From positions 1-64,000 of the forward strand of contig JAAVDA010000012.1 in assembly GCA_014802045.1 (NCBI GenBank): a stretch of 64,000 nucleotides of DNA, in the 5' to 3' direction. The translations under genes and the position numbers were made by a program. The DNA is from Bacteroides sp. Its GTDB lineage: Bacteria; Bacteroidota; Bacteroidia; Bacteroidales; Muribaculaceae. Numbering within the stretch: the stretch's first letter is position 1; each line of letters starts with the position of its first letter. The notes under the pieces are model-generated. The model was given only the letters and a program-made list of their open reading frames with translations. It made no database searches and was not told the origin of the DNA. This document shows positions 1 through 64,000 of the stretch, piece by piece.

Positions 1-51
1 ACTGGAAGTGAGTGCTACCCTGCCGGGGTAGTTTATCTTATCCTCTCCTTA

Positions 52-71
52 CCCCCGACAAATGTCGGGGG
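52..71. terminator. Perfect hairpin CCCCCGACA-AA-TGTCGGGGG, probable terminator of an upstream gene
   Basis: 9-bp perfect inverted repeat read directly; no strong T tract. Confidence 0.4.
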
Positions 72-315
72 TTAACACGCTTTTCGGCCTCCGGCCGATA
101 TCTGATGAAATTGAGAAATGGAAAATTAAAATGTAAAATGAAAATTGAAAAATGAGAAATGAGGAATGCGGAATGAGAATTGTGGGGAAAAATTTTCATA
201 ATCGGGGAAATAGCGTTAACTTTGCGCTCCGAAACGTCGTGTGTCCGGATCCTCCGGACAGGCATGGCGTATGTTAACCCTCTTGATAAAAATCAGTTAG
301 AAGCATAAACCCAAA

Positions 316-996
316 ATGGCAAAGAACAACGAAACTGAAACCCGTACGTCGCTCGACGATCTCAATGACTCTCTGACGGGTCTTGAGGCTAAGGTGCAGA
401 ACAACCAGAAAACCATCATGTGGGTCATCGTAGGAGTGGCCGCGCTGGTGTGTCTGATACTCGTGTGGGTCTACGCGGTGCGTAAACCGGGTATCGAGGC
501 CGCCGACAATGCTATCGGTCAGGCCGACCTTACTCTCGCCACCGGCAACGACTCGATCGCTCTCAACCAGTATCGTCAGGTGGCCGACAATTATGGCTAC
601 GAGGCCGGCAACCGCGCCGCTCTCAATGCAGCCATCATCCTCTACCGTCAGGGCAAATATGAGGAGGCTGTGAACTACCTGAAGAAGTATAGCCCGACGG
701 AATCCGTGATTGGCGCCGCTTCAAAATCGCTTGAGGGCGACTGCTATGTGAACATGGAGCAGTATGACAAGGCTGTGGCCTGCTTCAAGGACGCCGCCAA
801 GCTCTCAGACAACAACCCCCACTACACCCCCCTCTTCATGATGAAGCAGGCCACTGTGGAGCGCGAGCTGAAGAACTATAAGGAGGAGGCACGCCTCTAC
901 AAGGAAATCCTTGACAAATATCCTGCCTATGGCTCAGAAAACGCAATCGAGATAGAGAAATATCTCAAGCGCGCCGAGCTTCAGGCCGGAGAATGA
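316..996 (+). CDS. Tetratricopeptide-repeat protein with N-terminal TM helix
   Basis: TM segment TIMWVIVGVAALVCLILVWVYAV followed by TPR-like repeats (NYGYEAGNRAALNAAIILYRQGKYEEAVNYLKKY, CYVNMEQYDKAVACFKDAAKL). Confidence 0.85.
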   Translation: MAKNNETETRTSLDDLNDSLTGLEAKVQNNQKTIMWVIVGVAALVCLILVWVYAVRKPGIEAADNAIGQADLTLATGNDSIALNQYRQVADNYGYEAGNRAALNAAIILYRQGKYEEAVNYLKKYSPTESVIGAASKSLEGDCYVNMEQYDKAVACFKDAAKLSDNNPHYTPLFMMKQATVERELKNYKEEARLYKEILDKYPAYGSENAIEIEKYLKRAELQAGE

Positions 997-1027
997 GACA
1001 ATATTTGCGCAATTGGAAACATTTGCA

Positions 1028-1035
1028 TAACTTTG
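1028..1035 (+). promoter_or_regulatory. Bacteroidota-type -7 element TAACTTTG with TTTG at 1004-1007
   Basis: TTTG-N20-TAnnTTTG match upstream of the DUF177 gene. Confidence 0.5.
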
Positions 1036-1068
1036 CGTAGTTTTTCAGACAAGATTTAACAACAGACA

Positions 1069-1665
1069 GTGGGAAAGTTTACCGAATACAAGCTGCCGCT
1101 GAAGAGCATGCCCGCCGGGACTCACAATTTTGAGTATCATCTCGGCAAGACATTCTTCGCCAATATGGAAAGCGAGGATATCCATGATGCCGACCTGACG
1201 GTGAGCCTCACAGTGGATCACAAAGCTGACCTCTATGAGATGAATTTCAGTGTGGAGGGTACGGTGACGCTGATTTGCGACCGCTGTCTGGACGATCTGG
1301 AATTTCCGATTGACACCACCTATGCCATCAATGTGAAGTATGGCGATGACTACAACGATGACTCCGACGATCTGCTCGTGATACCTGAAAGCGACAATTA
1401 TCTCAATGTCGCCTATATGATTTACGACACCGTGGCTCTGGCGATACCCATCAAGCATGTGCATCCGATGGGCAAGTGCAACCGCCAGATGAGCCAGATG
1501 CTTAAGAAGCACAGGGCTCATGACCCTTCTGACGAGGACGCCGAACTGCAGGACCGCCTGATTGACGAGATGGATTCGATGGACGACAGCGCTTCTGAAG
1601 CTCCCACAGATCCGCGCTGGGACGGACTGAAGAAACTAACCGAAAACAATAACAGCGAGGACTGA
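1069..1665 (+). CDS. DUF177 (YceD-like) family protein
   Basis: CDRCLDDLEFPI motif typical of DUF177, located directly upstream of rpmF as in many bacteria; GTG start. Confidence 0.85.
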   Translation: MGKFTEYKLPLKSMPAGTHNFEYHLGKTFFANMESEDIHDADLTVSLTVDHKADLYEMNFSVEGTVTLICDRCLDDLEFPIDTTYAINVKYGDDYNDDSDDLLVIPESDNYLNVAYMIYDTVALAIPIKHVHPMGKCNRQMSQMLKKHRAHDPSDEDAELQDRLIDEMDSMDDSASEAPTDPRWDGLKKLTENNNSED

Positions 1666-1748
1666 CTCCGGATTCCGTTCACACTCACAGATCCGCGAAC
1701 ATGACCTCGCCAACGAGACAATAACAAAACGAAAACAATCAATAGAAA

Positions 1749-1934
1749 ATGGCACATCCTAAACGCAAACAATCAAAGACCCGCACCGCAAAGCGCCGCA
1801 CACACGACAAGGCTAAAGAACCCACTCTGGCTCTCTGCCCCCAGTGCGGAGCATGGCACATCTACCACACCGTGTGCGGTGAATGCGGCTACTACCGCGG
1901 CAAGCTCGCCATCGAGAAGGTGGCTGCAATCTGA
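1749..1934 (+). CDS. rpmF: 50S ribosomal protein L32
   Basis: MAHPKRKQSKTRTAKRR N-terminus and two CxxC pairs (CPQC, CGEC); between DUF177 and fabH. Confidence 0.97.
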   Translation: MAHPKRKQSKTRTAKRRTHDKAKEPTLALCPQCGAWHIYHTVCGECGYYRGKLAIEKVAAI

Positions 1935-2037
1935 TTCGCCTTACACAGCCACGGCAAGCCTACAGAATCTCCTGAACGCCCGGGCCACTGCCCCCCGCTT
2001 TTGGGAGATTGTCTTTCATTAAAAACATAACATAACT

Positions 2038-3021
2038 ATGCTTTACGCGAGAATATCAGGCATCGCATCCTACGTGCCCGACGACATCCTTGACAATGAG
2101 ATGCTCTCGAAAATGGTGGACACCAACGACGAATGGATCACCACCCGTGTCGGCATCAAGGAGCGCCGCATCCTGAAGAAGGAGGGCGCAGGTTCGTCAT
2201 ATCTGGGTGTTCAGGCTGTGAACCGCCTGCTTGAGCAGACGGGCACAAAGCCCGAGGATGTGGAGCTTCTTATCTGCGCCACTTCCAACCCCGACTATCG
2301 TTTCCCCTCAACCGGCTCCGTGATTGCCCACGACTGCGGTCTGAAAAACTCTTATGCCTATGATATCCAGGCGGCCTGCGCCGGCTTTATCGTGGCTCTG
2401 GAGGATGCCGCAGCTTATGTGCGCTCAGGTCTGCGCAAAAAGGTGATAGTGGTGGCGGCCGAGAAGATGTCGTCGATGGTGAACTATTCGGACCGCTCGA
2501 CATGCGCTCTTTTCGGCGACGGTGCGGCCGCAGTGATGGTGGAACCCACGGAAGAACGCACGGGTGTGATTGACGCAGTGTTCCATGTGGACGGTGAAGG
2601 TCGCGACCATCTGCTCATGCGTGCCGGCGGCTCTGTGCTCCCTTCGAGCCACGAGACTATCGATGCAGGCGACAATTTCCTTTTCCAGGACGGACGCCAT
2701 GTGTATAAGAACGCTGTGACCGACATGCTCGAATCGACTCTCGATGTGGCTAAACGCAACAATCTCACTATGGAGGATGTGGACTGGCTCGTGCCTCATC
2801 AGGCCAATCTTCGAATCATTGAGGCTGTGTCGTCGCGCGCAGGCATCGACCACGAAAAAGTGCTTGTCAATATAGAGCACTACGGAAATACTTCGGCAGC
2901 TTCAATTCCGCTCTGTCTGGACGAATATAAGAACCGTCTGAAGAAGGGCGACAAGCTGATTCTCACCGCTTTTGGCGCGGGCTTCACTTGGGGCGCAATG
3001 TATCTCATCTGGGATATCTGA
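2038..3021 (+). CDS. fabH: Beta-ketoacyl-ACP synthase III
   Basis: DIQAACAGF active-site Cys motif, PHQANLRI, GNTSAASIP motifs. Confidence 0.96.
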   Translation: MLYARISGIASYVPDDILDNEMLSKMVDTNDEWITTRVGIKERRILKKEGAGSSYLGVQAVNRLLEQTGTKPEDVELLICATSNPDYRFPSTGSVIAHDCGLKNSYAYDIQAACAGFIVALEDAAAYVRSGLRKKVIVVAAEKMSSMVNYSDRSTCALFGDGAAAVMVEPTEERTGVIDAVFHVDGEGRDHLLMRAGGSVLPSSHETIDAGDNFLFQDGRHVYKNAVTDMLESTLDVAKRNNLTMEDVDWLVPHQANLRIIEAVSSRAGIDHEKVLVNIEHYGNTSAASIPLCLDEYKNRLKKGDKLILTAFGAGFTWGAMYLIWDI

Positions 3022-3055
3022 GAATAGCCTCCGCTTCCGCGCAAAAACTTTTATG

Positions 3056-3089
3056 ACACGAATAGCATCTTTTGGGGTGCTATTCGTGT
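3056..3089 (+). terminator. Intrinsic terminator-like hairpin after fabH
   Basis: 12-bp perfect stem ACACGAATAGCA / TGCTATTCGTGT. Confidence 0.7.
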
Positions 3090-3131
3090 TATATAGATAA
3101 ATGATTTATTAAAGCATAACCAAAAGAAAGC

Positions 3132-4037
3132 ATGGAAGAGAAAATCACCGAAGGCCACAAGGCCGGTTTCGTCAACATAGTAGGCAATCCCAACGTGGGC
3201 AAGAGCACTCTGATGAATGACCTCGTTGGGGAGCGCGTGAGCATCATAACCTCAAAAGCCCAGACCACCCGTCACCGTATAATGGGCATAGTGAATACCC
3301 CGGAATATCAGATAGTGTTTTCCGACACTCCGGGTGTGCTCGCTCCCAAATATAAGCTTCAGGAGAGCATGCTGGGCTATTCGGAGGGCGCGCTTACGGA
3401 TGCGGATGTGCTGCTCTATGTGACCGATGTGGTGGAAGACCCCACAAAGAATGCCGAATTTCTCGGCAAGGTGGCTAAGGAGAAGGTGCCTGTGCTGCTT
3501 GTGATCAACAAGATTGACCTGCTTAAAGGCGGCCAGGGCGAGCTTGAGGTCATTGTGGCCCGATGGAAGGAACTGCTGCCGAATGCAGAGGTGTTTCCAA
3601 CGTCGGCCAAGGAGCATTTCAATGTGAGCAATCTTATGGGACGCATCGTGGAACTTCTGCCTCAGAATCCGCCCTATTTCGGCAAGGATGCGCTCACCGA
3701 CAAGCCTGCACGCTTTTTCGTGACCGAGATTATCCGCGAGAAGATACTTCTGAATTATGATAAGGAGGTGCCTTATTCGGCCGAGGTGATTGTGGAGAAG
3801 TTTGATGAAAAGGAGGGCGCGATCCATATCATGGCCGTGATCTACGTGGAGCGCGACTCTCAGAAGGGTATCCTTATCGGCAAGGCCGGCTCTAAGCTTA
3901 AGAAAGTGGGCACGGAGGCACGCAAGGATATAGAGACATTCTTCGGTAAGAGCGTGTATCTGGAGCTGTTTGTGAAGGTTGAGCCCAACTGGCGCAATCG
4001 TGAGAACAAGCTGCGCTCTTTCGGCTACATAGAGTGA
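3132..4037 (+). CDS. era: GTPase Era
   Basis: G1 [18 protein letters not shown]-terminal KH domain ([23 protein letters not shown]). Confidence 0.97.
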
Positions 4038-4053
4038 AATTAAAATTCAAGAA

Positions 4054-5373
4054 ATGGGACAAATGATAGCTATAGTGGGGCGCCCCAATGTGGGCAAATC
4101 CACTCTTTTCAACCGACTGACTCAGAGCCGCACGGCGATAGTTGACGATACGGCGGGCACAACCCGCGACCGTCAGTATGGCAAGGTGGACTGGAACGGG
4201 AAGGAATTCTCGATTGTAGACACCGGCGGCTGGGTGGTCAATTCGGACGATGTGTTTGAAACCGAGATCAATAAGCAGGTGCAGCTTGCCATAGAACAAG
4301 CCGACGAGATATTGTTTGTGGTTGATGCAATGAACGGTGTGACCGATCTGGACGACCATGTGGCCGAGATATTGCGCAAATCGCGCAAACCGGTGATTCT
4401 TGTGGCTAACAAGGTGGACTCCAATGATTGGCTCTATAATGTGCCTGAGTTTTACTCTCTGGGGCTCGGAGAGCCGTATCCGGTGAGCGCTGTGAACGGT
4501 TTCGGTACGGGCGACCTGCTCGACGAGGTTGTGCGCAAGCTCCCTGAGAAGAGCGCCGACGAAGAGGATACGCTCGAAGATCTGCCGAAATTTGCCATCG
4601 TAGGTCGTCCGAATGCCGGCAAATCGTCGATAATCAACGCCTTTATCGGCGAGGACCGTCATATCGTGACAGATATCGCAGGCACTACCCGCGACAGCAT
4701 CTATACGCGCTACAATAAGTTTGGCTTCGATTTCTATCTGGTCGACACGGCCGGTATCCGCAAGAAAACAAAGGTGAACGAGGATATAGAATATTACTCC
4801 GTGATCCGTTCCATCCGTGCCATCGAGGCCTCGGATGTGTGCATACTGATGATTGATGCCACACGAGGCATAGAGAGTCAGGATGTGAGCATTTTCTCGC
4901 TGATACAGCGCAATAAGAAGGGGCTGGTGGTGTGTGTGAACAAATGGGACCTCGTAGAGAACAAGTCGCCCGAAGCAATCCGTCATTTTGAGGCAGCTAT
5001 CAGAGAGCGATTTGCTCCGTTCACCGATTTCCCGATTCTTTTCACATCGGCTCTCACTAAGCAGCGTATATTCAAGGTGCTTGAAACGGCGGTAGAGGTC
5101 TACAACAACCGTAAGCGTGTGGTGCCCACGTCGCAGCTCAACACTGTGATGCTTGAGGCCATAGCAGCCTATCCGCCACCTGCCAACAAAGGGAAATATG
5201 TAAAGATTAAGTATGTGACCATGCTTAAAGGAGCGCAGATACCCACATTTATATTCTTCTGCAATCTGCCGCAGTGGGTGAAGGAACCCTACAGGCGCTA
5301 TCTGGAGAATAAGATTCGCGAGAACTGGGACTTTACCGGTACGCCAATCAATGTGTATATGCGCGAGAAATAA
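4054..5373 (+). CDS. der: Ribosome biogenesis GTPase Der (EngA)
   Basis: Two tandem G domains (GRPNVGKST and GRPNAGKSS) and C-terminal KH-like domain. Confidence 0.97.
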
Positions 5374-5398
5374 CAACTTTAGGAGATAAACAAGACGA

Positions 5399-5429
5399 AC
5401 CTCCGGCCGTGACGATGTCATGACCGGAG
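5399..5429 (+). terminator. Terminator after der
   Basis: CCTCCGG...CCGGAGG stem followed by CTGCTTTTTG. Confidence 0.65.
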
Positions 5430-5484
5430 GCTGCTTTTTGTGGGAATAGATGGATCGGAAGCGGCGTATCGAGCCGCTATTCAT

Positions 5485-5580
5485 AATGTGTCCCGCCGGG
5501 ACACATCGCGCCCCCGAGAGGCTTGCCCCGGGGTTCATCCCAGGGTTTCGGACAATCCCACCCCTCCGGGAGGCGCCGAG
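5485..5580 (-). repeat. REP-like GC-rich palindromic repeat, locus A
   Basis: TGTGTCCCGCCGGGACACA palindrome at 5487-5505 followed by GCTTGCCCCGGGGTT..AACCCTGGG-like arms and CACCCCTCCGGGAGG; reverse complement matches repeat at 63530-63610. Confidence 0.75.
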
Positions 5581-5640
5581 ATGCGAGGGATGCTCCGCTA
5601 AGGGATGGGAAGACCGAGAACGAAGATGGGAGAGGTGGGC

Positions 5641-6822
5641 CTATTCGGGGATTTTTTCAATGATTTTATAGGCGGTAAGACTGCCGAGGTTGGCGGCTTT
5701 GCGGGTATAGTCGGCGGCCTTGGTGGGGTTGGCTTTTACGCCGTCGCCTTTGCGATATAGGTCTGCCATGCGTTCATACACGAGTGCCATGGCAGGAGCA
5801 GGGACTATAATCGGTTCGTAGCATTGGCTTATGAAGTCACCGCTGCGGTTGAGAAATTCGTCGTTGTAGCTCATGCTGCCAAGATAGAAGAGTGACCATT
5901 GGTCTCCTTTTTCTGCGGCTTGTCCGCGGGATATGACTCCGGGCTTGAATCCTTCCTTATAAATGGGCTCATCTTTCAGTGGGTGACCTACGGTGCTGTT
6001 AAATCCGTTGGCGAGGGCGAGCGAGTTGAGCACGAAGGCGGTGTTTTTGTCGTCGCCGAAGCGTTCGCCGCGCAGTGGGAGCTGAAGATTGGAGCGTGCG
6101 ATGTCGTTGCCGAATTCTCCGGCAAGATAGGTCCAGAAGAAGGCGTCGGGCATATCGACCTTGCCATACCACTGACGCTGAAGGGCGGAGCCATATTTTG
6201 CAGCTCCGCCGGCATCGCAGAGCATAGCGGCGCGTTGAAAGTATTCTCTGGCTTTGGTACGGTCTTTTTTCACTCCATAGCCTTTGTCGTACATCTCGCC
6301 CATGATTGTGAGGGCGAAGGGGATGTGATCAGTGCCGGCCGCATTGAAGTAGTCCCAGGATCGGGCGTAGTCTTTTTTGTTGTTGTAATATATGCCGAGG
6401 TAATCATTGGCTTTTTTGTAGCCGGCACGTGAGGCGGCTTCCATCAGGCTCAATCCTTCGTTTTGCTTTTCGGGGAAGAGATAGGCGGTTTTGTGGAAGG
6501 TGTAGAGATAGCCGAGTTCGGCTTTGGCGCGGTCATTTTTATCTGCAACGAGCCGGAGGCAGCGAGCTGCAAGTTCGGGGCTCCAGACATTGTGGTAGAG
6601 GGCTTTGTCGACCACTCCGTCGGCAGAGAACTTGCCTTGGGCGTAGGCTTTCTTCACTGCCTCATATAGGGCATCGGCTTTTTGCTGTGCGGCCGGAGAG
6701 ACGGTGACATGAACATCTGCCGGAGAAACATAGCCTTTTGTAGAGTTTTTTTGGTTGGAATCTGTGGCTTGGGCTGACAGGGTGACGGCAATAATTGAGG
6801 CCATCAAAAATATCTTTCTCAT
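5641..6822 (-). CDS. Sel1-like repeat protein, exported
   Basis: Signal peptide MRKIFLMASIIAVTLSAQA; SLR-type repeats (LSLMEAASRAGYKKANDYLGIYYNN..., AKGYGVKKDRTKAREYFQRAA-like). Confidence 0.85.
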   Translation of the reverse strand: MRKIFLMASIIAVTLSAQATDSNQKNSTKGYVSPADVHVTVSPAAQQKADALYEAVKKAYAQGKFSADGVVDKALYHNVWSPELAARCLRLVADKNDRAKAELGYLYTFHKTAYLFPEKQNEGLSLMEAASRAGYKKANDYLGIYYNNKKDYARSWDYFNAAGTDHIPFALTIMGEMYDKGYGVKKDRTKAREYFQRAAMLCDAGGAAKYGSALQRQWYGKVDMPDAFFWTYLAGEFGNDIARSNLQLPLRGERFGDDKNTAFVLNSLALANGFNSTVGHPLKDEPIYKEGFKPGVISRGQAAEKGDQWSLFYLGSMSYNDEFLNRSGDFISQCYEPIIVPAPAMALVYERMADLYRKGDGVKANPTKAADYTRKAANLGSLTAYKIIEKIPE

Positions 6823-7086
6823 AGGGGAAATAGTTGGAAAAACGTGAAATTGAAACAGTTGATTTTCTTATAGACAAATCTTGAGCGTGATTGGTTCGCA
6901 TGCAGCCCGAAATAGTGGGTGAGGATGGAGAATTCTGCACAGGGAGCATGAAAAGATTATTAAGGAAGGAAATCATTGCATGAGGGTATTGCGCGGGCGT
7001 GAACATTGAAAGTGCGGATTTTGTTCTTATCTATGAGCTACAGTTCATAATTAACTCTGACACAACATACATAAAATAACAGAACG

Positions 7087-8085
7087 ATGAATTATCTGAC
7101 ACATGACAAACTCGTGATTATCGGGGCTGCCGGAATGATTGGCAGCAATATGGCTCAGACAGCCATAATGAAGGGGCTTACACCTAACATATGCCTTTAT
7201 GACCCCTATGCCCCGGGGCTTGAAGGGGTGGCCGAGGAGCTGAAACAGTGTGGCTTCGAGGGTCTGAATCTCACCTTTACAACCGATATCGCCGAGGCGC
7301 TAAAGGATGCTAAATATATAGTGAATTCCGGTGGGGCCGCGCGTAAGGCCGGCATGACCCGCGAGGATCTGCTGAAAGGAAACGCTGAAATAGCTGAGGA
7401 ATTCGGCAAGAATGTGAAGAAATACTGTCCGGATGTGAAGCATATCGTCGTAATCTTCAATCCTGCCGATATCACCGGACTCATCACGCTGCTCTATAGC
7501 GGTCTGAAGCCGAGTCAGGTGTCGACGCTTGCGGCGCTTGACAGCACACGTCTGCGCAACGAGCTTTCGAAGCAGCTTAAAGTGGATGCAGACAAAATCG
7601 TGAACTGCCGCACATATGGCGGTCATGGAGAGCAGATGGCTGTGTTTGCTTCTACAGCTACTGTCGATGGCACCCCCCTGGCAGAGATTATAGGCACCGA
7701 GTCGCTGCCTGAAGAGGCCTGGACGGAACTGAAGCAGAGAGTGGTGCAGGGAGGCAAGAGAATCATCGAACTGCGCGGGCGCAGTTCGTTCCAGAGCCCG
7801 GCTTATCTCTCGATAGAGATGATTGAGGCTGCAATGGGTGGAGCTACGTTCCGCTGGCCGGTGGGCACCTATGTGAACAATAATCGTTTCAGCCATATAA
7901 TGATGGCTATGGAGACTACAATTGACAAGAATGGTGTGACCGTTCAGCCTGTAAGCGGCACTCCGGAAGAGGAGAAGGAGCTTGACCGGAGCTACAAGCA
8001 TCTTTGCGCTCTGCGCGATGAAGTGATTGAGCTCGGCATCATGCCTCCTATCTCTGAATGGAGCAAGATTAATCCGAATCTTTGA
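7087..8085 (+). CDS. mdh: Malate dehydrogenase (lactate/malate dehydrogenase family)
   Basis: Rossmann GAAGMIGSNMAQ, VIFNPADI, CRTYGGHGEQMAVF active site His region. Confidence 0.85.
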   Translation: MNYLTHDKLVIIGAAGMIGSNMAQTAIMKGLTPNICLYDPYAPGLEGVAEELKQCGFEGLNLTFTTDIAEALKDAKYIVNSGGAARKAGMTREDLLKGNAEIAEEFGKNVKKYCPDVKHIVVIFNPADITGLITLLYSGLKPSQVSTLAALDSTRLRNELSKQLKVDADKIVNCRTYGGHGEQMAVFASTATVDGTPLAEIIGTESLPEEAWTELKQRVVQGGKRIIELRGRSSFQSPAYLSIEMIEAAMGGATFRWPVGTYVNNNRFSHIMMAMETTIDKNGVTVQPVSGTPEEEKELDRSYKHLCALRDEVIELGIMPPISEWSKINPNL

Positions 8086-8323
8086 GAAGATGACGCAGCC
8101 GAAGTAAAAACCGGATTTTTACAGACGGACGTTTAGTCAATATATGGAACCAAGGCGGGTAGCACTGACATTGCGGTCGGGACTATCCGCTTTGATTATT
8201 TGGGTAGGATTTGGATTATGTGGTAAAGACCGGATGAGTTTTAGCCGCCGGAGCCTATTCGTATAGTCTATGATGAGGATTGAGAAAAAGGGTGAGCAGG
8301 GGAGGGGTGAATGGGCCGAAAAA

Positions 8324-8362
8324 ATCCCCCTCCGGGGTGCTGGATGCGCCCGGGAGGGGGAT
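8324..8362 (-). terminator. Terminator of the minus-strand lipoprotein/TonB operon
   Basis: ATCCCCCTCC...GGAGGGGGAT stem; on the minus strand followed by TTTTTT. Confidence 0.65.
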
Positions 8363-8392
8363 GATGGGGGGATGGAAATCAGCGTGTGGGTG

Positions 8393-10420
8393 TTACCAGT
8401 CGCATTCCACGAATTCAAATTTGCCTTTGCCTACAACCTTAAACTTGATGGTGTAGGGGGTGGTGGTGCCGGTGTAGGCTGAGAAGTTGATGGTGTAGAA
8501 CACGTCAAGTCCGGGCATCACATCGGCATCGGGATGGAGGGCGCTGAGGGCGCCTGGCATCACTTCGGTCTCGAAACGCTTTTTCATGGCTGCCACAATC
8601 TGGTCGTCGGTCATGTCGGCATAGCCGGCGGCATATTGGGTGCGTGCGGCTGAGGGGCGGAGGTCGACGTTGCCTTGATAGGCAGATGTGCCGGAGTAGT
8701 ATTCGTTGTTGCCGTAGGAGGTGACGTAGGTTGCTCCGGTGGGTGTGTCGATGTTGTTTTTAACCCAGTCGACGCAGGCTTGGAAATAGAGTGTGCTGAG
8801 GGGCTGGCTTCTTCCGGCGGGGAGGGTTATGGTGACGTTGGGGTCGTAGATCCATTTACCGCCGGTGCGGACAAACTGTGCGGTCTGGGTTGTGACTCCA
8901 TTGTCGGCAATCCATCCGGTGCCGTCAAATTTGTAGGCGTCGCAGCGTACGGTTGTGGTGGAGGAAGCGTAGTAGAAGTAGACCACGAGCTTGGTGTCGC
9001 CCTCGGCGGCATAGGGGAATGTGCGGCTGAGGTAGATGGGGAGCATTGTGGCGGGAGCTTCGTCTGAGAGGTTGTCGTAGCGCTGTCCCATGAGCTGATA
9101 GTCGGCATGGGATAGGATGGTGTAGCGGGTGTCGGCGCTCCATTTGCTGCCGTTGAATGAGTAGACGGCGTTAACGTTGTCGGAAGCTACGGTCACGGCG
9201 CGGCTTTGTGCTGCGGTGGTGGTTGCGGTGGCTTTCGCGGTTGCTGAGCCTACTTTGGTAACAATGGTGTTGAGGTATTTGCCTTTGCTTGCGATGGCCA
9301 CGACATAGCCTTCGACAGTGACGGTTTCGCCGTCGGTGAAGAGGCTTTTGGTTTCGTCGGATGCTCCGTAGGGGCTGAGCTGTACGGAGGTGCCGTCGAG
9401 GGCGATGTTGATGTAGTTGCCGGAGACGGATACTTTGCCGGTGAAGCGGGCGTAAACAGGCCAGATGGGAGTGGTTGTTTTGGCGAGCGCATCGATTTCG
9501 GCGGCGGTCATCGCTTTGGGTTCGGGATAGGTGACCTCACGGGAGCCGCTCAGAGTGGCGTCGGCGCCACGGGCTATCTGGTAGCCGTTGTTGTAGGTGT
9601 CGATGGTGGAGTTAATGACCACCTGGTCGCCTATCTTGAGGTCGGCATTGTTTGAGGGGGAATAGACAAAGACGGTGCCGGCTTCGTCGGCCACTACGGG
9701 ACCCTGAGTGGAGGTGGCCACGACATATCCGTTGATAGTGATGTCGTCGCCCTTGGCGGGGGAGCCGGTGAGCACGTTGGAGAGGGGGAACTCGGGGGTG
9801 TCGGGCTCGGCCGGGGCTGTAAACACAGGGTCGGTCTGTGAGGTCTGATAGTTGACAATCACCACGTCTCCGCTCTCGGCGTCGGGGTAGGCCTCGGCAA
9901 GAATGGAGGGGAGTGATGCGGCGGCGGTGTGGGAGGGTGCGAAGGCGGGGGTGTAGTTGTTGTCGCTTCCCCAGACTTTCTGATAGTCTTCGTCGGTGAC
10001 GGTGTATCGGAGGGCATTGACGGCTTCTGTCATTCCGGTCGGGAGTGCATCGGCTATGCGGTAAGTGAGTTTCACCGAGGATCCGTCGGATAGGGTGAAG
10101 TAGGGGAACTTCGGGTCGGAGAAGAGAGCGGGGGCGTAGTCGCGGGGTGAGATTTCCTCAGTGAAATATCCTTGTGTGCCCACCGCTGCAAGAGCGGCCT
10201 TGAGGGCATCGCCGGCGAGAGCCTTGTTGGTGGCATTGTCGGCTATGATTTTGTAGTCGTTGGGTGTGAGGGTGTATTCGATGGCCTGCTCATTGGTGAT
10301 GGCGGGTTCTTCAAATCCCTCAAGCTCATGGTCGTTCCACGAGTTGTCGTCGCAGGCGGACAGTATGGCTGGCAGGGCGGCAATTATGACCGCGCGGCTT
10401 ATATATCTGTTGATTTTCAT
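8393..10420 (-). CDS. Surface-type lipoprotein with OB-fold-like (DUF5689-like) domains and repeated modules
   Basis: Lipobox AAALPAILSACDD; central INGYVVATSTQGPVVADEAGTVFVY...GDQVVINSTIDTYNNGYQI resembles Bacteroidota OB-fold proteins; three similar Y-T-x-x-x-x-D-Y modules. Confidence 0.65.
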   Translation of the reverse strand: MKINRYISRAVIIAALPAILSACDDNSWNDHELEGFEEPAITNEQAIEYTLTPNDYKIIADNATNKALAGDALKAALAAVGTQGYFTEEISPRDYAPALFSDPKFPYFTLSDGSSVKLTYRIADALPTGMTEAVNALRYTVTDEDYQKVWGSDNNYTPAFAPSHTAAASLPSILAEAYPDAESGDVVIVNYQTSQTDPVFTAPAEPDTPEFPLSNVLTGSPAKGDDITINGYVVATSTQGPVVADEAGTVFVYSPSNNADLKIGDQVVINSTIDTYNNGYQIARGADATLSGSREVTYPEPKAMTAAEIDALAKTTTPIWPVYARFTGKVSVSGNYINIALDGTSVQLSPYGASDETKSLFTDGETVTVEGYVVAIASKGKYLNTIVTKVGSATAKATATTTAAQSRAVTVASDNVNAVYSFNGSKWSADTRYTILSHADYQLMGQRYDNLSDEAPATMLPIYLSRTFPYAAEGDTKLVVYFYYASSTTTVRCDAYKFDGTGWIADNGVTTQTAQFVRTGGKWIYDPNVTITLPAGRSQPLSTLYFQACVDWVKNNIDTPTGATYVTSYGNNEYYSGTSAYQGNVDLRPSAARTQYAAGYADMTDDQIVAAMKKRFETEVMPGALSALHPDADVMPGLDVFYTINFSAYTGTTTPYTIKFKVVGKGKFEFVECDW

Positions 10421-10433
10421 TATTCGGAGTGGA

Positions 10434-13190
10434 TTAGAAGTTTATTTTGAGCTTCACGCTGTAGGTGCGTCCGAAAGTGTAGAAGACTCGGTTGGCGTTC
10501 ATCCATGTGCCTTCGGCACCGAGAGGAGTCTGTGCCTGGGTCACGTAGTTGTAGTTGCAGAGGTTGTTGACGTTGCCATAGATGGTGGCGTTGATTCCTC
10601 CGAGGTCAAAGTTGTAGCTTGCGCTCATATCGAGCATATTTCCCCAGGGAATTCTCCAGGGTGTGCCGGGTTTGAGCACGGAGCCGTTCTGGAGGCTTGA
10701 GGATGTGAGGTTGATGTCGGAGTAGTTGCGTGCGTAGATGGTCCAGTCGGCACCGATGCGGAATCCTTTGAAGGGCTTGAATGTGGCTCCGAGGGCAGCG
10801 GTGGTCTGGGCTGAGCCGCTCACCTTGACGCCTTTCTGTTCGAGGGTGGCGCTGAGATGGTCTGGTGCGAGGATGCCAGAGGCGATGGTGCCGTCGAGAG
10901 CTGAGAGCGGGGCACCGTTCTGGTTGTAGAAATATCCGGTGGCGTTAGAGTCCCACTGCCAGTCGCCCAGAGAGAGCATGGCGTCAAATTCAGCCCATTT
11001 CACGGGTTTATATTTGGCATTGATTTCTATGCCCATATGGCGAGCGTCGACACCAGACATGGCGAAGTAATAGTAGTTGGAGCCGTCTTTTGCACGGGAG
11101 GGGTCGATCTGTTCGCCTTTAGACATGGTGCGGTCCATCCATTTGGTGTAGTATGCGTTGAGTTCTACGGCGAGTTTCGGTGAGTGGAATCCGTAGCCGA
11201 TCTCAAACGAGCCAACCTTTTCGTTGAGAGCGTCGGGGTTGGTGATGTTGCTTCGCTGGGATGAGAGGAACACACCATAGCTGAAGAAGGGTGCGCGGGA
11301 GATGTAGCCACCGTTGAAGAACACGTTGTTGTGGGCGTCGATATTGTAGTTGACACCGCCTTTGATTGTGCCTCCGATGAAGTTTTTGGTTTCGGATCGG
11401 GAGTGTTCGGCGTCGTAGTAGTAGAAGTCTTTGCGCCAGTAGGTGTTGTTGTTGAGGGCTCCTGCAAGCACGAAGTTGAGCTTGCCTCCCATGATGGTGT
11501 ATTCTCCCTGGCCGTAGATGCCCTCCTGACAGGTGAAGCCGTCGTAGTTGCGGTTGACCACGTCGCCTACATGAAGCTTCTCGTAGACCCATTCGAGGTC
11601 GTTCTTGTTGTGGACGGCATTATTGTAGGGCTGGACATTGCTGCGGTTGGAGTTGTCGATATAATATTCGCCTCCAAAAAGGTCGGAGATTTCGGTCTTG
11701 TGGTGTCCCACATAGTAGCGGAGGTCAAGACCGCCGGTGATGTTGATGCGCTGTCCGTTGGAGAGGTCAATGCGCTTTTTGTAGGATGAGATGAGGCCGT
11801 AAGTCTCGTGGGAGTTGAGCTGCTTGCCGATAACCATGTTGGAACCTGTGGTCGACTCGGCGTTCATGCGCTCTACGGCTGCATAGTCATAGTATCCTTC
11901 GGGGGTGCGGAACTGCATGTTGAGCACGCCGTCGCTGGCTCCGTACCATGAGGAGCTGTAGCTGGTCTGTGAGCCGTCGGAGTTGTAGACCGTGCGTCCG
12001 AGACCGGTGCGTCCGCCGCCGGAAGTGATTGAGGCGTAGACGGAGGTGGAGAGCGACTGGGTGTGGTCTATCTGCCAGATGTGGTTGAGAGCGAGCTGAG
12101 GCTTATGGTAGAAGTTGTGGTTTGAGTTGTAGACCTTGCCGTTTGAGCGGAAGCCGTAGGTTGGGTTGTAGCGGTAGGGGCTTTCACCCTGCATGTAGTC
12201 GCGCACATCCTGCCATCCTTCGATTGTGAGGCCGTTGTTATAGTTTCGCTGGTCGTGCCATTGGGGTGAGCCGAATCCGGTGAATCCTATCTGGTGGCTG
12301 TCGTTGATACGCTTTGTGACGTTGATAAACCAGGAGTAGGCTTCGTAGGCAGTGCCCTGCACATATCCTTCGGCCCATTTGCGTGATCCGAGCACTGTTA
12401 CCGCCCAGCCGTTTTTCATCATTCCGGTGGAGAGTTTCACTCCGATCTGGTTGAGGCCGTCGTTGCCCATTCCATACCAGAGGCTTCCTCCTTTTTCCAC
12501 GTCGATTGTGCGGGTGGTGATATTGATGGTGCCTCCGATTGAGGGAGTGGAGACGATTGTGGCTCCGAGACCGCGCTGGGTCTGAATGTTGGATGCTACG
12601 TCTGAAAGGTTGGTCCAGTTGCTCATGTAGACGCCGCCCCATTCCATATCGTTGACGGGGATACCGTTGATGAGCATGGCTACATTTTCGCTCTGGAAGC
12701 CGCGCATGCGGGTTTTCGCATCGCCGAAGCCTCCACCTTCGCTGCGGGTGTAGACGCCCGGGGTGGTCTTGAGCACTTCGAGGAGTTCCTGGTTGCCGAG
12801 CTTGAATTCGATATTGTCTGCCGAGATGGTAGACATGGCCACGGGTGTCTCGCGGGTTTTACCGATAGACTGGGTTACGACCACGTCTTTGAGCACCTTG
12901 GCGTCTACTTCAAGGCGGATTATGCCCATGTCGGCTGCCGGGGTGAGCTCAACGGGTTTGTAGCCGATCACTGAGATGCGGATTGTTTTGGTGGACTGAG
13001 GCACTGTGAGAGTGAACTGTCCGTCGAGATCGGTGGATGTGGCTATAGATGTGCCGGGCACAGCTACAGTCGCACCAATCATGGGTTCGTCGATTTCGTC
13101 GACAACTGTTCCGGTGCATTTGATGTCTGCGGCGATGGCACTCACACAGGCCAGCCACATCACACCGGCCAAGAGAAATAGTCTCTTCAT
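10434..13190 (-). CDS. TonB-dependent outer-membrane receptor with carboxypeptidase-regulatory-like N-terminal domain
   Basis: CTGTVVDEIDEPMIGATVAVPGTSIATSTDLDGQFTL N-terminal domain; plug VDAKVLKDVVVTQSIGKTRETPVAMSTI; C-terminal aromatic beta strand (TFGRTYSVKLKINF). Confidence 0.9.
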   Translation of the reverse strand: MKRLFLLAGVMWLACVSAIAADIKCTGTVVDEIDEPMIGATVAVPGTSIATSTDLDGQFTLTVPQSTKTIRISVIGYKPVELTPAADMGIIRLEVDAKVLKDVVVTQSIGKTRETPVAMSTISADNIEFKLGNQELLEVLKTTPGVYTRSEGGGFGDAKTRMRGFQSENVAMLINGIPVNDMEWGGVYMSNWTNLSDVASNIQTQRGLGATIVSTPSIGGTINITTRTIDVEKGGSLWYGMGNDGLNQIGVKLSTGMMKNGWAVTVLGSRKWAEGYVQGTAYEAYSWFINVTKRINDSHQIGFTGFGSPQWHDQRNYNNGLTIEGWQDVRDYMQGESPYRYNPTYGFRSNGKVYNSNHNFYHKPQLALNHIWQIDHTQSLSTSVYASITSGGGRTGLGRTVYNSDGSQTSYSSSWYGASDGVLNMQFRTPEGYYDYAAVERMNAESTTGSNMVIGKQLNSHETYGLISSYKKRIDLSNGQRINITGGLDLRYYVGHHKTEISDLFGGEYYIDNSNRSNVQPYNNAVHNKNDLEWVYEKLHVGDVVNRNYDGFTCQEGIYGQGEYTIMGGKLNFVLAGALNNNTYWRKDFYYYDAEHSRSETKNFIGGTIKGGVNYNIDAHNNVFFNGGYISRAPFFSYGVFLSSQRSNITNPDALNEKVGSFEIGYGFHSPKLAVELNAYYTKWMDRTMSKGEQIDPSRAKDGSNYYYFAMSGVDARHMGIEINAKYKPVKWAEFDAMLSLGDWQWDSNATGYFYNQNGAPLSALDGTIASGILAPDHLSATLEQKGVKVSGSAQTTAALGATFKPFKGFRIGADWTIYARNYSDINLTSSSLQNGSVLKPGTPWRIPWGNMLDMSASYNFDLGGINATIYGNVNNLCNYNYVTQAQTPLGAEGTWMNANRVFYTFGRTYSVKLKINF

Positions 13191-13365
13191 AGCGGATATT
13201 ACTTGGTTATTGGTTGATTGGTATGTGGTTATATATCATCTATGGCGAAATGGGGTTTTGCGGCTCCATTTCACGCTGCAAATTTACGTTAAAAATCCCA
13301 AATTACCAATATCCGCAGGGGAGGAGAGTGTGGTGGAGTGATGAGGGGATTATGGAGGCAAAAAA

Positions 13366-13396
13366 AGTCCCCGCCGCTTGTGAGCGACAGGGGCTT
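13366..13396 (-). terminator. Terminator of the Gfo/Idh/MocA gene
   Basis: AGTCCCCGCCGCT..AGCGACAGGGGCT stem with T7 on minus strand. Confidence 0.65.
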
Positions 13397-13421
13397 TCTA
13401 ATGAGTTGTGGGGGAGTAGCC

Positions 13422-15074
13422 TTATTTTGTGGCTTTCTCAATCTGTGCTTTAGCCTTGGCGAGAGCCTTGTCGTAGGCTTTCTGAGCTTTGGCCTTCTGC
13501 TTGGGATCAGCCTGCTGCACCTTGTCATAGAGGGCCCAGAGGTTGTTGGCTTCTACGGCTGCTTTCTGAGCAGCGGTATAGGCTTCGGCCTTCTGCTCGG
13601 CGGCTTTTTCGTCGGCTTCGGATGCATAGGCGTGCTTATAGCCTTTCACGTCGTTCCAGTGGCCGCGTGTGAAGTCGGGGAACGCTACGGCAGCAGAGTT
13701 ATTGTCCATGGAGAGTGAGCCGAGTTCGGCGAGTGAGCACCATTCGGCGAGGTCATAGACGTCCATGTCGAGGGGCAGACCGTTCTGGAGGCAGTAGACC
13801 ATACGTGCGTCCATGAAGAAGTCCATACCACCGTGACCGCCAACTTTCTTGGCGAGTTCGCCGTATTTGGTGATGATGGGGTGACGGTATTTTTCGCGGA
13901 GAGCCTGCATCTCTTCTTTGGGCATGAAGCCGTGAGATGAGAGATTGTCGACTTTGGGAGCGTTGCCGGTGGCTTTGAGCTGTTCGGCGTCGATGGCGAA
14001 GCCTTCGATGGGGTATTTGTTGGCGAAGCCTTTTGTGCCGGTGAGCTGATAGAGGCGGTTGTAGGGCTGGGGATTCATAACGTCGTGCTGAATCTCAACT
14101 ACTTTGCCGTTGGCTGTGCGCATGAGGGTGGTGGTGTGGTCACCGTTGCGGTAGTCAGTGCATTCCTTCCCGGTCTTCTTCTCCACATATTCCTTGCCGT
14201 GTGAGCTCTTGGTGTCCATGGCGGTGAGGGTTGTGAAGCGGTCGCCGCGGTGGATGTCGAGCACCTGTGCAACCGGGCCGAGGCCGTGGGTGGCATAGAC
14301 GTCACCACGGTTTTCCATGTTATATTTCATGCGCCATCCGAGCTGGTCGGGGTCGGTGTCGGGGTTCTTCCAGTAGTAATCCCAGAAGTCGTCGAGGTTG
14401 TGGATATATGCACCCTGTGCGCGGAGCACTTCGCCGAGCACTCCCTGCTGAGCCATGTTGAGCGCGTCGAGCTCAAACCAGTCGTAGCAGCAGTTTTCGA
14501 GAATCATGCAGTGCTTGCGGTTTTTCTCAGAAAGGTTGATGAGTTCCCAGCACTGTTCGAGGTTCATGGCCGAGGGAACTTCGATGGCGGTGTTCTTACC
14601 ATTTTCGAGGGCGCATTTTGCCACGGGGAAGTGGTGGTCCCAGTCGGTGGCCACATACACGAGGTCAATATCGTCGCGCTTGCAGAGCTCTTCATAGCCA
14701 TTTTCGCCGGAATAAACTGCGGCGGGCATGAGGCCGGCTTCCTTGAGGTATTTCTGGCAGCGTTCGGCGCGTTCGGGCTCGTAGTCGCAGAGAGCCACGA
14801 TTTCAACGCCGGGGATGTGGGTGAAACGCTGCACGGCTCCGGGGCCACGCATGCCGAGGCCAACGAAAGCCACTCTCACCTTGTCCATCTTGGGGACAGT
14901 GAGACCGAGGGCGGATTCCTGACCGGCCTCGCGCTCGGGGGTGTCGACCACGATTGTTCCTTTGTCCCAATGCCACTTGGTGGATGGCGAGAGAGACTGG
15001 GCGCCGATAGTCTGCGATCCGGCAATAACGGCCGCGCAGGCAAGGAGTGCGCCAAAGATTCGGTTAATTCTCAT
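13422..15074 (-). CDS. Gfo/Idh/MocA-family oxidoreductase resembling GH109 alpha-N-acetylgalactosaminidases, with Ala/Lys-rich C-terminal extension
   Basis: RVAFVGLGMRGPGAVQRFTHIPGVEIVALCDYEPERAERC NAD-binding motif; DWDHHFPVAKCALENGKNTAIEVPSA; THGLGPVAQVLDIHRGDRF; signal peptide. Confidence 0.85.
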   Translation of the reverse strand: MRINRIFGALLACAAVIAGSQTIGAQSLSPSTKWHWDKGTIVVDTPEREAGQESALGLTVPKMDKVRVAFVGLGMRGPGAVQRFTHIPGVEIVALCDYEPERAERCQKYLKEAGLMPAAVYSGENGYEELCKRDDIDLVYVATDWDHHFPVAKCALENGKNTAIEVPSAMNLEQCWELINLSEKNRKHCMILENCCYDWFELDALNMAQQGVLGEVLRAQGAYIHNLDDFWDYYWKNPDTDPDQLGWRMKYNMENRGDVYATHGLGPVAQVLDIHRGDRFTTLTAMDTKSSHGKEYVEKKTGKECTDYRNGDHTTTLMRTANGKVVEIQHDVMNPQPYNRLYQLTGTKGFANKYPIEGFAIDAEQLKATGNAPKVDNLSSHGFMPKEEMQALREKYRHPIITKYGELAKKVGGHGGMDFFMDARMVYCLQNGLPLDMDVYDLAEWCSLAELGSLSMDNNSAAVAFPDFTRGHWNDVKGYKHAYASEADEKAAEQKAEAYTAAQKAAVEANNLWALYDKVQQADPKQKAKAQKAYDKALAKAKAQIEKATK

Positions 15075-15280
15075 GATGAAATGATAGGTTTATTTTTGAG
15101 TGTTAAAGTTCGGTAATCGGATTAAATATGAGACTGAAGCTCTTGCGGGGGTCAATCGGTGGTCAAAGGTAGTCAATATTTTCCGAAAAAAAGCACTTTT
15201 GGCTGTAAAGGTGGTGTAAATCCCGAAAATATCCCTAAATTTGTGGAAATTTAATAAATACCATACTCAAAATAACCCGC

Positions 15281-16369
15281 ATGAAAGACTTCGACAAAAT
15301 AGTGAGTCAGTTTGACGTGAAAGGTACGGTAGACACCGTGAAACCTTTGGGCAACGGCCTTATCAACGACACTTATATCGTGCGCACAAGCGAGGAGGAT
15401 GCTCCCGACTATGTGTTGCAGCGCATCAATCACCATATCTTTACCGATGTGGATACTCTTCAGACCAATATCGCAGCCGTGACTTCTCATATCCGCCGCA
15501 AGCTTGAGGCAGCGGGGGCTGACGATATAGACCGCAAGGTGCTCACATTTATCCCGGTGAAGGGCGAAGATAAGACCTATTATTTCGATGGCGATTCCTA
15601 CTGGCGCATGATGGTGTTTATTCCGCGCGCTCACACTCTGGAGGCAGTCAATCCCGAGTCGTCAAGGTTTGCAGGCGAGGCTTTCGGTGAGTTTCAGGCC
15701 ATGCTTGTGGATATCGATGCCGATCTCAAGGAGAGCATTCCCGACTTTCACAATATGGAGTTTCGTCTCAAACAGCTCCATGATGCTGTGGCTGCCGATC
15801 CAGTGGGTCGCGTGAAAGAGGTGAAGCCTCTGCTCGACGAGCTTGAAAGCCGTGCGGAAGAGATGTGTAAGGCAGAACGGTTGTATCGTGAGGGTAAGTT
15901 GCCCAAACGTATATGCCATTGCGACACGAAAGTCAACAATATGATGTTTGATGAAGATGGGCGCATTCTCTGTGTGATAGACCTTGACACAGTTATGCCG
16001 TCGTTCATATTCAGCGACTATGGCGATTTTCTGCGCACCGGCGCCAACAAGCTTGCCGAGGATGACCCCAATATCGAAGGGGTGGAGTTTGACATGGATA
16101 TCTTCCGCGCGTTTACCGAAGGCTATCTTTCGTCGGCCCGTTCGTTTCTCACTCCGCTTGAAATAGAAAACCTGCCTTATGCCGCAGCCCTCTTCCCTTA
16201 TATGCAGGCTGTGCGTTTCCTCACCGATTATATAAACGGTGACACCTATTATAAGATAAAGTATCCGGAGCATAACCTCGTGAGAACTCGCAACCAGTTT
16301 AAGCTGCTGCAGAGCATAGAGGAGAAGACCCCCGAGATGCGCGAATTTATCGCCGCTCAGCTCGCTTGA
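15281..16369 (+). CDS. Aminoglycoside-phosphotransferase-fold kinase, probable N-acetylhexosamine 1-kinase (NahK-like)
   Basis: GNGLINDTYIV, RICHCDTKVNNMMFD catalytic loop, CVIDLDTVMPSFIFSDYGDFLRTGAN. Confidence 0.8.
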   Translation: MKDFDKIVSQFDVKGTVDTVKPLGNGLINDTYIVRTSEEDAPDYVLQRINHHIFTDVDTLQTNIAAVTSHIRRKLEAAGADDIDRKVLTFIPVKGEDKTYYFDGDSYWRMMVFIPRAHTLEAVNPESSRFAGEAFGEFQAMLVDIDADLKESIPDFHNMEFRLKQLHDAVAADPVGRVKEVKPLLDELESRAEEMCKAERLYREGKLPKRICHCDTKVNNMMFDEDGRILCVIDLDTVMPSFIFSDYGDFLRTGANKLAEDDPNIEGVEFDMDIFRAFTEGYLSSARSFLTPLEIENLPYAAALFPYMQAVRFLTDYINGDTYYKIKYPEHNLVRTRNQFKLLQSIEEKTPEMREFIAAQLA

Positions 16370-16394
16370 TATCATACACAATTATATAAATCAG

Positions 16395-16421
16395 GGCGCA
16401 TGACTTCTATTAGTTATGCGC
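16395..16421 (+). terminator. Terminator after the kinase gene
   Basis: GGCGCATGAC / GTTATGCGCT stem then CTGTTTGTTTT. Confidence 0.55.
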
Positions 16422-16523
16422 TCTGTTTGTTTTAGCTTGATGCGTGATTTAGGTTGAGCGATAGCGATACCAAAGGATTATTTCTGCGGCGAAGGCGCTT
16501 CGGGAGGAGAAACGGTGGGCAAT

Positions 16524-16600
16524 AATGTGTCCTGCCGGGACACATTGCGTCCCCTATAGGCTTACCCCGGGGGGGCGGACAATCCCGCCTCTCCGGGCCG
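16524..16600 (-). repeat. REP-like GC-rich palindromic repeat, locus B
   Basis: AATGTGTCCTGCCGGGACACATT at 16524-16546, then CTATAGGCTTACCCCGG and GGACAATCCCGCCTCTCCGGG; same layout as locus A. Confidence 0.7.
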
Positions 16601-16666
16601 CGGGGGCGGTGCATGCGGGCTTCATCCCGGAGGCGACGCGCGTGGGGCGGGGTGGTGAAAAAAAGT

Positions 16667-16698
16667 GCGGGCAGCGCCGGGGTTGCCGGGCTGCCCGC
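16667..16698 (-). terminator. rpsA terminator
   Basis: GCGGGCAGC / GCTGCCCGC stem with T7 on minus strand. Confidence 0.7.
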
Positions 16699-16745
16699 TG
16701 TGGGTGAAGGGGTCTGCGGTTTATGGCAGACTCTTTATCGGTTTA

Positions 16746-18530
16746 TCACTTGCCTTCGAGTTTCTCCTTAAGGGCTGCGAGAGCTTCGAGATCGCCGAGG
16801 GTGGTCTTTTCGAGGGGTGTGTTGAGCATCGGAGTTTCCTCTGCCTGACGCTTGGGAGCGCGCTTGGCCTTGCGGTTTTCGTTGCGCTCTGCCTTAGCTT
16901 CATCTTCGAAGATGCGGCTGTGAGAGAGGATGATGCGCTTGCTGTCTTTGTTAAACTCAATTACCTTGAAGTTGAGCTTTTCGTCTACCTGGGCGGAGGT
17001 GCCGTCTTCCTTAACGAGGTGTTTCGGAGTGGCGAAGCCTTCCACGCCGTAGGGGAGTGCGATTACAGCGCCTTTCTCTACCATCTCTACGATTGTGCCT
17101 TCGTGAACGGAACCTACGGTGAACACAGTTTCGAATACATCCCAGGGGTTTTCTTCGAGCTGCTTGTGGCCGAGGCTCAGACGACGGTTGTCTTTGTCGA
17201 TTTCGAGTACCTGAACGTCGATGTTGGCACCGATCTGAGTGAATTCGCTGGGGTGTTTCACCTTCTTTGTCCAGGAAAGGTCGGAGATGTGGATAAGGCC
17301 GTCTACGCCCTCTTCGATTTCAACGAATACGCCGAAGTTGGTGAAATTGCGCACTTTGGCGGTGTGCTTGCTGCCGATGGGATATTTGGTTTCGATATTT
17401 TCCCAGGGATCAGCCTTGAGCTGCTTGATGCCGAGGCTCATCTTGCGGTCTTCGCGGTCGAGGTTGAGCACTACGGCTTCGATTTCGTCGCCAACCTTCA
17501 TGAAGTCTTGAGCGCTGCGGAGGTGCTGGCTCCAGGACATCTCGCTCACGTGGATAAGACCTTCGACACCGGGAGCGATTTCTACGAATGCGCCGTAGTC
17601 GGCCATAACAACAACGCGTCCCTTCACCTTGTCGCCGACCTTCATGTCGGGGTCGAGGGCATCCCAGGGATGGGGCTGGAGCTGCTTCAGACCGAGGGCA
17701 ATGCGCTTCTTCTCGTCGTCGAAGTCGAGGATAACGACGTTGAGCTTCTGGTCGAGCTGCACAACTTCTTCGGGGTGGTTCACGCGGCCCCATGAGAGGT
17801 CGGTGATGTGGATGAGACCGTCTACGCCGCCGAGGTCGATGAACACACCGTAGCTGGTGATGTTTTTGACAGTGCCTTCGAGCACCTGACCTTTTTCGAG
17901 CTTGGCGATGATTTCGCGCTTCTGCTGTTCGAGTTCGGCTTCGATGAGGGCCTTGTGGCTGACAACGACGTTTTTGAACTCCTGATTGATCTTAACGACC
18001 TTGAATTCCATGGTTTTGCCCACGAAGATGTCGTAGTCGCGGATGGGGCGAACGTCGATCTGGGAGCCGGGGAGGAATGCCTCGATACCGAACACGTCGA
18101 CAATCATGCCGCCTTTGGTGCGACACTTGATGTAGCCCTTGATGATTTCGTCTTTTTCCAGCGCCTCGTTGATGCGGTCCCATGAGCGGGCGGCGCGGGC
18201 TTTGCGGTGTGAGAGAATGAGCTGACCTTTCTTGTCTTCCTGGTTTTCGATGAATACCTCTACGGTGTCGCCGACCTTGATGTCGGGGTTGTAGCGGAAT
18301 TCGTTGACAGGAATGATACCGTCGCTCTTGTAGCCGATGTTGACCACTGCCTCACGCTTGTTGAGGGCGATGATGGTGCCTTCGATTACTTCTTTGTCTT
18401 TGACGGTGTTGAGAGACTCATCGTAGGTCTTGGTGAGTTCCTCACGCGATTTTTCGGAGTTGACGGTGCCGTTTTCGTAGGCATCCCAGTCAAAATCCTC
18501 GACTGCGGTGTTGATTACTTTTTCAGCCAT
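16746..18530 (-). CDS. rpsA: 30S ribosomal protein S1
   Basis: Multiple S1 domains (GVFIDLGGVDGLIHITDLSWGRV, GAFVEIAPGVEGLIHVSEMSW, GVFVEIEEGVDGLIHISDLSW). Confidence 0.96.
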   Translation of the reverse strand: MAEKVINTAVEDFDWDAYENGTVNSEKSREELTKTYDESLNTVKDKEVIEGTIIALNKREAVVNIGYKSDGIIPVNEFRYNPDIKVGDTVEVFIENQEDKKGQLILSHRKARAARSWDRINEALEKDEIIKGYIKCRTKGGMIVDVFGIEAFLPGSQIDVRPIRDYDIFVGKTMEFKVVKINQEFKNVVVSHKALIEAELEQQKREIIAKLEKGQVLEGTVKNITSYGVFIDLGGVDGLIHITDLSWGRVNHPEEVVQLDQKLNVVILDFDDEKKRIALGLKQLQPHPWDALDPDMKVGDKVKGRVVVMADYGAFVEIAPGVEGLIHVSEMSWSQHLRSAQDFMKVGDEIEAVVLNLDREDRKMSLGIKQLKADPWENIETKYPIGSKHTAKVRNFTNFGVFVEIEEGVDGLIHISDLSWTKKVKHPSEFTQIGANIDVQVLEIDKDNRRLSLGHKQLEENPWDVFETVFTVGSVHEGTIVEMVEKGAVIALPYGVEGFATPKHLVKEDGTSAQVDEKLNFKVIEFNKDSKRIILSHSRIFEDEAKAERNENRKAKRAPKRQAEETPMLNTPLEKTTLGDLEALAALKEKLEGK

Positions 18531-18701
18531 TTAATAAGTTAATAAATAAGAGTTTGGTTGCAGTTAATAAGTGAGACTTTATGTATAGTGTGTACTTATT
18601 GCGGGGCAAAGGTAAGAATTTTTTCCGACACGGCAAGCGCCACGCGCATTTTATTCACTTTCAGACGAAAAAACCTTTTTTTTACGCCGGCGTAAAAAGC
18701 A

Positions 18702-18738
18702 CCCGGCCCGTTAACCGCTGTGCGGATATCGGGCCGGG
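18702..18738 (-). terminator. secDF terminator
   Basis: CCCGGCCCG / CGGGCCGGG stem, T-rich downstream on minus strand. Confidence 0.6.
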
Positions 18739-18762
18739 ATGAGTGGTTATGGCTTTATGGGA

Positions 18763-21642
18763 TTATTTCTTGTGACGGCGGGTCTCGGTGAGGTAAGCCA
18801 CCGGAGCTGCCACATAGATTGTGGCGAGGGTGCCGATAATCACACCGAAAATCATCGCGAAGGTGAACGAACGGATGGCATCGCCGCCGAGGATGAAGAT
18901 GCAGAGGAGCACCAGGAGGGTCGAGGCGGAGGTCATCACCGTACGTCCGAGGGTTGAGTTGATAGATTCGTTGATTGTGGTGAAGAAGTTTTGCTTGGGA
19001 TAGAGCCCTACATTCTCACGCACGCGGTCAAACACTACCACGGTGTCGTTGATCTGATAACCGATCACGGTAAGGATGGCGGCGATAAACGACTGGTCAA
19101 TCTCCATCGCAAACGGGAAGCGGGCATAGAACAGCGAGTAGAAGCCCACGATTGTGAAGGCGGTGAAGGCCACGGCAGCAAGAGCGCCGAGCGAGAAAGC
19201 GATGTTGCGGAAGCGGATGAGGATGTAGAGGAACATGGCGATGAGCGAGAGGATAACGGCTATCACCGCATCGGTGCGCATGTCGTTGGCCACGGTCGGA
19301 CCTACTTTCTGCGAGCTCATGATTCCGATGTTCTCGTTGGTGGTCGAGAAGTCGGTCATCGACATATCGCCGATTTCAGACTTAAGGCCTTTGTAGAGGA
19401 TTTCGGTAATCTCGTTGTCGATGTTCTCATCGTCAGATGCAATCTTGTAGTTGGTGGAGATGCGCACCTTGGTGTCGTCGTCGATGGTGATTACTGACAC
19501 CTGCGCACCCTCAAACAGAGGAGCAAGCTGAGCCTGGAGCTCATGGGTCTTCACAGGATGGTCGAACTGAACTACGTAGTTGCGGCCGCCGGAGAAGTCG
19601 ATGCCCTGGTTGAGGCCGCGCAGGCAGAAGCTCACGAGCATGATGAGGATTACCACGCCCACTGTGATGAAGCTCTTGCGGCGTGTGCCGAGGAAGTCGA
19701 AGTGGGTGTTGGTAAACATCTTGCGAGAGAGCGGTGTGGTGAAGGTGAGAGCCTGGAAGGTCTTGGTCTTCTCGAAGATGATAAACACGAGGCGGGTAAG
19801 ATATACCGCTGTGAAGAATGAGCAGATAATACCGATGATGAGGGTGGTGGCGAAGCCTTTGATGGGGCCTGTGCCGAAGAGGAGCAGAATCACACCTGTG
19901 ATGATAGATGTGAGGTTGGAGTCGAAGATGGCGGAGAAGGCGTTGGAATAGCCGTCGGCGATAGCCATACGAGTGCTCTTGCCGGCGCGGAGCTCTTCTT
20001 TTGTGCGCTCGAAGATGAGCACATTGGCGTCGACAGCCATACCGAGCGCGAGCACGATACCGGCGATACCCGACAGGGTAAGCACGGCCTGGAATGAGGC
20101 AAGGATGCCGAATGTGAAGAAGATGTTGAATATCAGGCCGAGGTTGGCGATGAGTCCGGGAATCACACCATAGAAAGCCATCATGAAAATCATCAGGAGC
20201 AGGAGTGCCACCACAAACGACATGAAGCCGTCTTCGATAGCCTGCTGACCGAGCGACGGGCCAATCACGGTGTCGGAAATGATGTCGACCTTAGCGGCCA
20301 TCTTACCGCTCTTGAGCACGTTTGCAAGGTCTTTAGCCTCGTCGGTGGTGAAATTGCCGGTGATCGATGAGCGGCCACCTTCAATCACAGAGTTGACACG
20401 GGGGGCGGAATAAACCTGGCCGTCGAGCACGATAGCTACCTGCTTTTCGATGTTGGCAGCCGTTATGCGCGCCCACTGACGGGCTGCATCCGGCTTCATG
20501 TTCATCGACACATAGTTGCCGCCCTGCATATTGTCAAAATCGCTTGTGGCCGAAGTGACAACATCGCCACTGAGAGCGGGCTTGCCGTTGGCTGTCTTAA
20601 GAGCCACGAGGGTGTAGAGGTCGATGCGACGTTTTGCGCCGGTGGAATCGGTAGTCTCGACAGTCTCAGGCTTCACTTCCCATGCCAGACGCAGATTGGA
20701 GGGGAGGATGCGTTTTGCAGCCGGAGAAGCCACGATAGAGTCGATTGCGGCGCGGTTGGCAGCCGAAGTGGCGCCCACCACGATAGCGTTGTAGGGGTTG
20801 CCCACCTGCAGGAAGTAGTCGAAGAGGCCACGGCCATTGCCGGTGGTGTCGCGACGGGTGGTGTTGTCGAGTTCGGAAAGTGAATTCTGGAAATCGGCGA
20901 GCGGCATGGTCTCGTAGAATTCGAGGTTGGCCGACGATTTCAGAAGCTCACGCACACGGTCGTGTTCCTTCACGCCGGGGAGTTCAAGCAGAATCTGACC
21001 GTCTTTTTCGAGCTCCTGGATGTTGGGCGACACAACGCCAAACTGGTCAATACGCGAACGGAGCACATTGGTAGAGCTGCTCACGCGGTCTTTCACCTCC
21101 TGCTTGAGAGCGCGCTCAACAGCTTCGGGAGAATCGCCGCGTTTCACCTGGTCCTTAAACACGACTGAAAGGTCGCCCTGAGGATCAAGAGCCTTATACT
21201 GGCGGCAGAAAAGGGCCACATAGTCGTTGCTCTTTGTGGCCTTGGCTATTGAGTCGGTCTGATGAATAGCCTGCTCGAAATAGGGATTGCCGTCGGCGCT
21301 GGCCATGGAGCGCAGAATATCGGGCACGGACACCTGAAGGGTTACGTTCATACCCCCCTTGAGGTCAAGACCCAGCCCTACGCCGAGCTTCTGCACCTCA
21401 TTATAGGTGTAACCGAGATATACTTTCTCTTTTGAAATAGAGTCAATGTAGCTCTTATAAGCCATTCGATAGGCTTCGGAGCCGTTGCCGGCTTCTCCGG
21501 CCAAGGCGGCCGCATAAGCCTCGGCCTTCTTCTCGTGATGGTTGGTCACGAGGGTAAAGGAGATGTAGAACAGGCAGATAAGTATCAGAAATACAGCTAT
21601 CACACCTGCCACAACGCTTCCTAATTTTCCTTTGCTTTGCAT
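18763..21642 (-). CDS. secDF: Protein translocase subunit SecDF (fused SecD and SecF)
   Basis: GLGLDLKGGMNVTLQV (SecD), GMAVDANVLIFERTKEELRAGKS, GIDFSGGRNYVVQF (SecF), VIGYQINDTVVVFDRVREN. Confidence 0.95.
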   Translation of the reverse strand: MQSKGKLGSVVAGVIAVFLILICLFYISFTLVTNHHEKKAEAYAAALAGEAGNGSEAYRMAYKSYIDSISKEKVYLGYTYNEVQKLGVGLGLDLKGGMNVTLQVSVPDILRSMASADGNPYFEQAIHQTDSIAKATKSNDYVALFCRQYKALDPQGDLSVVFKDQVKRGDSPEAVERALKQEVKDRVSSSTNVLRSRIDQFGVVSPNIQELEKDGQILLELPGVKEHDRVRELLKSSANLEFYETMPLADFQNSLSELDNTTRRDTTGNGRGLFDYFLQVGNPYNAIVVGATSAANRAAIDSIVASPAAKRILPSNLRLAWEVKPETVETTDSTGAKRRIDLYTLVALKTANGKPALSGDVVTSATSDFDNMQGGNYVSMNMKPDAARQWARITAANIEKQVAIVLDGQVYSAPRVNSVIEGGRSSITGNFTTDEAKDLANVLKSGKMAAKVDIISDTVIGPSLGQQAIEDGFMSFVVALLLLMIFMMAFYGVIPGLIANLGLIFNIFFTFGILASFQAVLTLSGIAGIVLALGMAVDANVLIFERTKEELRAGKSTRMAIADGYSNAFSAIFDSNLTSIITGVILLLFGTGPIKGFATTLIIGIICSFFTAVYLTRLVFIIFEKTKTFQALTFTTPLSRKMFTNTHFDFLGTRRKSFITVGVVILIMLVSFCLRGLNQGIDFSGGRNYVVQFDHPVKTHELQAQLAPLFEGAQVSVITIDDDTKVRISTNYKIASDDENIDNEITEILYKGLKSEIGDMSMTDFSTTNENIGIMSSQKVGPTVANDMRTDAVIAVILSLIAMFLYILIRFRNIAFSLGALAAVAFTAFTIVGFYSLFYARFPFAMEIDQSFIAAILTVIGYQINDTVVVFDRVRENVGLYPKQNFFTTINESINSTLGRTVMTSASTLLVLLCIFILGGDAIRSFTFAMIFGVIIGTLATIYVAAPVAYLTETRRHKK

Positions 21643-21880
21643 GTGGTAATTAAAAAACTATGTTAATTGAATGATTGAATTATCAATTTTCAGCCCGCAA
21701 ATATACGATAATTAATTGAAAACAGAAAATGTAGCGCCGAAAATGCCATAATATTGCAATATTCACAGCTGTCCGCACCGGGAACTGTTTGCTTCAATAG
21801 CGGCAGCGGGGTGGGATGGTGTGGTGCGGGTCTTGTGGCCGATATGCTCTCCGACGGTGGGGCGGGATGGTAATAAAATG

Positions 21881-21910
21881 GAGGTGCGCAACTTCACAGC
21901 TGCGCACCTC
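21881..21910. terminator. Perfect 10-bp inverted repeat GAGGTGCGCA / TGCGCACCTC
   Basis: Inverted repeat read directly in the 580-bp intergenic region upstream of secDF and rlmN. Confidence 0.4.
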
Positions 21911-22197
21911 CCTCATAACCAAAATTCAAGTATAATTCAAGTATAATTCTTTTTACGACCGCTTGCGTGCGCGTTGTGGCACGGCTTACAGCTTGCCGCC
22001 GGAGTTTGGTCAGATGGCAACAAGCAAGGAGTGTCAAAAAAACGTTCTCAATGCATTCAACCTGTCAGTTTGCCATGTGATTGATTCCGGTTTTACAAAG
22101 GTAGAGACATTTTTTAATATATCAAAGAAAATCCGAGATTTTTTTTATTTTTTCTGTTGAAATGGTCGATATTCGCCCTCACATCGGGAAAAATGCG

Positions 22198-22205
22198 TAA
22201 CTTTG
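22198..22205 (+). promoter_or_regulatory. -7 element TAACTTTG for rlmN
   Basis: TAnnTTTG 18 nt upstream of the probable rlmN ATG. Confidence 0.45.
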
Positions 22206-22222
22206 CGTTAAAATTTAACAAT

Positions 22223-23254
22223 ATGTCACACACACCTCTGATAGGAATGACTCTCGATGAGCTCGGTGCAGTGGCCGCCGAATGTGGCATGCCTCGGTTT
22301 GCCGCGCGGCAGATGGCACGGTGGCTTTATGAGAAGCGGGTCACCTCTATCGATGCGATGACCGATATTTCTGCAAAGGCACGTGCGACCCTGTCTTCGC
22401 GTTATGAAGTGGGTCGCGAGAAACCTCTGGAGTGTGTTCGCTCTACCGACGGCACCGCAAAATATCTGTTTCGCGGTTCGCAGGGGCGCAATGTGGAGGC
22501 AGTGATGATTCCGGACCGCGACCGGGCCACCCTTTGCGTGAGCTCGCAGGCCGGCTGCCGCATGGGTTGCCGTTTTTGTATGACCGGCAAGCAGGGCTTT
22601 CACGGTCAGCTCACCTCTGCCCAGATTATGAACCAGATTCTTTCGGTTGACGAATCTGCCGACCTTACTAATATTGTGTTTATGGGCATGGGCGAGCCGC
22701 TCGACAATCTTCAGGAGCTGCTCAAGGCGCTTGAAATCATCACCGCGCCGTGGGGCATGGCCTGGAGTCCGAAGCGTGTCACCGTGTCGACTGTGGGGCG
22801 CATTGACGAGCTGCGAACACTGCTCACCGCCACAAAGGTGCATATAGCCCTGAGTGTCCATAATCCCTATTCCGCCGACCGTCTCGACATAATGCCGGCT
22901 CAGAAAGCATGGCCTGTAGATAAGGTGATAGGTCTGATAAGGGAGTTTGATTTCTCACATCAGAGACGTTTTTCGGTAGAATATATAATGTGGCGCGGCA
23001 AAAACGACAGTCCGGCTCATGCCGATGCTCTGGCCCGGCTGCTCAAGGGCACTTCGGCGAGAGTGAATCTCATACGATTTCATGCGATTCCCGGCTTCGA
23101 GGGGCGCACAGCCGATGAGAAGACCATGACCGATTTTCGCGATCGGCTCAACAGTCTGGGGCTCACTGCCACAATCCGCGCATCGCGTGGCGAGGATATT
23201 TTCGCCGCCTGCGGCATGCTTGCCGGGCGAGATGCCTCGGCTCAGTCAAATTGA
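22223..23254 (+). CDS. rlmN: 23S rRNA/tRNA (adenine-C2)-methyltransferase RlmN
   Basis: CRMGCRFCMTGKQGFHG radical-SAM motif, NIVFMGMGEPLDN; ATG at 22223 preferred over the track start 22157. Confidence 0.93.
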   Translation: MSHTPLIGMTLDELGAVAAECGMPRFAARQMARWLYEKRVTSIDAMTDISAKARATLSSRYEVGREKPLECVRSTDGTAKYLFRGSQGRNVEAVMIPDRDRATLCVSSQAGCRMGCRFCMTGKQGFHGQLTSAQIMNQILSVDESADLTNIVFMGMGEPLDNLQELLKALEIITAPWGMAWSPKRVTVSTVGRIDELRTLLTATKVHIALSVHNPYSADRLDIMPAQKAWPVDKVIGLIREFDFSHQRRFSVEYIMWRGKNDSPAHADALARLLKGTSARVNLIRFHAIPGFEGRTADEKTMTDFRDRLNSLGLTATIRASRGEDIFAACGMLAGRDASAQSN

Positions 23255-23282
23255 TTTAGATAAGTCATGGAAATTTCCGCTT

Positions 23283-24944
23283 ATGGAATGGTTTGAATCT
23301 GTATTGTTCGTTCATTCTCCTGTTCAGGCCGTGGTTGTGCTCTCGGTTATTATAGCCGTGGGTCTCGGGCTGGGCAAGATTCATGTGGCCGGCATATCGC
23401 TCGGTGTCACATGGGTGTTTTTTGCCGGAATCATGGCCGGACATTTCGGTCTGTCGATAGATCCGGCGATGCTCTCCTATGCGGAGAGTTTCGGGCTTGT
23501 GCTGTTTGTCTATGAGCTCGGGCTCAAGGTGGGGCCGGGATTTTTCAGTTCGTTCCGCAAAGGGGGAGTGCGTCTGAATCTTCTGGGCCTCTGCGTGGTG
23601 CTTATCGGCACTCTCATGGCTGTTCTGCTGGCCGGATTGTGCAAGGTGAGCATGGCCGATATGGTGGGTATTCTTTCGGGTGCCACCACCAATACTCCCG
23701 CTCTCGGTGCGGCCCAGCAGGCTCTTCAGCAGCTCGGCGTGTCGGCGAGCGGAGCGGCGCTGAGCTGTGCGGTGACCTATCCACTCGGTGTGGTCGGAGT
23801 GATTCTGGCCATAATCGTGGTGAGAAAGCTATTTGTGAAGTCAAGCGACCTCTATGCCGGCGATCATGATGATGCGAACCGCACCTATATTGCGGCCTTC
23901 CAGATTCATAATCCGGCCGTGTTCGGCATGCCTGTGCGCAATGCAGCCTCGCTCATACAGCCTAAATTCGTTATCTCGCGTCTCTGGCGTGCGGGTCAGG
24001 TGAGCATTCCCACATCAGACACCGTGCTGCTCGAAGGCGACCGCCTTCTGGTGGTCACTACCGAGAAAGATGTGCCGGCTCTGACGGTGCTGTTCGGCGA
24101 GCAGGAGCAGACCGACTGGAATGCCGACGATATAGACTGGAATGCCATTGACTCATCGCTCATCTCGCGCCATATTATAGTGAGCCGACCGGAATTCAAC
24201 GGCAAGCGTCTCGGCTCCCTGCGTCTGCGCAACAGCTACGGCATCAATATCTCCCGTGTGCTCCGCGCGGGTGTGACACTGCTGGCCACCCCCGGGCTGG
24301 TGCTTCAGCTCGGCGACCGTCTGACGGTGGTGGGCGAGGCAAAGGCTGTGGAAAATGTGGCCCGTCTGCTCGGCAACACCTCCGCCGCGCTCAAAGACCC
24401 CAATCTGGCGGCCATTTTCGTGGGGATAGTGCTTGGTCTGCTGCTCGGATCGGTGCCGCTCATGGTGCCCGGAGTGTCTACTCCGGTGAAGCTCGGTCTG
24501 GCCGGCGGCCCGATAATAGTGGGCATACTGATGGGGCGCTTCGGCCCATATTGCCATATGGTCACTTACACAACCCGCTCGGCCAATCTGATGCTGCGCG
24601 GCATAGGCCTCTCGCTCTATCTGGCCTGTCTGGGTCTTGATGCGGGAGCTCATTTCCTCGACACCATACTCCGCGCCGACGGTCTCACATGGATCGGACT
24701 GGGATTTGTGATCACCTTCGTGCCGGTGGTGATGATGGCATGGGTGGCCATGCGATGGAGCCGGCTTGATTTCGGTTCGGCCTGCGGAATGCTCTGCGGA
24801 GCCATGGCCAATCCGATGGCGCTCGACTATGCCAACGCCACTATAGCCGGCGACAATCCGGCCGTGGGCTATGCCACGGTCTATCCTCTGGCCATGTTCA
24901 GCAGAGTGGTGATAGCCCAGCTTCTTGTGCTGATTTTCGTGTGA
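23283..24944 (+). CDS. AspT/YidE-like putative transporter with RCK_C (TrkA-C) domains
   Basis: Two hydrophobic halves with GATTNTPALGAAQQAL motif and paired TrkA_C-like segments (GMPVRNAASLIQPKFVISRLWRAGQ..., GKRLGSLRLRNSYGINISRVLRAG). Track start 23187 overlaps rlmN; ATG 23283 (or 23232) more plausible. Confidence 0.8.
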   Translation: MEWFESVLFVHSPVQAVVVLSVIIAVGLGLGKIHVAGISLGVTWVFFAGIMAGHFGLSIDPAMLSYAESFGLVLFVYELGLKVGPGFFSSFRKGGVRLNLLGLCVVLIGTLMAVLLAGLCKVSMADMVGILSGATTNTPALGAAQQALQQLGVSASGAALSCAVTYPLGVVGVILAIIVVRKLFVKSSDLYAGDHDDANRTYIAAFQIHNPAVFGMPVRNAASLIQPKFVISRLWRAGQVSIPTSDTVLLEGDRLLVVTTEKDVPALTVLFGEQEQTDWNADDIDWNAIDSSLISRHIIVSRPEFNGKRLGSLRLRNSYGINISRVLRAGVTLLATPGLVLQLGDRLTVVGEAKAVENVARLLGNTSAALKDPNLAAIFVGIVLGLLLGSVPLMVPGVSTPVKLGLAGGPIIVGILMGRFGPYCHMVTYTTRSANLMLRGIGLSLYLACLGLDAGAHFLDTILRADGLTWIGLGFVITFVPVVMMAWVAMRWSRLDFGSACGMLCGAMANPMALDYANATIAGDNPAVGYATVYPLAMFSRVVIAQLLVLIFV

Positions 24945-24979
24945 GATTGTTATAATGTCTATATAAGGAAAGTCCCGAT

Positions 24980-25813
24980 ATGGAATCCAGATTGCCGAAA
25001 GACCTCATAACCCAACCCGAACTATGGCGCTGTGTGCTCCATGTCACCCCCTCACGACTCAATGTGGCCGTTGTGCCCCCGGTGGCTCAGGAGGAGATGG
25101 TGGCGGCATCGGTAGTGCTCAACCCCGACGCTCCCACGCAACTGAAAGGGCTTGAAGATGCGGTCTACGACAATCCGCTGCTCCTCTCTGATTTCCGTTC
25201 GGTGCATTGCCTGGTCGAGACGCCGCTATGTGCGGTGGTGCCGGCTCCGCTTGCCACCGGTCCAACCGCTCCGATGCTGCTGGCCCGGGCTGCCGGGATT
25301 GATGCTGATTCAGACCTGACGGTAAATTCCGGCGAATTTGGCGGGGCTGCTATATTATATAAGGTGTCGGAGGCTCTCGAAGCCTTCTTGCGGCGCACAT
25401 TTTTCGGAGTCACTATTTCCAATCCTCTCGAAGAGATAGGTCAGGCCGCAGTGGCTCTGTCGCCCCGACCTGATTCGGCTCCTGCGATGCTTGCTGTGGC
25501 CGACACCGCCGCCTCCATAACCCTTGCGGCCGCGCAGGGCGGCAATCTGCTCATGCTGAATACTTTTTCGGTGAGTCATCCTGCCGATGCAGCATACTAT
25601 CTTCTCGCATCGCGATCCATTCTCTCCCTCTCTCCCACTGACGGCACGGTGCGTTTTGCCGGCCACGCTCCGCTCGCACGCACAGTGGCCAATATCGTCA
25701 GTCCTTATCTCCAGAGTGTGGAATTTGTCACCACTCCGCCCGAACTCTGCGGCTATGGCCGCGAGGCCGCGCGGCTCACATATCCTCTAACCCGCTATCT
25801 GCTGAAACTATGA
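24980..25813 (+). CDS. DUF3822-like (ASKHA-fold-like) protein
   Basis: Position immediately upstream of rsmD and pattern (NPLLLSDFRSVHCLVETPLCAVVP, LLMLNTFSVSHPADAAYYLL) as in Bacteroidota DUF3822 proteins. Confidence 0.6.
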   Translation: MESRLPKDLITQPELWRCVLHVTPSRLNVAVVPPVAQEEMVAASVVLNPDAPTQLKGLEDAVYDNPLLLSDFRSVHCLVETPLCAVVPAPLATGPTAPMLLARAAGIDADSDLTVNSGEFGGAAILYKVSEALEAFLRRTFFGVTISNPLEEIGQAAVALSPRPDSAPAMLAVADTAASITLAAAQGGNLLMLNTFSVSHPADAAYYLLASRSILSLSPTDGTVRFAGHAPLARTVANIVSPYLQSVEFVTTPPELCGYGREAARLTYPLTRYLLKL

Positions 25814-26385
25814 GAATCATCCGAGGAAAATACGGGCGCCGCCGGTTTGACGTGCCCTCCAACATCACCGCCCGCCCGACCACTGATTTCGCGCGCGAAA
25901 ACATATTTAATGTAATCGAAAACCTTATTGACATCGAGGGGATTTCGGCTCTCGACCTCTTTTCGGGTACCGGGGCAATCACCTTTGAACTCCTCTCGCG
26001 TGAGGCTGCCAGTGTGACGGCTGTGGAGAAAGCCGCCACTCAATATAATTTCATAGCCCGCACGGCCCGCACCCTCGGCGCCGACAATCTTACGCTCGTG
26101 AGAGGTGACGCTCTGCGTTTCATCGACTCCGCCACCCGTGGATTTGACTTCGTGTTTGCCGACCCTCCTTACGATATGCCCGATTTCGCATCGGTGCCGG
26201 CGAGAGTGCTCTCATCGCGGTTGCTCAATCCGGGAGGGCTCTTTATCATCGAACACAACCGTCACCATGACTTTTCATCGCTGCCCGGTTTTCTGCAGCA
26301 CAGAGCCTACGGCAGCGTGAACTTCTCGATATTCCGCAAACCTTCATCAAACGAAACCGACAATGAATCAGACACACAAGCCTAA
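25810..26385 (+). CDS. rsmD: RsmD-family 16S rRNA (guanine966-N2)-methyltransferase
   Basis: MRIIRGKYGRRRF, RPTTDFARENIFNVIE, ALDLFSGTGAITFELLSR, FVFADPPYDMP. Confidence 0.93.
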   Translation: MRIIRGKYGRRRFDVPSNITARPTTDFARENIFNVIENLIDIEGISALDLFSGTGAITFELLSREAASVTAVEKAATQYNFIARTARTLGADNLTLVRGDALRFIDSATRGFDFVFADPPYDMPDFASVPARVLSSRLLNPGGLFIIEHNRHHDFSSLPGFLQHRAYGSVNFSIFRKPSSNETDNESDTQA

Positions 26386-27082
26386 ACTCGTGATTTCAAC
26401 CGGCGCCGGCATGAGCGCCGAGAGCGGCATCTCCACCTTCCGCGACAGCGGAGGCCTCTGGGAGCAGCACAATGTGATGGATGTGGCTTCGGCCGACGGA
26501 TTCGCACGCAATCCGGAGCTCGTGCACCGTTTCTACAATGCCCGTCGGCATGACCTTGTAAAGGCTCAGCCCAACGCCGGCCATCGTGCCATAGTAGACC
26601 TTGAGAAAGATTTCGACGTCTATGTGATAACACAAAATGTCGACGACCTCCATGAACGCGCCGGAAGCTCACACGTGACCCACCTCCACGGAGAGCTGAT
26701 GAAAGTGCGCACAATAGACCCGCCCTATCGTGTGTATGCCCTGTCGCCCGACAATCTCGACACCACCCCCGAGTCGCGTGATGCCGATGGGCGGCTCCTG
26801 CGTCCGCATATAGTTTTCTTCCAGGAAGCTGTTCCGGAGATTGAGACTGCCATCGAGATAGTGCGCGAGGCCGACATATTCGTTGTTATCGGCACCAGCA
26901 TGGCTGTCTATCCCGCAGCTTCGCTCATCAACTTCGTGCGTCCGGGAGTGCCGGTCTATTACATAGACCCTCGTCCGGCCCCTACCCCCGCCGGAGTCAA
27001 GGTGATAGCCAAGACTGCTTCCGAAGGGCTCGCCGAGCTCTCGCGCGAGCTCCGCTCTATATTATCGCAGCCACCTCTTTGA
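26363..27082 (+). CDS. Sir2-family NAD-dependent deacylase (sirtuin), cysteine-free
   Basis: STGAGMSAESGISTFRDSGGLW, VITQNVDDLHERAGSSHVTHLHGEL, VVIGTSMAVYPAASLI. Confidence 0.92.
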   Translation: MNQTHKPKLVISTGAGMSAESGISTFRDSGGLWEQHNVMDVASADGFARNPELVHRFYNARRHDLVKAQPNAGHRAIVDLEKDFDVYVITQNVDDLHERAGSSHVTHLHGELMKVRTIDPPYRVYALSPDNLDTTPESRDADGRLLRPHIVFFQEAVPEIETAIEIVREADIFVVIGTSMAVYPAASLINFVRPGVPVYYIDPRPAPTPAGVKVIAKTASEGLAELSRELRSILSQPPL

Positions 27083-27809
27083 ATGCATACACCCCCCGCT
27101 GTCCGTCAGACTCCTCAAGAGTAAGATGGCCGGTGGGGGCTATCTCTGCTATGCGGGCTTCAAGCTTGCGCCCCGATCCGGTTTCGCGCCAGAGATGGAA
27201 CCCTTTGCCCCTCCACAGCCGAGAGATATATTGCTCATGGAGTTCGGCCCGTCCCTCAGGGGTGGAGGTCTGAGCCACCCTTTCAAGTAGTTCGGTGGCA
27301 ATCTGCTCTGTGAGTGCGCCGGTATCAAACTCCCGTCCGGCAAGCGATGCCATCGACACAGGGTTGGGAGCATCGCTCAGCCAGAGGGTCTGATTTACAT
27401 TCACACCCACTCCGGCCACACACCTCACTATTCTGTTGCCTGAGAGAGCATTCTCTATCAGGATGCCGCAGAGCTTCATGTTGCCCGCGTATATATCGTT
27501 GGGCCATTTCACCTCGATGCGCACCACTCCTCCCATGGCCCGCTCAATGGCAAGAGCCACCCCGAGAGCCACAGCCTCGCTGAGAGCAAACTGGCCGGAG
27601 GCTTCCACCCCCTCAGGGCGGAGCATCACCGACATGGTGATATTCATGCCCGGAGCCGACTCCCAGCTGTTGCCCCTTTGGCCGCGTCCGGCTGTCTGAC
27701 TCACGGCGGCCATCACTGTGCCGTGGGGCAGCGCGGTGGTGCGGTCGGTCTCTGTCATGAGTGTATTGGTAGAAGCAGCTTCTTCTATGGTGATTATATT
27801 CGGTTTCAT
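27057..27809 (-). CDS. birA: Biotin--[acetyl-CoA-carboxylase] ligase
   Basis: AAVSQTAGRGQRGNSWESAPGMNITMSVML, VKWPNDIYAGNMKLCGILIEN. Confidence 0.93.
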   Translation of the reverse strand: MKPNIITIEEAASTNTLMTETDRTTALPHGTVMAAVSQTAGRGQRGNSWESAPGMNITMSVMLRPEGVEASGQFALSEAVALGVALAIERAMGGVVRIEVKWPNDIYAGNMKLCGILIENALSGNRIVRCVAGVGVNVNQTLWLSDAPNPVSMASLAGREFDTGALTEQIATELLERVAQTSTPEGRAELHEQYISRLWRGKGFHLWRETGSGRKLEARIAEIAPTGHLTLEESDGQRGVYAFKEVAAII

Positions 27810-27851
27810 GCTGCAAAATTAGTCATTTAAGTTTCGTTATGTCGCAGCAAC

Positions 27852-27894
27852 GGGGAAATTAGCAGTTTTTCGCCTCGGCATGGCTATAATTTTG
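27852..27894 (+). promoter_or_regulatory. Promoter P1 of phage-head-like unit 1: GGGGAAATTAGCAG (27852-27865) ... TAATTTTG (27887-27894)
   Basis: 14-bp motif identical to that at 31479-31492 and at nearly the same distance from a TAnnTTTG -7 element. Confidence 0.6.
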
Positions 27895-27926
27895 CAGTGT
27901 GAACACTAATCAACCAGAGTTTATTT

Positions 27927-28304
27927 ATGGAACAAGACCTGAATCAGCCAACCCCCGAAGCAACTTCCCTGCAGCCGGAAGGGACCCCTGCATCCCCTCA
28001 TACCGACTCAACCTCTCCCGAGCCAACCGCCCCAGCTTCTTCAACCGACAATCCACCCGCCTCCTCGCCTCAGAGGCTTTCGGAGGCTGATGCTCTCACC
28101 GCCTCACGCCTCATGGAGCTGCTTTCGCAAGCCGAGGAGCGAGGATATCGCCGCGCACGCCGAGAGATGCAACAATCCTCCTTGCCGGAAACACCCCTCT
28201 GGGGCAACCCAAGACGAGTGGAGAACGACGGCGCATCCGCTCGCGAGACTATGAAAATAGGCGATGATTTCCTGACCCGCATCCGGCCCGCAGTATGGGA
28301 CTAA
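27927..28304 (+). CDS. Small Pro/Ser/Thr-rich protein preceding the capsid-like gene; candidate scaffold-like protein
   Basis: Low-complexity N-terminus, charged C-terminal helix (RLMELLSQAEERGYRRARREMQQ), position directly upstream of the MCP-like gene. Confidence 0.4.
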   Translation: MEQDLNQPTPEATSLQPEGTPASPHTDSTSPEPTAPASSTDNPPASSPQRLSEADALTASRLMELLSQAEERGYRRARREMQQSSLPETPLWGNPRRVENDGASARETMKIGDDFLTRIRPAVWD

Positions 28305-28356
28305 GCCCCGCCCACCGATCAAACTTTTCACTAATCACCAAAAAAACTTACAGTAT

Positions 28357-29607
28357 ATGAACACACTCGTAGCAGGTCAGTCGGGCGGCCGACATGTGAC
28401 CGACGGCCCTCTCACCACCCCCGCCATACGCGAAACCTCACCCGAACTTCTGAGAAATGAAATCGATTCGCGAGTGGTGCGTATCCGCCCGATGGCTACT
28501 CCTGTAGACCAGATTTCGCGCATGATCGGAGCGCGCCACTCTTCGTCGATGGTGGTGGAATATTACTCGGTAGACACCAAGGCTCAGACGGTGAAGATAA
28601 CCGGTTCGCCCGAAATTCTCGATGAACTTCACCCCGACGGTTACAGGCTCTACACAATCAGTGTCGACTCAATAGGAGTGATAGCCCCTACAGACACTCT
28701 CCTCATAGTCGGTTCGTCGGGCACAAACGGCCCCGTGACTCTTTATGTGACAGACCGCACCGAGGCGCGCAACACTTTTCGCGTGATAGCTCTCAACGGT
28801 GCCGACGAGGATGGGGTGAAGGGCTGCATTGACACCGACCTCCGTGGACGCACTCTCGTGAGGATGGGCAGAGCTGCGGCAGAGCTTGATGTGCAGACTT
28901 CTCAGTTTGAGGCTCTTCCGCAAAAAGCTCAAAACTACTGTCAGATATTCAAGGCTCAGATCGAACAGGGCACCTTCACCCGCCTTGCAGCCAAAGAGGT
29001 GGGCTGGAGTTTCAGCGACCAGGAAGAGGTGGCCATCATGGATATGCGTCTCGGCATGGAGAAGAGTTTTCTCTTCGGGGTGCGGGCGCGCATTCAGGCT
29101 CCGGGAGCATCAGACGAAGTGCTCTTCACCGGCGGCATATGGCATCAGGCCGAAACAGATTTCTCCTATTCAGCGGCTGCCTTCGGCCAAGACACTCTGA
29201 TAGATCTCATGCGCCTTGCCTTTACAGGCGACCGTGCCGGTTCGCGGCGCAAGATTCTTCTGGCCGGTAGCGAGCTGATAGCCCGCCTGAATAAGCTCGA
29301 CTACACCCGTGTGGTTTCGGCCGGCGACACCGTTACCCGCTGGGGAATCGACTTCAACGAACTCCGCTCTAAGTTTGGCACTCTCTATGTGGTTCATTCC
29401 GAGGTGTTCGACCAGTGCGACCATGCCGACGACGGTTTCGTGATAGACCCCGAATATCTGGTTAAATACGTGCATCTTCCCTTCCGTGTGGAGCGTATAG
29501 ACCTCAAGAGCTCCGGGGTGCGCAACACCGAAGCCGTCGTGGCCACCGAGGCAAGCTGCATGGCGCTGCGCCATCCGAAGTCGCATGTGCGTGTGACTCT
29601 TGCCTGA
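28357..29607 (+). CDS. Phage major-capsid-like protein (SU10/DUF5309-like)
   Basis: Resembles Bacteroidota HK97-fold MCPs: QNYCQIFKAQIEQGTF, EKSFLFGVRARI, FTGGIWHQAETDF, RKILLAGSELIARL, KFGTLYVVHSEVFDQCDHADDGFVIDPEYLVKYVHLPFRVERIDLKSSGVRNTEAVVATEASCMALRHPKSHVRVTL. Confidence 0.65.
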   Translation: MNTLVAGQSGGRHVTDGPLTTPAIRETSPELLRNEIDSRVVRIRPMATPVDQISRMIGARHSSSMVVEYYSVDTKAQTVKITGSPEILDELHPDGYRLYTISVDSIGVIAPTDTLLIVGSSGTNGPVTLYVTDRTEARNTFRVIALNGADEDGVKGCIDTDLRGRTLVRMGRAAAELDVQTSQFEALPQKAQNYCQIFKAQIEQGTFTRLAAKEVGWSFSDQEEVAIMDMRLGMEKSFLFGVRARIQAPGASDEVLFTGGIWHQAETDFSYSAAAFGQDTLIDLMRLAFTGDRAGSRRKILLAGSELIARLNKLDYTRVVSAGDTVTRWGIDFNELRSKFGTLYVVHSEVFDQCDHADDGFVIDPEYLVKYVHLPFRVERIDLKSSGVRNTEAVVATEASCMALRHPKSHVRVTLA

Positions 29608-29622
29608 CTATCCTGACACCCC

Positions 29623-30183
29623 ATGCCGATGCCTGCTTTTTCCTACACCCTCTCTGAGTCAGAGCTCATAGCCCGACTCCGCCGGCTGCTGTTTATGGAG
29701 CCGGTAGATGAGTCCGTGAGCCGCACCGACTCTCCCGGTGCGCTCCGGCGCATGGAGCTCCAGGTGGCCGATGCCTATATCGACGGCCTCATCTCGCTCG
29801 ATCCGTCTGAATTGCCCCTCACAGATCTCACTCCGGAGGCAGTTCTCTCCAATCCTCTCCCCGGCCAGCCGGCCACACTCATTCTGCCCCCGCGATGTCT
29901 TCGTCCGGTGTCGGTCAGAATGGCCGGCTGGGGTAGGGATGCCACCATTGTTAAGGCCGGGACAGCAGTGGCTCTGGCTCAAGACAACCCGTTCAGCCGC
30001 GGAGGCACCGTCCGCCCTGTGGCCGTAGTGGAGCCGGCGGGAAAACTCACCCTCTACACTCCGCCGCGCAATCTCGCGCCCTCTCTCCTCGCTCTCCTTG
30101 CCATTGCTCTTCCGCCCGACGGACTCTATCCGCTCACCCAGCCCCTCGAACACCACATTCTCAGTCGGCTTGCCTCGCGATAG
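29623..30183 (+). CDS. Hypothetical protein in capsid-like operon; candidate connector/adaptor
   Basis: 16 bp after the MCP-like gene, same strand; no firm family recognised. Confidence 0.35.
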   Translation: MPMPAFSYTLSESELIARLRRLLFMEPVDESVSRTDSPGALRRMELQVADAYIDGLISLDPSELPLTDLTPEAVLSNPLPGQPATLILPPRCLRPVSVRMAGWGRDATIVKAGTAVALAQDNPFSRGGTVRPVAVVEPAGKLTLYTPPRNLAPSLLALLAIALPPDGLYPLTQPLEHHILSRLASR

Positions 30184-30207
30184 CCGGAGGAGCCCCCGGC
30201 TCTCTAC

Positions 30208-30243
30208 AGCCTATGCTGCCCTTTTTGGATAGCATAGGCTTTT
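30208..30243 (+). terminator. Terminator closing phage-head-like unit 1
   Basis: AGCCTATGCT / AGCATAGGCT perfect 10-bp stem followed by TTT. Confidence 0.7.
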
Positions 30244-30345
30244 GTGTTGCCTTGGCTAAAGAGAATTTAATATATAGGTCACTTGCGCTATTATTTTTTT
30301 TGCACTACTTTTGTGAAAATTAAAATTTTAGCGGAGTTGGAGAAA

Positions 30346-31449
30346 ATGAAAAATCGTAGAGCGATCACAAAAGCAATGATTGTGGGAGGGCTTGCCCTCC
30401 TGCTATCTTGTTCAGGAAATAAGGAAAAGCGTGCGGAGGGTGCTGCCCCTGTAGCCTCTATTCCTGTCGATACAGTTGAGCGGGAGATTCCACCCTGCAA
30501 GAGGCTGAAAATCTCAACTTCGGGCGCATTGCCTATAAAGTCGCTGCCTGTGGTTGAAACGATAGAGTTCCCGGACACGACAGAATATTTTATCGGAGTG
30601 CCGTCATGTGTGGAGGTGAGAGGTGACACCATCTTTGCCATAGACAGCAGTAAAGCTCCGGGCTTTTATGCCTATCGGCGTGATGGCTCCCAGATATTTG
30701 CCTACACCTCCACCGGTCAGGGTCCGGAGGATTTTATGGTACTTAGAAATCTGAATGTAACTGATACTGAGCTGAGCGCTTTTGATGACGGTCTGTGCGG
30801 TATTTTTATAATTGATAAGAATGGCGATTTTGTTCGCACGGTTAAGTGCCCGGTCTACTCGCTTGCGGCATCAATTTCAGACGCGGGTGATATGTGGGTT
30901 GATTTCAGTAATTTTGATGGCATGATGGATGATATCAAATTGGGCTGGGCTCCTCCCGGCGGCCGACCGGACTCTCTGGTTACTGTCCTCCCTATTCCCG
31001 AACATCTTAAAGGTATCTATGCGTCGGGTATTCGTCCTCTTGTTCGCATTTCTGCAAACGAATGGATTTTCACTCCCTCATTCGAACGATATGTCTACAC
31101 TTTGAAAGACGGTAAAGCTTATCCCCGATATGAACTTGATTTCGGCAACCTTTGGTGGGACGACGAGAAGATGTCGAAAATGGCTCACAGCAATGACTGG
31201 GCTGTCCAATTGCAGGATTTTCCGATTCAACCTATGTATATTCAGGAAAATGAGCGATGGTTTGTGGTTGGATTTGCTGTAAATAGGGATAAGAGATATG
31301 TGTATGTTTACGACAAATTGGGCGGTGATTCACGCACCTTTATAGATCATCCCAGAAAGTACCTCCATCCGATAGCCTTGGATTGCAACGATTTGTTTAT
31401 GAACTGTGTGGATAATTCCAATCTCGAAGTGCTCCGCCTTGCGGACTGA
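30346..31449 (+). CDS. 6-bladed beta-propeller lipoprotein
   Basis: Lipobox LALLLSCSG; VETIEFPDTTEYFIGVPSCVEVRGDTIFAID...GQGPEDFMVLRNLNV as in Bacteroidota 6-bladed beta-propeller proteins; ATG 30346 preferred over track start 30283. Confidence 0.75.
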   Translation: MKNRRAITKAMIVGGLALLLSCSGNKEKRAEGAAPVASIPVDTVEREIPPCKRLKISTSGALPIKSLPVVETIEFPDTTEYFIGVPSCVEVRGDTIFAIDSSKAPGFYAYRRDGSQIFAYTSTGQGPEDFMVLRNLNVTDTELSAFDDGLCGIFIIDKNGDFVRTVKCPVYSLAASISDAGDMWVDFSNFDGMMDDIKLGWAPPGGRPDSLVTVLPIPEHLKGIYASGIRPLVRISANEWIFTPSFERYVYTLKDGKAYPRYELDFGNLWWDDEKMSKMAHSNDWAVQLQDFPIQPMYIQENERWFVVGFAVNRDKRYVYVYDKLGGDSRTFIDHPRKYLHPIALDCNDLFMNCVDNSNLEVLRLAD

Positions 31450-31478
31450 GCGGAGTTCATCCGGTTTTGGGGGCGGAT

Positions 31479-31522
31479 GGGGAAATTAGCAGCCGGAAGA
31501 GGAGTGGAGGGGAGTATCTTTG
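31479..31522 (+). promoter_or_regulatory. Promoter P2 of phage-head-like unit 2: GGGGAAATTAGCAG (31479-31492) ... TATCTTTG (31515-31522)
   Basis: Perfect 14-bp match to P1 motif, spacing to -7 element 22 nt versus 21 nt in P1. Confidence 0.6.
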
Positions 31523-31536
31523 CATAAAAAACAGTT

Positions 31537-32220
31537 ATGCAATCATCACCCCTCGAAATCGCTCTCTCTGCCTGGCAATCAACCGCTCCGTTCCGCGCCA
31601 ACCGTCAGCGCTATAAGCGTTACACCTATGGACGGCAGTGGGACGATATAATCACCTCGCCCGATGGTGTGGCGCTCACCGAAGGTGCTTATGCCGAGAA
31701 ATGTGGTCATCGCCCGCTCACCAACAATCTTATCCGGCAGATGGTAAAGACTGTCATAGGCCTCTGGCGGCGCGACATGGCTCCCTCTCATGGTGGCACC
31801 GACACGGCAATAGCCCGACGCAACCATCTCGATGAGCTTGATGCTCGCACCCTCGAAGAGTTTCTCATATCGGGGTGTGCGGTGCAGAGGGTTGTGACCG
31901 AGAGGCGTATGGGTGGCACAGGTGTATGGGTAGACCTCGTGAGTCCGTCGCGATTTTTCTTTTCGCCTGCCACAGACCCGCGCGGTTGCGATATGGAGGT
32001 AGTCGGTATGGCCCACGATATGAGCATGCGCGAGGCGATGGTGAGGTTCGGGGGCGAGGATGGCTCACGGCGCAAAAGAGTGGAGCGCATCTATTCAGGA
32101 GTGGAGCCCCGGCTGTTTGCGTCGGTCGATATGCAGTCGGTGGCCGCATCTCTTCTTTCGGCACCGGCGGGAAGATGCCGCGCCATTGAGCTCTGGACGC
32201 TCGAAAGCCGGCTTATATGA
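31537..32220 (+). CDS. Phage portal-like protein, N-terminal part
   Basis: ALSAWQSTAPFRANRQRYKRYTYGRQWDDI...PLTNNLIRQMVKTVIGLWR...FLISGCAVQRVVTERR...VWVDLVSPSRFFF resembles Bacteroidota phage portal proteins. Confidence 0.6.
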   Translation: MQSSPLEIALSAWQSTAPFRANRQRYKRYTYGRQWDDIITSPDGVALTEGAYAEKCGHRPLTNNLIRQMVKTVIGLWRRDMAPSHGGTDTAIARRNHLDELDARTLEEFLISGCAVQRVVTERRMGGTGVWVDLVSPSRFFFSPATDPRGCDMEVVGMAHDMSMREAMVRFGGEDGSRRKRVERIYSGVEPRLFASVDMQSVAASLLSAPAGRCRAIELWTLESRLI

Positions 32221-32921
32221 TCCGCTGCTATGACCCGGTGGAGTGGGGAGGCTTCCTGCTTCCGGCGTCGGCCGCCCCCCGGATTGAGAAGGAAAACCGC
32301 GGGAGGGCCGAAGAGGCGCGCATTGCTTTCAGAGAATTCGACACCGTGAGATGGCACTGCCGCTGGCTCGCTCCCACAGGCGAACTGCTCGACAGCTACG
32401 ACTCCCCGTGGCCCCACGGAGGCCACCCATTTGCCGTGAAACTCTATCCGATGACCGACGGAGAGATTCATCCGTTTGTGGAAGATGTCATAGATCAGCA
32501 GCGCACCATAAACCGTCTCATCACTATGCTCGACACCATGCTCGGTGTCAGCGCCAAGGGAGCTCTGCTCTTTCCGCTGCGCGCACTCCCACCCGGATAT
32601 AGGCTTCCCGACATTGCGGCAGCGTGGAGCATTCCGGGAGCGGTGATTCCTTTTGACACTGCCGACACAAATCTCCGCCCCATGCAGGTGAGCGGTTCGT
32701 CAGGCGATTGCGGAGCAGCCTCCCTGCTATCTATGGAGATGAAGCTTTTCGAGCAGATTTCGGGTGTGAACGGTGCGATTCAGGGGCGTGAGGTAACGGC
32801 CAACACCTCGGCTGCGCTCTTTGATGCGCGCACCCGCAATGCCACCACCGCGCTCATCGATTTGCTCGAATCATTCGATTCGTTTGTAGAGGAAAGAAAT
32901 CGCCTCATTAAGCAATCTTAA
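32217..32921 (+). CDS. Phage portal-like protein, C-terminal part
   Basis: HPFAVKLYPMTDGEIHPFVEDVIDQQRTINRLITMLDTMLGVSAKGALLFP...LFEQISGVNGAIQGREVTANTSAALFDARTRNATTALIDLLESFDSFVEERN; starts at ATGA overlapping the stop of the preceding ORF. Confidence 0.6.
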   Translation: MIRCYDPVEWGGFLLPASAAPRIEKENRGRAEEARIAFREFDTVRWHCRWLAPTGELLDSYDSPWPHGGHPFAVKLYPMTDGEIHPFVEDVIDQQRTINRLITMLDTMLGVSAKGALLFPLRALPPGYRLPDIAAAWSIPGAVIPFDTADTNLRPMQVSGSSGDCGAASLLSMEMKLFEQISGVNGAIQGREVTANTSAALFDARTRNATTALIDLLESFDSFVEERNRLIKQS

Positions 32922-32991
32922 CTGTGATGGTATTGCATTTTGCCCATGCAGGGTTGTAAATTTGCCAACAGAATGCCAACTTTTATTTTTT

Positions 32992-33558
32992 ATGACTATG
33001 CAACATCCATCTTCCTGCAATCTCGCCACTCTGCGCGACCGCGATTTTCTCGCAGCCTGCCGCAGGGTGCTCGCCGGCCAGCGGCGCACAGACCTCACGG
33101 CAGCCGAGGTTGCGCGCATGGCGGCCAACTCTCCCGCTCCATCCTACTATCTCACCTATGAATATGCCCGACGTATGCTGAGCGAACGGCGCAGGGGCAT
33201 GATCACATCGCGCAACACTCTGGGTTCAGACCCCTCGCAATCTCCGCATCACTCCGGTAGCCCGATCGAGCGGCGCCGTGAGGAGATAGCCGGAAAAGTG
33301 AAGACCCTCATGGAGCGCACACCCGGATTGAAGATGGGCGCCGCTCTCAGCCGGGTGCTTGCCGGGCCGGCATCATCATTCTTTCTCGCTCCCGACACTG
33401 CCCGGAAGCTTTTTGCCACACTTCGACGTGGCAGCGCGGCTCGCCGCCATTCTCAAAGCGTGGCGCCTCATCTTTCCGCCCGGCCCCTGCGCAGCCACAC
33501 ACCGCTCCGCCGCCCCCTTCTGCCCAATTCGGCTGCCGGCCAGCTCATTCTCCGATAG
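32992..33558 (+). CDS. Hypothetical protein with internally duplicated helical module
   Basis: AANSPAPSYYLTYEYARRMLSERRRG and LAGPASSFFLAPDTARKLFATLRRG are clear internal paralogues; ATG 32992 chosen over 32962. Confidence 0.55.
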   Translation: MTMQHPSSCNLATLRDRDFLAACRRVLAGQRRTDLTAAEVARMAANSPAPSYYLTYEYARRMLSERRRGMITSRNTLGSDPSQSPHHSGSPIERRREEIAGKVKTLMERTPGLKMGAALSRVLAGPASSFFLAPDTARKLFATLRRGSAARRHSQSVAPHLSARPLRSHTPLRRPLLPNSAAGQLILR

Positions 33559-33600
33559 GTTGCTGTCTATCCGTCATTTATCACTCATCTCTAATATCTA

Positions 33601-34035
33601 ATGTTTACCATATCCCTTTCGCTCAGTGCTATCTGCGCTGAAATCCTTGCCGAATCGGCTCTGCGTCATCATCTGCAGCCCTCCACCCCCGCTCCGCTCA
33701 CATCCGACTCCACCGATGCGCTCCGCACTCTTATAACGGCCGCATTTGCCTCTATCTGCACAGATCTCGGGCCGCTGGCGGTGAGTGCCGACATATCATC
33801 AGACGGCGAGCTACTTCAGCTCACCATAGACGGCAACCCGCAGTCGGCTCAACAGTTGCGGCTTGCAATCGAACACCTCTTAGCCCTCAGGGTGATGACC
33901 CGCGCCTATGCATCGGCCGACAGCTCTCTGGCAGCCTCCCTCTCTTCGAGCGCAGCCTCCCTTCTGCGCTCGCTTGCAGCCACTATCTCATCTTCCGCTC
34001 CCGACATTCCGGTTATCACTCCGCGCTTCTACTGA
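33601..34035 (+). CDS. Hypothetical protein, last gene of phage-head-like unit 2
   Basis: ORF in series after the duplicated-module gene; no firm family recognised. Confidence 0.45.
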   Translation: MFTISLSLSAICAEILAESALRHHLQPSTPAPLTSDSTDALRTLITAAFASICTDLGPLAVSADISSDGELLQLTIDGNPQSAQQLRLAIEHLLALRVMTRAYASADSSLAASLSSSAASLLRSLAATISSSAPDIPVITPRFY

Positions 34036-34053
34036 CATTCCACGGAAAATGCC

Positions 34054-34061
34054 TAACTTTG
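34054..34061 (+). promoter_or_regulatory. -7 element TAACTTTG only 4 nt before the ATG of the U32 peptidase
   Basis: TAnnTTTG match immediately upstream of ATG 34066. Confidence 0.5.
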
Positions 34062-34065
34062 CGAC

Positions 34066-35316
34066 ATGAATCGCAACGAATTTGAAATAATGGCTCCCGC
34101 CGGGAGCTTCGAGTCGCTCCGGGCCGCAATCAGCGCCGGAGCCGACGCTGTGTATTTCGGAGTGGAGGGGCTGAACATGCGTTCACGCTCCTCGGCCAAT
34201 TTCACCATAGCCGACCTCCACGAGATTGCGGCCATCTGCCGCGAAGCCGGTGTGAAGACCTATCTCACCGTCAATACGGAAATCTACAATTCCGACCTCG
34301 CCACTATGCGCGCCATAATCGACGCGGCAGCCGAGGCCGGGCTCTCGGCCATTATAGCGGCTGATTTCGCCGCCATTCTCTATGCGCGGTCGCGCGGAGT
34401 GGAGGTGCATATTTCCACCCAGGCCAATATCTGCAATGTGGAGGCGGTGAGATTCTACTCTCAGTTTGCCGACACCGTTGTGCTCGCCCGCGAGCTGAGT
34501 CTCGATCAGGTGGCGGAGATTCATGAGGCGATTATCTCTCAGCCTATTCTTGGGCCGGCCGGCCGCCCGGTGCAGATTGAGATGTTCTGCCACGGTGCGC
34601 TCTGCATGGCTGTGAGCGGCAAATGCTATCTCAGCCTCCATGAGATGAACTCCTCGGCCAATCGCGGCGCTTGCACTCAGATTTGCCGCCGTGCCTACAC
34701 TCTCACCGACCGCGAGACGGGCGATCAGATAGATGTGGAAAACAAATACCTCCTCTCTCCCAAAGACCTCAAGACCCTTCCCTTTATAGACCGCATGGTG
34801 GCGGCCGGCGTGAGGGTGCTTAAGATCGAGGGCCGTGCCCGCGGCCCTGAATATGTGCTCACGGTGGTGAGCGCCTACGATCGTGCGCTCCGCGCTCTTT
34901 GCAACGGCTCATTCACCCCTCAGCTCGTTGAGGAGATTGAGGGCAATCTGGCCAAGGTGTTCAATCGCGGTTACTGGGACGGCTACTATCTCGGGCGCCG
35001 TCTGGGCGAATGGTCAGAGAAATATGGCTCATCGGCCACCCGGGTGAAGCACTATGCCGCCAAGGGCATCCGCTATTTCAGCCGCCTCGGTGTGGGCGAA
35101 TTTCTGATGGAGGCCGGAGAGCTCCATGTGGGTGACGAGATAGTGATTACCGGTCCGACCACCGGAGCACTCATCCTCACGGTCAGCGAAATCCGAGTGG
35201 GGCTGAAATCGGTGGATAAAGCCGTAAAGGGCGAAAGCTTCTCAATCCCGGTCCCCGAAAAAATCCGTCCCTCCGACCGCCTCTACATCTGGGTCCCCAC
35301 AACCCCCGGAAAGTAG
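34066..35316 (+). CDS. Peptidase U32 family protein (YegQ/TrhP-like)
   Basis: MAPAGSFESLRAAISAGADAVYFGVEGLNMR, FCHGALCMAVSGKCYLS, NRGACTQICRR. Confidence 0.93.
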   Translation: MNRNEFEIMAPAGSFESLRAAISAGADAVYFGVEGLNMRSRSSANFTIADLHEIAAICREAGVKTYLTVNTEIYNSDLATMRAIIDAAAEAGLSAIIAADFAAILYARSRGVEVHISTQANICNVEAVRFYSQFADTVVLARELSLDQVAEIHEAIISQPILGPAGRPVQIEMFCHGALCMAVSGKCYLSLHEMNSSANRGACTQICRRAYTLTDRETGDQIDVENKYLLSPKDLKTLPFIDRMVAAGVRVLKIEGRARGPEYVLTVVSAYDRALRALCNGSFTPQLVEEIEGNLAKVFNRGYWDGYYLGRRLGEWSEKYGSSATRVKHYAAKGIRYFSRLGVGEFLMEAGELHVGDEIVITGPTTGALILTVSEIRVGLKSVDKAVKGESFSIPVPEKIRPSDRLYIWVPTTPGK

Positions 35317-35419
35317 GGAATTTGAAGAGTCTATAAATGTGGATGATATTTATAGAAAAATCTTAAGAAAGCATTATTCTGAATTTGTTTAACAAGAATT
35401 AAAACGTGTAGTTTTTGTC

Positions 35420-36580
35420 TTAGAAAAGGAATGGGCAATCTTCTTTGAGTCGTTCGAACATAGCCTTATAGCCTTCAACAGTGGGGTGAATTCCGTCTGG
35501 TAAGATAAATCCATTTTTCCATTTGGAAGGATTCTCTGGGTTTATAATAGCCTTATTAATATCAATATATAGTTCTCCACTATTCTTAATCCACTCATTT
35601 ATCTCACTCGGAGAGGGAGAGTCTGCTATTTCATATCGGGGAGTTACTGTTACTAGTATGGGCTTGATTCCTTTAGTTTTTAGCAAATCTATAGCCTGTC
35701 TCATATAAATCTTATATTCATCAACTCTCGAATAATTATTAGTTCCCATACTAATAATAGTATATTCTGGTGAGAACCATGAACACTCTAGTTCTAATCT
35801 TTTAAACCATTGGTCACATACGACTTCTCCACCACGACCATCTATAATGCAATTATTAGGTGTTATCGCTTCGGCTAATTGAGCACACCATCTACTATTA
35901 ATAGGGTATCCATATTGAATAGAAGCCATTCCCTCTATAAATGAATCACCTATGACCATTACTTTTGCGTTTTCTTTATAATCAGAACTCAATACAGATT
36001 TATAGACAGTAACAGAGCCAGATTCAATAGTAAAAAATGGATTTCCAGACAATCGATTTTGCATAAAATCCTCATCAATGTCATACCATCGTTCAAAATC
36101 AAGGTTTTCTCCTTTTAAGAAGAATTTGACTCCGTAAAGGGTCTTATGAAAACCAATTTTATATCGAATTCCTTTTGCCAAAGGAGTGATTAGGTTTATG
36201 CACTCATTTAACTTAATTCCGTTGGAAGAATGAAATTTGTAAAGGTTTATTGTTGCTCCTTCTATTCTTATGAAACCATCAGTCTTTCCAGCTTCAATTA
36301 TCAGTGGTTCATCAGTTGCTGGTTCAAATTCAGTTGTAAATGATAAGTCCTGCAAAAACACATCATGTTCAAATAAAATCGAGTTCTTATCATTCAATTC
36401 GTGAGAGGAAAGTTTACAAGGATTTATAGGGACAGAATCATAATGATGAGAAAATATAATATAATCGGATATTATATTAGTCATATCTGATTCATCGTCT
36501 GAACAAGACACGAAAAAAATAGACGCAAAAAATGTTAAAACGATGCGTATATGCGTCATTAATTGGTACGTCTTATTCAT
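35420..36580 (-). CDS. SGNH/GDSL hydrolase-family lipoprotein
   Basis: FFVSCSDDES lipobox; VMVIGDSFIEG (GDS), IISMGTNNYS, DGIHPTVEGYKAM catalytic blocks. Confidence 0.85.
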   Translation of the reverse strand: MNKTYQLMTHIRIVLTFFASIFFVSCSDDESDMTNIISDYIIFSHHYDSVPINPCKLSSHELNDKNSILFEHDVFLQDLSFTTEFEPATDEPLIIEAGKTDGFIRIEGATINLYKFHSSNGIKLNECINLITPLAKGIRYKIGFHKTLYGVKFFLKGENLDFERWYDIDEDFMQNRLSGNPFFTIESGSVTVYKSVLSSDYKENAKVMVIGDSFIEGMASIQYGYPINSRWCAQLAEAITPNNCIIDGRGGEVVCDQWFKRLELECSWFSPEYTIISMGTNNYSRVDEYKIYMRQAIDLLKTKGIKPILVTVTPRYEIADSPSPSEINEWIKNSGELYIDINKAIINPENPSKWKNGFILPDGIHPTVEGYKAMFERLKEDCPFLF

Positions 36581-36627
36581 TTTATTAATTTTGTATAGTT
36601 TTATGCAAAGATAATAAAATAAATAAC

Positions 36628-37635
36628 ATGATACTAGTTAAACGAGATTGTTCCTTAGATTTTGTTAAAGGATTTGCGGCATTGGCTGTGGTTCTGTTGC
36701 ATAACATGCCAAATTACTACATCGGTTCAGTGTTATGGATAGGACAAGCTGTCCCTTTATTCTTATTTGTTAGTGCATATCTTACATATGGGAGTTTTGA
36801 GCGAGGTAAAACGATTGAATCTTATTTCTCAAAAAGCTCAATGGTGAAAATGATGAAAAGGATTTTTAAGCCTTTTCTAATGATGACAATTATACAAGTT
36901 GTTATTATACAAATAATTAGCTGGGGGGGGGTAAATGATGAGGGAATAGTTGCCTTGAGTTTTTTGGTTGATGGGAGAATAAATTATAAAGGACTAATAG
37001 TATCAGGAGGAATTGGGCCTGGATCATATTATCCATGGCTATATCTGCAAGCATGGGTATTTCTACCCGTGATTGCTATTGTAACGACACGGTTTTCTGC
37101 AAAAACATCATGCACTATTTTTTTGGTGACATGTATTATATTGGAACTCATTAGCTCACTGGTTAATGTTAATCCTGCAATCTACAGACTTTCTTTTTAC
37201 CGATATTTGTTTTTGTTGTATTTGGGATGTATAGTAAAAAGGAATAGTATAAGTTTATCTAAAGGTGTAGTATTTTTAGCAGGTATTAGTGCCATCTTTC
37301 TTATTCTAAGTAATTACTCTGATATCGATTTTAGACCATTCTTCTTTAATCAATGGAAAGGCCATAATTGGTTGGGTTATTTCTATACCGTTTTTTTCTT
37401 TCTTCTGCTTAAAAAAATTTATTATAAGTATAATGACAAAACCATAGTTAAATGGTTGACTGATTTGGGTCCAATGTCATATGAGATTTTTTTATGTCAA
37501 ATGTTCGTTTATAGCTTTATCTCACTTAATTTATTTCAGTCTATAAAGAATGAGATTCTGCAATATAGTGCGTTTGTAATTACTACGACAATTCTTTCTC
37601 TTGTCCCAGTTATTATATATAAGAGGTGTCGGTAG
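36628..37635 (+). CDS. Membrane acyltransferase (acyltransferase 3 family), contains a G9 tract
   Basis: LDFVKGFAALAVVLLHNMP motif, multiple TM segments; AT-rich gene. Confidence 0.85.
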   Translation: MILVKRDCSLDFVKGFAALAVVLLHNMPNYYIGSVLWIGQAVPLFLFVSAYLTYGSFERGKTIESYFSKSSMVKMMKRIFKPFLMMTIIQVVIIQIISWGGVNDEGIVALSFLVDGRINYKGLIVSGGIGPGSYYPWLYLQAWVFLPVIAIVTTRFSAKTSCTIFLVTCIILELISSLVNVNPAIYRLSFYRYLFLLYLGCIVKRNSISLSKGVVFLAGISAIFLILSNYSDIDFRPFFFNQWKGHNWLGYFYTVFFFLLLKKIYYKYNDKTIVKWLTDLGPMSYEIFLCQMFVYSFISLNLFQSIKNEILQYSAFVITTTILSLVPVIIYKRCR

Positions 37636-37664
37636 TGCTAGTGTAAGATAAACTCTGTGTTGAC

Positions 37665-38618
37665 TTATATACCCAGTTCAAACACCGGGCATGCCACCCC
37701 GAGCCCTCCCTGACCGCTTTTCTGCAGCAGCAGGCCGCGGTTGAGGGTTCTTCCTGAGTTTTCGGTCGACACTCCGAAGTCGAGATAATGGTGGGTGGGG
37801 GCGAAACGCTCTGCAAGCACTCTTATCAGAAGCGCCAGAGCTTTGATAGCCCTCCCCTTAGGAGTGGTGGCCATATATTGGGTGTGGACCACCTGTGGGG
37901 TCACATAGACCACCGCCCCAGCTTCCGGACAGCCGCCGGCATATGCCATGAATAGCCTTATATTCTCTGGAAAGCGCTCTCTCAGCAGCAGCATTTCTTC
38001 AAGCGAATGCGTGGGCTTCACATCGTGGCGCTCTGCCAGACACACTGTGAGCATCTGCCAAAAGACGCTCCATTCCACCGATTCGGCCACTTCTACGCCG
38101 TTGCGCCGGGCAAGTGTGGTGGCCTGACGGGTTGATTCGTTGAGCGGGGCGGGAGAGTGGAGCCTGATGGCCGAACTGAGTCCGCATCCTGTTTGCCTGG
38201 CTCCGAGGCAAAACAGCGCATATCTGTCTTCTTCAGCCGGCTGAACGGTGTAGATGTAGGGTATGGGGGTATAGATGAGGCTCTCCGCGTTGTCGCGCCG
38301 CATGAATTCTATGGCGCGCTCAAACACACTGAGCATCGTGGCCGCATTGAAGTGGCGCTGTGGGGTGATCCATCCTCCGTAAGTCAGTCCCCGGTGTGAT
38401 GTCACGATATTTCTTTTGCCGTCTCTTTCCGCAGGAAGAACAGCCATGATGCTCCCTCTGCGGCGCGCCACGAGCGAATAGTCGGCGAAGCGGTCGGCAT
38501 GATAGTCCATGTATGCCCGCTTGAAAAGAAAAGATGGCTGCCTGGAGCAGGACACGAATCGGTCCCACTCAGCAGCCATCTCCGCACGGTATCTTTCTAT
38601 CTCGATATTATGCCTCAA
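37665..38618 (-). CDS. GNAT/FemAB-like acyltransferase-family protein
   Basis: AEWDRFVSCSRQPSFLFKRAYMDYHADRFADYSLVARRRGSIMAVLPAERDG...HRGLTYGGWI; HYLDFGVSTENSGRTLNRGLLLQKSGQGG. Confidence 0.7.
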   Translation of the reverse strand: MRHNIEIERYRAEMAAEWDRFVSCSRQPSFLFKRAYMDYHADRFADYSLVARRRGSIMAVLPAERDGKRNIVTSHRGLTYGGWITPQRHFNAATMLSVFERAIEFMRRDNAESLIYTPIPYIYTVQPAEEDRYALFCLGARQTGCGLSSAIRLHSPAPLNESTRQATTLARRNGVEVAESVEWSVFWQMLTVCLAERHDVKPTHSLEEMLLLRERFPENIRLFMAYAGGCPEAGAVVYVTPQVVHTQYMATTPKGRAIKALALLIRVLAERFAPTHHYLDFGVSTENSGRTLNRGLLLQKSGQGGLGVACPVFELGI

Positions 38619-39784
38619 AGTGCCCGGCGATATATCTCTTCTGTGTCAGCGGCCTTTAGAGTGCGGTAGCCTCCTATGGCCTCACCCTTGTTCTCGTGAA
38701 GCTTCTTCACGAGGGTGGCGATGTCAGGGTCCGGCACCCCGAGCTCTGCAAATGTGATTGGCAGCCCGAGACTGCTGAAAAAGCCCTTCAGGCAGTCTAC
38801 AGCTTCGTGGGCGGCCACCGAATCTGAGTGAGATTCCACCCCAAACACTCTGCGCCCGTATTGAGCTATCTTCTCCGGCTGATGGTCTGCCATATAGCTC
38901 ATCCACGCAGGAAACACTACTGCCAGACCCGCCCCGTGGGCCACTCCGTAGAGGGCGCTTATCTCATGCTCCATGCCGTGAGACGTCCAGTCTTCTCTCC
39001 TTCCGGTGCCGCAGATGCCGTTGTGGGCCAGAGTGCCGCTCCACATTATGTTTGCCCTTGCCTGATAGTTGCAGGGGTCGGCCATCACCTTGGGCGCCTC
39101 CTCTATGATTGCTTTCAGCACCCCCTCGGCCACACGGTCGGTGATCTCCACATCGGGGGTGGTGGAGAAATAGCGCTCCATAATGTGGGCCATCATGTCG
39201 GCAATGCCGCATGCCGTCTGAAACGGAGGTAGGGTGAATGTGAGCTCCGGATTGAGCAGAGCCCATTTCGGACGGAGAGCGGTCTCTGTGCGCAGGCTTA
39301 TCTTGCGCATTCCGTCGGTCTTGGTTATCACCGAGTTGCCCGAGCCCTCGCTGCCGGCGGCGGGAATTGTGAGCACCACTCCGATGGGCAGAGCCACCGT
39401 GGCAGGAAGTTTTCCGGCAAAGAAATCCCAGAAATCGCCCTCGTAGGGCACTCCCAGAGCTATAGCCTTGGCGGTGTCTATCACCGATCCGCCCCCTACG
39501 GCCACCAGAGAGTCTATCCCTTCGCGGCGGCAAATATCTATGCCCTCATAGACGAGGGTGTCCACAGGATTCGGCTGCACTCCGCCAAGCTCAGTCACAG
39601 CAATGCCGGCCTCGATGAGGCTGTCGGTCACTTTCTTGAGCAGACCGGATCTCACTGCCGAGCCTCCGCCATACACCACCAGAACTTTCTTCATTCCGAT
39701 GTCGGCGGCCTCTTCGCCGGCTTTGAGCTCAGCGCCGCGTCCGAACACATATCGTGTGGGCGTGCAATAGGTGAAATTCTCCAT
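38615..39784 (-). CDS. Iron-containing alcohol dehydrogenase (butanol-dehydrogenase-like)
   Basis: VVYGGGSAVRSGLLKKVTDSL, AVGGGSVIDTAKAIALGVPY, HGMEHEISALYGVAHGAGLAVVFPAWM. Confidence 0.92.
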   Translation of the reverse strand: MENFTYCTPTRYVFGRGAELKAGEEAADIGMKKVLVVYGGGSAVRSGLLKKVTDSLIEAGIAVTELGGVQPNPVDTLVYEGIDICRREGIDSLVAVGGGSVIDTAKAIALGVPYEGDFWDFFAGKLPATVALPIGVVLTIPAAGSEGSGNSVITKTDGMRKISLRTETALRPKWALLNPELTFTLPPFQTACGIADMMAHIMERYFSTTPDVEITDRVAEGVLKAIIEEAPKVMADPCNYQARANIMWSGTLAHNGICGTGRREDWTSHGMEHEISALYGVAHGAGLAVVFPAWMSYMADHQPEKIAQYGRRVFGVESHSDSVAAHEAVDCLKGFFSSLGLPITFAELGVPDPDIATLVKKLHENKGEAIGGYRTLKAADTEEIYRRAL

Positions 39785-39854
39785 TGTTATAGTTTTTTTT
39801 CTGTCGAGATTAAATATTATCGCAAATTTACATCTTTTTCAAATAAAAATTACA

Positions 39855-39862
39855 TACCTTTG
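39855..39862 (+). promoter_or_regulatory. -7 element TACCTTTG upstream of the sialic-acid operon
   Basis: TAnnTTTG match 59 nt upstream of the MFS gene ATG. Confidence 0.45.
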
Positions 39863-39920
39863 CGTAGATAAATACCAATCCGGAAATCATTAACCTGATT
39901 TGCAAAACTTACTTAATATC

Positions 39921-41222
39921 ATGACACTCCAAGAGAAGAAATTCTATCCATGGGTGGTTGTTGGCCTCCTTTGGGTTGTAGCCCTGCTCAATTACATGGA
40001 CAGGCAGATGCTGTCAACCATGCAGCAGAACATCGCGTTAGACATCCCCGCTCTTCAGAATGCCGAGGCATTCGGTGCGCTTATGGCCATATTCCTGTGG
40101 GTTTATGGTGTGGCCAGCCCGTTTTCGGGTGCTGTGGCCGACCGTGTGAGCCGCAAGGTGCTTATCGTGGGTTCTCTCGGAGTGTGGAGTGCTGTCACAT
40201 TTGCTATGGGTTATTGCAATGATTTTCATCAGCTTATGTGGTTGCGCGGCATCATGGGCATCAGCGAGGCTCTTTATATTCCCTCGGCTCTCTCTCTCAT
40301 AGCCGACTTTTTCACCGGCAAGGGACGTTCCCTTGCAATCGGTCTCCACATGACCGGTCTTTATTGCGGTCAGGCTCTCGGCGGATTCGGCTCCCTTGTG
40401 GCCACCACATGGTCCTGGCAGGCCACCTTCCATTGGTTCGGCATTATCGGCGTGGCCTATGCCGTGGTGCTGATGTTCCTCCTCCACGAGAAGAAAAACC
40501 GCGGAGCGGCCAAACCCGCTGTCAAGACCGCATCCTCTCCCACAGTCCGCAAGGAGTCGGTGCTCCAGTCGTTTGCGGTGGTGTTCTCCACCATGGCCTT
40601 CTGGGTTATCCTCTTCTTCTTCGCATCGAGCTCTATCCCCGGATGGGCCACCAAAAACTGGCTCCCCACCCTGTTTCATGATAATCTCAACATCTCTATG
40701 GACTGGGCCGGCCCGATGGCCACTCTCACCATCTCTGTGGCCAGCTTCATAGGTGTGATGATAGGCGGTCCGATTTCCGACAAATGGGTGCGCCGCAATG
40801 TGCGCGGACGCATCTACACCTCCGCCATCGGTCTCGCTCTCATGATTCCGGCTCTCGTGCTTATCGGCCTCGCCCACAATGCCTGGCTTTCGGTGCTCGC
40901 CGGCCTCTTCTTCGGTGTGGGCTACGGCATGTTCGACTCCAACAATATGCCCATTCTCTGCCAGTTTGTGTCGTCGCGTCAGCGCGCCATGGCCTATGGC
41001 TTCATGAACTCCCTCGGTGTGATAATGGGCGCTATCACCACCCAGCTTCTCGGCAATCTCGCCGCATCGGTGGGTCTTGGCATGTGTTTCGCGCTCATGG
41101 GCGGCATCCTTGTTATTGCCCTTGTGCTTCAGCTCACCCTGCTTCGCCCGAAGTTTGACGACAAAGATCAGGAAGAAGCCATCTCGGCCGACAATCTCGC
41201 CGCAGAGACTATCGAAGCCTGA
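39921..41222 (+). CDS. MFS transporter, probable sialic-acid (or related sugar acid) permease
   Basis: LLWVVALLNYMDRQMLSTMQQNI and 12-TM MFS pattern; adjacent to NanA-like lyase. ATG 39921 preferred to track start 39900. Confidence 0.85.
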   Translation: MTLQEKKFYPWVVVGLLWVVALLNYMDRQMLSTMQQNIALDIPALQNAEAFGALMAIFLWVYGVASPFSGAVADRVSRKVLIVGSLGVWSAVTFAMGYCNDFHQLMWLRGIMGISEALYIPSALSLIADFFTGKGRSLAIGLHMTGLYCGQALGGFGSLVATTWSWQATFHWFGIIGVAYAVVLMFLLHEKKNRGAAKPAVKTASSPTVRKESVLQSFAVVFSTMAFWVILFFFASSSIPGWATKNWLPTLFHDNLNISMDWAGPMATLTISVASFIGVMIGGPISDKWVRRNVRGRIYTSAIGLALMIPALVLIGLAHNAWLSVLAGLFFGVGYGMFDSNNMPILCQFVSSRQRAMAYGFMNSLGVIMGAITTQLLGNLAASVGLGMCFALMGGILVIALVLQLTLLRPKFDDKDQEEAISADNLAAETIEA

Positions 41223-41305
41223 TGCTTCCGTCTGCTACCGTTTCACATACTATCAGAACCTGTAATTCAGAAAATAGAATATTCACCCATATAATACTCA
41301 TTGAT

Positions 41306-42223
41306 ATGGAAAAAATCAAAGGACTTATCGACGCTCCCTTCACCCCGATGCTCCCCAACGGCGACATCAATCTGGAGCCCATCCCCGCCTATGCTGCGAT
41401 GTTGAAGAAAAACGGCCTTAAAGGCGTGTTTATCAACGGTTCGAGCGGCGAAGGCTATATGCTCACCACCGACGAACGCAAGCGTCTGGCCGAAGCCTGG
41501 GTGAAGGCTGTGCCCGAAGACTTCAAGGTTATCGTCCATGTGGGCAGCTGCTCGCTCCGCGAAGCCAAGGAACTCGCACGCCACGCTGCCGAAATCGGCG
41601 CATGGGGTATCGGTGCGATGGCTCCCCCCTTCCCCAAGGTGGGTCGTGTGGAAGAGCTCGTGAAATACTGCGAGGAGATTGCTGCCGCAGCTCCCGAACT
41701 TCCCTTCTACTACTATCATATCCCCGCTTTCAACGGTGCTTTCCTCCCGATGGTAGACTTCCTCAAGGCTGTTGACGGACGCATCCCCAACTTCGCCGGT
41801 ATCAAATATACCTACGAAAGCCTCTATGAATACAACCAGTGCCGCCTCTATAAGGACGGCAAGTTTGATATGCTCCACGGTCAGGACGAAACCATCCTTC
41901 CCTCTCTCGCACAGGGAGGTGCCCAGGGTGGTATCGGCGGCACTACCAACTATAACGGCCGCGAACTCGTGGGCATCATCGAAGCCTGGGAAAAAGGCGA
42001 CCTTGAGACCGCACGCGAGAAGCAGAACTTCTCTCAGGATGTGATCAACGTTATCTGTCACTACCGTGGCAACATCGTTGGAGGCAAACGCATCATGAAG
42101 CTCATCGGACTCGACCTCGGCCCCAACCGCACACCCTTCCGCAATATGACCGACGAAGAAGAAGCCGCCATGAAAGCTGAGCTTGAGGCAATCAATTTCT
42201 TCGAACGTTGCAATAAATTCTGA
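41306..42223 (+). CDS. nanA: N-acetylneuraminate lyase (DHDPS family)
   Basis: GLIDAPFTPMLPNGDINLEPI, FINGSSGEGYMLTTDER, FYYYHIPAFNG, GIKYTYESLYEY; ATG 41306 preferred. Confidence 0.93.
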   Translation: MEKIKGLIDAPFTPMLPNGDINLEPIPAYAAMLKKNGLKGVFINGSSGEGYMLTTDERKRLAEAWVKAVPEDFKVIVHVGSCSLREAKELARHAAEIGAWGIGAMAPPFPKVGRVEELVKYCEEIAAAAPELPFYYYHIPAFNGAFLPMVDFLKAVDGRIPNFAGIKYTYESLYEYNQCRLYKDGKFDMLHGQDETILPSLAQGGAQGGIGGTTNYNGRELVGIIEAWEKGDLETAREKQNFSQDVINVICHYRGNIVGGKRIMKLIGLDLGPNRTPFRNMTDEEEAAMKAELEAINFFERCNKF

Positions 42224-42235
42224 TTCTAACTCCCT

Positions 42236-43438
42236 ATGTGGACACTCGACACTGACAAATATCTCAAAGAGTGGCGCGAACGCTATCAGCGCGACCTCAC
42301 CGGCGACATTCTCCCTTTCTGGCTCAACCATGGTCTTGACAAGGTGAACGGAGGAGTCTACACCTGTGTGGACCGCGAGGGTCGTCTCATGGACTCCACC
42401 AAATCTGTATGGTTCCAGGGACGCTGCGCATTCGTCTATTCTTTCGCCTACAACAATGTGGAGAAGCGCCCCGAATATCTCGATATGGCGCGCTCATGCA
42501 TCGATTTCATTGAAAAATACTGTTTCGACTCAGACGGACGCATGTATTTCGAGGTGACTGCCGACGGCAAGCCCCTGCGCAAGCGCCGTTATGTGTTCTC
42601 CGAATGCTTCGCTGCAATCGCAATGTCGGAGTATGCCCTCGCCACCGGCAACCGCGCTTATGCCGAAAAGTCGCTCGCGCTTTTCAAGGACATAGAGCGG
42701 TTCATCACCACTCCCGGCATCCTCGAACCCAAATATCTTCCCACTCAGAAGGCTATCGGCCATTCGGTGACGATGATTCTCATCAACACCGCATCGCGCA
42801 TCCGCGAGGTCATTCAGGATCCGGTGCTCAATGAGCAGATTGACCGCTCCGTGAGTGCCATCCGCGACTACTTCATCCATCCCGAGTTTAAGGCCCTTCT
42901 TGAAATGGTCACTCCCGAAGGAGAGCTTATCGACACTATCAATGGCCGCGTGATCAATCCCGGCCACTGCATCGAGACTGCATGGTTCCTTCTCGAAGAA
43001 GCCAAATATCGCGGCTGGGACGAAGGGTTTGGTAAGGAAATCAAGGATATGGCCCTCCAGATTCTCGACTGGAGCTGGGAGTGGGGCTGGGACAACGAGT
43101 TTGGAGGTATTATCAACTTCCGCGACTGCAAGGGATTCCCCGCTCAAGACTATTCGCAGGACATGAAGTTCTGGTGGCCCCAGACAGAGGCTATCATCGC
43201 CACTCTCTATGCGTATGAGGCCACAGGCGACACCCGCTATCTTGAGATGCATCGTCTCGTCAACGACTGGACCTATGAGTTCCTGCCCGATCCGGTCTAT
43301 GGCGAATGGTTCGGTTATCTTCATCGCGACGGTTCGGTGGCTCAGCCCGCCAAAGGCAACCTCTTCAAGGGGCCGTTCCATATTCCGCGCATGATGATCA
43401 AGAGCCAGATGATTATCGACAATATTCTTGCCAAGTAA
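42236..43438 (+). CDS. AGE-family epimerase (N-acylglucosamine 2-epimerase-like)
   Basis: KSVWFQGRCAFVYSFAYNNVE, RRYVFSECFAAIAMSEYA, INPGHCIETAWFLLEEA, FWWPQTEAIIATLYAY. Confidence 0.93.
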   Translation: MWTLDTDKYLKEWRERYQRDLTGDILPFWLNHGLDKVNGGVYTCVDREGRLMDSTKSVWFQGRCAFVYSFAYNNVEKRPEYLDMARSCIDFIEKYCFDSDGRMYFEVTADGKPLRKRRYVFSECFAAIAMSEYALATGNRAYAEKSLALFKDIERFITTPGILEPKYLPTQKAIGHSVTMILINTASRIREVIQDPVLNEQIDRSVSAIRDYFIHPEFKALLEMVTPEGELIDTINGRVINPGHCIETAWFLLEEAKYRGWDEGFGKEIKDMALQILDWSWEWGWDNEFGGIINFRDCKGFPAQDYSQDMKFWWPQTEAIIATLYAYEATGDTRYLEMHRLVNDWTYEFLPDPVYGEWFGYLHRDGSVAQPAKGNLFKGPFHIPRMMIKSQMIIDNILAK

Positions 43439-43446
43439 TTTATTTT

Positions 43447-43487
43447 GCCGGGACACATTCCCTGATAAGTGCAGGGTGTGTCCCGGC
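43447..43487 (+). terminator. Terminator-like hairpin with REP-like arms GCCGGGACACA / TGTGTCCCGGC
   Basis: Perfect 11-bp stem followed by TTTTCTTTTC. Confidence 0.7.
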
Positions 43488-43503
43488 TTTTCTTTTCTAT
43501 CCC

Positions 43504-46500
43504 ATGATTAAAAGATTTTTTATAGCCGCTGCGGTCATTCTCACGATGACTATGGCGGCTTTTGCCGAAAATACACGTCCCGTGAAAGTGGCGTGTATAG
43601 GCAACAGTATCACTTTCGGCTTCCTGGTGGAGCCGAGAGAAACCATGAACTATCCGGCGCAGCTTGGCCGCATGCTCGGCCCCGGATATGAAGTGGGCAA
43701 TTTCGGCCATTCTGGAGCTACGTTGCTATTTAAGGGGCATAATCCTTATGTGCGCCTTCCGGAGTGGAAGGATGCTCTCGCTTTCCGGCCGGACATCGCG
43801 GTTATCCATCTCGGGGTCAACGATACCGACCCACGCGACTGGCCCGACTATGGCGATCAGTTTGTGGAAAACTACTCTGCCATAATCGACTCTCTGCGCG
43901 AAGTTAATCCGGATATGCGCATACTCATAGCGCGTCTCACCCCTCTGTCTGCCAAACACTATCGTTTCAGATCGGGCACACGCGACTGGCGCAAACTCGT
44001 GATTGATGCCATCGACCGTGTGGGTGAGCTCAAGGGAGTGGAGGTGATAGACTTCTCCACACCGCTCATCGACCGGCAGAATCTGCTCATCGACGGCATT
44101 CATCCCGATGCCAACGGTGCCACCGTGCTTGCCGAGACTGTCCGCAAAGCCATTACAGGCAACTACGGCGGCCTTCAGCTCCCGGAGGTGTTTGGCGACA
44201 ATATGGTGCTCCAGCGTTATCGTCCCATCACAGTCAACGGCCATGCCGATGCCGGAGCCGTTGTGACAGCCACCCTGGGTGGAAACACCGCTTCGGCTCT
44301 GACCGACAATCGCGGCAACTTCTCCCTCACCCTTCCTCCGATGAAAGAGGCCGAAGGGCTGGTGATGACCGTGACCGACGGCAAGACCGAGCGCCGATTC
44401 TCCAATGTGGCCGTAGGTGAGGTCTGGATTGCCTCCGGACAGAGCAACATGGAGTTTATGAACCATCAGACTGTCACCTTCAAGGCTGATTCGGCCATGT
44501 TTGCCGACCCCGGTCTGCGTCTTTTCAACATGAAGCCCAGAGTCATCACCAACTCTCGCGAATGGTCTGAGGCCGATAAAGACAGCCTTGACAAGCTCGT
44601 CTACTATAAACCTGCCGAGTGGAAGCCCTCCAGCTATCGGAATGCTTCCGATTTCTCGGCCGTGGCATGGTATTTCGCAAAATCTCTCCGCGACTCTCTC
44701 AATGTGCCCGTCGGAGTGATATGCAATGCTATCGGCGGTTCGGGCACTGAAGCCTGGGTAGATGTGGAGACTCTTGAGAACGGTATGCCGGAGGTTCTTC
44801 TCAACTGGCGCCGCAACGACTATCTGCAGCCGTGGGTGCAGCAGAGAGCGGGCGAAAACACCGGCCTCGCCAATCCCTTGCGCCGTCACCCCTATGAGCC
44901 CTCCTATCTCTTCTCCACCGGCATCCGCCCTCTCGGAGCCTTCCCGGTGGCCGGAGTCATCTGGTATCAGGGTGAGTCTAATGCCCATAATATCGAGGTT
45001 CATGAAGGTCTCTTCCGCCTCCTCGTGGAGAGCTGGCGCAACTATTGGCAGCAGCCGGAACTCCCGTTTGTGTTCGCCCAGCTCAGTTCCATAGACCGTC
45101 CGTCGTGGCCTGTGTTCCGCAACAGTCAGCGTCTGCTCGCATCAGAGATTCCCAATTCGGCTATGGTTGTCACCTCCGACTGGGGCGACTCGCTCGATGT
45201 TCATCCCCGCAATAAGCGCCCTGTGGGCGAACGTTTTGCCCGGCAGGCACTCAATAGAGTCTACAGCATGACCCAAGTCACCCCTTCCGGTCCGCTTCCC
45301 GTCAAAGCCGAGCGCACTGCGCCGGGCACCATCGAGCTTACCATGGAGTATGGCGAAGGAATGCACTCTTCTGACGGCGCACCGCTGCGCACATTCGAGA
45401 TTGCCGAAATAGACGGCAAATATTATCCGGCCACGGCTACAGTCGTGGGCCCCAACCGAATCAAACTTACGAATATGGATATCACCACTCCCCGCTATGC
45501 CCGCTATGCATGGCAACCTTTCACCCGCGCCAACCTCGTCAACGAAGATGAGCTTCCCGCATCTACCTTTGTAATCGCAGTCACCGAAACCCCCGACAGA
45601 GAAGAGGGTATAGACTGTGGTGTGTCTGCTGCATATGCAGGTATCGCCGACGGCACCGTAATCCGTGCCGGCGGATGCAATTTCCCCTCCAATCCTATGG
45701 CTCCGGGAGCACAGAAGAAATTCTACTCAGGCATTTATGCCATAGAGACCATTCCCGCCGGCATCACCACCCGCCTCATCGGTCATCTGCCTGAGGGTAT
45801 GGCCTACGGTTGCGGAGTAACCACCCCGCAGGGCCTTGCCATTATCGGCGGCACCGATGCCAACGGCGCTCTCAGCACCGTGTGGATGCTCAATGTGGGA
45901 GCCGACGGCAAGGCTGTTCTCTCCCCGCTGCCTTCGCTTCCCGCCGCAATCGACAACATGGCCGCATGCTATGCCGACGGAAAGATTTATGTGGCCGGCG
46001 GCAATGTTGACGGCCAGCCCTCCAACTCCCTTTTTGCCCTCAATCTCGCCGACACTGCAGCCGGATGGAAACAGCTCAAGAGTTTCCCCGGCAATCCCCG
46101 TGTGCAGCCGGTTCTGGCCGCCTCATCCGCTACCGGAAAGACTCTGCTCTACCTCTGGGGCGGTTTCGCCGGACGTGGTGAAGGTCGCGAACCTTCGCTC
46201 GACACCGACGGTCTCTGCTTCAATCCTGCCAACGGCAAGTGGACTTCGCTCCCGGCTCCGGTAGACCCTGCCGGCCAGCCCCTTTCCACAGGCGGCGGCA
46301 CTGCCGTAACCCTCCCCTCAGGCGACATTATGGTGATGGGCGGTGTCAATAAAGACGTGTTCCTCGAAGCCCTCCGCAATCAGGCCCCCGACTATCTCTC
46401 ACACCCCGTGGAGTGGTATCGCTTCAACAATGTGGTCTCTGTGTTCAGCCCCAAGAGCGGCAAGTGGACCATCGTTGACCAGACCGATGCCGCAGCCCGT

Positions 46501-46611
46501 GCAGGTGCTGTGTCCACTCTCACTGTGCCCGGCGATGCTGTGCTCCTCATCGGAGGTGAAATCAAGCCCCGTATCCGTACTGCCGACATTCTTTCAGTTC
46601 CTGTGAAATGA
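43504..46611 (+). CDS. Three-module protein: SGNH/GDSL esterase, sialate O-acetylesterase, Kelch (NanM-like N-acetylneuraminate epimerase)
   Basis: VACIGNSITFGFLVEPRETMNYPAQLGRML ... DGIHPDANGATVLAE; VFGDNMVLQRYRPITVNGHADAGAVV, VGEVWIASGQSNMEF, GVIWYQGESNAHN; C-terminal Kelch-type repeats (YADGKIYVAGGNVDGQPSNSLFALNL). ATG 43504 preferred to track start 43306. Confidence 0.9.
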   Translation: MIKRFFIAAAVILTMTMAAFAENTRPVKVACIGNSITFGFLVEPRETMNYPAQLGRMLGPGYEVGNFGHSGATLLFKGHNPYVRLPEWKDALAFRPDIAVIHLGVNDTDPRDWPDYGDQFVENYSAIIDSLREVNPDMRILIARLTPLSAKHYRFRSGTRDWRKLVIDAIDRVGELKGVEVIDFSTPLIDRQNLLIDGIHPDANGATVLAETVRKAITGNYGGLQLPEVFGDNMVLQRYRPITVNGHADAGAVVTATLGGNTASALTDNRGNFSLTLPPMKEAEGLVMTVTDGKTERRFSNVAVGEVWIASGQSNMEFMNHQTVTFKADSAMFADPGLRLFNMKPRVITNSREWSEADKDSLDKLVYYKPAEWKPSSYRNASDFSAVAWYFAKSLRDSLNVPVGVICNAIGGSGTEAWVDVETLENGMPEVLLNWRRNDYLQPWVQQRAGENTGLANPLRRHPYEPSYLFSTGIRPLGAFPVAGVIWYQGESNAHNIEVHEGLFRLLVESWRNYWQQPELPFVFAQLSSIDRPSWPVFRNSQRLLASEIPNSAMVVTSDWGDSLDVHPRNKRPVGERFARQALNRVYSMTQVTPSGPLPVKAERTAPGTIELTMEYGEGMHSSDGAPLRTFEIAEIDGKYYPATATVVGPNRIKLTNMDITTPRYARYAWQPFTRANLVNEDELPASTFVIAVTETPDREEGIDCGVSAAYAGIADGTVIRAGGCNFPSNPMAPGAQKKFYSGIYAIETIPAGITTRLIGHLPEGMAYGCGVTTPQGLAIIGGTDANGALSTVWMLNVGADGKAVLSPLPSLPAAIDNMAACYADGKIYVAGGNVDGQPSNSLFALNLADTAAGWKQLKSFPGNPRVQPVLAASSATGKTLLYLWGGFAGRGEGREPSLDTDGLCFNPANGKWTSLPAPVDPAGQPLSTGGGTAVTLPSGDIMVMGGVNKDVFLEALRNQAPDYLSHPVEWYRFNNVVSVFSPKSGKWTIVDQTDAAARAGAVSTLTVPGDAVLLIGGEIKPRIRTADILSVPVK

Positions 46612-47375
46612 ATACAGACCGCACTCTCGACATAGCCGCGGCGCCCTACGGCCACACACGCGACACCGATTATGCTCTCGCCGTGCTCCCCTGGGGAGCC
46701 ACCGAGCCTCATAATCTTCATCTGCCATATCTCACCGATGCTATCCTTGCCCACGACATAGCTCTCGATGCGGCCATGATTGCCCGGGAGCGCTATGGCA
46801 TCAATGTCGGCGTGCTTCCTCCGGTGGCTCTCGGTGCGCAGAATCCCGGACAGCGCGACCTGAAATTCTGTCTTCACTTCCGCCACTCAACCCAAGAGGC
46901 CGTGCTCGCCGATATAGTCCGTTCGCTCTATCATCAGGGTTTTCGCACACTGGTGATTATCAACGGACATGGCGGCAACACCTTCAAGAGTATGATTCGC
47001 GACCTCGCTGTAGAGCTCCCCGATATGCTCATAGCATCCAGCGAATGGTTTAAGGTGGCTCCGGCCAAAGAGTTTTTCGAGTGTCCGGGCGACCATGCCG
47101 ACGAACTCGAAACCTCTGTGATGATGCACTATCATCCCGAACTCGTAGACCTCTCCGAAGCCGGTCCGGGTCATAGCCGTTCATTCGCGTCGGAAGCTCT
47201 GCGTCAGGGAGTGGCATGGATTCCCCGCAACTGGACTGCCGTGACCGACGATACCGGCATTGGCGATCCTTCCGCAGCCACTGCCGAAAAGGGCGCGCGG
47301 TTTGCTTTCGCAGTGGCCGAGCGCTATGCCGCCCTCTTCCGCGACCTCGCCTCCGGTGAACCCCTCTACCGCTGA
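46608..47375 (+). CDS. Creatininase-family (creatinine amidohydrolase-like) protein
   Basis: AVLPWGATEPHNLHLPYLTDAILAHDIAL, LVIINGHGGNTFKSMIRDL, GDHADELETSVMMHYHPELVDL; ATGA overlap with preceding gene. Confidence 0.88.
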   Translation: MNTDRTLDIAAAPYGHTRDTDYALAVLPWGATEPHNLHLPYLTDAILAHDIALDAAMIARERYGINVGVLPPVALGAQNPGQRDLKFCLHFRHSTQEAVLADIVRSLYHQGFRTLVIINGHGGNTFKSMIRDLAVELPDMLIASSEWFKVAPAKEFFECPGDHADELETSVMMHYHPELVDLSEAGPGHSRSFASEALRQGVAWIPRNWTAVTDDTGIGDPSAATAEKGARFAFAVAERYAALFRDLASGEPLYR

Positions 47376-47414
47376 TGCTCCCCCGGCCCTTTGCCGGCCG
47401 CCCCAGATAAAAAA

Positions 47415-47441
47415 GAAACCCTTCCCACCCGGAAGGGTTTC
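47415..47441. terminator. Bidirectional terminator between convergent genes
   Basis: GAAACCCTTCC-CACCC-GGAAGGGTTTC with A-rich left and T-rich right flanks. Confidence 0.8.
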
Positions 47442-47444
47442 CTT

Positions 47445-48365
47445 TTATAGCCGTGGAACAGAGTATTTACCCGACAGCCAGAGCCTGAACAGCTTGTCGT
47501 TGATTTCATAAGGGGCACCCCTTTTCGCAGTATCGGTCTTGTGTATGTCACCGCTCTTCACGAGCATCAGCAGATATGTGGAAAGTGTGCCGGAGGGTAG
47601 TCCTGTCATATCTTTGAGCTCAGACAGGCTGGCTGCTCCCGGTGAGTTGGCTATGGCATAGAGTATTTTCTGGGAGTTGACCGGTAGATTACCTAATTTA
47701 AGTTTGTAGAGCGATTCCCCACGTTTCACGAGCTCATGCAAATCATTGTCAGAATTGTCTGAGAGCGCGATTATTTCTTTGGCTGTTTTTACCGAGCGTA
47801 CCACCGGTGGAAGATACTGTAGCAGATTCTCCAGTCTTTCACCCTCCTCCTTTGTGCCCATGATACTGGGAATCCGTTTTATCGACGGCACATAGACCAC
47901 CCTTACTCCTTCAAAAAATGGTGCCTGATAATCTGCCAGATTTTCACTTATTTTTGACGCACTTGCAATGAGCAGCGGGGCTTCCTCACGGTTAAGATAG
48001 TTGCGTAGCTCATATTGGTTGTTAAAATCACTGCGGGCAAAAAAGAAGTCGATATCGTCTATTATAACTATTTGGCGTTTGAGATCGTGAGTCTCTCCTT
48101 TGCTCCGGTCAGTCGTCTGGCAGGCTTGTTCCATAGCTCCTATGATGTCCTGACTGTTGAAAAATTGTTTACCGTCGAAAAAGTGGACACGGTTTTCCCA
48201 TCCTTCCATATCCAGCTGTTCGATGAGCTGATATAGCAGGGTCGACTTTCCAGAGCCGTCACTACCGATTATAAACATCGGCTGAGGTATATGCTCCAGA
48301 TTGTTATCATCACTGATATACCTTTTTATCTGTTGGAGGGTCTTGGTGTTTATGGCATCTGTCAT
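47445..48365 (-). CDS. P-loop ATPase with C-terminal winged-helix-like region
   Basis: Walker A FIIGSDGSGKSTLLYQLI, Walker B QIVIIDDIDFFF; C-terminal LSELKDMTGLPSGTLSTYLLMLVKSGDIHKTDTAKRGAPYEINDKLFRLWL. Confidence 0.8.
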   Translation of the reverse strand: MTDAINTKTLQQIKRYISDDNNLEHIPQPMFIIGSDGSGKSTLLYQLIEQLDMEGWENRVHFFDGKQFFNSQDIIGAMEQACQTTDRSKGETHDLKRQIVIIDDIDFFFARSDFNNQYELRNYLNREEAPLLIASASKISENLADYQAPFFEGVRVVYVPSIKRIPSIMGTKEEGERLENLLQYLPPVVRSVKTAKEIIALSDNSDNDLHELVKRGESLYKLKLGNLPVNSQKILYAIANSPGAASLSELKDMTGLPSGTLSTYLLMLVKSGDIHKTDTAKRGAPYEINDKLFRLWLSGKYSVPRL

Positions 48366-48368
48366 ATC

Positions 48369-49547
48369 TCAAATCATGAATTTGTATCTCCACCATTTCC
48401 GTAGGAGTGGCGAACGAAACTTTATCAAGTCTGCATTTCTTAAAAGGTAACCGTCATGTTCGAGCATATCGAGTATTCTTGTCACCTCTCTGTTCATAGT
48501 CTCGGCATTGGTGATTTCCTGGCCTCCCATAGCGATTGTGTGTATTTGGGAGGGCGTTAGTCCCTGCTCTGATTTGGCCAGATTATCAAGGATTTTCCTC
48601 GCGGTGGTTTCAAGGTCGCGGTATTCGTTTAGACGTTCATCCCATGTGAGGAAATAATCTGATTTAGACAGCTCGTCGAGTGCTTTGGTCACATCGGTTA
48701 TATTGACGGGTGTAGATTCCGGATTATCTATGTTGGATATAAGTCTGTCTATGAGAAGCTGGATGAAATAGGGTATAGGCCATTGCAATAGTTCCAGCGT
48801 TTCGGTTATCACGCTGTCATTCATCCCAAGGTTATATGATTTGCTCAGAGCCTCCAGTAATCCGTTGGCCTCATTCTCCGGGAGCTCACCGAGCTTTAAG
48901 TCAACGAGGTCGTTTATCGTTTGCGACATGCGGTAGTGGTTCGTGAAGTTGCGTAGTCCGACAGAGCCGCAGAAAAGCCACCTTATTTTCGAATTTTCAT
49001 ATTGTCTGAGACTCCTGAACCAGTTCAGAAAAAACTCTACTTCATCACGGTTGGTGCTGTCCTTATCCATCAGCTTGCCCAAAAATAATGGAAGTTCGTC
49101 TACCACTATGAGCGTGTCGTTATTATGATTAAGGAGGCTCGTGAGCCGGTTGAACAGAGATTCGCTCTCAGCGCGGTTGTTAAGATCTATCTTAAGGTCG
49201 CCGAAGCTCAGCCCCGAAATTGAAGTCTTCATGCTGTCGGCGAGGTCTCTAATCTTTCCGGTCGCTTTGTCAAGCAGACCAATACCGTTGAAGGCGTCTA
49301 TCAGTTTCCGGAGGAATGCCTCTTTAGTGGCAATGCCCTGTAGGTCTACATACACACATTTCCAGTTCTCTTTCTCTTTGTCGTGTATAAGCCGTTTGGC
49401 TATGGATGATTTTCCTATCCGGCGCGGAGCTGAGAGTAGAAGAGACTGTTTTTCATTTAGATAGCGATGTGCCGAAGCCAGTTCCTTCTTGCGGCCGAAA
49501 AAGTCTTCTCCGGTCACTGGCGCGCCTATTTTATTTGTAATAGCCAT
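48369..49547 (-). CDS. Archaeal-ATPase-like AAA protein (ATP-binding) with C-terminal wHTH-like region
   Basis: DFFGRKKELASAHRYLNEKQSLLLSAPRRIGKSSIAKRL, TLIVVDELPLFL, IRWLFCGSVGLRNF; ATG 49547 preferred to track start 49604. Confidence 0.82.
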   Translation of the reverse strand: MAITNKIGAPVTGEDFFGRKKELASAHRYLNEKQSLLLSAPRRIGKSSIAKRLIHDKEKENWKCVYVDLQGIATKEAFLRKLIDAFNGIGLLDKATGKIRDLADSMKTSISGLSFGDLKIDLNNRAESESLFNRLTSLLNHNNDTLIVVDELPLFLGKLMDKDSTNRDEVEFFLNWFRSLRQYENSKIRWLFCGSVGLRNFTNHYRMSQTINDLVDLKLGELPENEANGLLEALSKSYNLGMNDSVITETLELLQWPIPYFIQLLIDRLISNIDNPESTPVNITDVTKALDELSKSDYFLTWDERLNEYRDLETTARKILDNLAKSEQGLTPSQIHTIAMGGQEITNAETMNREVTRILDMLEHDGYLLRNADLIKFRSPLLRKWWRYKFMI

Positions 49548-49602
49548 AAGTGGATGGTATTGAAAGTTGAGAGTGAGTAACGCTATTGCGGTTCCACTTT
49601 GC

Positions 49603-49653
49603 AAATATAGAAAAAATCTTCTATAGAAAAAATCTTCTATAAAAAAATTTTTC
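49603..49653 (-). promoter_or_regulatory. Promoter with three 16-bp tandem units (TATAGAAAAAATCTTC x2 plus degenerate third) adjoining a -7 element TATATTTG (minus strand)
   Basis: Units at 49606-49621, 49622-49637, 49638-49653; -7 element on minus strand at 49610-49603. Confidence 0.65.
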
Positions 49654-49765
49654 TATAAGCTCGCTTGCAGCCATATGCCTGCTTTTGCCCCGCAGGGCAG
49701 GGGAGTGTGCCTGCATGAGCCGATGATTCTTCAAAAAAAATGGTGGCGCTAAAGCATATTTTCAT

Positions 49766-49773
49766 TATATTTG
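49766..49773 (+). promoter_or_regulatory. -7 element TATATTTG upstream of lplA
   Basis: TAnnTTTG match. Confidence 0.4.
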
Positions 49774-49819
49774 CCGATGAAACCGCATGGAGTTGTCATG
49801 CGGTCTGTATTCATTAGCG

Positions 49820-50833
49820 ATGATCTACGTCACACTCCCCGACGACCGTCCCCGGCGGCTACCCTTTTACCTCGCCATGGAAGAATACCTTGCCTCCATG
49901 CCGGGGCTCGAAGGCAGTGTGATGTTTATGTGGCAGGTAGACCCCACTGTCATCTGCGGTCGCAATCAGGATGTGGAGAAAGAGGTCAATCTGGCCTATT
50001 GCCGCGAAAATTCCATCGATGTGGTGCGCCGCAAGAGCGGGGGCGGGTGTGTGTTTGCCGACCGTAGCAATATAATGTTCTCGATGGTCACACCGTCTGC
50101 CGATGTCTGCACCACCTTCTCCGCCTATACCGGCATGATTGCCGGAATGCTCCGCGCCATAGGCCTTGATGCCACCGACAATTCCCGCAACGATATTCTC
50201 ATCGGCGACCGCAAGGTGTCGGGCAATGCGTTCTATCATCTTCCGGGCCGAAGCATAGTCCACGGCACGATGCTCTATGATATCGACCCGCGCCACATGG
50301 GGCGCGCCATCACCCCCTCCAGGGCCAAACTTGAGTCGAAGGGAGTGAAGTCGGTCAATAGCCGTCTCACAACCGTGAGAGAGCACTCATCTATCACCCT
50401 CCCTGAGTTTATGGCTCATGCCCGGGCATGGCTCTGCGGCAATGCCGAATATCGCCTGACTCCTGACGATGTGGCCGCCATAGAGGTGCTTGAGCAGGCC
50501 TATTATCGCCCCGGGTGGCTTCTGCGCCCCCTCCGCCATCGCTCTGCCGCGGTCACATTCTCACGCCATGTGGAGGGTGTCGGCGAAATCCGTCCGGACA
50601 TCACCCTTGCCCCTGACGGCTCTATCGAATGCATAAACCTCACGGGCGATTTTTTCCTGCTTTCAGACCTCGACACCTCCCTGCTCCACCACCTTAAGGG
50701 AGTGCTTCCCACTCGTGGAGCCATGTCGGCTGCCCTTGCGGGAGTGGATGCCTCGCAGACCATTGCAGGCCTGTCTACCGGCCGATTTATCGAGATTCTC
50801 ACCGAAAACCTTAAACAACCATTATATGAGTGA
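49820..50833 (+). CDS. lplA: Lipoate--protein ligase A
   Basis: LPFYLAMEEYLASM, VDPTVICGRNQDVEKEVNLAYCRENSIDVVRRKSGGGCVFADRSNIMFS, SGNAFYHLPGRSIVHGTMLYD; ATG 49820 preferred. Confidence 0.9.
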   Translation: MIYVTLPDDRPRRLPFYLAMEEYLASMPGLEGSVMFMWQVDPTVICGRNQDVEKEVNLAYCRENSIDVVRRKSGGGCVFADRSNIMFSMVTPSADVCTTFSAYTGMIAGMLRAIGLDATDNSRNDILIGDRKVSGNAFYHLPGRSIVHGTMLYDIDPRHMGRAITPSRAKLESKGVKSVNSRLTTVREHSSITLPEFMAHARAWLCGNAEYRLTPDDVAAIEVLEQAYYRPGWLLRPLRHRSAAVTFSRHVEGVGEIRPDITLAPDGSIECINLTGDFFLLSDLDTSLLHHLKGVLPTRGAMSAALAGVDASQTIAGLSTGRFIEILTENLKQPLYE

Positions 50834-51923
50834 AAACAAACGCACATGTCTCTACGACCGACATGTAGCCCTCGGGGCGCTTATCAGCCCCTTCGGCGGA
50901 TTTGAGATGCCGATTCAGTATGAAGGTATCACCGAAGAACACAATGCCGTGCGCACAGACTGCGGAGTGTTTGATGTGTCGCATATGGGAGAGGTCAACA
51001 TCTCCGGGCCCGATGCCGAACGCTTCGTCAACCATATCTTCACCAACGATATCGCCGGTGCTCCCGACGGCAAGATTTTCTATGGCATGATGCTCCGTCC
51101 CGACGGAGGCACGGTAGACGACCTACTTGTCTACAAGCGAGGCGACAACAATTTCTTCCTCGTAATCAACGCCGGCAATATCGACAAGGATGTGGCCTGG
51201 ATTAGCTCTCATGCCGAAGGGTTTGATGTGGAAATCGACGACCTCTGCGACTCGCTCGGCGAGCTCGCCGTGCAGGGGCCGAAGTCGGAAGAGGTGATGG
51301 AGCAGGTGCTCGGCATAAGCTGCGCCGACCTTACATTCTATACTTTCCGCGAGGCCACCCTCGACGGCAAGCACATACTCGTGAGCCGCACAGGATATAC
51401 CGGCGAGGATGGTTTTGAAATCTATGCCGACCACGATACTATCCGCTCCCTCTGGGACACCCTCATCGAGTCGGGCTGCTGCAAGCCCTGCGGACTGGGC
51501 TGCCGCGACACTCTCCGCTTCGAGGTGGGGTTGCCCCTCTATGGCGACGAACTCGCCGAAGACATCACCCCCATAGAGGCCTCACTCTCTATCTTCGTCA
51601 AGACCGAAAAGCCTGAGTTCATTGGCCGCGAAGCCATCCTGGCTCAGAAAGCGGAAGGGCCGCGCCGCAAGCTCGTGGGGCTCGAAATCCACGACCGCGC
51701 CATACCCCGCCACGGCTACGAAGTGCTCACCCCCGAAGGCGAGGTGGTGGGCACAGTCACCACCGGCTACCGCGGCATCTCTGTCGACAAGAGCATTGCC
51801 ATGGCTCTCGTCGATTCACGCTACGCGGCCAAAGACACTCCACTCGCCGTGCGCATACGCCGCAAAGTGTTCCCCGCCACGGTTGTTCCCCGCAAATTCT
51901 ACAAGAAAAGCTATAAGAAATAA
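50826..51923 (+). CDS. gcvT: Glycine cleavage system T protein (aminomethyltransferase)
   Basis: LISPFGGFEMPIQYEGITEEHNAVRTDCGVFDVSHMGEV, SRTGYTGEDGFEIY, CGLGCRDTLRFEVGLPLYG; ATG 50826 preferred. Confidence 0.96.
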   Translation: MSENKRTCLYDRHVALGALISPFGGFEMPIQYEGITEEHNAVRTDCGVFDVSHMGEVNISGPDAERFVNHIFTNDIAGAPDGKIFYGMMLRPDGGTVDDLLVYKRGDNNFFLVINAGNIDKDVAWISSHAEGFDVEIDDLCDSLGELAVQGPKSEEVMEQVLGISCADLTFYTFREATLDGKHILVSRTGYTGEDGFEIYADHDTIRSLWDTLIESGCCKPCGLGCRDTLRFEVGLPLYGDELAEDITPIEASLSIFVKTEKPEFIGREAILAQKAEGPRRKLVGLEIHDRAIPRHGYEVLTPEGEVVGTVTTGYRGISVDKSIAMALVDSRYAAKDTPLAVRIRRKVFPATVVPRKFYKKSYKK

Positions 51924-51958
51924 CATCAATCATTCCCACTATTAAAATCTAAAAAGTT

Positions 51959-52342
51959 ATGAGCAAGACATATTTTTCCAAGACCCATGAGTATGTGACC
52001 GTAGACGACAACAACATCGGCTTCATCGGTATTTCCGACTTTGCCCAGCATGCTCTCGGCAACGTTGTGTATGTAGACATGCCTGAGACTGGCGACGATG
52101 TGACCGCCGGCGAAGACTTCGGTGCGGTTGAGAGCGTCAAGGCCGCCAGCGACCTCATCGCTCCCGTGAGCGGCGCCGTGCTGCAGATCAACGAGCATCT
52201 CATCGACAACCCCCGCCTCATCAACGAAGACGCTATGGCCAACTGGATTATCCAGGTGGAGCTCACCGATCCGTCGGAGCTTGATGCCCTTATGGACCTC
52301 GACGCTTACAAGAAGTTTTGTGAGGAGGAGGGTGCCCACTGA
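51959..52342 (+). CDS. gcvH: Glycine cleavage system H protein
   Basis: TKTHEYVTVDDNNIGFIGISDFAQHALGNVVYVDMPETG, AVESVKAASDL lipoyl-lysine motif. Confidence 0.96.
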   Translation: MSKTYFSKTHEYVTVDDNNIGFIGISDFAQHALGNVVYVDMPETGDDVTAGEDFGAVESVKAASDLIAPVSGAVLQINEHLIDNPRLINEDAMANWIIQVELTDPSELDALMDLDAYKKFCEEEGAH

Positions 52343-52359
52343 TAAACCGCACTGTCTCT

Positions 52360-53688
52360 ATGGCCCACCGTTATTTTCCCCACACGCCCGACGACATTAA
52401 GGCTATGCTCGGGCGGTGTGGCGTGGAGTCGCTTGCCGACCTCTATGCCGACGTGCCTGAGGCTCTGCGCCTCAAAGAGCCTTATCGCCTGCCTGCTTCC
52501 ATGACCGAGAAGGAGGTGCGCGATTTCTTCCGCGCCCTTGAGCGTAAGAACAGGGAGCTCACCTGTTTTGCCGGCGGCGGATTCTATGACCATTATGCTC
52601 CCGCCGTGATTCCGTCGATCATATCGCGCTCTGAATTCCTTACGGCCTACACCCCCTATCAGCCTGAGGTTTCTCAGGGCACTCTCCAATATATCTTCGA
52701 ATATCAGACCATGATGACCGAACTCACCGGCTTGGAGGTGAGCAACGCATCAATGTATGACGGCACCACCGCCACCGCCGAGGCAATGATGATGGCCGTG
52801 GCGGCTTCGCGCAAGCGCAACCGTGTGCTTATCTCGGCCACTGTCAGCCCTCAGGTGAAGGAAGTGGTGCGCACCTATGCCACCTATCATGGGGTGGAGA
52901 TTGACGAGATTGCCGAAGAAAACGGAGTGACATCGCGCGCCGATTTCGAGGCCAAGCTCTCCGCAGGTGCTCCCGTGGCCGGAGTGATAGTGGCTTCGCC
53001 CAACTATTACGGTATTGTTGAGGACTATACCGGATGGGCCGACACTTGCCATGCGGCCAAAGCTCTCCTGATAATGAACTGTGTGGCGGCCGACCTTGCA
53101 GTGCTCCGCACACCCGGCGAGTGGGGTGCCGACATTGCCGCCGGCGATGCCCAGAGCCTCGGAATGCCTCTCAGCTTCGGCGGTCCGTATCTCGGCTTTC
53201 TCTGCTCCACCAAAGCACTCATCCGCAAGATGCCGGGGCGTATAGTCGGAGCCACCACCGATGCCGAAGGCCGCAGAGTGTTCGTGCTCACTCTTCAGGC
53301 ACGCGAGCAGCATATCCGCCGCGACAAAGCCACATCCAACATCTGCTCCAATCAGGGGCTGATGGCTCTCTATGCCACCCTCTATATGGGTCTGCTCGGA
53401 GCCAACGGTCTCCGTGAGGTTTGCGAGCAGGGGGCGGCCGGAGCCCGCTATCTTGCCGCCGGCCTTGAGGCCACGGGAAAGATGCGCCTGAAATATCCCT
53501 CGCAGCCCTGGCTCAATGAATTCGTGATGACCTGCGATTTTTCTGTCGACACTCTGATAGAGCGTTCTGTGGCCGCAGGCCTCCTCCCCGGCATAAAGCT
53601 CTCAGAGAGCGATATCCTCATAGCGGTCACAGAGATGCAGACCCGCGCCGATATGGACCGTCTCATTGAAATTGTAAAAGAGTCATGA
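52360..53688 (+). CDS. gcvPA: Glycine dehydrogenase (decarboxylating) subunit 1
   Basis: HRYFPHTPDDIKAMLGRCGVESLADLY, FAGGGFYDHYAPAVIPSIISRSEFLTAYTPYQPEVSQGTLQYIFEYQTMM. Confidence 0.96.
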   Translation: MAHRYFPHTPDDIKAMLGRCGVESLADLYADVPEALRLKEPYRLPASMTEKEVRDFFRALERKNRELTCFAGGGFYDHYAPAVIPSIISRSEFLTAYTPYQPEVSQGTLQYIFEYQTMMTELTGLEVSNASMYDGTTATAEAMMMAVAASRKRNRVLISATVSPQVKEVVRTYATYHGVEIDEIAEENGVTSRADFEAKLSAGAPVAGVIVASPNYYGIVEDYTGWADTCHAAKALLIMNCVAADLAVLRTPGEWGADIAAGDAQSLGMPLSFGGPYLGFLCSTKALIRKMPGRIVGATTDAEGRRVFVLTLQAREQHIRRDKATSNICSNQGLMALYATLYMGLLGANGLREVCEQGAAGARYLAAGLEATGKMRLKYPSQPWLNEFVMTCDFSVDTLIERSVAAGLLPGIKLSESDILIAVTEMQTRADMDRLIEIVKES

Positions 53689-55139
53689 ACAGAGAATATT
53701 ACGGCAAGCTCATATTTGAGCTTTCTCACCCCGGCCGGCGAGGTGCGGCCATTCCGTCCAACGGCTGCCCTCAGTCGCCTCAGCTTCCCGAAAGCCTGCT
53801 CCGCACCTCTCCCCTCCGCCTGCCGGAGGTGGATGAGCCTTCACTCGTGCGCCATTACACCAACATGAGCAACAACAATTTCGGTGTCGACACCGGATTC
53901 TATCCCCTCGGCTCATGCACTATGAAATATAATCCGAAAATCAACGAGGAGATGGCCTCGCTGCCCGGATTTGCCTCTCTTCATCCCGCCACTCCCGCTC
54001 AGGCCGCCCAGGGCGCTCTCGAAGCTTACTGGACACTCCAGAATGCGCTTGCCGAGATTGGCGGAATGAGTGAGTTTACTCTCAATCCCTTTGCCGGAGC
54101 CCACGGAGAGCTCACCGGGCTGATGGTGATCCAAGCCTACCACCGCAGCCGAGGCGACCATAAGCGCGACACTGTGATTGTGCCCGACTCCGCCCACGGC
54201 ACCAACCCCGCCAGTGCGGCTGTGGCCGGTCTGAAGGTTGTTGAGGTAAAGAGCCTTCCCGACGGCACAGTCGATGTCGAAGCTCTTCGGCCGCTTCTCG
54301 GCGACCATGTGGCCGCCGTGATGATGACCAACCCCAACACAGCCGGTCTCTTCGAGAGCCGTGTGGCCGAAATTGCTGAGATGGTGCATGAATGCGGTGG
54401 CCTGATGTATTATGACGGCGCCAACCTCAACCCCATGCTCGGTGTGGCCCGTCCGGGCGATATGGGCTTTGACGTGATGCACGTCAATCTCCACAAAACA
54501 TTCTCCACCCCCCACGGCGGCGGAGGCCCCGGCTCCGGACCGGTAGGTGTGCGCAAGGGGCTCGAACAGTTCCTGCCCAATCCGCGGGTGGAGCGTCTTG
54601 CCGACGGCACTTTCGCCCTCACCGTATCGTCCGATTCCCTCGGCAGTGTCTCGGCCACGCTCGGCAATTTCGCCGTGCAGCTCCGCGCCCTTGCCTATAT
54701 CCTCACCCTCGGTTCGGAGGGTCTGATGGAGGCCGGCCCGCTCGCCACTCTCAATGCCAACTATGTCAAGGAATCGCTTCGCGATCTCTACATGCTTCCC
54801 ATAGACCGGGTGTGCAAGCATGAGTTTGTGTTCGACGGTCTGGCCGACAAGTCTACCGGTGTCACCACCCTCAATGTGGCCAAACGCCTGCTCGACTACG
54901 GTTTCCATGCCCCAACCATCTATTTCCCGCTTCTCTTCCACGAATCGCTCATGATTGAGCCCACCGAGACAGAAACCCGGGAGACCCTGGATGGTTTCAT
55001 AGACGTGATGCGCTCCATTGCCCGCGAAGCCGCCGAAAACCCCGAAATGGTGAAGACCGCTCCGCATCACACTCCCGTTTCACGTCCCGACGACACTGCC
55101 GCAGCTCTCAATCCGGTGGTGAAATACTTTGACCTATGA
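53685..55139 (+). CDS. gcvPB: Glycine dehydrogenase (decarboxylating) subunit 2
   Basis: GSCTMKYNPKINEEMASLPGFASLHP, MHVNLHKTFSTPHGGGGPGSGPVGV PLP-lysine motif. Confidence 0.97.
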   Translation: MNREYYGKLIFELSHPGRRGAAIPSNGCPQSPQLPESLLRTSPLRLPEVDEPSLVRHYTNMSNNNFGVDTGFYPLGSCTMKYNPKINEEMASLPGFASLHPATPAQAAQGALEAYWTLQNALAEIGGMSEFTLNPFAGAHGELTGLMVIQAYHRSRGDHKRDTVIVPDSAHGTNPASAAVAGLKVVEVKSLPDGTVDVEALRPLLGDHVAAVMMTNPNTAGLFESRVAEIAEMVHECGGLMYYDGANLNPMLGVARPGDMGFDVMHVNLHKTFSTPHGGGGPGSGPVGVRKGLEQFLPNPRVERLADGTFALTVSSDSLGSVSATLGNFAVQLRALAYILTLGSEGLMEAGPLATLNANYVKESLRDLYMLPIDRVCKHEFVFDGLADKSTGVTTLNVAKRLLDYGFHAPTIYFPLLFHESLMIEPTETETRETLDGFIDVMRSIAREAAENPEMVKTAPHHTPVSRPDDTAAALNPVVKYFDL

Positions 55140-56455
55140 CCACTGCCGATCTTATTGTGCTCGGTGCGGGTCCGGGCGGCTATACCACTGCCGCCCGGGC
55201 CGCTGCCGGAGGCGCCGCTGTGATTCTTTTCGAGCCGGGAGAACTGGGTGGCACATGCCTCAACCGTGGATGTATCCCCACAAAAGCTCTATGCCGCTCT
55301 GCTGAAGTGGCCGTCACCGTAGCCTCCGCTTCGCGGTTTGGCGTGAGTGTTGAAGGCCCTGTGGCTCTTTCGTGGCCGGTGGCCTCTGCCCGAAAGGATG
55401 AGGTTGTGGCCACCCTTCGCGAGGGAGTGGCCACCCTGCTCCGTAATGTCACCGTGGTGCGTGAGCGTGCGTCGTTCACCCCCTCCGGCACCATCATGGC
55501 CGGCGGCGAGGAATATTCCGCCCCGAAGATAGTTATAGCCACCGGTTCGCGCCCTGCTCCGCTTCGTGCCGAGGGCGCCGACCTTGCAGTGAGCAGCGAT
55601 GAGCTGCTGTCGCTGCCTGATGTTCCCGAATCGGTAGCGATAGTGGGCGGGGGAGTGATAGGCATGGAGTTTGCCTCGATTCTCGCCGCTTTCGGTGTGA
55701 AAGTCACCGTGCTCGAATATTGTCCGGAGATTCTGCCCCCGTTTGATGCCGAGATAGCCAAGCGTCTGCGCATGGCCATGAAGCGGCGGGGAGTAAACAT
55801 CGTGACCGGTGCATCTGTCACCGCCATCAGACCCGGATTTGCCGTAGACTATGAGGCCAAAGGCAAGAAAGCCACTGTTGAGGCAGCTCTGGTCTTGTCG
55901 GCCGTAGGGCGACGCCCGGTGCTCCCCGACGGCCTTGAGGAAGCCGGCATCAAGGTCACTCCGCGCGGATATATCAAAGTTGATGACAACATGCTCACCA
56001 CTCGCCCCGGAGTCCATGCCATAGGCGATGTCAACGGTCGTTGCATGCTCGCTCATGCTGCCGAGGCGCAGGGTGCTGTGGCTCTCGGTGAGGATATTGA
56101 TCTCAGCGTGATTCCATCGGCGGTCTTCACCATGCCCGAATGCGCCATGGTAGGCCTCACCGAGAAGGAGTGTCAGGACTTGGGCTATAATATTAAGGTG
56201 GGGAAAGCAACCTTCCGCTCCAATGGCAAAGCTCTTGCTATTGACGAGCCCGACGGCCTTGTCAAGGTCATCACCGATACCACCACCGGCCGGATGCTCG
56301 GATGCCACATCTGCGGCCCCCATGCCGCCGACCTAATCCAGGAGGCGGCCCTCGCCATTGCCGCCGGCATCCCCTCGGCAGGAGTGGCGCTTACAGTCCA
56401 CGGCCATCCTACCCTTTCCGAAACCCTTCTTCAGGCAGTCGCCGCATCGCTCTGA
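55136..56455 (+). CDS. lpdA: Dihydrolipoyl dehydrogenase
   Basis: GAGPGGYTTAARAAAGG, GGTCLNRGCIPTKAL redox disulfide, GGGVIGMEFASI. Confidence 0.95.
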   Translation: MTTADLIVLGAGPGGYTTAARAAAGGAAVILFEPGELGGTCLNRGCIPTKALCRSAEVAVTVASASRFGVSVEGPVALSWPVASARKDEVVATLREGVATLLRNVTVVRERASFTPSGTIMAGGEEYSAPKIVIATGSRPAPLRAEGADLAVSSDELLSLPDVPESVAIVGGGVIGMEFASILAAFGVKVTVLEYCPEILPPFDAEIAKRLRMAMKRRGVNIVTGASVTAIRPGFAVDYEAKGKKATVEAALVLSAVGRRPVLPDGLEEAGIKVTPRGYIKVDDNMLTTRPGVHAIGDVNGRCMLAHAAEAQGAVALGEDIDLSVIPSAVFTMPECAMVGLTEKECQDLGYNIKVGKATFRSNGKALAIDEPDGLVKVITDTTTGRMLGCHICGPHAADLIQEAALAIAAGIPSAGVALTVHGHPTLSETLLQAVAASL

Positions 56456-56461
56456 GCTGTT

Positions 56462-57340
56462 ATGGATATTATGAAGCCGAAGGTAAGCGTGATAATGATA
56501 GCCTACAATCAGGCCGACACTATCGGCGAGGCTATCCGCAGCGTAGTGCTCCAGAAAGCCCCTTTCAGCTTCGAGCTTATCGTGGCCGACGACGCCTCGA
56601 CCGATTCCACCCTCGGGGTAGCGCGCCAATGGCAGGAGCGCTACCCCGATATTATCCGCATCATTGCCAGGCCCGCCAATGTAGGTCTGCAGGCAAATTT
56701 TCTCGGCGCATGGGCCGAAGCGAAGGGGGAGTATATAGCCATATGCGAAGGCGACGACCATTGGTGTTCGCCTCACAAGCTTCGTCGTCAGGCCGCATGG
56801 CTCGATGCTCATCCGGATTGCTCTCTGGTGTTTCACCGCGTCTGGAACCACTATGCCGACACCCGCACCCTCTCCCTCTCCAATCCGCGCCAGCCCCGCA
56901 CCATAACTCTCGAAGACCTCGCCCGCGCCAACGTCATCACCAATCTCTCTGTGATGTATCGCGCCATCCCTTCTGCCGAGCTCCCCGCATGGATTTCGGA
57001 GATAAAACTCTTTGACTACGCTTTCCATTCGCTTCACCTTGCCCGGGGCAACGGCCGCTTTCTTCCGCAGCCCATGGCCGTCTACCGCCGCTATTCGCGC
57101 GGCATCTGGAGCGGCGACCCCCTCCGCGCCCTTCGCCTTGCTCTCGATGTGAGAGAGCGCCTCATAGCCCATTTTTCAGCCACTCGTTCCGAGGCTTCCG
57201 CCCGCTATGCCGAGGCCGCCGAAGCCATCCGCGGCCGCCTCCGGTGTCCGGAAGCCGCTGCTTCTCCTGTCCGTCCGTCAATTCTGTCGCGCATCAGGGC
57301 ATTCATATCAAAATTTCTCCCGGTTCCACGGATTCTGTGA
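56462..57340 (+). CDS. Glycosyltransferase family 2
   Basis: KVSVIMIAYNQADTIGEAIRSVVLQKAPFSFELIVADDASTDST, EGDDHW. Confidence 0.92.
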   Translation: MDIMKPKVSVIMIAYNQADTIGEAIRSVVLQKAPFSFELIVADDASTDSTLGVARQWQERYPDIIRIIARPANVGLQANFLGAWAEAKGEYIAICEGDDHWCSPHKLRRQAAWLDAHPDCSLVFHRVWNHYADTRTLSLSNPRQPRTITLEDLARANVITNLSVMYRAIPSAELPAWISEIKLFDYAFHSLHLARGNGRFLPQPMAVYRRYSRGIWSGDPLRALRLALDVRERLIAHFSATRSEASARYAEAAEAIRGRLRCPEAAASPVRPSILSRIRAFISKFLPVPRIL

Positions 57341-57388
57341 AGAAGTGGTGACAATACGGTCACAATCGGGGACCTTTGGTAAAAAACA

Positions 57389-57419
57389 TTTGCAAAGTGC
57401 AAAATTCTGTTTACCTTTG
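57389..57419 (+). promoter_or_regulatory. Bacteroidota consensus promoter TTTG-N19-TACCTTTG for susC/susD-like pair
   Basis: TTTG 57389-57392 and TACCTTTG 57412-57419, 19-nt spacer. Confidence 0.7.
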
Positions 57420-57543
57420 CTGATGTAATACCACGCAAAAGCATAAGACACGCGAGCAAGCCTAATATTTCTTTACGTGATGCACGCTTGTCTTTCAGGA
57501 TACGAACACTAATAAAACCAATCATTCATTAAAACACTTTTCC

Positions 57544-60500
57544 ATGAAGAGAAAGTACATTTCGGCCCTCATGGCCGCCGCTCTTCTCACCACAGGGGTG
57601 TCTGTAGCCCAAGCCACTGAGGGGGGGGGTAGTTACGAAGCCGTAGCTCCCGCAGCCCAGCAGGTTTCGGCATGCACAGGTACCGTGCTCGATGAGCTTG
57701 GAGATCCTCTTGTAGGTGCAACTGTCAAAGTGGTAGGCGACGCAGCAAAAGCAACCTCCACCGATGTTGACGGACGTTTCAAACTCGACGGTGTTAAGCC
57801 CGGCCAGAAGGTGATTGTCAGCTTCATCGGCTATAACGATGCTACCGCAGAGTGGAACGGACAGCCCATCACCATCAAAATGTCTGAAAACACCACTAAG
57901 CTCGACGAAGTTGTGGTGCTCGGCTACACCGTGCAGTCAAAAGAGAGCCTCACAGGTGCTCTCACCAGCATTAAAGACGAAAAACTCAAGGACGTTACCA
58001 CCCCCAACCTCGCCAATATGCTCAATGGCAAGGTTTCCGGTGTGTATGTGGCTCCCGGTTCCGGCCAGCCCGGCGCAGGCGCTGCCGTTGTGATTCGCGG
58101 TCAGGCCTCACTCTCCGGCTCCACAGCTCCTATCTGGGTTGTTGACGGTGTTATCGTCGGCACAGGCGCCGGCGACCTCAACCCCGACGACGTTGAGTCA
58201 ATGACCATCCTTAAAGACGCCGCTTCTACAGCCATCTACGGTTCTGACGGCGCAAACGGCGTTGTTGTCGTTACCACCAAGAAGGGTAAGGCCGGCACAA
58301 TGAAGGCCAGCGCTGCCATCAAACTCGGCATCTCAAACCTCACCAACGGCAACCTTGAGATGATGAATGGCGCCGAGCTCTATGACTACTTCGCATCTTT
58401 CCAGAATGCCGACGCTATCAAGTTCACCCGCTGGACTCCCGAGCTCCGCAACGACAACTTCGACTGGTGGAAGCTCGCTACCCACACCGGTTTCTCACAA
58501 GACTACCATGTGAGCATCTCCGGCGGCAACGACAAGCTCAGCTCATACTTCTCGCTCGGCTACTACGACGAGGACGGCGCTGTGAAGGGCTATAAGTTCC
58601 AGAAATACTCCTTCCGTGCTACCACCGACTACAAGCCCTTCAGCTTCCTCACCATCCGTCCGACTATCTACGGATCACGCCGCGACATCAAGGACCGTCA
58701 GTACTCTGTAAGCTCGATGTACTCCATGCTCCCCTGGGACTCCCCATTCGATGAAGACGGCAACCTCGTGCCCAACCGCTACTCTGGCTGGGTAAACGCG
58801 CAGCAGAACAACTACCTCAACGATCTCGAGGCCGGCAATGAGGGTACATCTGTCAACTACGAGTTCAACGGCAACTTCGACTTCGACGTGCAGTTCACCC
58901 CCTGGCTCAAATGGCAGAGCGTTAACTCCTACCGCTTCAACCAGTACAAGACTCACTCCTACACCGATCCCCGTTCGGTTGGTGGCCAGAATGTCGACGG
59001 CCGCATCTACGAATGGAGCTCAGACGTAGTCCGCAAGTCTACCAACCAGAAGCTCTTCTTCAACAAGACCTTCGGCTCCAAGCATCGTCTTGACGGTATG
59101 CTCGCTTATGAGTATAAGGACTACAAGTACACCTATATGAGCGCTACCGGTACCGGCTTCGTACCCGGATTCCAGGTGCTCGACGTTACAGCTGTTCCCG
59201 AAGCTGTTGGCGGCGGTGTCACCGAATGGGCAGTTGAGTCCTACTTCACCAAGTGGAACTACATGTACGACTCCAAATACCTTCTTGAGGCCGGCTTCCG
59301 TCGCGACGGTGCCTCCAACCTCGGTAAGAAATGGGGCAACCTCTACAGCGTCAGCGGTGGCTGGATCATCAACCGCGAGAGCTGGTTCACAGCTCCCTGG
59401 GTAAGCTTCCTCAAGCTCCGCGCATCCTACGGTAGCGTCGGCAACCGTCCCTCTTCGCTCTATCCCCAGTATGACCTCTACTCTGTGGGTGTGAACTACG
59501 ACGGTGTCCCCGGAGCCCTCATCTCACAGATCGGTAACAAAGACCTCACATGGGAACGCACATTCACCGGCGGTGTAGGTGTTGATGCCAACTTCTTCAA
59601 CGACCGTCTCCGTGTCAATGTCGACTGGTACAACAAGAGCACCGACAACGTGATCTACGCCGTGCCCGTAACCGGTCTCGTAGGCGTAACCGCTATCTAC
59701 CGCAACATCGGCAAGATGCGCAACCGCGGTTTCGAAGTGACCATCGGCGGCGAAATCATCGCCACCCGCGACTGGACATGGGGTCTCGAAGCCAACTTCA
59801 CCACCAACAAGAACGAACTCCGCGACCTCTACGCTCAGAAAAATGCCGACGGCACCTACGAGGTTAAGCCCGTGATCATCGGCGACGGCTCCGGCATCGC
59901 TGGTTCTGCCAACCGCATTCTCGAAGTGGGCGAGCCCGTCGACACATATTGGCTCAAGGAATGGGCCGGCGTTAACCCCGAAAACGGCGCTCCCCAGTGG
60001 TATATGGACGACGAGAATGGCAACAAGGTCATTACCGACAGCTATGCAAAAGCTTCTTACTATAAGATCGGCAACGTAGCTCCCGACTTCTACGGCGGCT
60101 TCTCTACCAATCTCCGCTGGAAGCAGCTCGACCTCAACGCCAACTTCGGATTCTCCGTAGGCGGTAAGATCTTCAACTACTCACGTATCGAGTACGACTC
60201 CGACGGTACCTACACCGACCGCAACCAGATGAAGCTTCAGAGCGGCTGGAGCCGTTGGGAGAAACCCGGCGACATCGCCACACATCCCCGCGCACAGTAC
60301 AATAACCAGGATAAGGGTAACAACGCTTCTTCACGCTTCCTCGAAGACGCTGACTTCCTCAAGCTCCGCTCACTCACCATCGGCTACAACTTCAACCAGC
60401 TCAAGCAGTATGGTATCTCCAACCTCCGTGTATCGTTCAGTGGCGAGAATCTCTTCACCGTTACAAAATACTCCGGAGTCGACCCCGAACTCCCTGCTTC

Positions 60501-60585
60501 AGGTGGTACAGTGATGGGCACAACCGGTCCTTCGGTTTATCCCTCTGTTCGCCGCTTCTCACTCGGCATCAACATCACACTCTAA
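57544..60585 (+). CDS. SusC/RagA-family TonB-linked outer-membrane protein
   Basis: CTGTVLDELGDPLVGATVKVVG, LDEVVVLGYTVQSKESLTGAL, VDGVIVG..DLNPDDVESMTILKDAASTAIYGSDGANGVVVVTTKKGK. Confidence 0.96.
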   Translation: MKRKYISALMAAALLTTGVSVAQATEGGGSYEAVAPAAQQVSACTGTVLDELGDPLVGATVKVVGDAAKATSTDVDGRFKLDGVKPGQKVIVSFIGYNDATAEWNGQPITIKMSENTTKLDEVVVLGYTVQSKESLTGALTSIKDEKLKDVTTPNLANMLNGKVSGVYVAPGSGQPGAGAAVVIRGQASLSGSTAPIWVVDGVIVGTGAGDLNPDDVESMTILKDAASTAIYGSDGANGVVVVTTKKGKAGTMKASAAIKLGISNLTNGNLEMMNGAELYDYFASFQNADAIKFTRWTPELRNDNFDWWKLATHTGFSQDYHVSISGGNDKLSSYFSLGYYDEDGAVKGYKFQKYSFRATTDYKPFSFLTIRPTIYGSRRDIKDRQYSVSSMYSMLPWDSPFDEDGNLVPNRYSGWVNAQQNNYLNDLEAGNEGTSVNYEFNGNFDFDVQFTPWLKWQSVNSYRFNQYKTHSYTDPRSVGGQNVDGRIYEWSSDVVRKSTNQKLFFNKTFGSKHRLDGMLAYEYKDYKYTYMSATGTGFVPGFQVLDVTAVPEAVGGGVTEWAVESYFTKWNYMYDSKYLLEAGFRRDGASNLGKKWGNLYSVSGGWIINRESWFTAPWVSFLKLRASYGSVGNRPSSLYPQYDLYSVGVNYDGVPGALISQIGNKDLTWERTFTGGVGVDANFFNDRLRVNVDWYNKSTDNVIYAVPVTGLVGVTAIYRNIGKMRNRGFEVTIGGEIIATRDWTWGLEANFTTNKNELRDLYAQKNADGTYEVKPVIIGDGSGIAGSANRILEVGEPVDTYWLKEWAGVNPENGAPQWYMDDENGNKVITDSYAKASYYKIGNVAPDFYGGFSTNLRWKQLDLNANFGFSVGGKIFNYSRIEYDSDGTYTDRNQMKLQSGWSRWEKPGDIATHPRAQYNNQDKGNNASSRFLEDADFLKLRSLTIGYNFNQLKQYGISNLRVSFSGENLFTVTKYSGVDPELPASGGTVMGTTGPSVYPSVRRFSLGINITL

Positions 60586-60604
60586 TCTCTAAGAATTCAC
60601 AGAA

Positions 60605-62410
60605 ATGAAAAAGATACTGACAGCTACTTTCGCTGCCGCAGCACTTCTCACCACCTCTTGCGGTGTAGACCGTCTGCCCTATGGCTCGATGGCTGCGGAG
60701 CAGGTTACGGCCGATCCCGAGGCATCTCTCGATGCTCTCATGAACGGTGTCTATGCCCAGCTCAAGACATGGTCTGACCCCATGCACCGTTGCGGCGAAT
60801 ATGCCGGCGACAACATGATGATTCGCGGTAACTCCACCGACGCGTTCTTCGAATTCATCTCCTTCTCCCGCACCCCCAACAACTACCGTCTGCAGAACTT
60901 CTGGGACTACGGTTATAAAGGCATCGCCCAAGCCTCAAATATTATCAATATGCTCGAAGAAGGCAAGACTGCCGAAATCGACAACTCCCTTGGCGAATGC
61001 TACTACATCCGCGGCATGCTCTATTTCTACTTCGTGCGTGCCTATGGCCGTCCCTACTATCAGGCTCCCGAGAAAAACCTCGGTGTGCCCATCGTAAATG
61101 GTACTCCTGAGAATGTTAACGACATGGCTTTCGACGACCGCGCCACAGTGGCTCAGACCTACGAGCAGGTTATCTCCGACCTTAAGAAGGCCGAAGAGCT
61201 CATGACAATCGACAAAGGCCCCGGCTTCGCATCAAAGCGCGCTGCTCAGGCTATGCTCTCACGCGTCTACCTCTATATGAGCGGCACCTACGAGCAGCCC
61301 AACACCCAGTATGCGCAGCTCGCCGTTGAATATTCCGACAAGGTTATCAACTCAGGTGATTATGCCCTCGTTAGCCGCGATCAGCTCATGGTTTATCCCA
61401 CTATCGTGCCCGAAAACAACCCCGAGGCTATCTTCGTGGTTAAGCGTCTCGCTTCTGAGTTCTCTGGCTTTGACCACTACTACGGTGTAGGCGGTATGTA
61501 TGCCAACATCGGCGGCATGGGCTGGGGCGAGATGTTTGCCTCCGCCAAATACATCGACCTTCTCAACGAGACAGGCCGTAACGACTGGCGTCCTGAATCT
61601 GAGTACTACAGTGATGCACGTGCAGCTTTCATCGAGCCTACCTATGAGTTTACCCTTTCTAAGGATCCTGTGACCGGTGAGACCGATGTCCCCTACGAGG
61701 TTATCCGTTTCATCGTCTGGACCGACCCCACTACTCAGGACTACGTGCAGCTGCGCATACATCGCGATGCTTCCGGCACACCTTATGAGGCTTACGACAC
61801 CAAGGCTGCCGACGGTAAGACAGTAATCGACAAGACCTATCCACTCACAGTTGTTAATGCCGATCAGGACATCTACTCCATCACCTACACCACAGCAAAA
61901 GGTGGTGAGCAGACCGTCAATGGTTTCATCGACTACTACATCTCTCTCAACCGAGTTTATCCGCAGTTCTACATCACCAAGTGCTCTCGCGAGGGTGAGG
62001 ATTCCCACCTCCATTCTCCCGTTATCTCTCGTCTGGCTGAGATCTACCTCAACCGTGCCGAGGCCAATGCCAAGCTCGGTAAATATGGCGACGCCCTCAC
62101 CGACCTCAACACCATCCGTGGCCGCGCTATCGTAGGTGGCGAATATGAGTCGCTCGACGCTTCCAACGCTGCTGAGCGCATCGACAAGGAGCGCACCCTT
62201 GAGCTTGCTTATCAGGCTGAGAGAAGCTACGACGTGTTCCGCAACGGCGGCACACTCACACGCCACTATCCCGGTGCCCACAACCAGGCTCAGGAGATTC
62301 CCGCCACAGAATATCGCGTTGTCTACTACATTCCTCAGAATGCTATCAACGCATATCCCGGCACACTCACTCAGAACCCCACCGACAACGCCGGTGTGAT
62401 CCTCAACTGA
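60605..62410 (+). CDS. SusD/RagB-family nutrient-binding lipoprotein
   Basis: AAALLTTSCGVDRLP lipobox; RLAEIYLNRAEANAKLGKYGDALTDLNTIRGRA, ERTLELAYQAERSYDVFRNG. Confidence 0.95.
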   Translation: MKKILTATFAAAALLTTSCGVDRLPYGSMAAEQVTADPEASLDALMNGVYAQLKTWSDPMHRCGEYAGDNMMIRGNSTDAFFEFISFSRTPNNYRLQNFWDYGYKGIAQASNIINMLEEGKTAEIDNSLGECYYIRGMLYFYFVRAYGRPYYQAPEKNLGVPIVNGTPENVNDMAFDDRATVAQTYEQVISDLKKAEELMTIDKGPGFASKRAAQAMLSRVYLYMSGTYEQPNTQYAQLAVEYSDKVINSGDYALVSRDQLMVYPTIVPENNPEAIFVVKRLASEFSGFDHYYGVGGMYANIGGMGWGEMFASAKYIDLLNETGRNDWRPESEYYSDARAAFIEPTYEFTLSKDPVTGETDVPYEVIRFIVWTDPTTQDYVQLRIHRDASGTPYEAYDTKAADGKTVIDKTYPLTVVNADQDIYSITYTTAKGGEQTVNGFIDYYISLNRVYPQFYITKCSREGEDSHLHSPVISRLAEIYLNRAEANAKLGKYGDALTDLNTIRGRAIVGGEYESLDASNAAERIDKERTLELAYQAERSYDVFRNGGTLTRHYPGAHNQAQEIPATEYRVVYYIPQNAINAYPGTLTQNPTDNAGVILN

Positions 62411-62562
62411 TTTCCCCCGACAACGCCGGTGTGAAACCCCAACAGCACCCCGGCAAGTCTACACAAACATTAGGTTGATATAAAAACCTCCCGTTCCCGG
62501 ACGGCAGCCTCCCCCAACAAGGCTCCGCCCGGGAACCCTTTTCTCCACCCCCACCTCCCGCC

Positions 62563-62830
62563 CATCCCCGGCTTCTCCCCGTGTCCGCATCCCCCTCACA
62601 CGCTTCGAGCGGCGGGACGATGCCCGCATGCACCGCTCCCGGCGTGCCCCGTCCCCACCTAGCCCCCAGGCAGATTTACCCACGTCCCGGAGGGGCGCTG
62701 CGTGCCCCGTCCCCACCCAGACCCGCGGCAAATCCACCTACGTCCCGGAGGGGCGTATTTGTCAGAAACCCCGGGCTTTAGCCCGGGGAGAGAAAGTAGA
62801 AGAGAAGGTGTCCCGGCGGGACACCTTGTA
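62563..62830 (+). repeat. REP-like repeat locus C with 58-bp tandem duplication and two hairpins
   Basis: 58-bp copies at 62642-62699 and 62700-62757; CCCCGGGCTTTAGCCCGGGG at 62769-62788; AAGGTGTCCCGGCGGGACACCTT at 62805-62827. Confidence 0.75.
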
Positions 62831-62877
62831 GGTCGTTTTGGTTTTTACGCCGATTATTCCCTATATTTGCATTCATT

Positions 62878-63321
62878 ATGAGCAAAGTTAAAGCATTATA
62901 CCACATTGTGTTTTGCACCAAAAGTCGCAAAATGACCATCCCCCTTGCCTACAAAGAAGACCTGTATCGCTTCATATGGCGTAAACTTGATGACAACAGA
63001 TGCAAGTTGCTCCGTATAGGTGGAATCCAAAATCATATTCATATACTCATAGACCTTCATCCTACGGTAGCGTTGTCAAGCCTCCTACAGGTGATTAAAG
63101 GTAGTTCGAGCATATGGATGAAATCAGACCCGCGTTTCGCCCACTTTGAAGGTTGGGCCGGCGACTATTTTGCCTGCACTCTCTCTCCAGATGCACGTTC
63201 GCCATTGATTGAATACATTAAGAATCAAGAGCAGCATCATTTAGGGCAACCTATTGAAAATGAAATCAGCACAATGTACAAGTGTGCTGACCTCTTGTAT
63301 GATGAACGTGATTTGCAATAG
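62878..63321 (+). mobile_element. tnpA: IS200/IS605-family (RAYT-like) Y1 transposase
   Basis: YHIVFCTKSRKMTIP, GGIQNHIHILIDLHPTVALSSLLQVIKGSSS (HUH motif HIH), EYIKNQEQHH (catalytic Tyr). Confidence 0.9.
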
Positions 63322-63322
63322 T

Positions 63323-63610
63323 CACGATGCGTCGCCTCCGGGACGCTTCTCATGTTCATCGCCTTCTCTGGGTTGAAACCCGGAGCTGCCCACAAATCCA
63401 CCCCCTCCGGGGACGGCATCCCATCGCCATCTCTCCCGCCATCCCGGCTTCTCCCCGTGTCCGCATCCCCCTCACACGCTTCGGGTGGCGGGACGATGCC
63501 CGTATGCGCCGTCCATGGCGCGGCCCGGAGGGACGTGATTGTCCGAAACCCCGGGCTTTAGCCCGGGGCAAGCCTATCGGGGGGCAGGATGTGTCCCGGC
63601 AGGACACATT
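63323..63610 (+). repeat. REP-like repeat locus D
   Basis: GGGTTGAAACCCGGAG hairpin, CCCCGGGCTTTAGCCCGGGG at 63549-63568, ATGTGTCCCGGCAGGACACAT at 63589-63609; first about 170 bp repeated at 63620. Confidence 0.75.
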
Positions 63611-63619
63611 ATGACACTG

Positions 63620-63790
63620 CACGATGCGTCACCTCCGGGATGCTTCTCATGTTCATGCCTTCTCCGGGTTGAAACCCGGAGCTGCCCACGAATCCGCCCC
63701 CTCCGGGGACGACATCCCAGCCCCATGTTTCCCGTCCTCCCCGGCTTCTCCCCGTGTCCGCATCCCCTCACACGCTTCGGGTGGCGGGAG
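63620..63790 (+). repeat. REP-like repeat locus E, direct repeat of 63323-63493
   Basis: Starts CACGATGCGTCACCTCCGGGATGCTTCTCATGTTCATGCC, offset 297 bp from locus D. Confidence 0.75.
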
Positions 63791-63979
63791 CGGCGGGGGC
63801 GGTGTTCGGGAGGCGGTTGGAAGTGTCCCGTGTTATAACAAACATTAACACTCAAAATGCACCCCGCTAAAAAATTTGCGTTAATTTTGCGCTCAGGTAA
63901 TTGATTTGGCAAAAAAAGCCTTAAATATACCACACAAAACAGCAGCGTAATCAGTATCACTAACAACGGAACAACTAAT

Positions 63980-64000
63980 ATGACTAAAGCCCCATTTCAC
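63980..64000 (+). CDS. 5' end of a CDS truncated by the window edge (MTKAPFH...)
   Basis: ATG with upstream promoter-like TAATTTTG at 63883-63890; too short to identify. Confidence 0.3.

Follow-up and report, generated by a model that had tools for sequence, protein, structure and literature searches.

Scattered, inherited phage-derived genes for a putative DNA-packaging particle in the gut-bacterial family Muribaculaceae

Gene transfer agents (GTAs) are phage-derived particles kept by their hosts, and among the closest described cases to the genes analyzed here is that of the FpGTA I/II of Faecalibacterium, a Gram-positive gut bacterium of the Ruminococcaceae (PMC12946183). Those GTAs are podovirus-like, comprise head, portal and terminase genes split over two distant operons, are present in all Faecalibacterium genomes examined in that study, and their particles were observed. 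One of their operons holds terL with the head genes and the second holds tail fiber and lysis genes. The RcGTA and other alphaproteobacterial GTAs are vertically inherited, with streamlined head, packaging and tail genes under purifying selection (PMC9953437). They are siphovirus-like, are mostly encoded in one cluster, and have MCP and portal families different from those found here. PBSX of Bacillus subtilis is a domesticated phage particle that packages host DNA (PMC12946183). It is a single defective prophage with lysis genes, found in one species group. Encapsulins also are HK97-type shell proteins kept by the host, but they have no portal, scaffold, terminase or tail, all of which have counterparts in the system described here, the tail in the form of a predicted nozzle. 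The closest free phages are the Bacteroides phages BF1-TP2, BS-TP4 and BKO1-TP3, with 36 to 37% identity in the MCP, about 33% in the portal for BF1-TP2, and 40 to 48% in TerL, and with homologues of the gene at the scaffold position, the adaptor, sm1 and the nozzle. They have complete, clustered genomes of 64 to 68 kb with a full-length portal (622 aa in BF1-TP2), a rhomboid gene, a giant tail-region gene, an endolysin gene and replication genes, and their portal and terL genes lie on the other side of the MCP gene.

We analyzed a 64,000-nucleotide stretch of a Muribaculaceae genome (Bacteroides sp., GCA_014802045.1, contig JAAVDA010000012.1, positions 1 to 64,000; hereafter the window). A preliminary description, made from the sequence alone, had reported in it a compact phage-head-like gene set on the + strand, with the MCP gene before the portal gene, between birA and a U32 peptidase gene, and without recognizable integrase, terminase, tail or lysis genes. 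This observation was confirmed, as were the gene order, the flanks birA (−) and U32 (+), and the absence of these gene types from the interval (Table 1). Three points required correction. First, the ORFs do not all form one module, because an unrelated lipoprotein gene has inserted between the adaptor and portal genes. Second, the two portal pieces form one continuous ORF in about 25 orthologues, and only this genome is frameshifted, at about 32214-32220. Third, the small protein sm1, previously regarded as unknown, is a homologue of a phage protein whose gene sits beside terL in related phages.

Table 1 Features of the head-gene locus in the window and the evidence supporting each of them
Positions	Strand	Feature	Evidence
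27852..27894	+	Promoter-type element GGGGAAATTAGCAG-N21-TAATTTTG upstream of the head operon	Pattern RAATTAGCAGN{15,26}TANNTTTG: 12 sites in the own genome vs 0 for the reversed control; also precedes portal, three terL copies and the nozzle gene
27927..28304	+	Scaffold-like protein, 125 aa (about 260-280 aa in the phage relatives)	Orthologues at the same position in 24 further loci, with which it aligns; role inferred from position
28357..29607	+	Major capsid protein (MCP), SU10/DUF5309 type; HK97 fold inferred from the family	Pfam SU10_MCP (PF17236) E=3.7e-51; profile hits the solved MCP of phage VP1, 9in6, E=4e-10; dN/dS 0.03-0.11
29623..30183	+	Probable head-tail adaptor (connector), 186 aa	Orthologues in 25+ loci; the same family's HMM hits phage BF1-TP2 gp54, directly downstream of the MCP region; role inferred from position, no PDB profile hit
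30283..31449	+	Not part of the system: inserted DUF5128 6-bladed beta-propeller lipoprotein gene	PF17170 E=1.1e-17; absent between adaptor and portal in all relatives
31479..31522	+	Second copy of the promoter-type element, upstream of portal after the operon was split by the insertion	Nearly all relatives have no promoter here
31537..32220	+	Portal protein, N-terminal piece	phrog_156 E=4.2e-11; profile positions 1-223
32217..32921	+	Portal protein, C-terminal piece; frameshift relative to the single ORF of the orthologues	P22_portal E=4.1e-10; phrog_156 E=2.3e-19
32908..32923	+	TTAAGCAATCTTAACT: degenerate copy of a TTAACA-N4-TTAACA direct repeat at a near-fixed distance upstream of the sm1 promoter in most species	Mean match 9.95 vs 7.34 in shuffles for 20 sm1 promoters; scaffold promoters 7.32 vs 7.27
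32962..33558	+	sm1: small helical protein with two similar halves, homologue of phage gp58; candidate small terminase or regulator	phrog_27246 E=9e-9; same family beside terL in phages; AF2 model of an orthologue pLDDT 95, no PDB match
33601..34035	+	sm2: conserved 130-150 aa protein, no phage homologue found	23 orthologues in the module loci; dN/dS 0.21-0.28

We next asked whether packaging and tail genes are present elsewhere in the same genomes. A large terminase, TerL, and a predicted podovirus-type tail nozzle are near-universal in the genus and the family, usually encoded as one nozzle-terL locus far from the head genes. TerL resembles T4 gp17 over both the ATPase and the nuclease, although Pfam gives no family for it. 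Its Walker A motif KARQWGGST, catalytic E, ESTANG motif and nuclease D/E/DD residues are invariant or more than 90% conserved, showing that the motifs, from which activity can only be inferred, are intact. The nozzle is a 650- to 935-aa ORF directly upstream of terL in 20 loci, and it was found in 15 of 15 genomes tested. Its profile hits gp26 of phage BS-TP4 at E=2.6e-10. In a Foldseek search with an AF2 model of the protein (pLDDT 87), the top 16 PDB fold hits were all podovirus-type tail complexes (P22 gp10, Sf6 gp8, SU10, crAss001 muzzle, Pam1) with a probability of 1.00, albeit with low TM-scores (0.24 to 0.35 of the query, up to 0.47 of the target). PDB profile searches with the adaptor, sm1, sm2 and the nozzle returned nothing useful, and because the sm1 fold search also gave no match, its candidate role as a small terminase rests on position only. 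No fiber or receptor-binding gene and no regulator gene was identified, and no lysis gene was found at the loci or beside the shared promoter elements. A BLAST-level search of the loci yielded no further phage genes, and an Rfam search returned nothing in the window or in four of the motif-bearing loci.

The genes are widely distributed. In the genus, a GTA-type MCP copy is present in about 28 of 34 genomes (prophage-type only in genomes G002 and G032) and 31 of 34 genomes match TerL. In the family, an MCP match was obtained in 270 of 299 genomes (roughly 240 of them strong), representing 29 of 30 genera, and a TerL match in 111 of 120 genomes, also representing 29 of 30 genera. Some genomes have lost parts of the system, such as G018, which lacks MCP and portal but keeps the nozzle and TerL. 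The genes lie hundreds of kb apart: in genome G007 the head genes are at 224-227 kb and nozzle-terL at 1018-1023 kb on one contig; in G064 the head genes are at 603-608 kb, the nozzle at 831 kb and terL at 1560 kb; and in G219 the nozzle is at 0.93, the portal at 1.36 and the MCP at 1.89 Mb. Thus, they cannot be packaged as one genome. No integrase or replication module was recognized at the loci in the BLAST-level search. In the window genome, the portal frameshift and the fact that terL runs off contig ends indicate that this copy may be impaired or misassembled.

The dN/dS values range from 0.03 to 0.28, indicating purifying selection, and MCP, portal, TerL and nozzle distances correlate with each other and with a host gene. 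Mantel correlations were 0.59 for MCP-TerL, 0.75 for MCP-nozzle, 0.60 for MCP and the host gene U32, and 0.65 for TerL-U32 (each P=2e-4). The head and nozzle/terL promoters share species-specific elements (P=0.0004 for scaffold versus nozzle/terL; P=0.61 for the sm1 control). In two genomes, G005 and G006, one of them the type strain Paramuribaculum intestinale DSM 100749, the element occurs exactly twice, only at those two loci. It is not exclusive everywhere, however. In G008 it is a 16-copy repeat, with 14 copies lying elsewhere, many beside housekeeping genes, and in G000, 6 of 12 copies sit in noncoding repeats. The idea of a dedicated regulon in every species was therefore rejected.

We propose, with fair confidence, that the window carries the head operon of a multilocus, GTA-like system of Muribaculaceae derived from a podovirus related to phages BF1-TP2 and BS-TP4. 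In this model, the scaffold and the SU10-type MCP would form a procapsid on a C-terminally shortened portal, and TerL, perhaps helped by sm1 as a small terminase, would pump DNA in until the head is full. The adaptor and the nozzle would then close the head and form a short tail for delivery. Because the genes are scattered over two to four chromosomal loci, carry no recognized replication or integration genes nearby and cannot be packaged as one genome, the packaged DNA should be host DNA, and the particle should be unable to propagate itself. The homologies, the nozzle-like predicted fold, the conservation of the TerL catalytic motifs, the family-wide distribution, the purifying selection, the congruence of gene distances across loci, the shared promoter elements and the absence of a complete prophage all come from the analysis itself. 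In contrast, the activity of TerL, the formation of particles, the packaging of host DNA in them, their exit from the cell and the transfer of DNA are inferred, without expression, particle or transfer data. The interpretation given in the preliminary description, namely a maintained nanocompartment, GTA-like or antiphage structure rather than a dying prophage, is thus partly supported. Domestication is supported by the orthologues across the family, purifying selection and congruence with a host gene, and the GTA-like option is strengthened by the conservation of packaging (TerL) and tail (nozzle) genes elsewhere in the same genomes, whereas a stand-alone capsid module without such genes and the nanocompartment option are not supported. 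A full prophage at this locus in relatives, combined with relaxed selection here, had been named beforehand as a finding that would overturn this interpretation; we looked for it and did not find it.

Compared with FpGTA I/II, the phylum differs, terL sits with the nozzle apart from the head genes, and up to about four loci are used. In the literature searched, no GTA is named for Bacteroidota, and to our knowledge this one would be the first in that phylum. It appears more likely than not that it represents a near-universal, podovirus-like GTA of an entire gut-bacterial family, coordinated by lineage-specific promoter elements that evolve together across loci, and a major route of gene flow in Muribaculaceae. 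As this family is dominant in the mouse and ruminant gut, a GTA carried by nearly all its members would be a constitutive route of gene exchange in a main model microbiome. The scattered layout explains how such a system could escape prophage finders, and it suggests that others may be found by looking for co-inherited capsid, terminase and nozzle genes rather than clusters. A cultured type strain carries the intact genes, which makes the proposal directly testable.

Among the alternatives, an unlikely but not excluded one is a PBSX-like killing particle that packages random host DNA without delivering it and serves as a bacteriocin against related strains. The nozzle evolves fastest (median identity, 23%), as expected of a part in an arms race, receipt of DNA cannot be shown from sequence, and PBSX packages host DNA without injection (PMC12946183). 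However, the head, portal and TerL are kept under strong purifying selection or strong conservation, which a tail-only killing role does not require, and no contractile tail or lytic domain was seen. It is less likely that the particles deliver something other than random host DNA, for example preferentially a mobile element, as a helper for satellites. Many assemblies break at terL, and terL appears multicopy in the window genome, so the system is linked to repeats, but no satellite-type locus with the shared promoter element was found in G005 or G006.

A protein nanocompartment, or a capsid that poisons incoming phage assembly, is similarly improbable. The head module is compact and conserved and would alone suffice for such a role, but the conserved portal, TerL with intact ATPase and nuclease motifs, and a nozzle whose distances correlate with those of the MCP argue against it, as does the lack of a cargo-type gene in the operon. 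A scan of nine proteins against PADLOC gave only one weak hit, of the nozzle, at E=0.021. Lastly, decaying or recurrently acquired prophages are equally improbable: although true prophages with related MCPs exist in the family and order (loci L060 and L062-L064) and the window portal is frameshifted, such prophages are clustered, whereas the module genes are scattered, usually single copy, under purifying selection and congruent with a host gene, and the module MCPs are 44 to 93% identical to each other (median, 56%) but only about 35 to 41% identical to phage and most viral-contig MCPs.

The arrangement birA-[module]-U32 is not a fixed site. birA lies within about 10 kb in about half of the genus loci and U32 in about 8, and in other genera the head genes sit elsewhere or are split.

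The ORFs lie where the preliminary description had placed them, and its observation of a phage-head-like gene module between birA and a U32 peptidase gene held. The major capsid protein (MCP) and the two parts of the portal were identified by their families. In contrast, the ORF before the MCP (scaffold position), the 186-aa protein after it (adaptor position) and the two small proteins have no Pfam family, but all have orthologues in the same order in other genomes. Two details had been missed. A lipoprotein gene has inserted between adaptor and portal only in this genome, and portal is one ORF in about 25 relatives, so that the split observed here is a frameshift or a sequence error. The portal frameshift means that the window strain itself may not make functional particles.

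Coordinates of the features in the window, in the rest of its genome (G000, contigs denoted C) and in other genomes (denoted G) or loci (denoted L)
Location	Position	Feature	Evidence or remark
Window	28357-29607	MCP, SU10 type	PF17236, E=3.7e-51
Window	30283-31449	Inserted lipoprotein gene	DUF5128
Window	31537-32220	Portal, P22 type, first part	
Window	32217-32921	Portal, P22 type, second part	
Window	35420-37635	Low-GC patch next to U32	32-41% GC
G000	C9:73781-74842	terL	At a contig end
G000	C8:68073-68228	Near-identical 5' part of terL	At a contig end
G000	C10:1-156	Near-identical 5' part of terL	At a contig end
G000	C10:13166-15094	Nozzle	
G000	C5:86842; C7:411; C17:63722; C20:188; C28:64624; C32:52	Six copies of a non-coding repeat	Loci L192, L193, L200-L203
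G000	L075:6816-7982	Propeller lipoprotein gene beside the terL locus	DUF5128
G008	L208-L223	Sixteen copies of a promoter element	43 nt
G219	0.93, 1.36 and 1.89 Mb	Nozzle, portal and MCP, respectively	Another genus; single 3.34-Mb contig
G524	C1:2759035-2776627	TerL, full-length portal and nozzle	Other Bacteroidales family
G325	C13:134513-154398	TerL, full-length portal and nozzle	Other Bacteroidales family

The window belongs to a 2.22-Mb draft genome (76% complete) of the genus Paramuribaculum, judging from its closest MCP relatives. About 28 of 34 genomes of the genus carry a module-type MCP. In the family, 270 of 299 genomes and 29 of 30 genera gave a match, of which by our reading about 240 are strong module-type matches, about 24 are weak, mostly in one genus, and a few are prophage-type. 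As most genomes are drafts and some are incomplete, absences carry little weight. The complete module is found in Paramuribaculum intestinale DSM 100749. Free phages and true prophages carry MCPs that are only about 35-41% identical, with a gap below the module type. The few viral contigs at 49-54% are three short contigs that hold only the module genes, plus one 27-kb contig of phage-like order.

We next looked for the genes missing from the module. In the related phages BF1-TP2 and BS-TP4, the gene order is portal, terL, rhomboid, gp58, scaffold, MCP, adaptor. A search with the phage TerL identified a homologue in 31 of 34 genomes of the genus, nearly always single and at a locus apart from the head genes; only in G036, a genome of another genus, do the two lie within about 10 kb. 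Family-wide, TerL was found in 111 of 120 genomes. It is a T4 gp17-type motor with a nuclease domain, and its catalytic motifs are invariant or over 90% conserved. Directly upstream of terL in 20 loci lies a protein of 650-935 aa. Its profile finds phage BS-TP4 gp26 (E=2.6e-10), and its AF2 model (pLDDT 87) matches podovirus-type tail complexes as its first 16 PDB hits. We call it the tail nozzle, with the caution that the TM-scores are low. All 15 genomes tested have it. No fibre, lysis or regulator gene was found.

In the window's own genome, three loci share the first ~110 codons and the promoter of terL (96-97% identical) with different upstream flanks, and the contigs break there. Several relatives also break in terL, and some (G097, G424) hold two full copies; terL may be multicopy or recombining. 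In G219 the nozzle, portal and MCP genes all lie apart, and 29 of 80 named family loci show only the MCP of the module within 8 kb. G018, a 98% complete genome, lacks MCP and portal but has TerL and an apparently frame-broken nozzle, an example of loss in progress.

Three lines of evidence tie the loci together. First, pairwise protein distances correlate across loci and with the host gene U32 (MCP-TerL r=0.59, MCP-nozzle 0.75, MCP-U32 0.60, TerL-U32 0.65; P=2e-4 each). Second, within a genome the scaffold promoter resembles the nozzle/terL promoter more than those of other genomes (P=0.0004, 12 genomes), while the promoter of sm1, the small protein homologous to phage gp58, used as a control, does not (P=0.61). 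In two genomes, G005 and G006, the promoter element occurs exactly twice in the genome, at these two operons. In the window genome it precedes scaffold, portal, three terL copies and nozzle, and its presence before portal after the operon was split by the insertion is telling. However, the element is not exclusive in G000, where six copies of a non-coding repeat (GGAAACGCACCACA...GTTGGTAGGACGGACTCG) carry the same element, with no Rfam match in the four loci scanned. Neither is it exclusive in G008, in which an element (GTGGGCAACTTTTAGCGTATAGGCCAAATTCGCAGATT) occurs upstream of the head and nozzle operons but also beside carB-, pnp-, clpB- and glyS-like genes, as a copied promoter cassette. 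Third, all module genes are under purifying selection, with dN/dS of 0.03-0.28 in the closest pairs, although dS is high and these values are approximate.

In the most likely mechanism, scaffold and MCP would assemble on the shortened portal, TerL would fill the head with DNA, and adaptor and nozzle would complete a short-tailed particle. As sm1 sits beside terL in phages, it may be the small terminase; its model is a well-predicted helical protein of two similar halves without a known relative. The sm1 gene has its own promoter with a conserved TTAACA-N4-TTAACA repeat at a near-fixed distance, a motif that was chosen after inspection of the data. With genes hundreds of kilobases apart, the particle could only carry host DNA fragments. 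The homologies, the distribution and the links between the loci come from the sequence analyses, whereas packaging, release and transfer are inferred.

The nearest analogue is FpGTA of Faecalibacterium (PMC12946183), which is podovirus-like and split over two operons. The present system is in another phylum, differs in layout, is more scattered and spans a family. The GTA families listed by ICTV (PMC9953437) include no Bacteroidota, and our literature searches, which did not cover preprints or most subscription journals, found no report in Muribaculaceae. Outside the family, TerL of this type also occurs in some other Bacteroidales families, in every sampled genome of several such genera. In the two genomes checked, G524 and G325, terL, portal and nozzle are clustered within about 20 kb and portal is full length. 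This arrangement may represent the less streamlined ancestor state, possibly an ancestral GTA, or conserved prophages.

In the window genome, both the head module and the terL locus have a DUF5128 propeller lipoprotein gene next door. The low-GC patch next to U32 contains an SGNH-type hydrolase-like and an acyltransferase-like gene and was probably acquired horizontally.

Follow-up and report, generated by a model that had tools for sequence, protein, structure and literature searches.

Gene transfer agents (GTAs) of Alphaproteobacteria are switched on by activators with several targets. GafA, the activator of RcGTA, acts on the GTA cluster promoter, on its own promoter and on the lysis cassette (PMC6363796), and GafY acts on the GTA cluster, gafYZ and 18 further sites (PMC11150451). 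Among gut bacteria, the podovirus-like FpGTA of Faecalibacterium is a single 10.5-kb operon in Bacillota, and lateral transduction rather than GTAs is reported to be the prominent packaging mode in Bacteroidota (PMC12946183); our literature search found no GTA described for Bacteroidota. Ordinary sigma-ABfr promoters of Bacteroidetes have TAnnTTTG at -7 and TTTG at -33 (PMC7366714). Here we describe a promoter element that is shared at a fixed geometry by unlinked phage-like loci of one genome, changes its letters from genome to genome and is used by other genes as well.

The promoter element of the window

The window, by which we mean the whole 64-kb stretch of DNA analyzed, contains a phage-like head module in two transcription units, each of which starts with the same 14-mer followed by a -7 element:

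27852..27865, + strand, element copy 1, GGGGAAATTAGCAG, exact match
27887..27894, + strand, -7 element TAATTTTG of the scaffold/capsid operon, 21 nt after element copy 1
31479..31492, + strand, element copy 2, GGGGAAATTAGCAG, exact match
31515..31522, + strand, -7 element TATCTTTG of the portal operon, 22 nt after element copy 2

The ATGs behind these -7 elements are at 27927 (scaffold-like gene) and 31537 (portal gene). The original prediction described the two copies as identical and the beta-propeller gene between the units as having its own promoter lacking the motif; on re-reading both observations are exact (the latter promoter is TACTTTTG, about 30306). Of the window's TAnnTTTG sites, 25 fall outside ORFs, and of these just the two belonging to the head units have the element. 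A repeated 14-mer is by itself weak evidence. Because the + strand of the window contains 125 recurring 14-mers, significance was tested at the scale of the whole genome (G000; 2.22 Mb, 37 contigs, 76% complete), using pattern searches with the reversed motif as control. Exact copies of GGGGAAATTAGCAG number 4 (versus 0 in the control), copies with up to two mismatches 20 (versus 2) and occurrences of AAATTAGC-N20-26-TAnnTTTG 10 (versus 0), and the genome-wide search for motif plus TAnnTTTG that the original prediction called for returned 18 sites in degenerate form versus 0. When no more than one mismatch is allowed, almost every site lies 20–22 nt before a TAnnTTTG. The element is a real promoter element, beyond chance.

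Relative to the TA of the -7 box, the window motif spans -35 to -22 and includes no TTTG; across 333 TAnnTTTG promoters, mostly from loci of relatives, the usual -33 TTG occupies -23 to -21. The two head promoters thus have the TAnnTTTG of ordinary sigma-ABfr promoters at -7 and the element instead of TTTG or TTG at -33. Head-operon promoters of relatives are also depleted in TTG at -33 (7/52 vs. 106/301 general promoters; P = 0.002).

The head operon and its second promoter

The genes of the module are as follows:

27927..28304, + strand, scaffold-like protein, 125 aa, assigned by synteny; homologues 29–40% identical in closer relatives
28357..29607, + strand, HK97-fold major capsid protein (MCP), SU10_MCP / phrog_26635 (Pfam 3.7e-51, PHROG 4.5e-81)
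29623..30183, + strand, head-tail connector-like protein, assigned by synteny between capsid and portal
30346..31449, + strand, 6-bladed beta-propeller lipoprotein-like gene (DUF5128; Pfam 9.5e-18), inserted between connector and portal
31537..32220, + strand, portal protein, N-terminal part (phrog_156 4e-11), frame broken after ...ESRLI
32217..32921, + strand, portal protein, C-terminal part (ATGA overlap; phrog_156 2e-19, P22_portal 4e-10)
32998..33558, + strand, gene h, two repeated 3-helix domains (AlphaFold pLDDT 83)
33601..34035, + strand, gene i, small head-operon protein with syntenic homologues in relatives and no family match

The scaffold-like protein has no Pfam or PHROG match, and the connector-like protein has no family match and weak homologues in six viral contigs. 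Together, the P22-like portal and the SU10-type capsid suggest a short tail. Gene h is homologous to gp9 of phage BS-TP4, which adjoins the large-terminase gene (TerL) of that phage, and has no convincing fold match in the PDB. Because its phage homologue lies beside TerL, gene h is more likely a candidate for the small terminase subunit; as a regulator it was rejected on the same two grounds.

The original prediction placed the motif before both halves of the module. Both units do have it here, but in the 14 relatives checked the module is one continuous operon: the beta-propeller gene is absent from the connector-portal gap, portal closely follows connector and the gap contains no TAnnTTTG. 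Because of this arrangement in relatives, the second element copy is, as judged from these loci, a derived feature, and an element-bearing portal promoter was seen in the window genome only. A new portal promoter with an identical element fits selection keeping both halves under one control, although this is a single case and chance acquisition is possible. The portal itself is one ORF in 12 relatives and two ORFs in the window (31537-32921). A conserved two-gene fission was rejected given the single ORF of relatives, and the split is either a real frameshift/fission or an assembly error. Compared with relatives the portal has a broken frame here, so the head module of this genome may be impaired, or the assembly may be wrong.

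Targets within and between genomes

Phage-like genes dominate the protein-coding sites of the element in G000. It precedes TerL (phrog_2) three times, in near-identical copies at three contig ends that each have an element promoter (L143:13608-14843, L144:12900-13229 and L141:1-333). It also precedes the terminase-linked gene Y, a holin-like gene and two members of a family, X, with no known domain. Gene Y (716 aa) has no family match, and only its position makes it a candidate tail protein. The holin-like gene matches phrog_20732, scores 22.0 bits for Phage_holin_4_1 (Pfam cut-off 22.2) and has the -7 box TAATTTAG. Further sites precede panC and seven copies of a noncoding leader-like repeat. 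A search of the G000 sites for a regulator via autoregulation found no regulator-like gene. Family X is multi-copy in genome G024 and present in only 6/61 genomes; a reverse transcriptase gene adjoins its first member (loci L145:7447-8499 and 8586-9698; L150:1561-2556), and a G000 site near a reverse transcriptase gene has no TAnnTTTG at the right distance.

Identical copies could instead stem from copying of promoter DNA by recombination or mobile elements, and be kept by recency and not by regulation. The G000 terminase copies are recent duplicates of this kind (96–98% identical over 110 aa, two of them with identical promoter spacers; relatives mostly have one copy), repeats are present at G000 contig ends and the portal promoter is new. 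Yet the sequence outside the element differs among the head, Y, holin and panC promoters, and element matching is seen independently in many genomes whose letters differ, so we regard copying as an improbable explanation.

Most genomes of the genus have homologues of the capsid, terminase and holin genes, usually in single copy and on different contigs. The MCP is present in 29/34 and TerL in 30/34 genus members, with most absences in incomplete genomes, indicating stable inheritance by the clade in a host context, not a mobile prophage. Capsid ORFs of relatives are open. No TerL, Y or holin gene lies within 10 kb of the MCP at 80 loci. The neighbors of the chromosomal phage-like genes are housekeeping genes, and in the five relatives with wide terminase regions the terminase directly follows Y, again among housekeeping genes.

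The exact 14-mer is absent from the orthologous capsid loci of relatives, but most of these loci retain a TAnnTTTG ahead of the scaffold gene, with a lineage-typical element. Conservation at orthologous loci, which the original prediction named as a check, therefore fails for the letters and holds for position and for matching within a genome. For example, in genome G008 one 21-mer, GTATAGGCCAAATTCGCAGAT, precedes all three of the capsid, Y and holin genes; the phage-gene elements are of ATTTTGGGATC type in G007 and CGTCC.ATTTTGCT in G036, and the capsid element of Paramuribaculum intestinale DSM 100749 (L022) is GCGACAAACGCGCAG. A core TT (-30 to -28) is common to all lineages. A dyad-symmetric operator was considered and rejected: G014 has almost perfect symmetry (GTGACAAATTAGTCAC), but the other lineages show none.

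We quantified matching as identity over 18 positions between the elements of unlinked promoters, permuting genome labels 20000 times. Identity within genomes exceeded the permuted mean for MCP-holin (10.95/18 vs. 8.09, n = 20), MCP-Y (11.06/18 vs. 7.82, n = 18) and holin-Y (12.0/18 vs. 7.77, n = 14), each with 0/20000. Identity to the capsid element of at least 12/18 was found for 19/38 phage-gene pairs versus 3/130 other promoters of the same genomes (P = 8e-12). Some within-genome matching is also seen in the spacers that separate element and -7 box (z 2.4–4.1), at a lower level than in the element, so composition contributes. Roughly half of the phage-gene pairs do not reach 12/18, and in G009, G014, G017 and G028 the capsid element mismatches one or both of the others. 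Because unlinked phage genes of one genome share an element that drifts, it looks like a regulator site and not a private promoter quirk, and the matching points to one shared, evolving control system for unlinked phage-derived genes. Within-genome matching of drifting promoter elements thus links such genes functionally without recourse to expression data, and can be used to find missing parts (tail, endolysin, regulator) in each genome.

Use of the element is not confined to phage-like genes. Searched with its own element, G008 has 32 exact copies, nearly all promoter-placed; about 28 bp of the element hardly vary there, and 21 nt separate it from the -7 box. Three of these sites stand before phage operons, several before leader RNAs and more than 20 before housekeeping or other genes (carB, purC, dut, pnp, glyS and a parA-like gene among them, identified by eye from translations). 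With most sites in this last class, the regulon of G008 is not phage-specific. The element of G011 gives 20 sites with at most one mismatch (vs. 0–1 in the control). The capsid and holin genes have such a site, as do an endolysin-like gene of the Amidase_2 type and a family of about 11 paralogous small proteins. Every one of these paralogues (KTITLTIDEL...EKAERLARQREQRRQRKQQ; L314-L316, L318-L322, L327-L329) is under the G011 element, and the family has no convincing Pfam match.

The original prediction inferred a regulator dedicated to the head operons. Within the window the element does stand at the two head units only, and phage-like genes prevail among the protein-coding sites of G000, but the same element there serves terminase, Y, holin, X, panC and leader RNAs, while in G008 it serves housekeeping genes and in G011 an unrelated 11-copy family. 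The claim is too narrow, and a regulator solely for head operons is highly improbable. What survives of the idea that the two head operons form one regulon is the common element and its fixed geometry, not exclusivity to head genes; and unrelated promoters do contain the motif to a degree, namely those of panC and the leader RNAs in G000 and of the more than 20 other genes in G008.

The multi-copy leader-like transcripts under the element (L005, L009, L010, L012, L151 and L153 in G000; L262, L263, L265, L273, L279, L284, L286 and L341-L343 in G008) consist of a variable long hairpin and then a nearly constant tail, GCGAACATTGACATATTG. The tail resembles a boxA-like sequence, CGAACATTGA, of the G008 rRNA leader, and several of the transcripts are followed by no ORF. 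A known RNA family or tRNA was rejected as their identity, with no match at the Rfam gathering score and no tRNA found.

A further possibility is that the housekeeping sigma factor or RNA polymerase itself reads a lineage-specific upstream variant of the core promoter (-33 or UP-like), giving a strong promoter of constitutive type with no separate activator. The constant spacing to TAnnTTTG would be expected, sigma/RNAP contact could explain the universal core TT, and the housekeeping targets of G008 are in keeping with it. However, the element has a counterpart in no more than about 2% of the other promoters compared (the 3/130 above). It lies upstream of the usual TTG position, is nearly invariant over up to 28 bp in G008 and is missing from the rRNA promoter of that genome. 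The last observation also led us to reject a strong rRNA-type promoter element. We consider the sigma/RNAP variant unlikely, though it accounts for part of the data.

On balance we favor reading the element as the site of a fast-drifting trans-acting activator whose core regulon is a dispersed domesticated phage (GTA-like) system. The element would be an upstream promoter element of about 14–20 bp whose end lies about 21 nt from TAnnTTTG and which sits just ahead of, and partly covers, the place of the usual -33 box. A sequence-specific protein would bind it and help the housekeeping sigma factor start transcription at promoters without a good -33 TTG. An activator beside sigma suits the data because the element overlaps -33, the head promoters are depleted in TTG and the rRNA promoter of G008 has no element. 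Its recognition sequence would drift quickly between species, with the sites following. Core targets would be scaffold-capsid-connector-portal-h-i, Y-large terminase and holin (with an endolysin in one genome); the element would also serve leader RNAs and multi-copy families, as well as many housekeeping genes in some species.

Comparison with gene transfer agents and phages

A more tentative proposal, to which we assign slightly less than an even chance, is that Muribaculaceae and relatives contain a GTA-like system of Bacteroidota: a short-tailed phage module spread over unlinked loci, under one activator whose site is rewritten per species, and whose regulon other multi-copy families and leader RNAs have joined. 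Head, packaging and lysis genes would be switched on together as in GTAs, and the phage-derived set may produce particles. Phage-derived capsid, portal and terminase genes are found in the chromosome under purifying selection (dN/dS 0.04–0.13 between close relatives for the capsid, the one gene tested; the window portal is frame-broken). Lysis-type genes are represented by the holin-like match just below the Pfam cut-off and by Amidase_2 in G011. If the proposal is correct, a capsid, terminase and lysis set that is controlled as a unit and widespread among abundant commensals would offer gut bacteria a new way of exchanging genes.

Bacteroides phages BF1-TP2, BS-TP4 and BKO1-TP3 and viral contigs have homologous MCP (36%), portal (34–46%), TerL (37%) and h (25%). 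In these phages capsid, portal, terminase and h adjoin, whereas the chromosomal family is dispersed among housekeeping genes. The promoters share an identical -7 element with sigma-ABfr promoters and differ from them in having a long, species-specific element that ends about 21 nt before the -7 box and no -33 TTTG. RcGTA and CcGTA of Alphaproteobacteria (GafA; GafY-GafZ with IHF) likewise consist of chromosomal phage-derived genes, with one activator that also acts at the lysis promoter or at many sites. Since GafA and GafY act at several places including lysis genes, a site list of the size found here is what a GTA activator might show. Unlike those systems, the present one, whose element is defined by sequence, belongs to Bacteroidota and has its head, packaging and holin genes at separate loci. 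It resembles FpGTA in its gut-commensal host, its near-universal presence in the genus and its podovirus-like inventory, and differs from that single operon of Bacillota in being a dispersed set of genes in Bacteroidota.
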